From positions 1-37,731 of IMG/VR virus record IMGVR_UViG_3300025082_000027: 37,731 nt of DNA. The stretch is one strand, 5' to 3'. The position numbers and the translations under genes were made by a program. Shown piece after piece: positions 1 to 37,731 of the stretch (the stretch's first letter is position 1; each line of letters begins with the position of its first letter). This stretch comes from a virus. The notes beneath the pieces were generated by a model. It had not been told where the DNA came from and did no database searches. It saw nothing but the letters and a program-made list of their open reading frames with translations.

Positions 1-669
1 CTTATTCTTCGTGAAGACGTGGAACGGGCTCAGGTCTCGGCAGGAATCGCTGAGATCATGGTTCGTGGGGCGCTTGAGAGGTGGAGCGACTGGCCCGATC
101 AGGCAGAGGTTAAGTTTCACCTACCATTCAGGAACCCAGCAACGGGGAGGTCGTCGAGGACCCACGCCTACTCAGGGATGATGGATGGGCTGAGTCACGA
201 TGCAGTGTGGGAGTACAAGAGCTCAAGCCGGGTAGACGCAAGCTACATAGACAGGCTTGATGTCGACTTCCAAATATCTGCGTACCTCGAGGCAGCATCC
301 ATAAGGAACAAGAGGTACATCAGGAAGATGATTTACCGAATCCTGCGTAAGCCAACCATGAAGCGCAGGAAGGGAGACACCGTAGAGGACTACATCAAGA
401 GGATGGAAGAGGACTACGCCAAGAGGCCTGAGTTCTATTACTTCCAGGAGATCGTCACTAGAACAGAGGCCGAGATGGCCCTCTGGAGAAGGGAGGCTTG
501 GGAGATCCACAAGAGGATTCTCTACACCGAGAATGGCGGACTACCTGTTCGCAACACTGAGAGCTGTGTGGGCAGGTTCGGAAGGTGCGCCTTTCTAGAC
601 CTGTGCTGCAAGCACGTAACGAGAGACGCTTACCGGGTTATCGACAACCCACACCCTGAACTGGGTTAA
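1..669 (+). CDS. PD-(D/E)XK exonuclease with Cas4/RecB-like cysteine cluster (5' end cut off)
   Basis: The frame is open to the first base of the window, so the gene is partial at its N-terminus; an in-frame GTG lies at 19 but need not be the start. Counting from that GTG, it shows the core of the PD-(D/E)XK nuclease fold: D56 in a GMMDG turn, E65 and K67 in WEYKSS, and a Q85-x3-Y89 motif, as in the RecB/Cas4 branch. Near the C-terminus lie C183, C190, C196 and C197, matching the C-terminal part of a Cas4/AddB-type 4Fe-4S cluster; the fourth ligand in such enzymes is N-terminal and would be outside the window. The likely role is 5'-3' or end-processing exonuclease in phage recombination/replication. 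It sits 13 bp upstream of a Sak4-like ATPase and in one operon with SSB and RuvC, which supports a recombination role. No CRISPR array is seen, so a Cas4 adaptation role is unlikely. Confidence 0.82.
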   Translation, partial: LILREDVERAQVSAGIAEIMVRGALERWSDWPDQAEVKFHLPFRNPATGRSSRTHAYSGMMDGLSHDAVWEYKSSSRVDASYIDRLDVDFQISAYLEAASIRNKRYIRKMIYRILRKPTMKRRKGDTVEDYIKRMEEDYAKRPEFYYFQEIVTRTEAEMALWRREAWEIHKRILYTENGGLPVRNTESCVGRFGRCAFLDLCCKHVTRDAYRVIDNPHPELG

Positions 670-682
670 CAAAGGAGAAGAC

Positions 683-1414
683 ATGGGAATCATCCCAACT
701 GAAAAGCACAAACCACTAACCAACGTCAAAGACTACATCTGGCTGTTCTTTGGAGAGCCGAAGGTGGGCAAGACAACGCTCGCCAACCAGATGACAAACG
801 CACTCTTCCTCGCCACTGAGCCAGGGACTGCGGCGATGGAGGCTGCAGAGATACAGATAAACTCCTGGTCCGACTTCCGCAATGCAATCAAGGCGCTGCT
901 CAAGGAAGACCACAAATGGGAGACCTTGGTCGTCGACACCGTGGACAACCTCTATGAGTTCCTCGTGGACGATGTCTGCTCAGAGAACAAGTGGACAGAC
1001 TTGTCTGATGTTGGCTTCGGCAAGGGCTACAAGATGGCTCGACGCAAGCTGACGAACGCAATCGCTACGCTCCGCAAATTGGACATGACCATCGTGTTCA
1101 TCAGCCACGAGCGCAAAGAGATTGAGATCGACGACAACGGCAAGAGGAGTGGCTCGGTCACAGTCACGTCAGCTCTTCCTGGCAGTGCGAGAAAGGTACT
1201 GCACGGTGCTGTCGACTTCATCTTGCGTGTTGAGATAGGGGAGAACGAGTCTAGGTACATCCGGACGGCTCCCTTTAAGGACGGTGACCTGCACATTGAA
1301 TGCGGCGCCAGAGGGTCTCTGGCTAAGCCAATGCCAGAGCTCCTTGAACTTGATTACAAGGCGCTTGAGGCGGCATTTGACGCCAGCTTCAAGCCAAACC
1401 AACCCACTAACTAG
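683..1414 (+). CDS. Sak4-like RecA-fold ATPase (AAA_24-type phage nucleotide-binding protein)
   Basis: This is a 243-aa single-domain P-loop ATPase. The Walker A motif GEPKVGKT is at residues 24-31, a Walker B-like strand TLVVDTVDNL at 81-90, and a sensor-like strand ending FISHERK near 139-145. Length and motif order fit the Sak4/AAA_24 family, small RecA-core proteins that phages use for single-strand annealing or strand pairing, usually encoded next to an SSB. The next gene here is an SSB-like protein and the previous one a nuclease, so the three probably form an exonuclease-annealase-SSB recombination set. The ATG at 683 is preceded by AAAGGAG at 671-677 with 5-nt spacing. A general ATP-binding replication accessory role cannot be excluded from sequence alone. 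Confidence 0.8.
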   Translation: MGIIPTEKHKPLTNVKDYIWLFFGEPKVGKTTLANQMTNALFLATEPGTAAMEAAEIQINSWSDFRNAIKALLKEDHKWETLVVDTVDNLYEFLVDDVCSENKWTDLSDVGFGKGYKMARRKLTNAIATLRKLDMTIVFISHERKEIEIDDNGKRSGSVTVTSALPGSARKVLHGAVDFILRVEIGENESRYIRTAPFKDGDLHIECGARGSLAKPMPELLELDYKALEAAFDASFKPNQPTN

Positions 1415-1428
1415 GAAGGTATTACAAA

Positions 1429-1920
1429 ATGGGTTCAGTAAAAGAAGCAGCAGACATCTGGGGCAACTTCGCTCCAGAGGACTTTAAGCCAAGCGGTGGA
1501 GGAGACAGCTCGGGAGGGTCTTCTTCAAACAGAAAGCCAGTCCCTCTTGAGGATGGCGACTACACAGTCCGAGTCCTTTTCTTTAACTATTGGACGACCG
1601 ACTCCGACAAGACCTACTACAAGTGGGGCCTTGAGGTCGACGAGGGCATCATGAAGGGCGGCTTCGTCGAGAAGTTTCAGTCTGCGTCTGACGTAGGTCT
1701 TAAGATTCTGGCGCAAGACATGATGCTCTTGCTCGGAAACCTGCCGCCTATGGACGAGCTGTACAACCCGGAACAAAACAAGGCCGGGAGAGTCCAGGCG
1801 GATGTTGTTGGCAAGCGCATCAAGATGCGTAAGACGACAAACCGAAACGGGTACGACACCTTCTGGTTCAACGACGTTGCAAGTAACGACGTTGCCGAAG
1901 ACGATGAGATACCCTTTTAG
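1429..1920 (+). CDS. Single-stranded DNA-binding protein (DUF669-like) with SSB acidic tail
   Basis: This 163-aa protein has three parts: a short N-terminal helix, a Gly/Ser-rich linker at about 25-37, and a beta-rich core starting LEDGDYTVRVLFF (about 40-53), which resembles DUF669-type phage SSBs. The last ten residues, DVAEDDEIPF, closely match the acidic C-terminal tip of bacterial SSB (DDDIPF), which recruits partner enzymes. That tail is the strongest evidence for function. It lies between the Sak4-like ATPase (14 bp upstream) and the RuvC-like nuclease (2 bp downstream), so it probably coats ssDNA and recruits recombination partners. An AGGAAGG Shine-Dalgarno lies about 9 nt before the ATG. 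The fold assignment by family is inferred; the tail is seen directly. Confidence 0.8.
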   Translation: MGSVKEAADIWGNFAPEDFKPSGGGDSSGGSSSNRKPVPLEDGDYTVRVLFFNYWTTDSDKTYYKWGLEVDEGIMKGGFVEKFQSASDVGLKILAQDMMLLLGNLPPMDELYNPEQNKAGRVQADVVGKRIKMRKTTNRNGYDTFWFNDVASNDVAEDDEIPF

Positions 1921-1922
1921 CC

Positions 1923-2426
1923 ATGATTTACCTTGGCATAGACCCAGGAAAACAAGGTGCTGCCGTCCTCCTCAGGGGGGACGGCAGTCTTGTATCTGCC
2001 ACCAAACTACCCATCGTTGGTAAAGACATCGACCTGAGGGCCCTTACCTCCTGGCTTGAGCAGCGATGTGAAGAAGAGGGATGCACTGTAGATTCCATCT
2101 CAGCCGCCATAGAGGCTCTAGGAAGCCGCCCTGCCCCTAAGATGGGAGCAGTCAGCGCTATCACCATGGGGCGCAACTGGGGTCGCCTGGAGGGGCTCCT
2201 GTCGGGCCTTGGGTGCAGATACGACATCCCGCACCCAAAGACTTGGCAAAAGGAAGTGTGTCCTGGTTCGGGAGAGCCAAAGCCTCGAGCCATTGCAGCT
2301 GCGAGGAGGCTTGTGCCAGACCTTGACTTAACTCCAGGGAGGAAGACTAAGCCAGACGACAACATCGCAGACGCAGCATGTATCGCTGAGTACTGCAGGA
2401 GAATCTTAGGAGGGAGACTAACGTGA
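1923..2426 (+). CDS. RuvC-like Holliday junction / branched DNA resolvase
   Basis: This 167-aa protein matches the RuvC length and fold. It begins MIYLGIDPGKQGAA, the first RNase H-like strand, with catalytic D7. The second acidic residue is E64 (AAIEALGSRP), and the C-terminal helix carries D146 and D150 in DDNIADAACIAEY, the DxxxDA pattern of RuvC. These give the expected four carboxylates. The residues KTWQKEV near 106-112 match the loop often seen in phage RuvC-like proteins. It probably resolves recombination and replication branches before packaging, using metal ions. The ATG is 3 bp after the SSB stop, and its own stop overlaps the next GTG (GTGA). Confidence 0.83.
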   Translation: MIYLGIDPGKQGAAVLLRGDGSLVSATKLPIVGKDIDLRALTSWLEQRCEEEGCTVDSISAAIEALGSRPAPKMGAVSAITMGRNWGRLEGLLSGLGCRYDIPHPKTWQKEVCPGSGEPKPRAIAAARRLVPDLDLTPGRKTKPDDNIADAACIAEYCRRILGGRLT

Positions 2427-2707
2427 ATACTTCAGAGATACTTGAGTCAGTTATGAAGCACGTAAAAGAAGAGACACAGGTAAAGCTTTTCCTTTTCTCA
2501 GTACCCATGCTCGGCATTGGAGGGGATTCGGATGACGCATTCAGGTATGCGATTAGCGAGTTCGCTAAGTCGCCCGAGTCAGTGATTCGAGGAGAGGTGA
2601 CCTACGACCAAATAGACGACAAGATTGCTTACGAGGTAGAGCTCGACAGAGCCATGGCTGCAGTAGCAAAACACGTTTGCCTTATTGACCCGACAGCTGA
2701 GTCCTGA
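2423..2707 (+). CDS. Hypothetical 94-aa protein, last gene of the rightward operon
   Basis: I do not recognise this gene. It starts at a GTG at 2423 that overlaps the RuvC-like stop in a GTGA arrangement, with an AGGAGGGAG Shine-Dalgarno inside the previous gene, so it is very likely translated and coupled. The protein is acidic and mostly helical, with no cysteine pairs, no membrane segment and no signal peptide. The segment SVIRGEVTYDQIDDKIAYEVE in the middle could form a beta hairpin plus helix. Its position suggests an accessory DNA-metabolism role, but nothing in the sequence shows it. Confidence 0.65.
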   Translation: MNTSEILESVMKHVKEETQVKLFLFSVPMLGIGGDSDDAFRYAISEFAKSPESVIRGEVTYDQIDDKIAYEVELDRAMAAVAKHVCLIDPTAES

Positions 2708-2737
2708 TTTAATCAGCGCACTCACTCTCTGTTAGTG

Positions 2738-2768
2738 GGAGTCGGCCTGACCCCCATCGCCCGACTTC
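2738..2768. other. Small hairpin between convergent operons
   Basis: GGAGTCGG (2738-2745) pairs with CCGACTTC (2761-2768), eight pairs including one G-U, around a 15-nt loop. It stands directly before the main terminator stem and may add to termination or protect the 3' end of the rightward transcript. There is no T-run of its own. Confidence 0.4.
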
Positions 2769-2769
2769 T

Positions 2770-2811
2770 AAAAGAAAGCCTCTGGTTTAAGCCACCAGGG
2801 GCTTTTCTTTT
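2770..2811. terminator. Bidirectional Rho-independent terminator between convergent operons
   Basis: Arms 2770-2786 and 2794-2811 pair almost completely (about 16 pairs, one G-U, one bulged T) around a 7-nt loop. The stem has an A/T-rich base on both sides, so each strand ends the hairpin in a T-rich tract (TTTTCTTTT on +, TTTCTTTT on -). It lies between the last + gene (ends 2707) and the last - gene (stop at 2810), exactly where two converging transcripts should stop. Confidence 0.85.
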
Positions 2812-3193
2812 AGGCGGTAAGCATAAGGACTGTTGGGCCTGTGCCAAGGGCTCCGGTGCCGCCAGGGCCATCGTCACTGTGGGCGTGGAGAGAGACTCCT
2901 GTTCCGAACGAAACGCCCTGAGCAATAATCCAGACATTCCTAGTGGTTCCTCCTCCCCCGGAGGCTACGGGGATAAGAATGTCCGAATCCGTCGTTGCGT
3001 AGGTTGGGGAGCCGCTGTCGTACAGGCGAACGTAGGTGACAGCGCTAAGGGAGTTGGAAATGTCGATGCTGTATATGGTCGCAGCGCCACTGGTGACATC
3101 AGACAGGCCTGTTCCTTCAAGGTCGGTGACCTCGATAAGGCGAGTAGATAGCTTGCTTCCAGATCCGGTGCTGTCTTTGCTTGCGGTTGCCAT
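2810..3193 (-). CDS. Beta-rich virion-type protein, 127 aa (paralogue of the upstream gene)
   Basis: This 127-aa, Ser/Thr/Gly-rich protein has alternating hydrophobic strands, no membrane segment and a hydrophobic end (PTVLMLTA). It resembles its upstream neighbour at 3203-3574: both begin MAT, both have a segment of the type TIYSIDISN / TLYAVEIDN, and both end in a proline/glycine turn followed by a beta strand. This architecture is common in small phage surface, fibre or decoration proteins, but I cannot name a family. GGAG stands just before the ATG, in the 9-bp gap to the previous gene. It is the last gene of the leftward late operon, its stop lying in the terminator. Confidence 0.6.
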   Translation of the reverse strand: MATASKDSTGSGSKLSTRLIEVTDLEGTGLSDVTSGAATIYSIDISNSLSAVTYVRLYDSGSPTYATTDSDILIPVASGGGGTTRNVWIIAQGVSFGTGVSLHAHSDDGPGGTGALGTGPTVLMLTA

Positions 3194-3202
3194 CTCTACT
3201 CC

Positions 3203-3574
3203 TTAGGTGTTCACTAGAACATATGCGGTAACGGTAGCGCTCGGCCCAACCGAACCGCCGGGAGAGGAGACGATCCCCGCCGCCAACGCTGTGAGATATT
3301 CGTGCCCTCCTGGACACGCATAGGTCACTCGAGAAGAGGCAGGACACATGAATGTGTAGTGCTCATCGGTAGTGCCGATAGCAACGCCTGAGCCGAGGTT
3401 CCACATATGAAGGTACGCAGGTGAAGAGTTCGCCGTGTTGTCGATCTCAACGGCGTATAGGGTGCCGTTAGTAGCGTCCAGATACACTGCGGATGGCTTC
3501 GTAGAGGTCTCCGTAACCGTATACAGTGTGTTCGCTAATGGATCAGCAATTGATGCTGTGGTTGAAGTTGCCAT
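3203..3574 (-). CDS. Beta-rich virion-type protein, 123 aa
   Basis: This 123-aa protein is probably an all-beta sandwich. It has short strands separated by Gly/Ser/Asn turns, including TLYAVEIDN near 38-46 and a C-terminal strand ATVTAYVLVNT. It looks like a diverged copy of the next gene downstream. The start ATG overlaps the stop of the 42-aa basic protein (TAATG), so translation is coupled. A structural role on the particle surface is inferred from composition and late-operon position; no catalytic or binding motif is visible. Confidence 0.6.
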   Translation of the reverse strand: MATSTTASIADPLANTLYTVTETSTKPSAVYLDATNGTLYAVEIDNTANSSPAYLHMWNLGSGVAIGTTDEHYTFMCPASSRVTYACPGGHEYLTALAAGIVSSPGGSVGPSATVTAYVLVNT

Positions 3575-3702
3575 TACCTAGCTCGCCTCCTGGTCCCGTG
3601 CGCGGGTGTCTTTTTTTTCTTCTTTCCAGCGCCAGAAGAAGCCTTCTTCTTTGGCTTTGGCTTTCCGTAAGCAGAACTTACCGTAGTCTTTTTGTACTTC
3701 AT
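3574..3702 (-). CDS. 42-aa Lys/Arg-rich basic protein
   Basis: I chose the ATG at 3702 because a strong Shine-Dalgarno (GGGAGGTAG) lies just upstream, in and after the end of the spanin gene; a longer frame would overlap that gene without a ribosome site. The 42-residue product is extremely basic: KPKPKKK and GKKKKK clusters and an RTRRRAR-like C-terminus, with almost no hydrophobic residues. Such a protein should bind nucleic acid or membranes. Possible roles are a DNA-condensing minor virion component, a host-nucleoid or RNA binder, or a lysis helper, given that it follows the lysis genes. None of these can be chosen from sequence. It is coupled to the next gene by TAATG. Confidence 0.6.
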   Translation of the reverse strand: MKYKKTTVSSAYGKPKPKKKASSGAGKKKKKTPAHGTRRRAR

Positions 3703-3706
3703 TGAA

Positions 3707-4249
3707 CTACCTCCCGGCCAGCACAACAGCAACAATTGTAGCGGCAAGGGCCCCGACTCCGAAGCCCGCACCAGCGCTGGCAAATGCTACCTCTATTTGA
3801 CGCTTCCGCGCCATATTAACCAACTTAGCAATTTCTTCCGACTCTTTCTGGTGACGCTCAGCTGCTCGAGCCGAGTAGTCCCGCCACAGCACGAGCTGCT
3901 TTCGCACCAACGGATACCTGTCTCTCGCCTCTCTAGCGGTCACCCACCAGCCTGGAGCGAGAACAATATGTCGACACTTGCTCTTCCTGTATCGGTCTAC
4001 TGCGGGGTGCTTGTCCTGAGGAAGAATGACCTCAACACTGCCATCCAGGTCTCCCCACTCGCCCTCATTCCACACCCCTGTGGACGGCGTTAGGGTGTAC
4101 CTGGGGCAATCGAAGTCCTCAAGGGTAGGGTAGGACAGCTCGGGAGCCTCGAGTGGATTGGGAGGAATGATGGGGTCTTTGCGTACATAGTGCAGCGGAG
4201 AACACCCCATCGAGGTGATAGCAACCAGCACTAGCAGGCGGGCAATCAC
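3707..4249 (-). CDS. Candidate unimolecular spanin (lipoprotein with C-terminal membrane segment)
   Basis: The 180-aa protein starts with a short signal, MIARLLVLVAITSMGC, whose C16 could be lipidated; the box (TSMGC) is imperfect at -3. A Pro-rich stretch follows (about 28-42), then a periplasmic-type region with three further cysteines removed from the membrane, a charged helix at about 122-152, and a hydrophobic segment at about 153-178. An outer-membrane lipid anchor plus an inner-membrane anchor in one chain is the layout of u-spanins such as phage T1 gp11, which fuse the two membranes in the last step of lysis. It sits at the end of the lysis cassette. The start is GTG at 4249, overlapping the previous stop (GTGA). 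A plain lipoprotein is the alternative. Confidence 0.62.
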   Translation of the reverse strand: MIARLLVLVAITSMGCSPLHYVRKDPIIPPNPLEAPELSYPTLEDFDCPRYTLTPSTGVWNEGEWGDLDGSVEVILPQDKHPAVDRYRKSKCRHIVLAPGWWVTAREARDRYPLVRKQLVLWRDYSARAAERHQKESEEIAKLVNMARKRQIEVAFASAGAGFGVGALAATIVAVVLAGR

Positions 4250-4605
4250 GACTTGAGCCGCTCCCGCTTCATCTCTTTGAGGTCTTCCTGTTCGGCAGCA
4301 GCCTCTTTATGAGCGTCGAGCTCCGCGCCCACTGCAGAGTCGAGCTCCTTCTCAGTCTCCCTAGCGTCTTCCTTGGCGTCCTCGCGCCCGGTCTTTACTT
4401 CCTTTGTCGAGGATGCAATCTCAGCGGCCCGATTCTTTTCCCTGTTGAGCGTGAGAACTGCAACGACCGCAGCAAGGGCACCTGCAATCCCAAGAGCTAC
4501 CCCCACCAGCTTCGTCCTGAGTTCCTCGTTCTTCACTGCGGCAACGCCAAGTACAACCAAGAGAACCACCAAGATGACAGCCATGCTGAAGAGAGAGCCG
4601 TTCAC
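4246..4605 (-). CDS. Small membrane protein with two TM helices and a charged coiled-coil tail
   Basis: This 119-aa protein has hydrophobic helices at about 5-24 and 33-53, then a long, highly charged helical tail (54-119) rich in Glu, Lys and Ala with heptad-like spacing. Such a layout could be a holin/antiholin or an i-spanin-like protein, but i-spanins usually have one membrane helix, so I leave it unnamed. The GTG start at 4605 has a G-run Shine-Dalgarno 5 nt upstream and overlaps the previous stop; its own stop overlaps the u-spanin GTG. It therefore belongs tightly to the lysis cassette. Confidence 0.65.
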   Translation of the reverse strand: MNGSLFSMAVILVVLLVVLGVAAVKNEELRTKLVGVALGIAGALAAVVAVLTLNREKNRAAEIASSTKEVKTGREDAKEDARETEKELDSAVGAELDAHKEAAAEQEDLKEMKRERLKS

Positions 4606-4976
4606 TTCGACCCCCCAGAGACCGAAGCCCCTGAGATGAGCTTCTTGATTCGATCTGGAAGAGCTTTGCTAACAGCAAGATATATACCGGGAGACATGGA
4701 GCCAGAGATGCAGCCAAGGATCGGCCCCCAACTGGTATCAAACCAGTCAGGCCACAAGGGCATAAGGCCCATGAAGCCGCCGATAACAACACAAAGGCTA
4801 CGTGTTAGCCAGCGGTAAAACTCCTCCTGGCCCTTGGTCAGTTTGCCAATAGGCTGAGAGTGATACTTCGCCAAGATCCTTAATCCAGGCTTAACCACCT
4901 GCCCAATGACCGCATAGGTAGCGAGAGCAATCCCCCCACCACGAACAAGAAGGTCTACATAGTCAGAGGTTGTCAC
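4602..4976 (-). CDS. Multi-pass membrane protein, holin candidate
   Basis: This 124-aa protein has about three hydrophobic segments (roughly 12-29, 58-75 and 82-103) and basic stretches between and after them (KALPDRIKKL near the end). Size, number of segments and position next to an M15 endolysin fit a class I-type holin, which would open the inner membrane to release endolysin. The start is a GTG at 4976, 7 bp after the previous stop, with only a weak Shine-Dalgarno, so coupling is likely. Four small membrane proteins lie in this cassette, so which one is the holin is uncertain. Confidence 0.6.
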   Translation of the reverse strand: MTTSDYVDLLVRGGGIALATYAVIGQVVKPGLRILAKYHSQPIGKLTKGQEEFYRWLTRSLCVVIGGFMGLMPLWPDWFDTSWGPILGCISGSMSPGIYLAVSKALPDRIKKLISGASVSGGSK

Positions 4977-4982
4977 TGCATC

Positions 4983-5219
4983 TCATTTCGCTGGAGACAT
5001 GGGCAGGTGACCAAACTTAGCGCTGTCGTCGTCGTCGCCAGCAGAGTCGTCGTCATCGGCCATAGCAATCACATCCTCGTAGGACATCTTTGCCTGAGGC
5101 CCGATGCTGATGCCGATAGCCCCACCAACACTAACCAGGATGGCAACGGCAAGGATGACCCCAATGATGCCGCGCCACACAGGCGGCACAGACTTAAAGA
5201 AGTCGAATAACTTACTCAT
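4983..5219 (-). CDS. Small membrane protein with acidic repeat tail, 78 aa
   Basis: I chose the ATG at 5219, which has GGAG at 7-nt spacing and overlaps the endolysin stop by 8 bp; the longer frame would lie inside the endolysin gene. The 78-aa product has an amphipathic N-terminus (MSKLFDFFKSVPPVWRG), one long hydrophobic segment at about 17-41, and an acidic tail with the repeat DDDDSAGDDDDSA at about 55-67. It may be a pinholin/holin or antiholin partner of the neighbouring membrane proteins. The acidic repeat is unusual for this group and may bind cations or regulate gating; that is inference. Confidence 0.6.
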   Translation of the reverse strand: MSKLFDFFKSVPPVWRGIIGVILAVAILVSVGGAIGISIGPQAKMSYEDVIAMADDDDSAGDDDDSAKFGHLPMSPAK

Positions 5220-5613
5220 GAACAAGCTCCAAATGGGGCCCATCAAAGAAGCCCTCTGAGAATACGAGGTCCGCGTTCCAATCGCACCCAAGCCGAACCT
5301 TGATGCCCATTTGAGTCGCGATGCCCTTAGCAAAGTATGAGGCGGCAATGAAGCGCTCGCGTGATTGCCAGTTAATTGGATAGGGGCTGAAGTCCACAGC
5401 AAGGCTTGGAGAGTGGTTGTGTTTGCTCAGTTGCCCCGGAGCACCACTGAGCTTAGACATCCCTCTCCGGTAAATCTCCGCTTGTTCTTCCACGCTGCGG
5501 TGCCCTCCAAGAATGCTGATGTCGATGTGCTTTATCACCTCGTTCATCAACGCCTGAAGATCTGGATGGCATGTAGCAAGGCGATCCTTGCTGCTCTTAC
5601 TGAAGGAAGGCAT
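5212..5613 (-). CDS. Peptidase M15-type endolysin (L-alanyl-D-glutamate / VanY-like)
   Basis: This 133-aa protein matches single-domain M15 phage endolysins. Motifs seen are LGGHRSVEEQAEIYRRG (about 35-51), SKHNHSPSLAVDFSPYP (63-79; zinc ligands H65 or H67, and D74) and GPHLEL (125-130; H127). These are the three conserved blocks of the family, including the second histidine block near the C-terminus. It should cleave the peptide stems of peptidoglycan in the periplasm. No signal peptide is seen, so release needs a holin, and several candidates follow directly. The ATG has GAGGT at 5-nt spacing. Its stop overlaps the next membrane protein start. Confidence 0.88.
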   Translation of the reverse strand: MPSFSKSSKDRLATCHPDLQALMNEVIKHIDISILGGHRSVEEQAEIYRRGMSKLSGAPGQLSKHNHSPSLAVDFSPYPINWQSRERFIAASYFAKGIATQMGIKVRLGCDWNADLVFSEGFFDGPHLELVHE

Positions 5614-5615
5614 AA

Positions 5616-5804
5616 CTACCTCGCTGGGATAACCACACGACCCTCTGGGTCATGCTCGTGTGTCGCTATGTTCTGAGACATGCAGTCGATCTTCGCCTCG
5701 ATGCCTTGCAGCATGAAGAATATCTTGCCAGCCCACATCGACCCACCAATAGCGAAGGTCAGCACAGACAGCACGATGGGCCAAGACTGTATGAAGAGGT
5801 CCAT
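5616..5804 (-). CDS. Small single-pass membrane protein, 62 aa
   Basis: The product has one hydrophobic segment (about 5-32, with IVLSVLTFAIGGSMWAG) followed by a helical stretch (LQGIEAKIDCMSQNI) and a short polar tail. An N-in single-pass protein with a coiled-coil tail beside the endolysin resembles XhlA-type holin helpers, but I see no diagnostic motif. I prefer ATG 5804, 3 bp after the previous stop; an upstream ATG at 5834 would overlap that gene and lacks a Shine-Dalgarno. The start is therefore uncertain by ten residues. Confidence 0.55.
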   Translation of the reverse strand: MDLFIQSWPIVLSVLTFAIGGSMWAGKIFFMLQGIEAKIDCMSQNIATHEHDPEGRVVIPAR

Positions 5805-5806
5805 AA

Positions 5807-6097
5807 CTATTCCATTGGAACTAACGGAAACCATCCGGCAGAGTCCATCTCTGCGCGGTCATACAAAGCAGCCTGCTCGGTCGATGTCAACAAAGAAGCC
5901 ATGTCGATAAGACTGCCAGCAACCCAGGACCAGACGCTCGGGCCTATGGGCACCGCGCCCTTGTCGTTGCTGGGGTGCTCTATAGGGAGCGAGGCGCGCT
6001 CTGTAGCGGTGATTGGATGCGGATACCCCATAGCCTCGGACAGGTCGTCTGCGCGGCTCTCGGCGGCTCCCAGCGTCTCTAGGACTAACCACTTCAT
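5807..6097 (-). CDS. Hypothetical 96-aa protein
   Basis: I do not recognise this gene. The 96-aa product starts MKWLVLETLG and contains several Trp and Pro residues (PSVWSWVAGSLIDMAS; GWFPLVP). There is no clear membrane segment and no metal-binding motif. Its ATG overlaps the stop of the lectin-like gene (ATGA), and its stop is 2 bp before the next ATG, so it is translated within the late operon between a fibre gene and the lysis cassette. A fibre chaperone or small virion protein is possible but not shown. Confidence 0.5.
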   Translation of the reverse strand: MKWLVLETLGAAESRADDLSEAMGYPHPITATERASLPIEHPSNDKGAVPIGPSVWSWVAGSLIDMASLLTSTEQAALYDRAEMDSAGWFPLVPME

Positions 6098-6915
6098 CCG
6101 TTTAGCCTGATGTTGTAGCGGTCGCCAAGGTACTGCTCGACCTGCTTGATCTCGTAGTTTTGCAGGGTGCCATCGAAGATCATAACCTCAGACATGGGCC
6201 CATCGTAGGGCTCGTCTGAATGGCCCGCCGCGCTATCTCCGATCTCCAGGGTAGTGGCACCGGAGAGCATCGCGGCACCCGTAGCCGTCGATCCTGCCGA
6301 GCCGTTGAGTCGAGACTTGATCCCGGAGTCAGAGTAAAGCACGAAGATGCAGGGGTCTCCTGCTGACTGAATAGCCCCAGACGGAGGGGCGCTCTCTTTG
6401 TAGCCGGCGTTGTAGATCCCGCCGCCAGGCCCATCACTGCTGACAATGCCCGCGCCGAAGTACCCAGCAGAGTCGGAGGCTGTGATTATGCCCGGCGAGT
6501 TCTGATATGCCCCGCTGGCACCAGTGTCAGACCAACCCTGACCGAGCACCATGATCAGCGTCCATTCTGATGCGTTGCTCAGCATTGGGAAGAGGCTAGA
6601 ACCGGTCATCGAGTCAGCGCCATCGAAGACGAGTTCCGCCCTGCCGCCCTGACCCGATCCGCTGAGCGCGGGCTGATTGCCTGCTGTCGCCTGGGCGAAG
6701 TCACGACCGTTGCCGCTCATGTCGGCCCAGCCCGAAACAGTCGAGCCGTTCATGGTGGTGCTTAGATCGGAGCGAACCCAGACAAGCAGTGGGGTCTGCA
6801 TGTTTCGTGGATCAAACGAAAGCCTTGGGTGTTTTCGGAGAGCGCCGTTCTCCTCCCCCCTAGAAACCCGGCTGGGATGGCTCCTGACGCCATGATGCAA
6901 TGGATGGCTTGCCAT
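6094..6915 (-). CDS. LamG/concanavalin-like fibre or receptor-binding protein
   Basis: I chose the ATG at 6915, which overlaps the previous stop (TAATG); a longer frame would run into that gene. The 273-aa product has a basic N-terminus of about 40 residues, then a domain that reads as a LamG/pentraxin-like jelly roll: VWVRSDLSTT, WADMSGNGRDF, NQPALSG, ELVFDGADSM, WTLIMVLG and a C-terminal SEVMIFDGTL followed by EQYLGDRYNI. The motif order of D-x-S-GNGR-D-F, then the F-DG strand, and a final YL..RYNI helix is typical of phage and bacterial concanavalin-like lectin domains. A role in binding cell-surface sugars is likely. Confidence 0.72.
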   Translation of the reverse strand: MASHPLHHGVRSHPSRVSRGEENGALRKHPRLSFDPRNMQTPLLVWVRSDLSTTMNGSTVSGWADMSGNGRDFAQATAGNQPALSGSGQGGRAELVFDGADSMTGSSLFPMLSNASEWTLIMVLGQGWSDTGASGAYQNSPGIITASDSAGYFGAGIVSSDGPGGGIYNAGYKESAPPSGAIQSAGDPCIFVLYSDSGIKSRLNGSAGSTATGAAMLSGATTLEIGDSAAGHSDEPYDGPMSEVMIFDGTLQNYEIKQVEQYLGDRYNIRLNG

Positions 6916-7331
6916 TATCCATTGCCAGCAATGGACTTGATGTAGAAGGTGACGTGAACGTCGTCGTTCGGGTCCACAGAGCACTGGATGGTGAAGTGGG
7001 GGGGCGAGAAAAACGGAATCCCCTGAGACAGCACATCTGACGACATGAACGGGGAAGAGGAGCAGTCCAACCCTGCGTTGTACAGCTCGTCAGTCTTACT
7101 GTCGTCGCTGTAGACCCTAATGGTTACGTTGCCCGCTGCGGCGTCTGCGGTAATTCGACAGCCAACGAGTAGTCCTCGGGCAACGCCGGGTGAGTCCGCC
7201 TCGGCGGCGGTGTCGCCAAACACGCGGATTTTGATGGCCCCACCGGCACCGGCTGGGAACTCGGCTGTCCCGGCAGGATTGCCCACATTTTGGCGCGCAC
7301 AGTTTGTGTATACGGGAAGAGTAATTGCCAT
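6915..7331 (-). CDS. Beta-rich structural protein, 138 aa
   Basis: This 138-aa protein has regular hydrophobic strands (IKIRVFGDT, GNVTIRVYSDD, HVTFYIKSIAG) and no membrane segment or catalytic motif. The composition fits a jelly-roll-like virion protein, and it directly precedes the lectin-like gene, to which it is coupled by TAATG. It may be a fibre adaptor or a decoration subunit; this is inferred from the neighbourhood. Two cysteines near the middle and end are not arranged as a metal site. Confidence 0.55.
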   Translation of the reverse strand: MAITLPVYTNCARQNVGNPAGTAEFPAGAGGAIKIRVFGDTAAEADSPGVARGLLVGCRITADAAAGNVTIRVYSDDSKTDELYNAGLDCSSSPFMSSDVLSQGIPFFSPPHFTIQCSVDPNDDVHVTFYIKSIAGNG

Positions 7332-7350
7332 TCGAGTCTCCTGGCTTTCA

Positions 7351-7370
7351 GCCCCCGCTCGTTAGGGGGC
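7351..7370. other. Short GC-rich hairpin between two structural genes
   Basis: GCCCCC (7351-7356) pairs with GGGGGC (7365-7370) around an 8-nt loop, in the 46-bp gap between the 196-aa and 138-aa genes. No T-run follows on either strand, so it is more likely a processing or stability element than a terminator. Confidence 0.35.
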
Positions 7371-7377
7371 AGTGTTG

Positions 7378-7968
7378 TTAGTAACCTGTAGCTTCGTCTA
7401 TCTCATAGAAACGGATTGCTGAAGTGAACTCGCCTACGTTCTTCGCGAAGACGGCAATGTTTCCTCCTGGAGCAACAATAAACCTGCCCGAAGGAACGAG
7501 CTCTACGGGACCACCAGCAGGCAAGAGCGTGGAGATCGCATAGACACCATTGGTGAATCCGGTAATTCCGTCCGATACTTCGTCCCAAACGCCAGCGCTG
7601 TATCCGGCGGAATGACCAATCGGGTAGCCCGTGTTCGTTGAAAATGCGTCGATTGGGTCAGCGTTGGCTATAGAGCCCTCAGTCATGCCAGTGACAACCG
7701 AGCAGATCATTCCAGCAGCACCACTGGCAACGAGTATCGAGTCAATGACAAGGCTCTTCTTTGCCTTGGAGGAGTTGCCCAAATACATGATGATTCCGCC
7801 GTTGCTGGTAATCGTCAAAGACTGCTCAGAACCCGTAGCCATGCTCATCGAATAGAGAAGCCCAGCCTTCGCAGCTGCGAGACAACCGTCGTCTGCATTT
7901 ACAGCAACTCGACCGTCGCCAGTTACCTTGGCTGAGTGGCCTCCACCAGTTCCATCATTGATCTGCAT
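7378..7968 (-). CDS. Beta-rich structural protein, 196 aa
   Basis: I chose the ATG at 7968 (MQINDGTGGG) because GAGGAG lies 9 nt upstream; the ATG at 7977 would touch that same Shine-Dalgarno with no spacing. The product has many short strands with Gly/Ala/Ser turns, e.g. LTITSNGGIIMYLG and SLVIDSILVASGAAG, and the ending FVFAKNVGEF-type strands before a final helix-poor tail. It resembles small fibre or surface proteins in composition, but I cannot assign a family. It overlaps the end of the 100-aa gene by 14 bp. Confidence 0.55.
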   Translation of the reverse strand: MQINDGTGGGHSAKVTGDGRVAVNADDGCLAAAKAGLLYSMSMATGSEQSLTITSNGGIIMYLGNSSKAKKSLVIDSILVASGAAGMICSVVTGMTEGSIANADPIDAFSTNTGYPIGHSAGYSAGVWDEVSDGITGFTNGVYAISTLLPAGGPVELVPSGRFIVAPGGNIAVFAKNVGEFTSAIRFYEIDEATGY

Positions 7969-8257
7969 AGTCAACATCTCCTCTGAGGTCTTCGCCAGAC
8001 AGCGCTTCCATGTGCAGCCTGATGTGTTTCAATTCATACAAGACTTCGCACAGTAAGTCTTGTGTTCTTAAGTCAGACGTGTGCTGACCCTCGTAGTTCT
8101 TGGTTGAAATAGACAGGCTTCCAGTCGAACCAGAGCTGTCCTTTGCGACGATTTGATCCTTAACGTCAAAGGGCGCTTTCTGAATAAGCCTAGTTTCCTG
8201 AGGCCTTGTCGGGTCCTCGGGCCTACGCCTGGTGAATCGCTTGTGATCTAAAGGCAT
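7955..8257 (-). CDS. Hypothetical 100-aa protein
   Basis: The N-terminal 30 residues are strongly basic and proline-rich (FTRRRPEDPTRPQETR). The C-terminal half is a helix (DLRTQDLLCEVLYELKHIRLHMEAL) that could form a coiled coil. I recognise no family. It follows the giant ejection-type gene by 2 bp and overlaps the next structural gene, so it is a late gene. A trimerisation or fibre-anchoring helix is plausible from the coiled-coil pattern only. Confidence 0.5.
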   Translation of the reverse strand: MPLDHKRFTRRRPEDPTRPQETRLIQKAPFDVKDQIVAKDSSGSTGSLSISTKNYEGQHTSDLRTQDLLCEVLYELKHIRLHMEALSGEDLRGDVDYADQ

Positions 8258-8259
8258 GG

Positions 8260-11200
8260 TTACTTCCCGCCCTTAAAGAAGCCGGAAGGGAAACCCTCCT
8301 GCGGGATAAGACCAGCCTCCACGAGGGCCCTATACTCTCCCATGGGGCGAGACCTCTCTTTGTAGAAGATGTCAATCTGACCCATGTTGCCCATATTAGA
8401 GATGACAGAGTCTAGATTATCCTCAAACCTTCGGTGCGCGTAGCCCTCCAGCCGATTCCAGTCTATTGAGTATGGCTTAGCGCCAGTAAAGATGGCAGCT
8501 CCGCGCTCCCCCCACGTAGCCCCTTGCCCCGTCTTTGCAGTAACGCCCCCCATAAAGGTGTCCGTCACTGCCTTGTTCCACTCCGTCGCTAAGCGCCACG
8601 CAGGGAATGACCGGATTGCGGCCAGTCGCCGTGAACCGACCTCCTGGTTCTCTTGAAGAACACTGTCGTCCCAAGGAAGACCAGCCTCTATAGATTTGTT
8701 GCTCGGGAACCAACCAACCTCATACTTGGTGTAAAACTTTTGATTACCTTCACTGTCCATGTAGGGAACAGGTATCTCGGCGTAGCCAACCCAACGCTTG
8801 ATTCCCTCGGACAAATAACGAACGTCTCGAGCAGAGCGAATCCTATCAACGTCCACGTTGTAGTACGGGTCGTGACCAAAGAACATCTTGCTAATAAAGG
8901 GAACGACCGGGTGTAGCCTTGAAATGACCCCGCTTGGCCTCATCGAAATCCCGGTGCCGCCAGACTCAGCAAACTTAAAGAGGTCAACCAAGTCCTCTTG
9001 AGGTAAGCCAAATCCAGCAAAAACCTTACCAAGTCCAGCGCCGACAACCGCCCTATAGCGATGATGGTCCTGAAGCATGCTCAGGTCACCCTTGCCCGTA
9101 AACGAGTTCTCCGCCTGGTCAAGAAGCTTGGTGAGAGCTGAGTACTGAATGGGGCGGTTCCTGAGAAGCCATGGCTGGAGCTCTGAGGCGTTCTTGGATG
9201 TCCAGGTATAGAAGGGGAAGACCCTGCGAAGCCAGTGCCTCTCAAACGTGCTGAGGTCGTCGTAGTTGAAGAGGGTCTTGTGAACCAAGTCGGACGCAGC
9301 GTCAGGGCTTAGACCAACCTTCCTCCCAGCCAAGTAGTTGACTATCTTCGCCTGCTCTTCGACCTTCCTGCCGACTCCGCCGGCTAGAATGGCAGAGGCA
9401 TCCCCGATGGCTTTCGTTCCGGCAACCCCAAGAAAGCCATACAGCGCGGTCTGAAACGCAGACGCTGCTTGTCCACCAAAGCCACCTTCTTGTGGGTCTG
9501 GAAACATCCACCCTGTTGCGCCACCAGCCCCAGCGCCCCAAGCGCCAGTCTTTACGGCGTCACTCTTTATGATCGCCATCGCGGCTTGCTGTAGCCGGCC
9601 CTCGCCAAGCCTTGCTTCGTAGCCAACAATGTCCAGCCACTCATCAAAGGCTACAGAAAACGCCTGCTTGCTGTTCTCCATCAAGCCAGGGTCTCTATGG
9701 ACCGCGCCAGCAACGCTAGCCTTCTCCGCCTTGTACGCCGCCAGCGGAGCTTTTGCGTACATCTCCAGGAACGACGAGCCAACAACCCCGACTCCTCCGC
9801 CGAGAAGTGCGCCAGCAAACGCCTTCACTAGCCTTTTGTCTGGGTCATCTTCTGTTGAATAGCCAACGCCCGCGCCAAGGACAGCCCCCGCCGCAGCAGT
9901 TGTTGCGGGGATCTTCCAATTAACGTCGTTCCCGTACTTACCTCCCCTTATGTCCGAAGGGTTTATATGGTCAGTGATAATCCCGTACCTTCTGAGCTCG
10001 CTCCGCCACTGCTGAATGGTCTTTGTTATCTCAACAAGTTGCCCACCCTCAGTCCTGCTCTTCAGCGTGTACGTATTGGCAACTTCAGTCCCATCAGCAG
10101 CCTTCCTGGTTAGGTCAGCTGTCATCAAGTGAAACGAGTCGATTTGGTTGACCGGACTAACTGCCTGAAGGCCGTGTGTCATCAGGTTTGTAATGACGTT
10201 GCTGATCGCATTTCTTCCGTGAAATGCGGGAGCATAGACAGTCGTCATCGTCTTAAAAAAGTTCAGGAAGTTGTCAAACGACTCGACGCCAATCCTCCAC
10301 AGTTCGCTTCCTTGCTGCTTCTCATGGAGCCAGGTTGAGTCGCCAAGGGCCTCGACCATGTCGGCGTAGGCATACGGTAGGTAAATGTCTCGGGAGATTC
10401 GCTCTACGTTCAGCTTTATGCGCTCATCGTCCAGAGACACGCCGTGCTTCTGCAGGAACTCTGTGATCTTGCCCTTGCGGACAGCCTCGTCGCTGAACTG
10501 AGCGGTAATGTTTTTAATCTGCGGCGCGTACTTGTCCCAGCCAGACCAGTAGTCCTCGCCCAGAACAGCCCTCATGTGGTGCAGGTTGTCGACCTTGCGA
10601 AACCCGAGCTTTGCCGCAAGAGACAACGCGGCTTGAGGCTTATAGTTCGCCACAAGGGCGGCGATCTGCTCGCCCTCTGGAGCCATCAGAAGGACGTTGT
10701 CGATGAACCGTGTGTTCGACACCGTCCTCGAGACCTTCCTTCCGTACCTATCCATGATCTTAAAAAGGTCCGTCTCGAAGAACTTGATTTGATCTAGGCC
10801 GTGCTCCTTGATCACCTGCTGAATTATCTGGTCATCAATCACTTGGTCAGCTGGGATGTTCGGCAAACCCTTGTTCTGACGAACCGTCTCTCGATAAAAC
10901 ATCTCAGCGATTCCACGACGAACGCCCTCATTCACCTCTCGGATAGTCCCGCTCCTGCTTCGCAACTTCAAAACATCAGAAGCCGTGGAGATCTCCCCGA
11001 AGCCTCCGCCCCCTCCAAGATGCCCGCGACTCAACGACTTCTTCATTTGAGCGATCTTGGCGGAGCCCTCCTTGGTAAACATGTGGTGCAGGTACCCCTC
11101 AACCTGCATGCGCTCAAGGAACTCATCAACGCTCCAGTCCTTCTGCAAAAGCCCCTCAGCCTTAAGGACACGGTACATCTCCTGAAAGAACTCTCTTGCT

Positions 11201-14200
11201 GCGTCTACGGCATCCTTCATCTCCTCTGAAAGAGCCTCAAACTCAGGGTCTTTCTTCACTCCAGGGCCGTGCTTTGCTGATATTCGGGCGGCGGCACGAG
11301 AGGCCGCCCTCGCCTGACCAACAGTCATCTTCCCTACCGCTTTAGCAAACTCCTCGTCAGACATTGCCATCTTTACGCTGCCTAGCGCCGCATCCAATTC
11401 GTTGCGAAGCTTTCCAATCTCGATGAGCTCGTCTACGTCAGCTACGCCGGTAATCTGTCGGAGGGCCTTCGATACAATCTCGGCCCTCTCCAGCTCAGAT
11501 CGAATAGACTCGGCAACGTTTTCACCAAGAAGCTTTTCTCCCGGCGCACCAGGAGGCATGTCCACTGGCGCTCCATCAACACGCGCTCTCTTTGGCATGC
11601 CCATCCCAGAGACAGGCTTACTGTGGACCTCTTTACGCATCTGAGTTCTTGGTTTTGCTGAAGCTCGCGCCTTAGTCCTTCCCTTGATGTCTACATCGTG
11701 AACCCAGGTCTCCCAAATCTTCGGATCGCCTCTGTAGTTCTTGCCCGACCTAGTGACAAGGCCAATCTCCTCAAGCTGTCCCAACGCCTTCGCGACTAAC
11801 TCCTTGACCTCCTCAGGAGACTTTTTGGCAAGCGGGGAGTCCTTCTTTTTGGGGATCTTATTGATAATGGTTTGAATGGAACTGTGCCCGTACTCAGGCG
11901 CCTTCTTCCCTGTGGCTGCAGCCCGCCTTGCCTTGTCGGCCCAGCCCCTGCCGATTTTCTCAATCGCCGGCATCACATCATCTATGACATCGAGCGACTC
12001 CTGGTCCAATGACAACTCATCAAACCTTTTAATAGTCTCGTCATCAAGCGCTCTTCCCCTGAGTTCAGCCACCCCATCGTCAACGTCTGCAAAGCCCCTA
12101 CCCCAGAACGCGCCCTCCTCAGCAGGCCTTGCGCGAGGCTTCCAGCTCACCGCCTCGTTCAACTTAAACCGAAGGGCCTTGAACAGAGATACAGCCTCGT
12201 CGCCATATTCCGTAGGTGCGCCAAGCGCCTCTACGAAGTGACTAAGAATCTCCTTCTCCTTTTTCGTAACCCAAGACTTTCCAGAGAAGACTTTGCCGAT
12301 GACCTCGTTTATCGCAGACGACATCTCCCTTCTAGAGAACCCCATCTTCTTTGAGAGGTACTCCATCCTGGTCCACCCATGAGTATCGATGAGATCGGAG
12401 GACTGAAGGGGCTTCCACACATCCCTGTCTGCGCCATCTACGCCCTTACGCTGAATACGAACCGCCCAGGGCTTGAATCTCTTTAGGAAGGGGAGGCTCT
12501 GCTGCATATCCGCCAACACAGCCCCGGTCGACGTGAGCGTGTCGATGTCGTTCGTCATTCCATCAAAGGCGACCTTCTCGGAATTAACATGAACCTTTCC
12601 AAGCCAGGACCTCCCCATATCGTCGATGACTTGACCAACAGGCACTCCTGGCAGAGACCCAAGGGCAAGGCCAAGCGCAGCGACGGAGGCTCGCTTAATC
12701 ATCGAGTCCTTTTCGTCGGTAGCCGAATAAGCAGTGGCAGCGCCAGCTGCCCCACCAAATCCAATCAGCGCCTTATTGAATAACTGCTTGTCTTTAGCGA
12801 AGAGAGCCTTTGCCTTCTTCCTTCCTATCAACTTCTCGAGCTCCTTAGAGGCCCTGTCTGTAACCTCCTTCGATACCGTCTTCCCCTTAGTCTCTTGGAG
12901 AATCCTCTGTACCGAATAGTCGTCCTTGTAGATGACCTGGATTTTCGAGTAGTCAATTTTCGGTGTCGTTCCATCGAACGAAAGGGCCTCGTCTAGGTTT
13001 ATGTGAACAACCTCGCGGGCCTTCTTTGGAGCAGTTACGCCACTCTTCCGAAGGGCAGCGCCAACCACGTCCTCTACAGGGGCGTCCTGACCAAGCCGTA
13101 GCCCTCTGGATGCAAGGTCGCCTATCTTCGAATAGGCCTGCTTGATGAGCTCTTCCAGCGTGTTTGTGTACGCAGAGAGGTTCGCCTCTTCCATCTTGTC
13201 GCCAGCCTGGACCGCTTTCTCGAGTTCACCAAACATCCTCTCCTGGTGACGGGTGATCGTGGAGTACATCGAGCTGTCGCCAGCCTTTGTTAGGAGACCG
13301 CCGCCTGTCTTAAACGCCTCCTTGCCGAGCCTTGTAACCATTCCGGTAGGCACAAGGAAGTCAGGGCCTACAGTGTAGAAGAGGGTCGGCAGGAGAAGCC
13401 CAGCGTTCGGGTCTCCCTGCTGAATCGCTTCCTCTACCTTCTTTGCGTGGTACCCCCTGTCGAAGACCTCTGGCAAGGCAAGGTCGGCAAGCATCTTCCC
13501 AGGTATGCCGCCAGCAGCGAACCCAGTCACTCCCTTAATGCCTTCTGCGAGTTCCCCCACCCCAGCAGATCCAAGGCGCTGCATCTCCTTGTGAATAGCC
13601 TCTGTGTTCCCCTCGGGCCCGGTGTCTATGTTTCCAAAGGAAGCTGGGGCGGCAAGCCCCCTCATCCAAATATCTGCTGTTGTCGCAGGAGGGCCTCCAA
13701 TTACCTCGCCGCCAGCCCTTATCTTTTGCCATGGACGAGGAACCCCGTACCCTCCGTACGGGTCAGCGTCGTTTGGAACCCAGTATGTCGCCGCTAGCAT
13801 GGACCTCAAGCCAAGGAGCTTGGTGTCCAAAACAGGGTTTACGAAGTCATCCTCCCTGTTTCTCTCATTGAAGTTCTCTTTGATCTCCCGATAGATGTTT
13901 CTTCTCGGGTCGTCCTTATGAAGGTTCTCTACCCAGACCCCAAAGTCTTCTGGGTTAGCCTTCTTGATGTAGTCCATGTCAGCATGGGCGCTAAGAAGCG
14001 AGTGTGTTGGTCTACTGCCCCAAGAGACAAACGTGTCGGCCACGTCCATGGCTCGATAAAACGGAGTCTTTTTTCCAGGCATCTTCCCCGGAATAACGCC
14101 CGTCTCTTTGTACTCAGTAAGTTCTTCGCCAAAGCCCGGATGAGTTCTGGTTTCCAAATACTGTGCTTTCGCCAGAGCCCTGTACTTTGTTGACGGCTCA

Positions 14201-14430
14201 CCGCTAAGGGCGGATTTTTTCTTTGCCTTAGAAACCCCGTCCCTTAGCACCCTCCAATCGGCCTCATCCTTAGCTATCAATTCTGTCTTAAGCCAAGCCC
14301 GTTCAACCTCCGTCCGACCTCGGTCGTCTGTTAGGCCCTCCTCTGGCTCGTCTATGGGGTTGCCAAAGCGGTCTACCGCCGCGCCAGAGGGCTCCTCGTC
14401 TATGGGGTTACCAAAGCGGTCGGTCGCCAT
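8260..14430 (-). CDS. Giant ejection-type internal virion protein, 2056 aa
   Basis: At 2056 aa this is the largest gene in the window and longer than T7 gp16 (1318 aa), whose place in the gene order it takes: it follows 216-, 200- and 775-aa proteins in a row, like T7 gp14-gp15-gp16. The N-terminus carries DRFGNPIDE twice (residues 4-12 and 20-28). Three glycine-zipper hairpins, each two hydrophobic Gly/Ala stretches split by a charged turn, lie at about 553-600, 1507-1553 and 1628-1680. Residues about 850-905 look like a winged helix. A conserved phage motif, FHGRNAISNVITN, is near 1403-1415, and ERHWLRRVFPFYTW near 1730-1743. I see no transglycosylase motif. It probably enters the host envelope to pass DNA; this is inference from order, size and membrane-type hairpins. 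Confidence 0.72.
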   Translation of the reverse strand: MATDRFGNPIDEEPSGAAVDRFGNPIDEPEEGLTDDRGRTEVERAWLKTELIAKDEADWRVLRDGVSKAKKKSALSGEPSTKYRALAKAQYLETRTHPGFGEELTEYKETGVIPGKMPGKKTPFYRAMDVADTFVSWGSRPTHSLLSAHADMDYIKKANPEDFGVWVENLHKDDPRRNIYREIKENFNERNREDDFVNPVLDTKLLGLRSMLAATYWVPNDADPYGGYGVPRPWQKIRAGGEVIGGPPATTADIWMRGLAAPASFGNIDTGPEGNTEAIHKEMQRLGSAGVGELAEGIKGVTGFAAGGIPGKMLADLALPEVFDRGYHAKKVEEAIQQGDPNAGLLLPTLFYTVGPDFLVPTGMVTRLGKEAFKTGGGLLTKAGDSSMYSTITRHQERMFGELEKAVQAGDKMEEANLSAYTNTLEELIKQAYSKIGDLASRGLRLGQDAPVEDVVGAALRKSGVTAPKKAREVVHINLDEALSFDGTTPKIDYSKIQVIYKDDYSVQRILQETKGKTVSKEVTDRASKELEKLIGRKKAKALFAKDKQLFNKALIGFGGAAGAATAYSATDEKDSMIKRASVAALGLALGSLPGVPVGQVIDDMGRSWLGKVHVNSEKVAFDGMTNDIDTLTSTGAVLADMQQSLPFLKRFKPWAVRIQRKGVDGADRDVWKPLQSSDLIDTHGWTRMEYLSKKMGFSRREMSSAINEVIGKVFSGKSWVTKKEKEILSHFVEALGAPTEYGDEAVSLFKALRFKLNEAVSWKPRARPAEEGAFWGRGFADVDDGVAELRGRALDDETIKRFDELSLDQESLDVIDDVMPAIEKIGRGWADKARRAAATGKKAPEYGHSSIQTIINKIPKKKDSPLAKKSPEEVKELVAKALGQLEEIGLVTRSGKNYRGDPKIWETWVHDVDIKGRTKARASAKPRTQMRKEVHSKPVSGMGMPKRARVDGAPVDMPPGAPGEKLLGENVAESIRSELERAEIVSKALRQITGVADVDELIEIGKLRNELDAALGSVKMAMSDEEFAKAVGKMTVGQARAASRAAARISAKHGPGVKKDPEFEALSEEMKDAVDAAREFFQEMYRVLKAEGLLQKDWSVDEFLERMQVEGYLHHMFTKEGSAKIAQMKKSLSRGHLGGGGGFGEISTASDVLKLRSRSGTIREVNEGVRRGIAEMFYRETVRQNKGLPNIPADQVIDDQIIQQVIKEHGLDQIKFFETDLFKIMDRYGRKVSRTVSNTRFIDNVLLMAPEGEQIAALVANYKPQAALSLAAKLGFRKVDNLHHMRAVLGEDYWSGWDKYAPQIKNITAQFSDEAVRKGKITEFLQKHGVSLDDERIKLNVERISRDIYLPYAYADMVEALGDSTWLHEKQQGSELWRIGVESFDNFLNFFKTMTTVYAPAFHGRNAISNVITNLMTHGLQAVSPVNQIDSFHLMTADLTRKAADGTEVANTYTLKSRTEGGQLVEITKTIQQWRSELRRYGIITDHINPSDIRGGKYGNDVNWKIPATTAAAGAVLGAGVGYSTEDDPDKRLVKAFAGALLGGGVGVVGSSFLEMYAKAPLAAYKAEKASVAGAVHRDPGLMENSKQAFSVAFDEWLDIVGYEARLGEGRLQQAAMAIIKSDAVKTGAWGAGAGGATGWMFPDPQEGGFGGQAASAFQTALYGFLGVAGTKAIGDASAILAGGVGRKVEEQAKIVNYLAGRKVGLSPDAASDLVHKTLFNYDDLSTFERHWLRRVFPFYTWTSKNASELQPWLLRNRPIQYSALTKLLDQAENSFTGKGDLSMLQDHHRYRAVVGAGLGKVFAGFGLPQEDLVDLFKFAESGGTGISMRPSGVISRLHPVVPFISKMFFGHDPYYNVDVDRIRSARDVRYLSEGIKRWVGYAEIPVPYMDSEGNQKFYTKYEVGWFPSNKSIEAGLPWDDSVLQENQEVGSRRLAAIRSFPAWRLATEWNKAVTDTFMGGVTAKTGQGATWGERGAAIFTGAKPYSIDWNRLEGYAHRRFEDNLDSVISNMGNMGQIDIFYKERSRPMGEYRALVEAGLIPQEGFPSGFFKGGK

Positions 14431-14448
14431 TTTTATTTCTTAATGCTC

Positions 14449-16776
14449 TCAGCTACCAGTAGCGGTGTCGATGCGCTTAATGCTCACACGGCCAGTCTTA
14501 GTGTCGAGGAACTCCGCGCCAATCGGGAGCGCGTTAAACTCCTCCTTGGTGGTAACAGGAGTTGGCTCGGGCTCTGCAGAGTTTACTCGAGCGTTTCTTC
14601 CTAAAAACTGTCTCCCAGCAGCCACCGAGAGTCCCGGCAACCCGCCAGCAAGACCTTGAAGCCAGCCCAGGCCTTCCCTTCCTTTTTCTCTAGCTCGGAC
14701 AGTTCTCGCATGGTCGGCCTGAACCAACTTAGCGTAGTCTGTGAACTGCTTGGGGGACATGCTCTGGAGCCCCTCAGACCACTCATCGAAGTCTTGACTG
14801 ACAGGTCGACCAATGTCTATCGCCTGCTGATGCAGTGCCTTCAGGTCCGCCTGAGTTGGCTGAGAGTAGTCGGCGTATCTTCCAGTTCCTCTTCGTTGAG
14901 AGCCGAGCAGGTACGGTGCCGCCGACCCCAACGCCTTGGCGCTTACAGCCGCCCTTTCGTTGGCATGTGCTCTCAAATGGCCTTTGATGTCACCAAGAGG
15001 GTCATTCTCGCCAAACTCCCGCTTCCCAGAGAAGACGCTGGGAACTGTAATGACTTCGCTTGTTCCATCAGGATACTGAACCGTTGTCGAGTAAGTATCA
15101 TCCGTAGTGTCTCGACCGCCCGCAAGGAACCCGGACTCCTTACTCCAAGACTGGTGGGCGACGGCGGCGTCCCTAAACCCATCCTTTGCCTCTGCATGAG
15201 ATGCAAGCAGGGCGCCTAGGTCGTTCATGGCGTTCGATGGATCTTTGTCCGGGTCAACTCCCTGAAGCGGCTCGCCAGTGCTCGCAGCGCGAAGGAGGTC
15301 GTCCGGAGACACGCCAAGGTGCTCGGCGTTCGCGCTGACTGCAGCCTGAAGCTCCGCGTCCTTCTCCGTAAGGAGTTTAAGCGCATCAGTTCGCGCCTTC
15401 TTAGCGCTGGCAAGAGTAGCCGTATAGTCGTTGTTGAGATCCTTCTGTGCGGCCACAAACCCCGCTCGTGATTCAGCATTGAATACGTCGTCGTGAGCCT
15501 CTCGGCGCATCCGTATTTTCAACAATTCGGGGTGCTGGTTTATATGGGTAAGCACCTCTGCGTGTCTCTTCCCAAGCATCTTTATGGTGTTCTCATCCTT
15601 TTCGTACATCGCCGCAGCGCGCTTATCCGCCATGTCTTTGTTTATTCTGAAAGTCTTCTGGAGGAAGGGGGATAGGTCTTCTATCCAGTCGGCCTTGTCT
15701 CCAGCAACCTGCAAGGCGACAGCGTCTCTCATCGCGGCGCCATCGGCTGCTGCCTGAGTATCGTTCTTGTCGTCAAGGTGCCTAGAGAAGTCCTCGTACT
15801 GCATAAGGATTTTCATCGACTCTGGGCCCAGGAACTCTCCGGGGATCCCTAGTGCGCGAAACACCGCCCTTGATCCAACGAACTTTGCCGCTTGCCCCAT
15901 GTTACCCCTTGGGCCAGACGTTCCTTCTGGCAGGTACGGGGCGAGTGGATCTGCCATCACGTTTTCTAGGGCGATGTTCTTTCCACGGCTAGGCATTGGC
16001 GGCTGAATTGAAGAGGCGGGCTTACGCATGGTCCTCGCCTGCTCCCCTGGGCCTAGAGCTTTGCCCCAAGGCCTCTTTGTTCTTAGGGAAGATCTGACCA
16101 AGTCCTCTGGCACGGCAGAGGTAGTGTAGTCCTCTAGGGGCCTGGATCGAGACTCTCCGCCTGGGAGGCCTTCGACGGCATAGTCACCCAGCCTGCTTGA
16201 TGGCGTAGTGGGACTGCCCGCTGCTTGCCGAACCACGTCTTGAGGGCTGAGAGGAAGGGGCGCCCCTTGAGAAAGTGCCGCCGCTTGCCTGTCCTGCTCG
16301 TTTAGAACGTCGAGCTCCCCTAACGTTTCCTTGAGCTTAAACAACTCCATCTCTTCGTCGTACAGCTGGCCCTTGTCGCGAAGATACATTGAGTCCAAAA
16401 TGTCTTCTGGAGAAGTTCCGTCCGGGCCAAGCTTCCCAATGACGGTCTTGCCGCTTGGGTCGGTGTAGGTTTCTGGCTTACCTCCACCCGCAGCGGTTCC
16501 CGCCTTACCAGCTCTGCCAGAGGAAGTTGTTGTTCCAACTGACCCAGAGCTGGCATCAAAAGCAGCAAGAGCGTCGGCCTTGTCTATCTCTTGCCTATTC
16601 CAACTGCGTTGGTACTCGCGACGACGAGCCTCGTCTTCAGCTAGAGCGACCTTTCGGCCCTCCATCATCCCGCGATAAATGTCCTTAAAGGTGTTGGCGT
16701 AAGGGCGCATTGCGTTTGCACTGATTAGTTCATCAGCCAAACCACTGCCCGGATAGAGGTCGTGCCCGTTAGCCAT
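14449..16776 (-). CDS. Internal virion / ejection protein, 775 aa (gp15-like by position)
   Basis: This 775-aa protein is close in length to T7 gp15 (747 aa) and occupies the matching slot between a 200-aa and a 2056-aa protein. It is mainly helical, with a low-complexity Gly/Ala/Ser stretch at about 75-98 and coiled-coil-like regions after about 330. The last 35 residues form a small separate domain, TKEEFNALPIGAEFLDTKTG, of a type often seen at the ends of phage proteins. No membrane segment or catalytic motif is visible. It probably forms part of the inner core ejected with DNA. Assignment is by position and size, not by detectable similarity. Confidence 0.6.
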   Translation of the reverse strand: MANGHDLYPGSGLADELISANAMRPYANTFKDIYRGMMEGRKVALAEDEARRREYQRSWNRQEIDKADALAAFDASSGSVGTTTSSGRAGKAGTAAGGGKPETYTDPSGKTVIGKLGPDGTSPEDILDSMYLRDKGQLYDEEMELFKLKETLGELDVLNEQDRQAAALSQGAPLPLSPQDVVRQAAGSPTTPSSRLGDYAVEGLPGGESRSRPLEDYTTSAVPEDLVRSSLRTKRPWGKALGPGEQARTMRKPASSIQPPMPSRGKNIALENVMADPLAPYLPEGTSGPRGNMGQAAKFVGSRAVFRALGIPGEFLGPESMKILMQYEDFSRHLDDKNDTQAAADGAAMRDAVALQVAGDKADWIEDLSPFLQKTFRINKDMADKRAAAMYEKDENTIKMLGKRHAEVLTHINQHPELLKIRMRREAHDDVFNAESRAGFVAAQKDLNNDYTATLASAKKARTDALKLLTEKDAELQAAVSANAEHLGVSPDDLLRAASTGEPLQGVDPDKDPSNAMNDLGALLASHAEAKDGFRDAAVAHQSWSKESGFLAGGRDTTDDTYSTTVQYPDGTSEVITVPSVFSGKREFGENDPLGDIKGHLRAHANERAAVSAKALGSAAPYLLGSQRRGTGRYADYSQPTQADLKALHQQAIDIGRPVSQDFDEWSEGLQSMSPKQFTDYAKLVQADHARTVRAREKGREGLGWLQGLAGGLPGLSVAAGRQFLGRNARVNSAEPEPTPVTTKEEFNALPIGAEFLDTKTGRVSIKRIDTATGS

Positions 16777-16785
16777 CAGAAGCCC

Positions 16786-17388
16786 CTAAGCGTAGGAAAG
16801 ATTGTAGAGGTTGGAGACTCCGCCGCCGCCCATACTAAGGCCAGGAGAGTCTTGCTCATACGGGTTTTGCCCGAACTGAACCGTGCGAAGGGGGCGCTTG
16901 TTTATATCCAACAGCGCCTGGCCTACAGCTGTGTCCATAAGGCCCCCTCCTATGGCGGTTCCTGCCGCGATGTATTCGCCCGCATACGGGATAAGTCGCG
17001 CAACGCCGGCCTCGAGTTTATTCGTCTGCGCCACGGCTTCTCGCGCCTTAGCCACGTCCTGCTTTCTCTCCACCATCTTTTGAGCGCCCCACCTGTCAAC
17101 GTCCTGCTGGACCCTGCCCATAACTCCAGACATTGCCTTTCTGAAGGTGGGGGCCATTGAGCCTGTCGCCGCCTGGCCCATGGAAGTATCTCGACCGCCA
17201 AACTGAGCTGAGACTAGCTGGCCCTGCGTTTTCTTCGCGCCTCTCTGCATGGCGCCGCCCTCGCCAACAGCCTGTCGATACCTTTCTCTTGCGTAAGGAG
17301 CGATGAACCTGTCGTAGTACTCCTGGTCGGAGAGGCCGATGTTGGCCTTCTTAAACTGGTCTGCAGCTGCGATCTGTGTAAGTAACAT
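16786..17388 (-). CDS. Internal virion protein, 200 aa (gp14-like by position)
   Basis: The 200-aa product matches T7 gp14 (196 aa) in size and order. The N-terminus is helical; the middle (about 75-130) is a charged coiled coil with QQDVDRWGAQKMVERKQD; a Gly/Ala-rich hydrophobic segment (YAGEYIAAGTAIGGGLM, about 147-163) could insert in a membrane, as gp14 does in the outer membrane during ejection. The start overlaps the previous stop (TAATG). It probably forms the first part of the ejection channel, which is inferred by analogy. Confidence 0.58.
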   Translation of the reverse strand: MLLTQIAAADQFKKANIGLSDQEYYDRFIAPYARERYRQAVGEGGAMQRGAKKTQGQLVSAQFGGRDTSMGQAATGSMAPTFRKAMSGVMGRVQQDVDRWGAQKMVERKQDVAKAREAVAQTNKLEAGVARLIPYAGEYIAAGTAIGGGLMDTAVGQALLDINKRPLRTVQFGQNPYEQDSPGLSMGGGGVSNLYNLSYA

Positions 17389-18038
17389 TATCTAGTCCAT
17401 CCTCCAGTGGAAGTGGGGCTCTCCCACCAAAACGGACCCCTGTGGAACTCCTGCGCGATCCCCGACGCCTTACGGGGCTTTAGGTGCCCCGTAAGGGGCC
17501 CCGACTCGAAGCGCTCTTCTATTGGGTTTATTGCAGTGAACCGATACCTGCCAGAACCATCCGCAGTCTCCCTAATCCGCCCCTCCTCAAGAAGTTTTTC
17601 AATCTGCTCTTGAGCCCTTCCTCCTTGGGTTGTTGGGTCAAACCCATACATCGAGCCGATGTCATGAACGTCCATCTCGCGAGTGGCTATATCGACGTTT
17701 CTTCGCGCAAGGTCCTGAGCAAATTTGCCTCCAGTAGAGACAAGGCTGGATATATTTTCTGCTTTCAGTTTATCGACAAGCGCCTGCTTTTTAATTCTGG
17801 CCTTATCCCAGGCAATGGTGCGGTTCATGTCAGCGCTTCGACGGTCCTGTGAAACGTTCTGAGCTGCCTTAGCGAAAGAGGCGAGCATGTCTCCTCGCTG
17901 ACCAAGAGCCCTGCCACCTAGCCTCGAGTAATCAAGGGGGGCAGATTCTGCCTTCCTTCTAGCCTCGCCAAGGCGACCGGACTGCACCTCAAATGCAGTG
18001 TCGTAAGGACCCAAAGGTTTTGTGTATGAAGTAACCAT
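17388..18038 (-). CDS. Hypothetical virion protein, 216 aa, at the head of the ejection block
   Basis: The protein is basic and mostly helical, rich in Arg/Ala/Lys/Gln, with no membrane segment. The C-terminal 50 residues are Pro/Trp/Gly-rich (GPFWWESPTSTGGW) and probably unstructured. I recognise no family. It is coupled to both neighbours (TGATG before, TAATG after), so it likely acts with the ejection proteins, perhaps as a core scaffold. A perfect 11-bp inverted repeat lies near its 3' end. Confidence 0.55.
   Translation of the reverse strand: MVTSYTKPLGPYDTAFEVQSGRLGEARRKAESAPLDYSRLGGRALGQRGDMLASFAKAAQNVSQDRRSADMNRTIAWDKARIKKQALVDKLKAENISSLVSTGGKFAQDLARRNVDIATREMDVHDIGSMYGFDPTTQGGRAQEQIEKLLEEGRIRETADGSGRYRFTAINPIEERFESGPLTGHLKPRKASGIAQEFHRGPFWWESPTSTGGWTR
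17468..17496. repeat. Perfect 11-bp inverted repeat inside the 216-aa gene
   Basis: CCTTACGGGGC (17468-17478) is matched by GCCCCGTAAGG (17486-17496) around a 7-nt loop. It lies about 80 bp before the stop of the gene. No T-run follows on either strand, so it is not a standard terminator. Confidence 0.6.
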
Positions 18039-18952
18039 CAGCCTCGGTTTATTTTCTCGTAAATGATTTTCGTTCCTGAGATTGAGTCTGACGAATCCTG
18101 CGTAACCACAACAATCGGCGGCGGGACTGTTGCTTCAAAGGCGAGTGTATCCTCTTTCCTACCGTAATTGGCGACAACAACAAGCTCTGTATTTCCAATC
18201 ACCATCGTAGGTGACGAGTCTTCGTCGTTCAAATCTTCCCCGCCGTCCTGATCGATGCCACCAGTAACTGTGGTTATGGGGGGAGGATACCAGCTAACCG
18301 TATGCCTGACGTTATGCCAGCCAGCCTGAAGTCGGCCTGCGTCGTTAGAAAACGACGGGGAGACCATGCGTGTTTTCTCTAAATCTACCGGAACGCCCTC
18401 GTCAACAGGACTAATCTGCCACGGCATAAAAACGCCTCGCGATACATCGAGCTTACTGTTGTAGTTCCCAAACCTTCCACGAAGAAGAGACCTTGCTTGC
18501 ATGTATTCACTGCCGGGATCGGAGTCGGAGCCTTCCCATATAGCGTTAAATGCCCACGAAAATCTTCCGTGCCCACCCGACAGGGTCCCGTCCCAAGCGT
18601 TTTTGTTAATTCTTCTGTTTATCCGATGAACGGTAGCGGAAAAAAAGACCAGAACATCTGCAGGAGCTCTGAGTCGAAACCTGAGGGCTCCGCCAGGGAC
18701 ATCAAAAGACTTGTCCCCTGTTCCTGGGAGAACTGACCAGTGCTCTGACGAGGTCTTCCTCGAGAACACGTCGGACAGGGCGCTTTGGCGAAAGCTCTGA
18801 CCACGGATCACCGCATCCTTGGAAAAGTTATTGTCGTGAACGCCGCTCTGAAAGAGCCCTTCCATTACGTCAAAGGCGAAAGATGCGTCGTCAGCTGCTG
18901 CTGGAGCCCCATCAGAGATGCCTGGAGGCACGGTAAAGTTAATAGTTGTCAT
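18038..18952 (-). CDS. Tail-associated beta-rich protein, 304 aa
   Basis: The 304-aa product is the last of three consecutive proteins of similar build: a short N-terminal helical part (here to about 60), then a long beta-rich body with Gly turns, such as LRFRLRAPADVLVFFSATV and TELVVVANYG. No catalytic or lectin signature stands out. It lies between the nozzle gene and the ejection block, so it is probably a tail or fibre component. Its ATG overlaps the previous stop (ATGA), and its stop overlaps the next ATG (TGATG). Confidence 0.58.
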   Translation of the reverse strand: MTTINFTVPPGISDGAPAAADDASFAFDVMEGLFQSGVHDNNFSKDAVIRGQSFRQSALSDVFSRKTSSEHWSVLPGTGDKSFDVPGGALRFRLRAPADVLVFFSATVHRINRRINKNAWDGTLSGGHGRFSWAFNAIWEGSDSDPGSEYMQARSLLRGRFGNYNSKLDVSRGVFMPWQISPVDEGVPVDLEKTRMVSPSFSNDAGRLQAGWHNVRHTVSWYPPPITTVTGGIDQDGGEDLNDEDSSPTMVIGNTELVVVANYGRKEDTLAFEATVPPPIVVVTQDSSDSISGTKIIYEKINRG

Positions 18953-19548
18953 CTATGAATCACAAACACGACGAGGCTTCCGCGAAGAGAGTCTCCTACT
19001 GGGGGCCAGATCGCCCCTCCAGCGGCAAGGTTGAATAGCAAGCTCACCGTATGGACATGTCCCTCTCCGCCACCCCTCTTTGCTTGGTACGCAAACACTA
19101 TCCCCGCCTGGCCGTGCTGCTCTGGATTATCTACATGCGTGTGCCGCAATGACCCCTCTCCATGAACAAGGCCATCGGGCGAAGCGCTTGAAGCGACAAG
19201 AGTCATCGCAGACTTGTTGGAGTGGTTCCCACCAGCTCTATGCCCGTCGTAGTTGATGTTGCCAACAACAAAGACCCCGTCTCCCTCAGCTGCCGGGAAC
19301 GTTACCCTTGAAACAAGTGTTGTGTGGCTTCCTGCGACAGTCAGCAGAGAGTCGTGACGACCCTCCGCTATCTTTGTTCGCTCCCCCAGAGCGAGGTGGT
19401 AAGTGTCTAGCGAACCATCCTCAATGTTTTTCCAGGTAAGTGCGTTTGCTGCGTTCTTTATATCCTCAATGTTGTTTGACACATCTAACGACGAAAGAAC
19501 CTCTCCGTCCTTCTCTCTAAAGTCTGATGTGTAAATAAAGACTGACAT
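18949..19548 (-). CDS. Tail-associated beta-rich protein, 199 aa
   Basis: The N-terminal 60 residues include LTWKNIEDGSLDTYHLA, a pattern common at the start of phage fibre domains, followed by a beta-rich part with HTTLVSRVTFPA, VFVVGNINYDG and HVHTVSLLFNLA. Many His and Gly residues (HTHVDNPEQHGQ) are notable and might bind metal or form a trimer core. It is coupled to both neighbours (TAATG and ATGA). It appears related in layout to the 253- and 304-aa neighbours; the match is by eye and weak. Function is not shown beyond a likely tail role. Confidence 0.58.
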   Translation of the reverse strand: MSVFIYTSDFREKDGEVLSSLDVSNNIEDIKNAANALTWKNIEDGSLDTYHLALGERTKIAEGRHDSLLTVAGSHTTLVSRVTFPAAEGDGVFVVGNINYDGHRAGGNHSNKSAMTLVASSASPDGLVHGEGSLRHTHVDNPEQHGQAGIVFAYQAKRGGGEGHVHTVSLLFNLAAGGAIWPPVGDSLRGSLVVFVIHR

Positions 19549-20309
19549 TATCGGTACAACGCAAACGCAAAGATGTTGGCTTTGAGAATCCTGACACCCC
19601 AGCCGTTTGCTTCGTCGCTTTGGGTAAGCAGCGTTCCGCCGCCGCCGTCTGGGTTGACCTCATGGGCAGTCGTATGTGTACCACTATCGCCTCGGTGCAT
19701 TTCCCTGTACTTGATTGACGGTGAAAACTGTATCTGTCCGCCACGGGCTATGACGGTTGTGACAACCGCGACAGAGCCGCCAAAGACTGAGTGGTTAATC
19801 CCGCCAACGCCCTCAGCAACAGAAAGCCCATCTTGAGAGCTCTTTATCCTTAAGTAAATGTTCGCCCTGTCATGACCGCCCAAACCCCCTTCTATGTACG
19901 GTCCAAGGGAATCGTCTACATGTGTCCCGTCTTCAGTGTTGTATACGCCAAAGTCAATGGACGCACCCACCACCCAGGGACCATCGCCCCTAGACTGGGC
20001 GCTTAGGGTTAGGCCGTACTTTCCAAGGTCTCGCCACCTAATGACTTGCCTAGCAATGTTTCTTTCCGCCAAAGACGACGCATCTGATGTTTTGTATAAA
20101 AACTCGCCGTGCTGGTCGACGATGTCAGATGTTCCGTTATGCTCAAGGTCCGTTGGAGGGACGATCTTAATCGGAGTTAGGGTCTCCCTGTCCACGTTGT
20201 TTTGGTCAATAGTGGACATGTGTCCGCGAATGCGCTGGAACTCAGCCCACAGATCGTCTGGAACGTCAGCCTGTCCTGGTCGAGGATAAAAACCCTTCCT
20301 GTAGTACAT
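19548..20309 (-). CDS. Tail-associated beta-rich protein, 253 aa
   Basis: It starts MYYRKGFYPRPGQADVPDDLW, has a helix at about 20-45, then TSDIVDQHGEFL, a linker helix LAERNIARQVIRW (about 81-93), and a beta-rich body. The layout resembles the two following proteins: a helix-rich N-terminus for attachment and a beta body. The ATG lies 1 bp after the stop of the 86-aa gene, with only a weak Shine-Dalgarno. A tail or fibre attachment role is inferred from its place after the nozzle gene. Confidence 0.58.
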   Translation of the reverse strand: MYYRKGFYPRPGQADVPDDLWAEFQRIRGHMSTIDQNNVDRETLTPIKIVPPTDLEHNGTSDIVDQHGEFLYKTSDASSLAERNIARQVIRWRDLGKYGLTLSAQSRGDGPWVVGASIDFGVYNTEDGTHVDDSLGPYIEGGLGGHDRANIYLRIKSSQDGLSVAEGVGGINHSVFGGSVAVVTTVIARGGQIQFSPSIKYREMHRGDSGTHTTAHEVNPDGGGGTLLTQSDEANGWGVRILKANIFAFALYR

Positions 20310-20310
20310 C

Positions 20311-20571
20311 CTATGGACCCGCCGAAGGCTTGTAGTTCTCTATAATCGTAATGGCCCTGCGGACAGATCTTGGACTGTCGACCGAAACAGATCCTCCTCC
20401 TCCGAGAAGGCGAAGGCAATGCGAGGCCCTTTTTGAAAGCGGCCATGACCCTGACCCGCCTAGGTTGGACCTACTGACAGCTCTCCTCAGCCTAGAAAGC
20501 ATGGCTTCGCTTGTGGCAAGGGTAGTCCTTACTGCCGCCTGTTCTTCTTCATCGCGACCTTCCCAGGACAT
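20311..20571 (-). CDS. Hypothetical 86-aa basic protein
   Basis: The 86-aa product has an acidic start (WEGRDEEEQ), a helix to about 35, a Gly/Ser stretch (SNLGGSGSW) and a basic tail (SPRSVRRAITIIENYK). Its ATG overlaps the nozzle stop (TAATG), with GAGAGG 8 nt upstream, and the next gene starts 2 bp after its stop, so it is probably real despite its size. No family is recognised. It may be a small tail protein. Confidence 0.5.
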   Translation of the reverse strand: MSWEGRDEEEQAAVRTTLATSEAMLSRLRRAVSRSNLGGSGSWPLSKRASHCLRLLGGGGSVSVDSPRSVRRAITIIENYKPSAGP

Positions 20572-22922
20572 TACCGTTGCCTCTCAGAGCCCTTGCTTGC
20601 TCGCCACAAGACGAACCCGTCAAGCATGAAGGGCTCCTTCTCGTTGCCATTCTCAAATTCAATCTCTATTTCACGACAAATCACGGTCTCTGGGAAGACA
20701 AGTCGTTGGAACAACTGTCTGCGGCCATTCCACTTTCCCTCTCCCCAGTTCTTATGCGTTGTTGTGTCGTCAAGGTCGACTGGGTCGTCAGCCCAGCCAA
20801 CTAGCGTAGTGAGATCTGTGTTCTCTGTTTTCTGTGCAGCTGTTCCAAACTGGTCAAGAGCGAATGTTCTCGAGCCAACAGCCTCCGGATTCCGGTCTTT
20901 ATACCAGCGAACAGTCAAGTCTTGGTCGCCCATGTACGGGAAGAACACGTCTATCCCGGCAACCTCCATCTGCTCGTCTGAGTTCCACCCTGTTTGATTT
21001 GCGCTGTATGGGCCGAAACGAATCTTTCCAGCGATGCTTCCGGCTGAAACCGTAACGGGCCTCTTTGAATCGTCTGGGTCAGCCTCTCTTCCGGGTCGGT
21101 ATCCATACTCCATCGAATCGCCAAGGCCCCAGATGACAATGTCTGAGTTTCGGATTTCTTTTGTTACGCCACTCCTATAAACCTCGCTCTGCACACTGGC
21201 CGACTTCTTTGGAAGTTGGACGCCAAGGAGAGCCTCCCCCTTGTAGACAGTTGATGCTGTGATCCTCTGGCCCTTTATCACCGTGATGGCGTCGAGCTGG
21301 TAGTGGTAACAAACAACCATGTCGTTTAGATCGCCAGGGCCGCTCTGGAGAGATATAAACAGCCTTCTCTCTCGCTCATCAAGCCATGCTGTTGCGGTCC
21401 TCAGCCCCTCGGTGAAGACATTCTTCCACCAATTGTTCAGGTTCTCAGACAGGGGCTTCACCGAAGCGCCATCAAACTGATACACCCCGTCAACGCCGAC
21501 AAAAACAAGGCGCTCATAGGCCAGGATAGATGCCCTCGGAGAGGTGCTTCCGATTGACTCGTCTACGGGAGTAAGGATTGGCGAACCGTCAGCAAGAGCA
21601 GTCACCTGCCACATCGAGTCCTTTTTGAAGATAATGAGCGAATCGCCAAAGGTAACCACCCCCGTTACCGGCGTTCCGTCAGCGCTATTTACGTCCAGGT
21701 ACTGCAGGGCTGAGCTCATCTGTTCTGGCAGGCCAGGGTCGCTGTAGAACACAAACGACGGGAACTCTTTCGCGACGTAGTACCCGCGCCCTCTAAAGAA
21801 CTTAATGAACTTGCTTGTTGGCGGGGCGGTCAGGCTTTCCCGAAGGGGCGAGCCTAGCGCAGCTGACGATAGTGTGTCCTCGTGGTCGTAGACAGTGCGC
21901 TCGTTGATGCAGATTTGTCGCCAGAAGTAGTACTCCCCGTCCTTCGCCCTCTTGTAGATATTCCTCCAGATGACATCTTGCTGCTTAGGCCTGTCAAACC
22001 CGGTGAGTTGGATTAACGCCCTGTTGGCCGATGTTGTAACGCCGACAACCTCATCAAAATCTTCGCCGGCCTTATCGTCATACATTTCGCCTGTCGTAAC
22101 AAAGTCACTCGCATCGCCCGGAGGCCCCTCAGCTCCGGTAGATCCAACAAACGTACATTTGTACTGAAACTTCTGAACCTCGTTAGCCTCATTGCCCCTA
22201 TCGGCCTCGCCAAAGCCACTGAACTCTTCTCCGATAGAGAAGGCAGGGTCGAACTTCGAACTAACCATCTTCTCGACGTGCAGTGGAGATGGGCGCTCGG
22301 TCACTCCTACCCTTGCCGCATAGTCGCCATTCCACTTTACGTTTGCGTCTACACCGTTTGATATAAACAGCCAGTTCGCCCAGGACGCGAAGTAGTCTCC
22401 TCCGTACTGGTCTTCCGGCTCAACTCGCCTGCCATCGATGAACTGGTAGCCAAGATCGTCGCTTGCACCAGGAACCTTAAAGTGGCTATGCCAGGGACTA
22501 TCAATTCCAATATGAGGTATCCCAGGATTCTCTAGCCTGTCCCCTCTTAGAACAAGCAGTCGACTCCCCTTGTACTTGTCTAGGGTGTTGCCGTCAGAGT
22601 CCTTCAGCCGGCCTAGCGCTACGGGATAGAAACCCTCCGCCTCGCCACTGTCGCCCGTTAAGGAGATGACAAGCTCGCTAGGGCCTCCCCTTATCTGGAA
22701 CGGAGTCATTGAGCTGATTCTTGTATTCAGGAGGTGGAACTCATCAACGGCCCAGTCGACGAGGTTTCTTATCCCTCGAGTCTTCTCAACCGTCCCAACT
22801 ACCTGGAAGTAGCAACCGTCTACTTTTCGGGCTTCGCCGCTCTGGGCCCAGACACGGTCGGTAAGGCCCCTGGTAAGCACGGGTACAGCATGGAAACCTT
22901 TCCCCTGCGCTATGCGAGCCAT
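20571..22922 (-). CDS. Tail nozzle / tubular protein B-like, 783 aa
   Basis: The 783-aa protein resembles podoviral nozzle proteins (T7 gp12 type, 794 aa). The N-terminal 60 residues describe the attachment part; the middle (about 360-600) has blades of a beta-propeller-like domain, with recurring pieces such as FFRGRGYYVAKEF, FVFYSDP, GDSLIIFKKDSMWQV, RLVFVGVDGVYQFDG and ERERRLFISLQS. The order of these segments is familiar from phage nozzle and tailspike-head proteins. It would form the lower tail tube through which DNA leaves. It is 11 bp after the adaptor gene, in the expected gp11-gp12 order. Confidence 0.74.
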   Translation of the reverse strand: MARIAQGKGFHAVPVLTRGLTDRVWAQSGEARKVDGCYFQVVGTVEKTRGIRNLVDWAVDEFHLLNTRISSMTPFQIRGGPSELVISLTGDSGEAEGFYPVALGRLKDSDGNTLDKYKGSRLLVLRGDRLENPGIPHIGIDSPWHSHFKVPGASDDLGYQFIDGRRVEPEDQYGGDYFASWANWLFISNGVDANVKWNGDYAARVGVTERPSPLHVEKMVSSKFDPAFSIGEEFSGFGEADRGNEANEVQKFQYKCTFVGSTGAEGPPGDASDFVTTGEMYDDKAGEDFDEVVGVTTSANRALIQLTGFDRPKQQDVIWRNIYKRAKDGEYYFWRQICINERTVYDHEDTLSSAALGSPLRESLTAPPTSKFIKFFRGRGYYVAKEFPSFVFYSDPGLPEQMSSALQYLDVNSADGTPVTGVVTFGDSLIIFKKDSMWQVTALADGSPILTPVDESIGSTSPRASILAYERLVFVGVDGVYQFDGASVKPLSENLNNWWKNVFTEGLRTATAWLDERERRLFISLQSGPGDLNDMVVCYHYQLDAITVIKGQRITASTVYKGEALLGVQLPKKSASVQSEVYRSGVTKEIRNSDIVIWGLGDSMEYGYRPGREADPDDSKRPVTVSAGSIAGKIRFGPYSANQTGWNSDEQMEVAGIDVFFPYMGDQDLTVRWYKDRNPEAVGSRTFALDQFGTAAQKTENTDLTTLVGWADDPVDLDDTTTHKNWGEGKWNGRRQLFQRLVFPETVICREIEIEFENGNEKEPFMLDGFVLWRASKGSERQR

Positions 22923-22933
22923 TAAAGCGTCCC

Positions 22934-24319
22934 CTAGCCCGTGATGGTTCTAGGCCAACTGCCAAGGGCCTCGTCGATCTCAGGCTCCCCGCGACCAATC
23001 TGAATGCGTGTGCCTGGATCCGCCTCCTCTTCGCGCTCCATGCGATCTACCCCCTCCATCGCATAGGCTCTCTTCTGAGCTGCAGCGCCATGGTTCTCTT
23101 CTTCGCTGAGCGCATAGCTCTCCGCTAAGTCGAGAAGGATGGGCTGATGCTGCCTGGGGATATGCGGCGTATCATGGTCCTCTGTGAGCTCCTGAGGAGC
23201 AACAAAGTACGTCACGTCCACGAGATACTCTTCATCCGGCGGGGGCCAGAGGCGAATGTGATGACTTCCGCCAGTGCTGAGGTCGCGCTCTGCCACAGCC
23301 CCAATGTTTGAGGAGAGCAGGTTTCCTGCTGAGTCTACGTCTTGGTGAGAGAAGCCAAGATTGGCGTCCGTGACGGTGTCGGTGAGCCAGTTAGTGCTGC
23401 CAATGACAACGTTTGCCAAATGATAAAACTCAGAGCCGCCGTCCTTCGTCCTGTAAACGGCAGCGCCGTAATCGGAGCGCATTATAATAGTCCCTCCGAC
23501 ATCCATCGACGGTCTACCTCCTGGCGCGGTTATCTCGATTGAAGACGACGGAGACATCGGACCCATCTCCTGCGTCTTCGTGTTGTAGTAGCAGTACTTG
23601 TACTGAAACACGGTTCCCGCATTAAAGGTCGCCACCGAAGCGTCTTGCGCCACAAAAAGCGCATTATCAGGCGCTGGTATCTGCGTGTGTCGCTCGAGAG
23701 CGTAGTACTGAGGGTACGACTCGTAGTCCTTGACCGTGAGCCCCTTCATGTGGGGCGAAAGCAGGCTCGACTCTCGGATGTGCCGAATGAACCCGTTTCC
23801 GGTACAGACAATAGACTCGATTGAAGCAGCTCCTTCTGGAAGCGGATACTCGTCCCAGTAGATTTTCCAGGATGAGGCGTATGTGGCTCCCACCCCTGAG
23901 ACCGTTGGGTTGATCGCAGAAGAGGTAGCGCCGCCGAACGGAGCCTCGAGGTAGAGGCCGGTTGTGGCATTGTGGCTGAGAATCCGGTTCACCGTCCCAT
24001 CAGGCGCCTCTACCTTGGCCCCGGTGCGGGTGCCCTGGGTGGTGGTGACGGAGTTCGCGGTCGATAGCGTGACCAGCCGACTGCCGTTCGTAAACACAGC
24101 CCCCTCTGTGGCTGTGGCTGATGGGGTGCCGTCCGCAGATGCGGTCACAGCCTCAGGTGTGTGTGTCCCGAACTGGTGGGTTCGCCTGAGCCATGCCCAG
24201 GTGTTCCGCCGTCCACAGATCGCCATGTAGGCGTCGTTGATGAAGTCGCCTAGACGGTCGTCATTCCCGTCGAATCCGCGCCGACGACCCAGGCGCTGCT
24301 TGAGTGTCGCAAAGTCCAT
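22934..24319 (-). CDS. Head-tail adaptor / tail tubular A-like protein with inserted beta domain, 461 aa
   Basis: The N-terminal 50 residues (TLKQRLGRRRGF, then FINDAYMAICGRRNTWAWLRR) match the start of phage adaptor proteins, which dock on the portal through a helical bundle. A beta-rich insert follows at about 55-290, including a fibronectin-like stretch (VFQYKYCYYNTKTQEMGP). The C-terminal helices (PHIPRQHQPILLDLAESYA...) return to the adaptor fold, which usually ends with such a helix. At 461 aa it is much longer than T7 gp11 (196 aa) because of that insert. It precedes the nozzle gene, as expected. Confidence 0.68.
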   Translation of the reverse strand: MDFATLKQRLGRRRGFDGNDDRLGDFINDAYMAICGRRNTWAWLRRTHQFGTHTPEAVTASADGTPSATATEGAVFTNGSRLVTLSTANSVTTTQGTRTGAKVEAPDGTVNRILSHNATTGLYLEAPFGGATSSAINPTVSGVGATYASSWKIYWDEYPLPEGAASIESIVCTGNGFIRHIRESSLLSPHMKGLTVKDYESYPQYYALERHTQIPAPDNALFVAQDASVATFNAGTVFQYKYCYYNTKTQEMGPMSPSSSIEITAPGGRPSMDVGGTIIMRSDYGAAVYRTKDGGSEFYHLANVVIGSTNWLTDTVTDANLGFSHQDVDSAGNLLSSNIGAVAERDLSTGGSHHIRLWPPPDEEYLVDVTYFVAPQELTEDHDTPHIPRQHQPILLDLAESYALSEEENHGAAAQKRAYAMEGVDRMEREEEADPGTRIQIGRGEPEIDEALGSWPRTITG

Positions 24320-24392
24320 TCGGGTCTCCTAGAGAGCTCAAGAGGAGGCGGGCTAGGTCAGTTCACCCACCCCCTCAAGAGACTACCCGAAT

Positions 24393-24965
24393 CTATCGAC
24401 CCGGAGGTGCGTGTCGCAGGTACAGGGTTGCGGTGAACTTTACAGTTCTGAGGTCTGGAAGGCCGTTCGCCTGGTCTCCAGTCTTGGAAATCAAGATGGC
24501 AACAGAGTCGCCAGGGGCGAGGTACGTCAACAGCGGCGATGCAGCCTCAGGACCATCAATGTCCAAAGAATATGGAAGGTCTGCCGAAAGGTTATCGCCT
24601 GGAGCTGTGCCCTGAGAGGACAGCGCAAGGCTGCCGAGATCGGTCCACGCCACAGCGGTTCCGCCAGCATTCAGCGTCCCAACCTGAGCCTCAAACGACC
24701 AATAAGAGTCAGTGTCAGCGGCCATCCCGCTGTCCATAACAATCTGAATCGCCTCAACCTTGTACATACCGCCATCAGAAACAGAGGCGGGCGCAGTAAA
24801 GATGTTGGTTCTCAGGTCGGTCTGTGCGTCAACACTCCCAGCAAAGTGTTGGTGCTGAAAACACACGGGAACAGCCATAAGGCCGACGCCGTGGACCTGG
24901 TTGCCGCCTTTGATGGCGTTCCAGATGGGACGACCGAAGCCTGAAGGTGCAGTTGCAGTAGCCAT
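24393..24965 (-). CDS. Beta-rich virion protein, 190 aa
   Basis: The 190-aa product is made of strands with Gly/Asp/Ser turns (YKVEAIQIVMDSG, YWSFEAQVGTLNAGG, SVAILISKTGD, VKFTATLYLR) and reads as a jelly-roll. No enzymatic motif is visible. It lies after the capsid and decoration genes and before the adaptor, so it may be a head-surface or head-tail fibre. GAGGAG stands 9 nt before the ATG. It is separated from the decoration gene by a 100-bp gap with two strong hairpins, which may set a different expression level. Confidence 0.6.
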   Translation of the reverse strand: MATATAPSGFGRPIWNAIKGGNQVHGVGLMAVPVCFQHQHFAGSVDAQTDLRTNIFTAPASVSDGGMYKVEAIQIVMDSGMAADTDSYWSFEAQVGTLNAGGTAVAWTDLGSLALSSQGTAPGDNLSADLPYSLDIDGPEAASPLLTYLAPGDSVAILISKTGDQANGLPDLRTVKFTATLYLRHAPPGR

Positions 24966-24989
24966 AATTCAATTCTCCTCGACCTGTTT

Positions 24990-25015
24990 GGGTAGGGGGC
25001 CGAAACCCCCTACCC
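24990..25015. other. Perfect 10-bp hairpin after the capsid/decoration genes
   Basis: GGGTAGGGGG (24990-24999) pairs with CCCCCTACCC (25006-25015) around the 6-nt loop CCGAAA. It lies in the gap between the decoration gene and the 190-aa gene. On the transcribed (-) strand the bases after the stem are AAACAG, so a standard terminator tail is missing; RNA processing or 3'-end protection of the capsid message is more likely. Confidence 0.6.
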
Positions 25016-25026
25016 TCAGGCGTGTT

Positions 25027-25058
25027 GCCCGTCAGCGGCTCTACAGCAACTGACGGGC
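25027..25058. other. 9-bp hairpin, second stem in the same gap
   Basis: GCCCGTCAG (25027-25035) pairs with CTGACGGGC (25050-25058) around a 14-nt loop, 11 bp from the previous stem and 8 bp after the decoration gene stop. No T-run follows on the - strand. With its neighbour it forms a double-stem intergenic element. Confidence 0.55.
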
Positions 25059-25065
25059 GAGTTTG

Positions 25066-25581
25066 TTAACTCGGCGTTGCCGGGTTGTTGAAAACACGAA
25101 CCAGCGACAGCCGAGAGGCAGCAGCCGCAGTCACACTAGTCGCCTCCAGAACCTGGGCCCTGGTGTATCGCACGAACGCCATCATCTGATTAGCCGCACT
25201 GAGGTCAGTGACCACAGTCGCCGCGTCAGAGTTAGCAATGCTGGTGGCGAACGTCCCGTCAGCCGCAGCAGTCGTCCCGCCGTCAGAAACGTACAGCAAC
25301 AGGCCAATCGACTGGTTAACGGTCCCGTAGTAGACCTTCGCTTGGCAGTGGCCTTCGACAACGCAGGACACCTGATCGCCAGAGGCGATGGAAATTCCTG
25401 AATCGACCACCCCGATAGTGGGTACCACGTTGTCTGCGTCAGCCGTGTCGTACTTCACGGCACTGTAACGAGCATCGCTGGTGTCGGTCTGCTGCATGAT
25501 CAAGTGGACAACGTCGCCGTGGACAAGGGCCTCGCCCGCAATAGCCTCAACAACTTTTCGTCTAGGATTTGAAAGAGCCAT
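25066..25581 (-). CDS. Capsid decoration / stabilisation protein (DUF2190-like), 171 aa
   Basis: This 171-aa protein is beta-rich and reads like the DUF2190 family of head decoration proteins: VEAIAGEALVHGDVVHLI near the start, IGVVDSGISIASGDQVSCVVEG (about 56-78), and a later LYVSDGG strand. The family has a barrel with repeated Gly-turn-Val strands, and genes for it lie next to the capsid gene. This one is 15 bp after it, with a good Shine-Dalgarno (AAAGGGG). It likely cements the capsid lattice. A different minor head role is possible. Confidence 0.65.
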   Translation of the reverse strand: MALSNPRRKVVEAIAGEALVHGDVVHLIMQQTDTSDARYSAVKYDTADADNVVPTIGVVDSGISIASGDQVSCVVEGHCQAKVYYGTVNQSIGLLLYVSDGGTTAAADGTFATSIANSDAATVVTDLSAANQMMAFVRYTRAQVLEATSVTAAAASRLSLVRVFNNPATPS

Positions 25582-25596
25582 GTTCAGTACCCCTTT

Positions 25597-26685
25597 CTAG
25601 GCGCTGTAGGCACCGCCAGCAAAGTTAAACGCACCATGCTCGCGGAGATTGTTAATAGTAAGAATGCCGTGGAACTTGGTCTTGGAGATCCAGGCCCATT
25701 GCTCCTGGGCCAAACGCCAGTCGTCCATGAAGAAGTGAGCGTTCGGGTTGATCCAGAGAACCATGTTTCCAAGGTTAGTCTGGCCCTTGCTCTTGCCCTT
25801 CACAGGGTCCAGCAGTCCAGGCACAAAGCCGTGTCCCGCAGAGGCACTCGGCGCACCACCAGTCATGTTGAGCATAAAGCCCTCACCACTGTTCTCGGTG
25901 ATGTTGTAGTCAGGAATGACCGTCGCACCCTTGAATCGGAGACTGGTGAAGCCTGCGCTTCCCATAGCCTCGTCAACCAAAGCACGCTCCGGTCCACACC
26001 ATTCCTCGTAGCCGTCGTAGACAGCCGGATCGACCAGCATCGTGTCAGGACGACGACCCCACTGCGAACACTCGCGGTAGAGCTGGGTCCAGGTCGGAAT
26101 GCCGGCAGTCATGAAACCGCCGCCGATCTGCTGGAACTGGTTGAAATGGTAGGTCGCGTTCTTCTGGACGTTGCCGACCGAAATACCGCCAGCTTGGTTT
26201 GCGGGGGTCGCAAACTCAATCATCCCGCGAATACCGTCGATGTCGCCGTTCACGGTGCTAGCCGTGTGAAGCTGTTCCTCGATGTAGTTACGCATAGTAA
26301 TAGCGCATTGCTGCATCTCGGCATCGAGAAGCTTGCCAATCTGGCGCTTCGCGTTCTGGTTGAGATCGACCTTGTCGCATGCGACGACTGACTGACAGGA
26401 AATCTGCCCCCAGTTGTCCCACAGGAACATCTTGACGAACTCGCTGTCAGCCGTGTTCAGAACCTGCGAACCTTGGTAGGTCTGCACATTCGGATTCTCA
26501 GCGTGGGCGAATGGGACTCGCGCGTTGGGCGCGGCCTCAAGGTGGATAGAACCCTTGTTGTACATTGAGTACAACAAGGGGGACTGCTCTAGGATCAGCC
26601 AAACAAGCTTCTCCCAGCTAGCGCCCCACGTAAGGCTGAACGCCTTCGTGTAGTCGCTAAGTGTTGTCGAAAATGGAGCTCCCAT
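25597..26685 (-). CDS. Major capsid protein (HK97-fold), 362 aa
   Basis: The 362-aa product has the layout of an HK97-fold capsid protein without a long delta domain: an N-terminal arm, a long spine-like helix with NAKRQIGKLLDAEMQQCAITM (about 110-131), a P-domain middle with TWTQLYRECSQWGRRPDTMLVDPAVYDGYEEW (about 196-227), and a C-terminal A-domain-like part ending GILTINNLREHGAFNFAGG. It sits between scaffold and decoration genes. GAGGT precedes the ATG with 5-nt spacing. A perfect 12-bp inverted repeat is present near its 5' end. Confidence 0.83.
   Translation of the reverse strand: MGAPFSTTLSDYTKAFSLTWGASWEKLVWLILEQSPLLYSMYNKGSIHLEAAPNARVPFAHAENPNVQTYQGSQVLNTADSEFVKMFLWDNWGQISCQSVVACDKVDLNQNAKRQIGKLLDAEMQQCAITMRNYIEEQLHTASTVNGDIDGIRGMIEFATPANQAGGISVGNVQKNATYHFNQFQQIGGGFMTAGIPTWTQLYRECSQWGRRPDTMLVDPAVYDGYEEWCGPERALVDEAMGSAGFTSLRFKGATVIPDYNITENSGEGFMLNMTGGAPSASAGHGFVPGLLDPVKGKSKGQTNLGNMVLWINPNAHFFMDDWRLAQEQWAWISKTKFHGILTINNLREHGAFNFAGGAYSA
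26552..26580. repeat. Perfect 12-bp inverted repeat in the capsid gene
   Basis: CCCTTGTTGTAC (26552-26563) is matched by GTACAACAAGGG (26569-26580) with a 5-nt loop. It covers codons 36-45 of the capsid protein (LYSMYNKG). A stem this long and perfect within a highly expressed coding region is unusual. Confidence 0.7.
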
Positions 26686-26714
26686 TAGTTACCTCTTAGA
26701 AGGCTTCGCGCAAC

Positions 26715-27671
26715 TCAACCAAACCGACCCTTCAAATCCGGATTCTGCCCCAGGACCTGATCGAGGATGTCATCCATAGACATCGTCGCAGTAGATCCAA
26801 TAGGGGAAGAAGACGTACCTGACTGGCTGGATGGAGGAGCAGACTCGGCTCTTCGCTTAGCATTATCGATAAGACGGCCCTCATTGACCGCCCTGATGGC
26901 ACGCTCCCCGGCAAGAGACAGAGCTGCCCGATAGGCATCCTCTGTTCCCGAGCCGAGAAGGCTCACAATTGTTGGGTCGTTAGCATCCAAGATTTTACGC
27001 ATCTCCGTTTTGACGCGCTCATCCTTGAACTCCCGGTAATTCCCGCCCTTCATATCCTCAAAGATTGTGTTCAAACGAGAGGCTTCCCGGTGCGGAGCAA
27101 AAGTCTCCGCGACGGAATAGACCTGTCGCTTAAGCGTATCAATCTCCTTGAGGAGTTCGTGCTCACGCGGACCAGACCCAGAGGCCTTCATACGCGCATC
27201 CATTATCTCAAGCAGGGCACCAAAACCATCCCCGTTCTCAGCTTTCTCGGTGAACCGCTTACGCAGTTCGTCAACGGTAGGAGCAGTCTCCTGCCCCGCA
27301 TTGTCAGCCCCATTCGGCTTTTGACCCGACTGTGCTTGCATAGCGAGCCAGGTCTGCTGGAGTTGGTTTCGTTGGTCCTGCAGTACCGCCCTGTCCTCAT
27401 CAAGTCCACGCTTCAAATCAGCGATTTCTTGAGTTTTTGAGGTTAGACCAGACTGCATCTCTCGATAAATGGCTAGGTTTTCCGGCTCAAGGTCTAGGGG
27501 GTTCCCAGACCAAAACGACCCAGAACCGTTCGCACCATCACTCGAGACATCGGTCCCATTACCAGGAATTGCCTCATCGCTGTTGGTCTCAGAAGCGGCC
27601 ACTTCCGAATTATCAACGTGCTCTGATGCTGCTTCCGGTGCTGGATTATCGCTGTCAAGCTCAGGGTTCAC
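26715..27671 (-). CDS. Scaffolding-like protein, 318 aa
   Basis: The first 55 residues are acidic and Ser/Asn-rich. A coiled-coil helix follows at about 65-110 (LTSKTQEIADLKRGLDEDRAVLQDQ), with a further helical middle and a short C-terminal helical tail (MSMDDILDQVLG). High charge, coiled coil, low aromatic content and position directly before the capsid gene fit an assembly scaffold. The start is a GTG at 27671, with GGAG at 5-nt spacing. No protease motif is visible, so processing would need another source or exit of intact scaffold. Confidence 0.72.
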   Translation of the reverse strand: MNPELDSDNPAPEAASEHVDNSEVAASETNSDEAIPGNGTDVSSDGANGSGSFWSGNPLDLEPENLAIYREMQSGLTSKTQEIADLKRGLDEDRAVLQDQRNQLQQTWLAMQAQSGQKPNGADNAGQETAPTVDELRKRFTEKAENGDGFGALLEIMDARMKASGSGPREHELLKEIDTLKRQVYSVAETFAPHREASRLNTIFEDMKGGNYREFKDERVKTEMRKILDANDPTIVSLLGSGTEDAYRAALSLAGERAIRAVNEGRLIDNAKRRAESAPPSSQSGTSSSPIGSTATMSMDDILDQVLGQNPDLKGRFG

Positions 27672-27689
27672 GGGTTCTCCAAAACGCGA

Positions 27690-28244
27690 CTAAGTTGTAA
27701 GTGATTCCCGAACCAGTCGCTCAAGTTCGGGCCTTTTAGTTGTAATCGGGACCTTAATCCCGAGTTCCTTAGCCTGCTTTTTAAGTGCAGGCCAAGTCTT
27801 GGAAACAATCGTATCCACTTCTACGGTAGTTGTGTCAACTTGCTTGTCTTCAGAATCGGTTTCTTGTGCGCGGTTTTCTGTCCATCGCTTCACAATCTCG
27901 TCTTGCGTATACCGCTTGGTTCCAGCGTTGAGACCGCGCTTACCCTCTTTTACCGACTCGATAAGGCCATGCTTCTTAAGAATCCGCTTAGCCTCCGTCT
28001 TTGAAACAGTCTGACCGACTAAGTGATCCTCAGGAGCGTTCTCGGCAAACGTATACTCACCGCTATGAGTTGACTGCGTTTTGACATCCGCAACAAAGTC
28101 ATGACTCATCGTGCCTCGTCGCCGGCACCTCGGGCATGTGATGTAGGTGAATCCGCGCTCCTTCTGCGCCACAAATGCGTTAACCGTAAATCCCTGCTCA
28201 GAAGCATGGGCACATCGGCAACACCTAAGCGTGTAAATAGGCAT
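27690..28244 (-). CDS. Zinc-ribbon protein with SAP-like C-terminus, 184 aa
   Basis: The N-terminus has two cysteine pairs, C8-x2-C11 and C37-x2-C40, which make a zinc ribbon. The middle is basic and polar. The last 35 residues (LKKQAKELGI, then RPELERLVRESL) have the helix-loop-helix pattern of a SAP/HeH-type domain, often DNA-binding. It lies between the portal and scaffold genes. A head-assembly or DNA-binding role is possible; the zinc site and terminal domain are seen, the function is not. Confidence 0.62.
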   Translation of the reverse strand: MPIYTLRCCRCAHASEQGFTVNAFVAQKERGFTYITCPRCRRRGTMSHDFVADVKTQSTHSGEYTFAENAPEDHLVGQTVSKTEAKRILKKHGLIESVKEGKRGLNAGTKRYTQDEIVKRWTENRAQETDSEDKQVDTTTVEVDTIVSKTWPALKKQAKELGIKVPITTKRPELERLVRESLTT

Positions 28245-28257
28245 CTAACTCCCCTTC

Positions 28258-30180
28258 CTAAAACTGCGGTACGCCAGGAGGCGCCCCAAAACCTTCGCGC
28301 CCAGCTGCAGGAATCGTTAACGACTCCCCACTTACTGGATTAACTGCAGCGCCCATACCAATCGACTCTTCTGGCAAAGGTCCGCCGCCTTCCTGTGCAG
28401 GGGGCGCTGTGCCAGCCTGGCCCGCCGCCTGCCCAAAGAGCTGAGCAAAGCTATCCCTGATTTCGGGGCTGTCCTGTTCCCAGAGCTCAAGAGCCTTTGT
28501 GTAGAAGGCCGCAATCGCATCCGGCGGAACCTGCGCTGCAGCAAGGGATTGAGCTGACATACCCAAGGCATTCATGAACCCAATGTATGACTGGCGCTCC
28601 GCCTCTGGACCAACGGGCTTCATGCTTCCAGCATGTACGCCTACGTCAAACTCCCCTCTGATGTCGTTCCTAGAGTATGAGACGGGCTCGTCCTGCCCGG
28701 TGATCTGAACCCACCTATCAGCGTCATAAAACTGCTGCATGACCTGAAGGGTCTTTCTCGCAATAGTCTGAACAAACTTCTCAAATACGCGAAGCTTTGT
28801 TTCAGAGCGCCCTGAGTGCATTGCGGCCCTATAAGACACTTCTGTTGCAGACTTTGCTGAGCTCCGACCGCCGCGAAGAGCCTCGTCGCCCGCTCCCACC
28901 TCGTTCATAAAGGAGCGAATAAGATTCATCGTCCCAACAAACTCTTGAGGGAACGCAGGCATTACCAGGTTTCTAACGTCAGCTGCAACGTTCTTGCTCT
29001 TGGCCGCAACCATCTGCGGCTGATTCGACGCAAGAGCTGCCTTTGCGTTCTTGTCGAAGATGCCGTCCTTGTAGACAGTTTTAAGTGCCATAGAGGCCTC
29101 AAGCCCACTAACAGCGCCGTCCATCAGCCGCTGAACCTTTTCAGATAAAGGAAGAATCTTTTGCGCGAGCGAGATGCCGTAAAACTGATCGTTCACTTTA
29201 TCGAAGCGAAGGTCGACAAACGGGTAGCCTTCCATGTCAAGCGGGCTAAGCGCATGCTTCAAGATAGTAACGTCATCGCCGCCATCTCCCTGTCGGCAAG
29301 CCCACAAGACACGCATCTCCTTTACGCGCCTACGCTTTCGACGACCGCTCGAGCGAACAACTCGGTTCGCCCAAGCGTGATACCAGACCTCGTAAACCTC
29401 TATGTGCTCGGCTTGTTCACGCCGCCATACATTTCCAACGCCTGACTCATTCAACTCGTCGAGAGACTTAACCTTGTCAGCAACAAGGTCCTTGGTGTTT
29501 GCGAAACGACTGTCGTTCTTGACCTCGTCTACGTGGATAAGGTGCCGAATGGCAACCCATGGCATCCGGCCAATCTCGTCATATCCAGGTGGAAATACAA
29601 AGTTAAACGGGCTCACTCGTAGAAGCGTGGCATGAGCTGCCGGTCTATCTGCCGGAATGCCCATCTCCTCAAGACGGTCGCGCACTGTCTGCATTCCGTC
29701 GTCGTCGTCAAAAGTGTCGTCCTCGTCTAGGTCCCGGTCATAGTCCTCTACAGGAACAAAAATGCCAGCTGGTTGGTAAGTGATTCTTCCGATTCCAGCA
29801 GAGAGGATCAGAGCGTCGTCGAGAACCTTTCGACACTCCTCATTAAAGCCACCCTCTACCCATTCATACGCAAGCGCAGATTCCGCAACCTTAGACTTTG
29901 CCTTTGCCTCTCCAGAGTCCGATGGCCTTCGCGGCCTTGCATAGATTGCAGGGTCATTGTGAAAGATGTGCGGCTTAATCCCCTCAATAGAGGAGGAAAC
30001 TAAGGCCATTCCGCGACCACCATCCTCTTTCTCTACTCCCAATCGATAGGCATCCATTAGATTTCGCCAGTCGTCGAAGTGCGCTTTTCTAATCGTGGAC
30101 TCTGCCACGAGCACCTTGTCGAGAAGCTCCGATGCAGCCTCTTGCTTTATAGAAATCTTGGTCGGGTCGAACTTAGCCAT
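28258..30180 (-). CDS. Portal protein, 640 aa
   Basis: I chose the ATG at 30180, which overlaps the terminase stop (TGATG). The product has a helical N-terminus (RNLMDAYRLG), a region with SIEGIKPHIFHNDPAIYARP (about 57-76), a wing-like beta middle (APILRVSPFNFVFPPG-type, near 187-200), and a helical core with QFYGISLAQKILPLSEKVQRLMDGAV (about 332-357) and FVQTIARKTLQVMQQF. That is the pattern of podovirus portal proteins, whose length is usually 500-700 aa. The Gly/Pro/Gln-rich C-terminus is probably flexible. Position between TerL and scaffold fits. Confidence 0.8.
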   Translation of the reverse strand: MAKFDPTKISIKQEAASELLDKVLVAESTIRKAHFDDWRNLMDAYRLGVEKEDGGRGMALVSSSIEGIKPHIFHNDPAIYARPRRPSDSGEAKAKSKVAESALAYEWVEGGFNEECRKVLDDALILSAGIGRITYQPAGIFVPVEDYDRDLDEDDTFDDDDGMQTVRDRLEEMGIPADRPAAHATLLRVSPFNFVFPPGYDEIGRMPWVAIRHLIHVDEVKNDSRFANTKDLVADKVKSLDELNESGVGNVWRREQAEHIEVYEVWYHAWANRVVRSSGRRKRRRVKEMRVLWACRQGDGGDDVTILKHALSPLDMEGYPFVDLRFDKVNDQFYGISLAQKILPLSEKVQRLMDGAVSGLEASMALKTVYKDGIFDKNAKAALASNQPQMVAAKSKNVAADVRNLVMPAFPQEFVGTMNLIRSFMNEVGAGDEALRGGRSSAKSATEVSYRAAMHSGRSETKLRVFEKFVQTIARKTLQVMQQFYDADRWVQITGQDEPVSYSRNDIRGEFDVGVHAGSMKPVGPEAERQSYIGFMNALGMSAQSLAAAQVPPDAIAAFYTKALELWEQDSPEIRDSFAQLFGQAAGQAGTAPPAQEGGGPLPEESIGMGAAVNPVSGESLTIPAAGREGFGAPPGVPQF

Positions 30181-32150
30181 CACACCCACTTAGATCCAAG
30201 GCCACTCTTCTTGATTGGCCGGTAGTCATCGTCTTCGCTCCAGGCGGTCCAGCTAGGAGGAGGAAGGTCTCTCTCCCTCGGGTCCTTCCTGTTGCTTGAA
30301 CCAACCTCCAGATCACATACGGTTTGTGCCTGCAGCCAGGCCATAACTAAGTCGTCATGCTCCCCAGGAGGGGCGCCAACCTTAACCCGTTTATACATCT
30401 CATCGCCAGAAACTAAAGCAACAGATCCAGCAGATCGCTTGGTCAGTTCCATGAACATTCGCATTTCCTTGACCAAGCGTTGACTTCTAATGACCGGCAT
30501 CCTTGAGCGAATAATGTCTATTCCTACATGAACCATGATGGGCTTTGTAGCAATTGTTGTCGCCCAACCAAACCTAGCCTCAAAGTTTACTGACTCAACC
30601 TGCTCTCGTTGGTACAGATTCCAGTACTCAGTCTGCATGATGCCAAGAGAAACTGCATGACCAACGCCGTTAATCTCCCAAGAAAGCAGTGCATCATTGT
30701 AGTGCCTACACAAAAGCACAGCCTTTTCCGAAGTCTGCAGAGCCTCTGTCTTTCCCTGATACTCCGCAACCTGCTCCCTCGTATCAGCGCGCACTACTTG
30801 GATAGCAGTCCAGTCCCCGGTAGACCTTCCCGACGCAGGGTCTACAGCAACGACATACTTCACCCCGTCTTCGGGCCATTCCCAAACCCATAGAGAGTCG
30901 CTCTTTGCGCTCCCGTGACCGGACAACTCCGGAGACATGAAGGAGGCTAGGCCAATCCTTGAGCTAGAGTCCTCTTGCCCTGAAACGTCGACAATATCGC
31001 CAACGAATCTTGGCTTCTTTACAAAGCCATGCTCGACTGCAGCCAGGTCTGGCTCCTCAAAAACACGGCTTGCCGAGAACGCAAAGGCCTCTTCTGGCTT
31101 ACCTGGGTATTCCTGCTTAAACAGGTCCCAATTGCCCTGACACTTATCCATCCAGGTTCGGTATGCCCAATACGCCTGCTCCGGGTGCAGGTCGTAGGCT
31201 TGAATCATCGAAAGCAGTTCGTCGTCAAACCTGCCTATCAAGTCACTGAAGGTAACTCCGTCTGGAATCTCCCTGATGTAGTTCGGCATTGCATGCCACG
31301 GATAGAAAATGGCCTCCCACTCGCTGTCGATAGGGTTGCCCTTGCTGTCCTCTTTGTTCCAAGCCTTCCAGAACTCTTTATAGAAATATCCGCCGGCTCC
31401 GTTCGCCGTAGACTCGAGCACTACTAGTGTCTCTGGGTCGTCAGACAGGGTCTGCATAAGGCCAAGCATGAACGTTGCTGGGTCTCCCCAAAAGGCGATC
31501 TCAGACCCGTGGAAGTAGTGGATCTCAAAGCCTCGAGTCGAGTGGACTGCATCTGCAACAGAGACCTCAAACCTGGAGTTAAGCCCCGCTGTTTCGTCTA
31601 GCGGGTGAGTCATCCAGAGCTCGTTATCGTTGTTTCGCCTCAACTCTGGGCGAAGGTCTAGTGGCTTGTTGTTGTGTAAGTCCGCAGCCTCTTTGGATGA
31701 CTCTGCCTTGTGAACCTTTCCAGGATCGTCTGTAGACGTGCCATTGGGCAGGTTGTCGTACATCTTCTTAGCCATCATGAAGATGTTATTGGTAGTGATT
31801 CTGTCTACCGCTGTTACAAACGCTCGCCTATTCATCTTTGTCAGACACTGATGAAACATGAACGCCTGGGTGACGGTAGACAGGCCCATCCGCCTAGCCT
31901 TAAGAACGATGAAGCGCCCAGGTCGGCCCTCTTCACGCGCCTTCATAATCCGGCGATAGAAATCTTCCTGGATCTTATTCAGCTTTAGGGTGACGGTGTC
32001 GCCAACCCTCCCCTTATTGCTTGTCTCGGGGCGATTCAATACCTTCAAAAACTCTTCAGAGAACGCCGGAAAGTCCGCGTACCCTGAGGTTTCTGTTAAG
32101 CGCTCTGAGATTGCCCTCGAACGCTTCAGGCTCATCGCCTTGCGAGGCAC
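30180..32150 (-). CDS. Terminase large subunit (ATPase-nuclease), 656 aa
   Basis: Two domains can be read. ATPase: Walker A-like KARRMGLST (84-92), a Walker B-like strand ending HGSEIAFW (214-221) and the coupling motif STANG (247-251). Nuclease: VVAVDPASGRSTGDW with D437, WEINGVGH with E492, and a final HDDLVMAW with D599/D600. These are the standard packaging-motor and RNase H-like cutting motifs. It starts at a GTG that overlaps the previous stop (TAGTG); the ATG at codon 6 is the alternative start. It drives DNA into the capsid through the portal encoded next. Confidence 0.9.
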   Translation of the reverse strand: MPRKAMSLKRSRAISERLTETSGYADFPAFSEEFLKVLNRPETSNKGRVGDTVTLKLNKIQEDFYRRIMKAREEGRPGRFIVLKARRMGLSTVTQAFMFHQCLTKMNRRAFVTAVDRITTNNIFMMAKKMYDNLPNGTSTDDPGKVHKAESSKEAADLHNNKPLDLRPELRRNNDNELWMTHPLDETAGLNSRFEVSVADAVHSTRGFEIHYFHGSEIAFWGDPATFMLGLMQTLSDDPETLVVLESTANGAGGYFYKEFWKAWNKEDSKGNPIDSEWEAIFYPWHAMPNYIREIPDGVTFSDLIGRFDDELLSMIQAYDLHPEQAYWAYRTWMDKCQGNWDLFKQEYPGKPEEAFAFSASRVFEEPDLAAVEHGFVKKPRFVGDIVDVSGQEDSSSRIGLASFMSPELSGHGSAKSDSLWVWEWPEDGVKYVVAVDPASGRSTGDWTAIQVVRADTREQVAEYQGKTEALQTSEKAVLLCRHYNDALLSWEINGVGHAVSLGIMQTEYWNLYQREQVESVNFEARFGWATTIATKPIMVHVGIDIIRSRMPVIRSQRLVKEMRMFMELTKRSAGSVALVSGDEMYKRVKVGAPPGEHDDLVMAWLQAQTVCDLEVGSSNRKDPRERDLPPPSWTAWSEDDDYRPIKKSGLGSKWV

Positions 32151-32698
32151 TACACCTTGCTCTTCGCAGCTGCGAGCTCCTCTTCGGAAGCGCCACTGTG
32201 CTCAGCAACAGTAGCCTCATTCTTCTGAACTGCGGAGATACGCGCCACGATTGCTCGGATAGCGTCATCTCTAGGCTCGTTAGCGTCGTTGCGGCCAGCC
32301 TGCTCAGCAGCCAGGAGGTTCGCAAGCATGCCCATCTCGCTTATCTTACGAAGACGTGCGCGAAGACCAACCATGTCAGGCACGTACTCGCTCAACTTCA
32401 TCGCATTGTGCGTATTTGAAGTTACGCGCTTGAAGCGCTTGACGTGCTCCTCGGTGGAGTACTTCTGGTAGAAGCGATAGCCGCGATTCTTCGCACCGAC
32501 GAATACGTCCATCAGCGCTTCCTCGAGAGCCTCTCCCTCTCCCATCGGGCCTTCTTCATAAGAGCGCCCGCGCTCCACATAGCGCTTAAAGCGGGTCTGG
32601 ACCTCGCGGGTCGCGTAACACTTATCGAGTTGCTCGAGAGTGATCTTCCGCTGGTCGATCATTGCCTTCTTGTTCGCTGCCATAGACATCTCAGTCAT
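32150..32698 (-). CDS. Probable terminase small subunit, 182 aa
   Basis: I chose the ATG at 32698, preceded by GGGGG with about 6-nt spacing; a GTG two codons upstream is less likely. The 182-aa product is helical, charged and lacks membrane or metal motifs. The N-terminal half (ITLEQLDKCYATREVQTRFKRY) could be a helix-turn-helix-like region, and an Ala/Glu-rich tail (about 150-182) could be a coiled coil. Its position directly before and coupled to the large terminase is the main support. I do not see a conserved TerS signature, so a different packaging accessory is possible. Confidence 0.5.
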   Translation of the reverse strand: MTEMSMAANKKAMIDQRKITLEQLDKCYATREVQTRFKRYVERGRSYEEGPMGEGEALEEALMDVFVGAKNRGYRFYQKYSTEEHVKRFKRVTSNTHNAMKLSEYVPDMVGLRARLRKISEMGMLANLLAAEQAGRNDANEPRDDAIRAIVARISAVQKNEATVAEHSGASEEELAAAKSKV

Positions 32699-32707
32699 GA
32701 CCACCCC

Positions 32708-32971
32708 CTACTTAACGATCTTGACGTATGTGGCTGCAGCAGCGCCTGGGCGAGCTGGGCGACGAATAAGCACCCTCTTTGGCGCAGCGACCGCAGCCGG
32801 CGCAGCATCTTCCCGAAGCGCATCGCGCTTAGCGGTGATTTCGTCAAGAAGAGACTTTCGCCCCTTACCGTCCAACTCAGCATCGTAAACTTCAGATAAT
32901 TCGCTGTCAGACAAACCTGACAACTGCTTCACGGCCTCCTTGACCGTAACCGCACTTGGGTCGAAACTCAT
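32708..32971 (-). CDS. Small HeH/LEM-like helical protein, 87 aa, first gene of the late operon
   Basis: I chose ATG 32971, with GGAGG 5 nt upstream; a TTG at 32983 would sit on that Shine-Dalgarno. The N-terminal half, KEAVKQLSGLSDSELSEVY and then GRKSLLDEITAKRD, has the two-helix pattern of HeH/LEM- or SAP-like domains often found in small phage packaging and head proteins. The C-terminal 25 residues are Ala/Pro/Arg-rich (APKRVLIRRPARPGA). A DNA-binding role near the packaging genes is plausible. It is probably the first gene after the late promoter region. Confidence 0.6.
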   Translation of the reverse strand: MSFDPSAVTVKEAVKQLSGLSDSELSEVYDAELDGKGRKSLLDEITAKRDALREDAAPAAVAAPKRVLIRRPARPGAAAATYVKIVK

Positions 32972-32987
32972 TAAATCCTCCAATGTG

Positions 32988-33001
32988 GTTGCTACAGCAA
33001 C
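32988..33001. promoter_or_regulatory. Operator-like inverted repeat in the divergent gap
   Basis: GTTGCTACAGCAAC has perfect 6-bp arms around 2 bp. It lies 17 bp upstream of the leftward ATG (32971), in the 108-bp gap between divergent genes. On the - strand TTGACT (33018-33013) could be a -35 box, and a poor -10 would then overlap this repeat. On the + strand TATATC (33026-33031) might be a -10 element. The promoters are weak guesses; the repeat is seen directly. Confidence 0.4.
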
Positions 33002-33079
33002 TCTAAGACAATAGTCAAACTAAGGTATATCAATGGTGAGGAATAGGAAAGCCAAGACCGGGAGTAAGGAATAGTGACA

Positions 33080-33325
33080 ATGGAAGAAGACGATAATAGC
33101 GCCGTTCATGCTGCCATAAAGAGGCAGGAGCGCCGCACTCGAGAAAGCACCTACCTGCAGATGAGTGACTCCCTTAGGGGGTTTGAGGCTCTCTCCGATA
33201 AGAACCGCAAAGACACTACAAGGGCTCCATTCAAGGAGGCTCTTGGTCTATCAAACAAAAATCTAAAGACGGCGATAGACCGCTTTACAGCAAACAGTCT
33301 TCCGGCCAGTTCATACATTCGATAG
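33080..33325 (+). CDS. Isolated + strand small charged protein, 81 aa
   Basis: I chose the ATG at 33080, with TAAGGA 9 nt upstream; a GTG at 33074 is too close to that site. The 81-aa product is charged and helical: acidic start (MEEDDNSAVH), a basic helix (AAIKRQERRTREST), and a C-terminal KNLKTAIDRF. No family is recognised. It is the only + gene within the long leftward region, divergent from the late operon and followed by a structured non-coding segment with its own terminator. A small early or regulatory protein is possible. Lack of a recognised family keeps the confidence moderate. Confidence 0.5.
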   Translation: MEEDDNSAVHAAIKRQERRTRESTYLQMSDSLRGFEALSDKNRKDTTRAPFKEALGLSNKNLKTAIDRFTANSLPASSYIR

Positions 33326-33338
33326 GTGGACCTCTTCA

Positions 33339-33504
33339 TAGTCAGGTGTTACCTTCGACCCTCCGCCCATGGGGCCTGTCGCGGTACCAAAGACAGGTAG
33401 CCGGCTTAATGGGTTCCGGAGACACTCCCCTCCTTCCTGTGTCTTCGGGGCCCTAGCCAGGGGCCACACGTCAGACTAAGAAGTTTTTGTCGAGACTGTC
33501 TCTG
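33339..33504 (+). ncRNA. Candidate structured RNA with an anti-Shine-Dalgarno loop
   Basis: Hand folding of the + strand gives a closed multi-stem shape. An outer stem TAGTC (33339-33343) pairs with GACTA (33474-33478), and GTGT (33346-33349) with ACAC (33466-33469). Inside are three hairpins: CCTGTC/GACAGG (33375-33380, 33392-33397); a 10-pair stem 33416-33425 with 33439-33448, with one G-U; and GGCCCT/GGGGCC (33449-33454, 33460-33465). The 13-nt loop of the second is all pyrimidine and contains CCTCCTT (33429-33435), identical to the 16S rRNA anti-Shine-Dalgarno. The segment follows the 81-aa gene and ends at a terminator. It may be a small RNA or a 3' UTR; no promoter of its own is clear. 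Confidence 0.5.
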
Positions 33505-33536
33505 CTCGACCCACCTTTGGTGGGCACGAGATTTTT
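33505..33536 (+). terminator. Rho-independent terminator of the + strand gene and RNA
   Basis: CTCG (33505-33508) and CCCACC (33510-33515) pair with CGAG (33527-33530) and GGTGGG (33519-33524) around a TTT loop, followed by ATTTTT. An upstream GTCGAG (33489-33494) can instead pair with CTCGAC (33505-33510), so the base of the terminator has an alternative partner. It stops rightward transcripts just before the converging - gene ends at 33535. Confidence 0.75.
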
Positions 33537-34194
33537 ACCTCAAGTCCGTCAAAGCCAGAATGGTCCTGGCTCGCTCTTCTGGAGTGCCGAACGTCTCGTA
33601 GAGGGCAGCATTCTCTCGCTCTCTCGCCAACGCCTTAGCTGCGCTATTCGCCCTCACAGCCCTCTCATACGGAATGTCCTCTGCTAGGCGTCTTTTCCGC
33701 TCAGCCACCATTCTTTCCACGGACTCGATGTCTTCGTTTGACAACCGCATTCGTGGAGCCTCATCAGGCGGATAAAGCGAAAGCCGGGCCTTTGGGCCGA
33801 ACCTCTTAACCTTAAATTCTTGATGTTGCTGAGAGTTGGCCGTGTCTACCATGAGCCTGGGATCTAAGGGCGAAGGCTCCATCCTGGGTGGATTTAGTTC
33901 ATGGAGCGCGGCCCTCACCCACGAAGGGCCGGCTATCGGAACCTGTCCCACGCCGCCGCCCTCAATTCGGGCCGGGGCGTAAGTCAGATCACCCACCCTC
34001 CCCAACACCGAATCAGCGTACGGAGCGGGAAGATTAGAGACCTCTTCTCTGCTTAGCGGCTGGTACGGACCAAGCGGGACAGACGACTGCCAGTACGGCT
34101 GATCTCCCGCGTTCTGCCTGTCTATCTCATCCAGTCTCTGCAACTCAGCAATCTTTGCTGCGAGCTCTGGGCCGATGATTCCTTCTTCGGGCAT
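33535..34194 (-). CDS. Hypothetical 219-aa protein, end of the upstream leftward block
   Basis: I do not recognise this gene. The N-terminus is acidic and helical, the middle (about 40-130) is Pro-rich and probably unstructured, and the C-terminal third is a basic helix (ERMVAERKRRLAEDIPYERAVR) ending in TDLR. Three neighbours end in similar short tails (RDLR, SELR, RALGR). Start and stop are tightly packed with the next gene (2 bp). Similar disordered-plus-helix proteins occur among minor virion proteins, but nothing here proves that. Confidence 0.5.
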   Translation of the reverse strand: MPEEGIIGPELAAKIAELQRLDEIDRQNAGDQPYWQSSVPLGPYQPLSREEVSNLPAPYADSVLGRVGDLTYAPARIEGGGVGQVPIAGPSWVRAALHELNPPRMEPSPLDPRLMVDTANSQQHQEFKVKRFGPKARLSLYPPDEAPRMRLSNEDIESVERMVAERKRRLAEDIPYERAVRANSAAKALARERENAALYETFGTPEERARTILALTDLR

Positions 34195-34196
34195 AT

Positions 34197-35336
34197 CTAC
34201 CTCAAGTCTCTGAGTCTGGTATTTGGATCAAGATCGTATCCAGAAGCACGGTATTGCTCAAGGAGGCGTTGTCTTTCGGCTTCATTACGAAGTTCTTTTG
34301 CTTCCGCTGCAGCCTCGATGTCCTCTGCAGTTACCAGTCCTTCGTACCCTGATCCAGGTGGAGTAAATAGGCCAGCTGACTCTGGCGCCTCAGATGCGTA
34401 ACCAGCCAGAGCTGAGCCTGCGCCAACAGCGCTACCAATCGCCAGATCACCCGCGATATTGACGGGGCTGAGGACAGACCGCCCAAGCCGACCAAGACCG
34501 CCTGCAATACGCCTACCTAGCGAGCGCCTAGCCCCCTCTGTCCTCAGAGCCTTGCCCCTAAGAGGGCCTTCTGTGTGATACGGAGCTGGCCTTGTTCTGG
34601 CAGGCTCGTCATTGATAGGGCTTTCACTGCCTAGTTCGGTGGGCAGATTCTCAACGTAGGAGAGGTTCGTCACAGGCGAGACCGCCGACCCAGCCGAATC
34701 AAGCGCTTTTCGCTTTTGTACCCACGGAACATCGCCATCGGTTGGCCGGTTCAGCGGCGACTGCCGGCCCCACCGAACAGTATCTGCTATAAGCCTTACG
34801 GGCATTGTCTCGTAGCCAAGGTTCCGAAGAGCAGTCGCTCGATGCCTACCTTCATGCCCAATAACGCGACCCTCCGGATAGTATGTAGACCCTGGGTCTG
34901 TCGCGTGAAGAAACGGAACATCGCTAAGTGGGGTTCCTGTTTCAATGGCATTCATTATGCGGGCGAGCTTTGTTTCACTAGGGCCTGAAAAGTCTTTTGC
35001 TAGGGCGAGAAAGTCGTCTGGGCTCATCTGCGTGAGCAGCTCCCTAGACGCCGGTCCTTGCCCGCGAGCCATATCCAACGCCGACTGACTAAATAATTCG
35101 TCGGCAGTTGCAGCAGAGGCAGCCTTAATTGCTGCTATGTCTGGCGAGGCCCTGCGAGCAGCACCTGCGCTAGCGGCTACAGGCCCTCCTAGGGCCCCTG
35201 CCTTTGCAGCCTCTATGGCAAGGGCTCGCATACTCAGCTCATCCCCAGGCTCCAGTCTCCGGGTTCCCTCTGGCGCATACGAAGGCAAGGCACTTCCGTA
35301 TCTGGGGCGCACCTCTAGATCGTTATAGAGGGGCAT
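34197..35336 (-). CDS. Modular protein with ParB/sulfiredoxin-like middle, 379 aa
   Basis: Three parts are seen. The N-terminus (MPLYNDLEVRP, residues 1-11) is shared with the next upstream gene. The middle (about 100-185) has VIGHEGRHRATALRNLGY (158-175) then PVRLI, the pattern of ParB/sulfiredoxin-fold domains, whose members bind nucleotides or nucleic acid or cut DNA. The C-terminus has a Gly/Ala-rich hydrophobic segment (about 291-313) and a 61-residue tail, residues 319-379, of which 49 match the paralogue by hand alignment. GRHR suggests a nucleotide-binding loop; full active-site assignment is not possible. A delivered or membrane-associated effector is one idea; no function is established. 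Confidence 0.6.
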   Translation of the reverse strand: MPLYNDLEVRPRYGSALPSYAPEGTRRLEPGDELSMRALAIEAAKAGALGGPVAASAGAARRASPDIAAIKAASAATADELFSQSALDMARGQGPASRELLTQMSPDDFLALAKDFSGPSETKLARIMNAIETGTPLSDVPFLHATDPGSTYYPEGRVIGHEGRHRATALRNLGYETMPVRLIADTVRWGRQSPLNRPTDGDVPWVQKRKALDSAGSAVSPVTNLSYVENLPTELGSESPINDEPARTRPAPYHTEGPLRGKALRTEGARRSLGRRIAGGLGRLGRSVLSPVNIAGDLAIGSAVGAGSALAGYASEAPESAGLFTPPGSGYEGLVTAEDIEAAAEAKELRNEAERQRLLEQYRASGYDLDPNTRLRDLR

Positions 35337-36203
35337 CTATCTAAGCTCGCTCAGTCTGGTATTTGGGTCTAAGTCGTAGCCTGACGCTCGATACTGCTCT
35401 AGCAGCCTTTGCCTTTCGACTTCCTTCTCGAGTTCTTTCTGAGCGATGACTCTCTCGATGTCTTCAGCTCGGACAAGACCTTCGTAGCCTTCTCCTGGAG
35501 GAGTGAAGAGGCCAGCTGACTCCCTATCGCCGCCACCAGCTTTATGACCAAGGGCTGCAGAGCCTGCGCCCATCGCTCCCCCAGCAAGCATGTCTGCGGC
35601 GATCTTGACCGGATTGAACAGGCCCCTCGCGCCGGCCTTCAAGATCTGTTTGGCTCTTGCTGCCCTTGTTGGCTTAACAGGAACCTCTCTCGGCTGAACA
35701 GAGACAATCGGCGTCCCTCCCTGAATTGACCTTCCTGGCCTAACTGTGCGTCCGCCCCCCGCAAGATCCTCGACCAGCGCATCCCTGGCAACGTTAGTTG
35801 CCCGACCACCTCGGTGCTTGGTCCGCACTACGGCCCTTCTTCCGCTCTTCGTTTTCCAATCCGCCTCTTCTGTTCGCTTGATTGGCGAAGACGGGAAGTA
35901 GCGAAACTCCCCCTCAAGCCCATACCCGGCAGGCATTCTTCTTGAGAAAACGTCATGCTTCTTGGCAATAGCGCGAAGGGCCTCTATCTCATCTTCAGAA
36001 AAGCGACCCCTTGTTTTAGGCTGAGCGCTCAGCCAGTCATCGTAAGAGACCATCGACCCTGGGACGCCGCTAACAGCGCTACTAACAGCGCCGCCCAAAG
36101 TCCCAGCCAAGGCAGCATCTCTGAGAAGGGTTAGCATATCCACTTCTTGATACGACGGCTCAAGCCTTACCGGCCTGGTCTCTAAGTCGTCGTACAAGGG
36201 CAT
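35337..36203 (-). CDS. Paralogue of the ParB-like modular protein with a different middle, 288 aa
   Basis: It has the same ends as the gene at 34197-35336: MPLYDDLETRP at the start and ESAGLFTPPG...YRASGYDLDPNTR at the end, with a Gly/Ala hydrophobic segment (about 200-220) before it. The middle (about 50-190) shares nothing obvious with the paralogue: it is basic (KRTEEADWKTKSGRRAVVRTKHRGGR), lacks the GRHR motif and I cannot assign it. The start region CATCTCTATCTCCC (36201-36214) is identical to that of the 165-aa gene. Conserved ends with exchanged middles imply recombination and a common targeting or assembly function for the ends. Confidence 0.6.
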   Translation of the reverse strand: MPLYDDLETRPVRLEPSYQEVDMLTLLRDAALAGTLGGAVSSAVSGVPGSMVSYDDWLSAQPKTRGRFSEDEIEALRAIAKKHDVFSRRMPAGYGLEGEFRYFPSSPIKRTEEADWKTKSGRRAVVRTKHRGGRATNVARDALVEDLAGGGRTVRPGRSIQGGTPIVSVQPREVPVKPTRAARAKQILKAGARGLFNPVKIAADMLAGGAMGAGSAALGHKAGGGDRESAGLFTPPGEGYEGLVRAEDIERVIAQKELEKEVERQRLLEQYRASGYDLDPNTRLSELR

Positions 36204-36205
36204 CT

Positions 36206-36703
36206 CTATCTCCCGAGAGCTCGAAGCCTAGCCTCTAGTGCTCGTTGTTCTTCAAGTTCACGCATCAGCTGCTCTACTCGAGCGGCTCTCTCTGGGTCGG
36301 GAAGAGGCATAGCTGGCTGGAACTCAGCGGTGGGCATTCGATAGTCGCGCAACTCTGCCCCCAGTCCGGGGTCTGCCTGCGGCAGCATGGCCGGCGGGTA
36401 ACTCTTGCCTGGAAAAGCGCTTCTCACGCCATAAGCGTCCCAGCGACTCTCGCCCGGACCAGGACTAAACCCAAGAGCGGGCCGTTCCTCGATGTAGGGG
36501 GGGAACCTCTCGTTGTAGATAGCGGGCAATTCGGTAGGGGGCGGGTTCCCGATGTAGTCAGGGAACTCCGTGTTGTACGGGTTCTCCTGGCTGAGCCGGC
36601 GGACGGCAGACGCACCTAAATCATTCATGACGGGAGACTGGGACCCGGCCAAACCCTCTCGGATTGCCCTGATTTGGTCAGCGTTTACGAGCTCATCAGC
36701 CAT
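36206..36703 (-). CDS. Hypothetical proline-rich 165-aa protein
   Basis: The first 35 residues are helical (VNADQIRAIREGLAG). The middle is very proline/glycine-rich (YIGNPPPTELPAIYNERFPP, APGFSPGPGE-type) and likely disordered. The last 30 residues are a charged helix (ERAARVEQLMRELEEQRALEARLRAL). I recognise no family. It shares its 14-bp translation-start sequence with the next gene and ends in a similar ARLRAL tail, so it probably belongs to the same functional set. A virion-internal or linker role is a guess. Confidence 0.48.
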   Translation of the reverse strand: MADELVNADQIRAIREGLAGSQSPVMNDLGASAVRRLSQENPYNTEFPDYIGNPPPTELPAIYNERFPPYIEERPALGFSPGPGESRWDAYGVRSAFPGKSYPPAMLPQADPGLGAELRDYRMPTAEFQPAMPLPDPERAARVEQLMRELEEQRALEARLRALGR

Positions 36704-36735
36704 CTCTATCTCCCAGGAAGTTCAACCAAACCGTA

Positions 36736-37194
36736 TCACACGTTCCCTACCACTTCACGCATACCCGTGAGGGTCGACGTAAACCCCGTCCTCTCCTTCG
36801 TGTACGGGTCGTAATACCGATACTCAAGCCTCGGCTCTACATGAACCTTCCTGCGCCTCCTCAAAGCCGTAAAACGCTTCCGAGACTCCTCACTCAACTT
36901 CCCCCAACCATCTAACCCCTCTAACTCAACCTCCTTCATCCCAGACAGCCTGGACGGTAACCAACCAGGGAAGCTCATCCCAGCCTCAGTCTTCCCAAGA
37001 CCAACACTGAGCTCACCCACTAACCATTCACAATCCAAGTGAGTAGAGAAGAACCCATACACAGGGTTACCGCGCTCGTCAGATAAAGAACTGTTACGAG
37101 CAAAGTAAGAAACACCAGCCCTGATGCTCTCACCACAAGAAGTACAAGTTCTTCTTTTTTTAGTTTTTAAAACCCGCAGAGAATGTATCGCCAT
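36736..37194 (-). CDS. PARP-type zinc-finger-like protein, 152 aa
   Basis: Near the N-terminus, C17-x2-C20 is followed by H52-x2-C55 (HLDC), with an RNSS stretch between: this CxxC...HxxC layout matches a PARP-type zinc finger, which binds nicked or broken DNA in that family. The rest is basic (KRFTALRRRRKVHVE) and ends in a beta-rich part. The ATG at 37194 is preceded by GGGG at 5-nt spacing, and a 14-bp palindrome lies 12 bp upstream. It is the first leftward gene after the repeat-rich right region. A DNA-binding early or regulatory role is inferred from the zinc motif. Confidence 0.6.
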   Translation of the reverse strand: MAIHSLRVLKTKKRRTCTSCGESIRAGVSYFARNSSLSDERGNPVYGFFSTHLDCEWLVGELSVGLGKTEAGMSFPGWLPSRLSGMKEVELEGLDGWGKLSEESRKRFTALRRRRKVHVEPRLEYRYYDPYTKERTGFTSTLTGMREVVGNV

Positions 37195-37205
37195 CTCCGC
37201 CCCTT

Positions 37206-37219
37206 ACAGACATGTCTGT
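37206..37219. promoter_or_regulatory. 14-bp perfect palindrome (operator-like)
   Basis: ACAGACATGTCTGT is a perfect palindrome 12 bp upstream of the zinc-finger gene ATG. Its half site TGTCTGT recurs in the adjoining tandem repeats, so a dimeric regulator or replication initiator may bind here. Confidence 0.5.
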
Positions 37220-37238
37220 TATGTCTGTTATGTCTGTT
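37212..37238. repeat. Three 9-bp tandem repeats ATGTCTGTT
   Basis: ATGTCTGTT occurs three times head to tail (37212-37220, 37221-37229, 37230-37238). A further GTCTGTT is at 37251-37257 and a variant GTCTGTAA at 37285. The pattern resembles iterons or a multi-site operator. Confidence 0.7.
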
Positions 37239-37326
37239 AGTAAAGACTAAGTCTGTTAAACAAAAGTAATTACTAGTCTGACAAGTCTGTAATACCCCCC
37301 TACCCCCCAAAGACTTACCTGCCCAA

Positions 37327-37458
37327 GGTACCGCCGTCAAGTACCCCCCCCTCCAGGTACAAGTACCCCCGGTACCGCTAAAAAACACCCCCCCCCATAC
37401 TCAGCATGTTCAAATGTATGGGGAATAAAAGTACAGCTCGTCGATACCCCCCGGTACA
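37327..37458. repeat. Cluster of GTAC-containing hexamers and C-tracts
   Basis: GTAC sites occur at 37328, 37341, 37357, 37363, 37372, 37431 and 37454, as GGTACC (twice), AGTACC (twice), GGTACA (twice) and AGTACA, interleaved with C-runs of 5 to 8. One GTAC is expected about every 256 bp, so seven in 132 bp is a marked excess. Confidence 0.65.
37386..37423 (-). terminator. Hairpin with T-run for leftward transcription
   Basis: CCCCATAC (37393-37400) pairs with GTATGGGG (37416-37423) around 15 nt. On the - strand the stem is followed by a G-run, TG and TTTTTT, which is terminator-like though the G-run makes a gap of several bases. It could stop transcripts entering from the right before the zinc-finger gene. 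Confidence 0.4.
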
Positions 37459-37500
37459 GGGTAGACGCGCGTCCGCCCAGCTGCGATAAGCCAGAGGACA

Positions 37501-37538
37501 AAAGCCAGTGACTTTAACAGTGGGTCGATTCTGGCTTT
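37501..37538. other. 8-bp inverted repeat with wide loop
   Basis: AAAGCCAG (37501-37508) pairs with CTGGCTTT (37531-37538), 22 nt apart. On the - strand the stem ends in CTGGCTTTTG, which has a short T-run. It may be a weak terminator or a protein site. Confidence 0.4.
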
Positions 37539-37567
37539 CCTGTATGATTTCAACTACTTACCTATAA

Positions 37568-37591
37568 CTAAGCCCTAGCCTAAGCCCTAAC
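37568..37591. repeat. Two 12-bp tandem repeats CTAAGCCCTARC
   Basis: CTAAGCCCTAGC (37568-37579) is followed at once by CTAAGCCCTAAC (37580-37591), with one difference. The sequence CCTAAACGCTAG nearby is a looser relative. Confidence 0.55.
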
Positions 37592-37600
37592 ACGGTAGCC

Positions 37601-37669
37601 TAAACGCTAGACTGGTCTATCCAGGCCGAGCAGTACCCCATCCACTAAGCTGAACGCTAGACTGCTCTA
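37601..37669. repeat. Pair of 19-bp direct repeats spaced by exactly 50 bp
   Basis: TAAACGCTAGACTGGTCTA (37601-37619) and TGAACGCTAGACTGCTCTA (37651-37669) match at 17 of 19 positions. The 50-bp spacing, near five helical turns, suggests paired protein sites. Confidence 0.6.
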
Positions 37670-37694
37670 CAATTCCCTTACAGGGAAATCGATA

Positions 37695-37714
37695 TAGGGG
37701 CAAATCTACCCCTA
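37695..37714. repeat. 6-bp hairpin near the window end
   Basis: TAGGGG (37695-37700) pairs with CCCCTA (37709-37714) around 8 nt; just upstream TTCCCT (37673-37678) pairs with AGGGAA (37682-37687). Both are short, so their meaning is uncertain. Confidence 0.3.
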
Positions 37715-37731
37715 CCTAAAAGGCACACTGC

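Follow-up and report, generated by a model that had tools for sequence, protein, structure and literature searches.

The NfeR1 (alpha-r14) sRNAs of rhizobia carry an ultraconserved anti-Shine-Dalgarno (anti-SD) word, which stays unpaired in hairpins whose stems are highly different (PMC10746234). In NfeR1 this loop-borne word, CCUCCUCCC, covers the Shine-Dalgarno sequence (SD) and blocks translation of several mRNAs, and in S. meliloti these RNAs are Hfq-independent (PMC10746234). The SisA-D (alpha-r8) sRNAs of Caulobacter, also bacterial, contain a C/U-rich anti-SD word and are thought to repress many targets; the word, UUUCCUCCCU, is linear and single-stranded and is followed by a Rho-independent terminator (PMC12559287). 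Phage T4 encodes two regulators that act where translation of many early mRNAs is initiated, the repressor protein RegA, which acts at ~30 start regions, and the endoribonuclease RegB, which cuts at GGAG/U (PMC3014915). OOP, aQ, VpdS and 24B_1 are encoded by phages and target mRNAs of the phage or of its host; in the review passages considered they are tied to single genes or host factors, without an SD form common to an early regulon (PMC12197685).

We analyzed a 37,731-base virus record from IMG/VR (the window), which encodes a conserved structured RNA of ~160 nt. Like the alpha-r14 sRNAs, this RNA holds a constant word unpaired in a hairpin loop while its stems differ, but it has one such hairpin, bearing CUCCUUCC as its seed, whereas the alpha-r14 sRNAs have three, each with CCUCCUCCC, and are encoded on a bacterial chromosome. 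The alpha-r8 word is absent from the phage RNA, and the seed lies in a hairpin loop rather than in a linear stretch. In further contrast to NfeR1, the seed is matched to an SD form common to the phage's own early genes; the literature that was searched contained no report of a phage RNA of this kind. Where T4 employs proteins, the phage studied here has a candidate antisense RNA, which, judged by analogy, appears to act as anti-SD sRNAs do, though in a new context. The parts of the RNA are as follows.

33329..33488, plus strand: conserved structured RNA, ~160 nt, with its 5' and 3' ends inferred from conservation and a U-run
33340-33343 with 33474-33477, plus strand: outer stem AGUC/GACU, weakly supported
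33344..33356, plus strand: conserved word AGGUGUUACCUUC
33375..33397, plus strand: small hairpin CCUGUC/GACAGG, loop GCGGUACCAAA, confined to the close group
33403..33458, plus strand: main hairpin
33426..33438, plus strand: all-pyrimidine loop UCCCCUCCUUCCU, 13 nt, carrying the seed CUCCUUCC (33430-33437)

Folding of the 60-nt hairpin on the plus strand gave -31.7 kcal/mol with a z-score of -5.10, and none of 200 shuffled sequences folded equally well or better; on the minus strand the same region reached a z-score of only -1.10. The entire 198-nt region, however, had a z-score of only -1.86, so the case for the RNA leans on the hairpin and on the comparison with relatives. The initial annotation had placed a 10-pair hairpin at 33416-33448 with a 13-nt all-pyrimidine loop. 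The loop is real, and the hairpin is present but longer, with 15 pairs in its upper stem (33411-33425 with 33439-33453) and four in its base stem (33403-33406 with 33455-33458), the two stems being separated by an internal loop.

Relatives were gathered by a terminase search and by exact matches to a 23-mer of the hairpin, and a covariance model was used for the RNA in distant relatives (~72-76% terminase identity). The RNA was present in 15 distinct relatives, and the viruses that carry it are marine, infect bacteria and form one family. Among close relatives it is 85-99% identical despite replaced neighbor genes and a shifting distance to the terminase gene. The covariation expected of a structured RNA was found: across the 15 distinct sequences, 96.4% of the cells were paired and 17 pairs showed two-sided change, none of 500 shuffles matched the real alignment on any of five measures, and when the partner column was displaced by one, pairing fell to 48-56%; the alignment, having been fitted to the structure, is biased towards it, and the margins over the slid and shuffled alignments are large. 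In the upper-stem block 11 of 13 pairs had changed on both sides, and the compensatory changes in the long stem are visible on inspection. These results confirmed that the hairpin is a real, conserved RNA structure. The 36 G-U cells indicated its strand, since 96.4% of the cells are paired when read as plus and 88.3% when read as minus, and the RNA is therefore assigned to the plus strand, opposite in orientation to the terminase operon. A minus-strand element was rejected, because the G-U pairs become C-A and folding of that strand is poor.

The flanking parts varied in their conservation. The outer stem is weakly supported, with 86% of its cells paired and a two-sided change in one pair. The conserved word that follows it reads GUGNUACCWUC in most relatives, constituting a second conserved word 5' of the main hairpin, and is able to form a 4-pair mini-hairpin. 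The small hairpin is without covariation support because it is constant in the seven close sequences, and distant relatives carry other hairpins at its position. In the close group its loop contains the palindrome GGUACC (33383-33388), a possible kissing-dimer site; self-dimerizing palindromes were rejected as the main function of the RNA, the palindrome being absent from distant relatives. A terminator had been thought to belong to the same RNA as the outer stem. The terminator-like hairpin with its T-run (33506-33535 in the window, 33-80 in the relative L009) is strong and conserved, but as a module of its own, since in L009 other genes separate it from the RNA, which is ~1 kb away, and it was rejected as a part of the RNA.

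No Rfam 15 curated family matched the window at its gathering score, and none was found up to E = 5 in 33250-33600. A scan for tRNA and tmRNA found none, and a nucleotide search among isolated phages found no relative. The RNA model gave no credible match in L075 and L076 (50% TerL identity), MW202692 or CRP-7. Bacterial genomes were searched with a degenerate RNA pattern, and the new matches were rejected as lacking the hairpin; a second pattern applied to viral contigs gave new matches that look like chance, in a phage with a TerL of only 24% identity.

While the stems changed almost everywhere, the loop seed remained constant. UCCUUCC is invariant in every homologue, and the longer seed CUCCUUCC is kept in all of them but L014, which has AUCCUUCC. 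The loop had been described as identical to the anti-SD of 16S rRNA, CCUCCUU. This identity holds in the window, and CCUCCUU occurs in the loops of many members, but the anti-SD core CCUCC is lost in L014, L018, L019 and L025, so the conserved loop word is instead UCCUUCC, which overlaps the anti-SD and reaches beyond it by CC. The exact complement of UCCUUCC is GGAAGGA.

We investigated whether GGAAGGA marks the start regions of early genes; SDs are purine-rich in general. A short plus-strand stretch at the left end of the window carries early-type genes (Sak4-like, RuvC-like). The window itself contains no more than a fragment of the early region, and the main evidence came from the longer records of three relatives, G003 (L014), G005 (L019) and G001 (L008), all of them fragments, with genes classed as early by strand and function. 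GGAAGGA precedes gene after gene on the early strand of the three records, typically as GGAAGGAGAGAGAUG, and the early region includes genes for DnaB helicase, replication initiation, an exonuclease, Sak4 and a methyltransferase. With starts predicted by simple rules that favor SD-like sequence, and with the same rule applied to all SD variants and to both the early and the late strand, 24 of the 31 GGAAGGA sites in the early region (25.8 kb) stood before a start as against 5 of 24 in the late region (154 kb; Fisher p 3e-5), the 24 cases being not fully independent because related early genes may share an inherited motif. Three of the five late starts belong to the gene after the portal gene, one to a small gene that precedes TerL in L014, and the remaining one, in G009, lies inside or near a long reading frame.

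Before early starts of the three relatives GGAAGGA ranked first among 128 purine 7-mers, while each of its one-base neighbors preceded at most four early genes, and GAAAGGA, which fits the common 16S tail, preceded two. The early start regions of G005 and G001 were bound better by CUCCUUCC than by the 16S anti-SD, whereas their late start regions were not. Averaged over every early gene called in G003, the start regions showed no preference for the loop over the anti-SD, indicating that the signal there stems from a subset of genes. Phages without the RNA lacked the signal: CRP-7 had seven cases of GAAAGGA and one of GGAAGGA, and MW202692 and G013 (50% TerL identity) had one of GGAAGGA each. 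The seed is thus complementary to the start regions of a defined gene set, as in an antisense RNA that acts on SDs. In the window, one early gene is a candidate target.

1429..1920, plus strand: candidate early target, start region ACUAGGAAGGUAUUACAAA-AUG

The predicted pairing between seed and SD is strongly supported by these matches, and we consider it rather probable that the RNA is a phage-encoded, trans-acting antisense RNA that occludes the SDs of the phage's own early genes. Masking of the SD by a C/U loop is well established among bacterial sRNAs as a block to translation, and we propose that the phage directs this chemistry at its own early mRNAs. The ~160-nt RNA would act in trans, displaying UCCUUCC on its long hairpin, and the seed would pair with GGAAGGA shortly before the start codons of many early (replication and takeover) genes and, as well, with the start region of one late gene, after the portal gene. 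Pairing would block ribosome binding, and one RNA would thereby lower translation of the whole regulon, a repression that would probably serve as an early-to-late switch, with late genes escaping through start signals that are mostly different and weaker. More tentatively, the RNA could be a master switch in which the seed and a dedicated early SD form are matched to each other; this one RNA would then silence translation of the early regulon as late growth begins. The sequences show the structure and strand of the RNA, the invariant seed and its match to a dedicated early SD form, and we infer expression of the RNA, pairing in vivo, repression and its timing. The RNA may itself be early, since it is on the early strand; the match at the late post-portal gene is not predicted by a pure early-to-late switch. 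A positive effect, or host mRNAs as extra targets, may also occur. The initial annotation had envisaged an RNA that blocks mRNAs with strong SDs; the C/U-rich loop suits SD pairing and phage mRNAs are likely targets, but the seed fits the GGAAGGA form and is not a plain anti-SD copy. If the proposed mechanism is true, phages would possess an RNA-based temporal switch and a new RNA family, and SD variants could serve as regulon addresses.

The virion genes are encoded on the minus strand, with the candidate late target following the portal gene.

30180-32150, minus strand: terminase, virion gene
28258-30189, minus strand: portal, virion gene
27690..28244, minus strand: 184-aa gene after the portal, candidate late target, start region UUUUAGGAAGGGGAGUUAG-AUG
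25597-26685, minus strand: capsid, virion gene

Start regions of the conserved virion-operon genes were scored against each phage's own loop. The post-portal gene (184-194 aa) had the best loop match of the late genes scored, with a mean of -14.5 kcal/mol versus -9.1 kcal/mol for the anti-SD, and the next best late genes had means of -11.6 and -10.7 kcal/mol. A close match to the loop before this gene is kept in nearly all relatives, the start region being UAGGAAGGR in most of them. GGAAGGA lies over the start codon in L017 and L021, with a separate SD upstream, and L014 has only a match containing G-U. When the 8-nt seed was permuted, the true order ranked third of 56 for the post-portal gene and second for the operon's first gene, and thus the late-gene match alone is suggestive only. 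A zinc-ribbon-like part at the N-terminus of the protein and a Rho_N/SAP-like C-terminus were both below the cut-off; the zinc-ribbon-like cysteines CxRC/CxRC are invariant in the family, and the predicted structure is of low confidence (mean pLDDT 64.1).

Conceivably, the RNA controls mainly this zinc-ribbon-like late gene, with the early matches being secondary or the early mRNAs acting as sponges. Among late genes its match is the strongest and most conserved, and in L017 and L021 GGAAGGA is retained at the start codon apart from the SD; however, the motif stands before 24 early genes of three relatives, and in L014 the late match depends on G-U, which makes such a role unlikely. A general anti-SD RNA for host shut-off, which would pair with any strong SD, mainly on host mRNAs, while weak SDs spare the late genes, agrees with UCCUU in the loop, with CCUCCUU in many members and with the weak SDs of phage late genes. 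The stretch that pairs with most SDs, CCUCC, is nevertheless not conserved whereas the CC past the 16S match is, and the seed is a better partner for the early SD form than the usual 16S tail is. Host shut-off is therefore improbable, although of the alternatives we give it the most weight.

It is also doubtful, and somewhat more so, that the host has an unusual 16S tail, CUCCUUCC, for which the early SDs would simply be optimal, the RNA then mimicking the 16S tail as a decoy that captures SDs or a ribosome factor. Of the genomes that match CUCCUUYC, 2 of 67 from Alphaproteobacteria and 1 of 9 from Gammaproteobacteria have the CC form; tails of this kind exist but are rare, and the phages differ in G+C (52-61%), a spread that suggests more than one host. 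Least probable by far is a packaging RNA like the pRNA of phi29, which had been raised early on. In its favor are the location of the RNA in relatives, 0.9-4 kb upstream of the terminase gene, and the palindromic loop GGUACC of the close group, but the RNA has no Rfam match, the terminase alignment has ATPase and nuclease-type motifs, the RNA was not found in more distant phages with related terminases, the palindrome is lost in distant relatives, and the seed match to early SDs would be left without explanation. Occlusion of early SDs by an antisense RNA is the reading that we prefer.

Several other features were observed in the surroundings of the RNA. TAAGAC-like words recur every 11 bp at 33005-33030, just 5' of the gene that opens the terminase operon, and are found at the same place in L017, L019, L021 and L022, with TAAGACAATCGTAAGACTACACTAAG in relatives; the RNA directly follows these repeats in several distant relatives. 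The repeats may be a promoter, an operator or a packaging site. A small plus-strand open reading frame (ORF) at 33074-33325, just 5' of the RNA, is variable cargo present in four near relatives only, and L008 and L009 have a different gene in its place. The adjacent minus-strand genes at 33535-37194 resemble one another around their starts, where ~65-75% of the DNA is identical, which suggests paralogous starts in a variable gene cassette adjoining the RNA. The 2056-aa minus-strand ORF at 8260-14430, which had no Pfam family above the cut-off, possibly encodes an internal virion protein, and its counterparts are 2314 aa in G003 and 2736 aa in G009.
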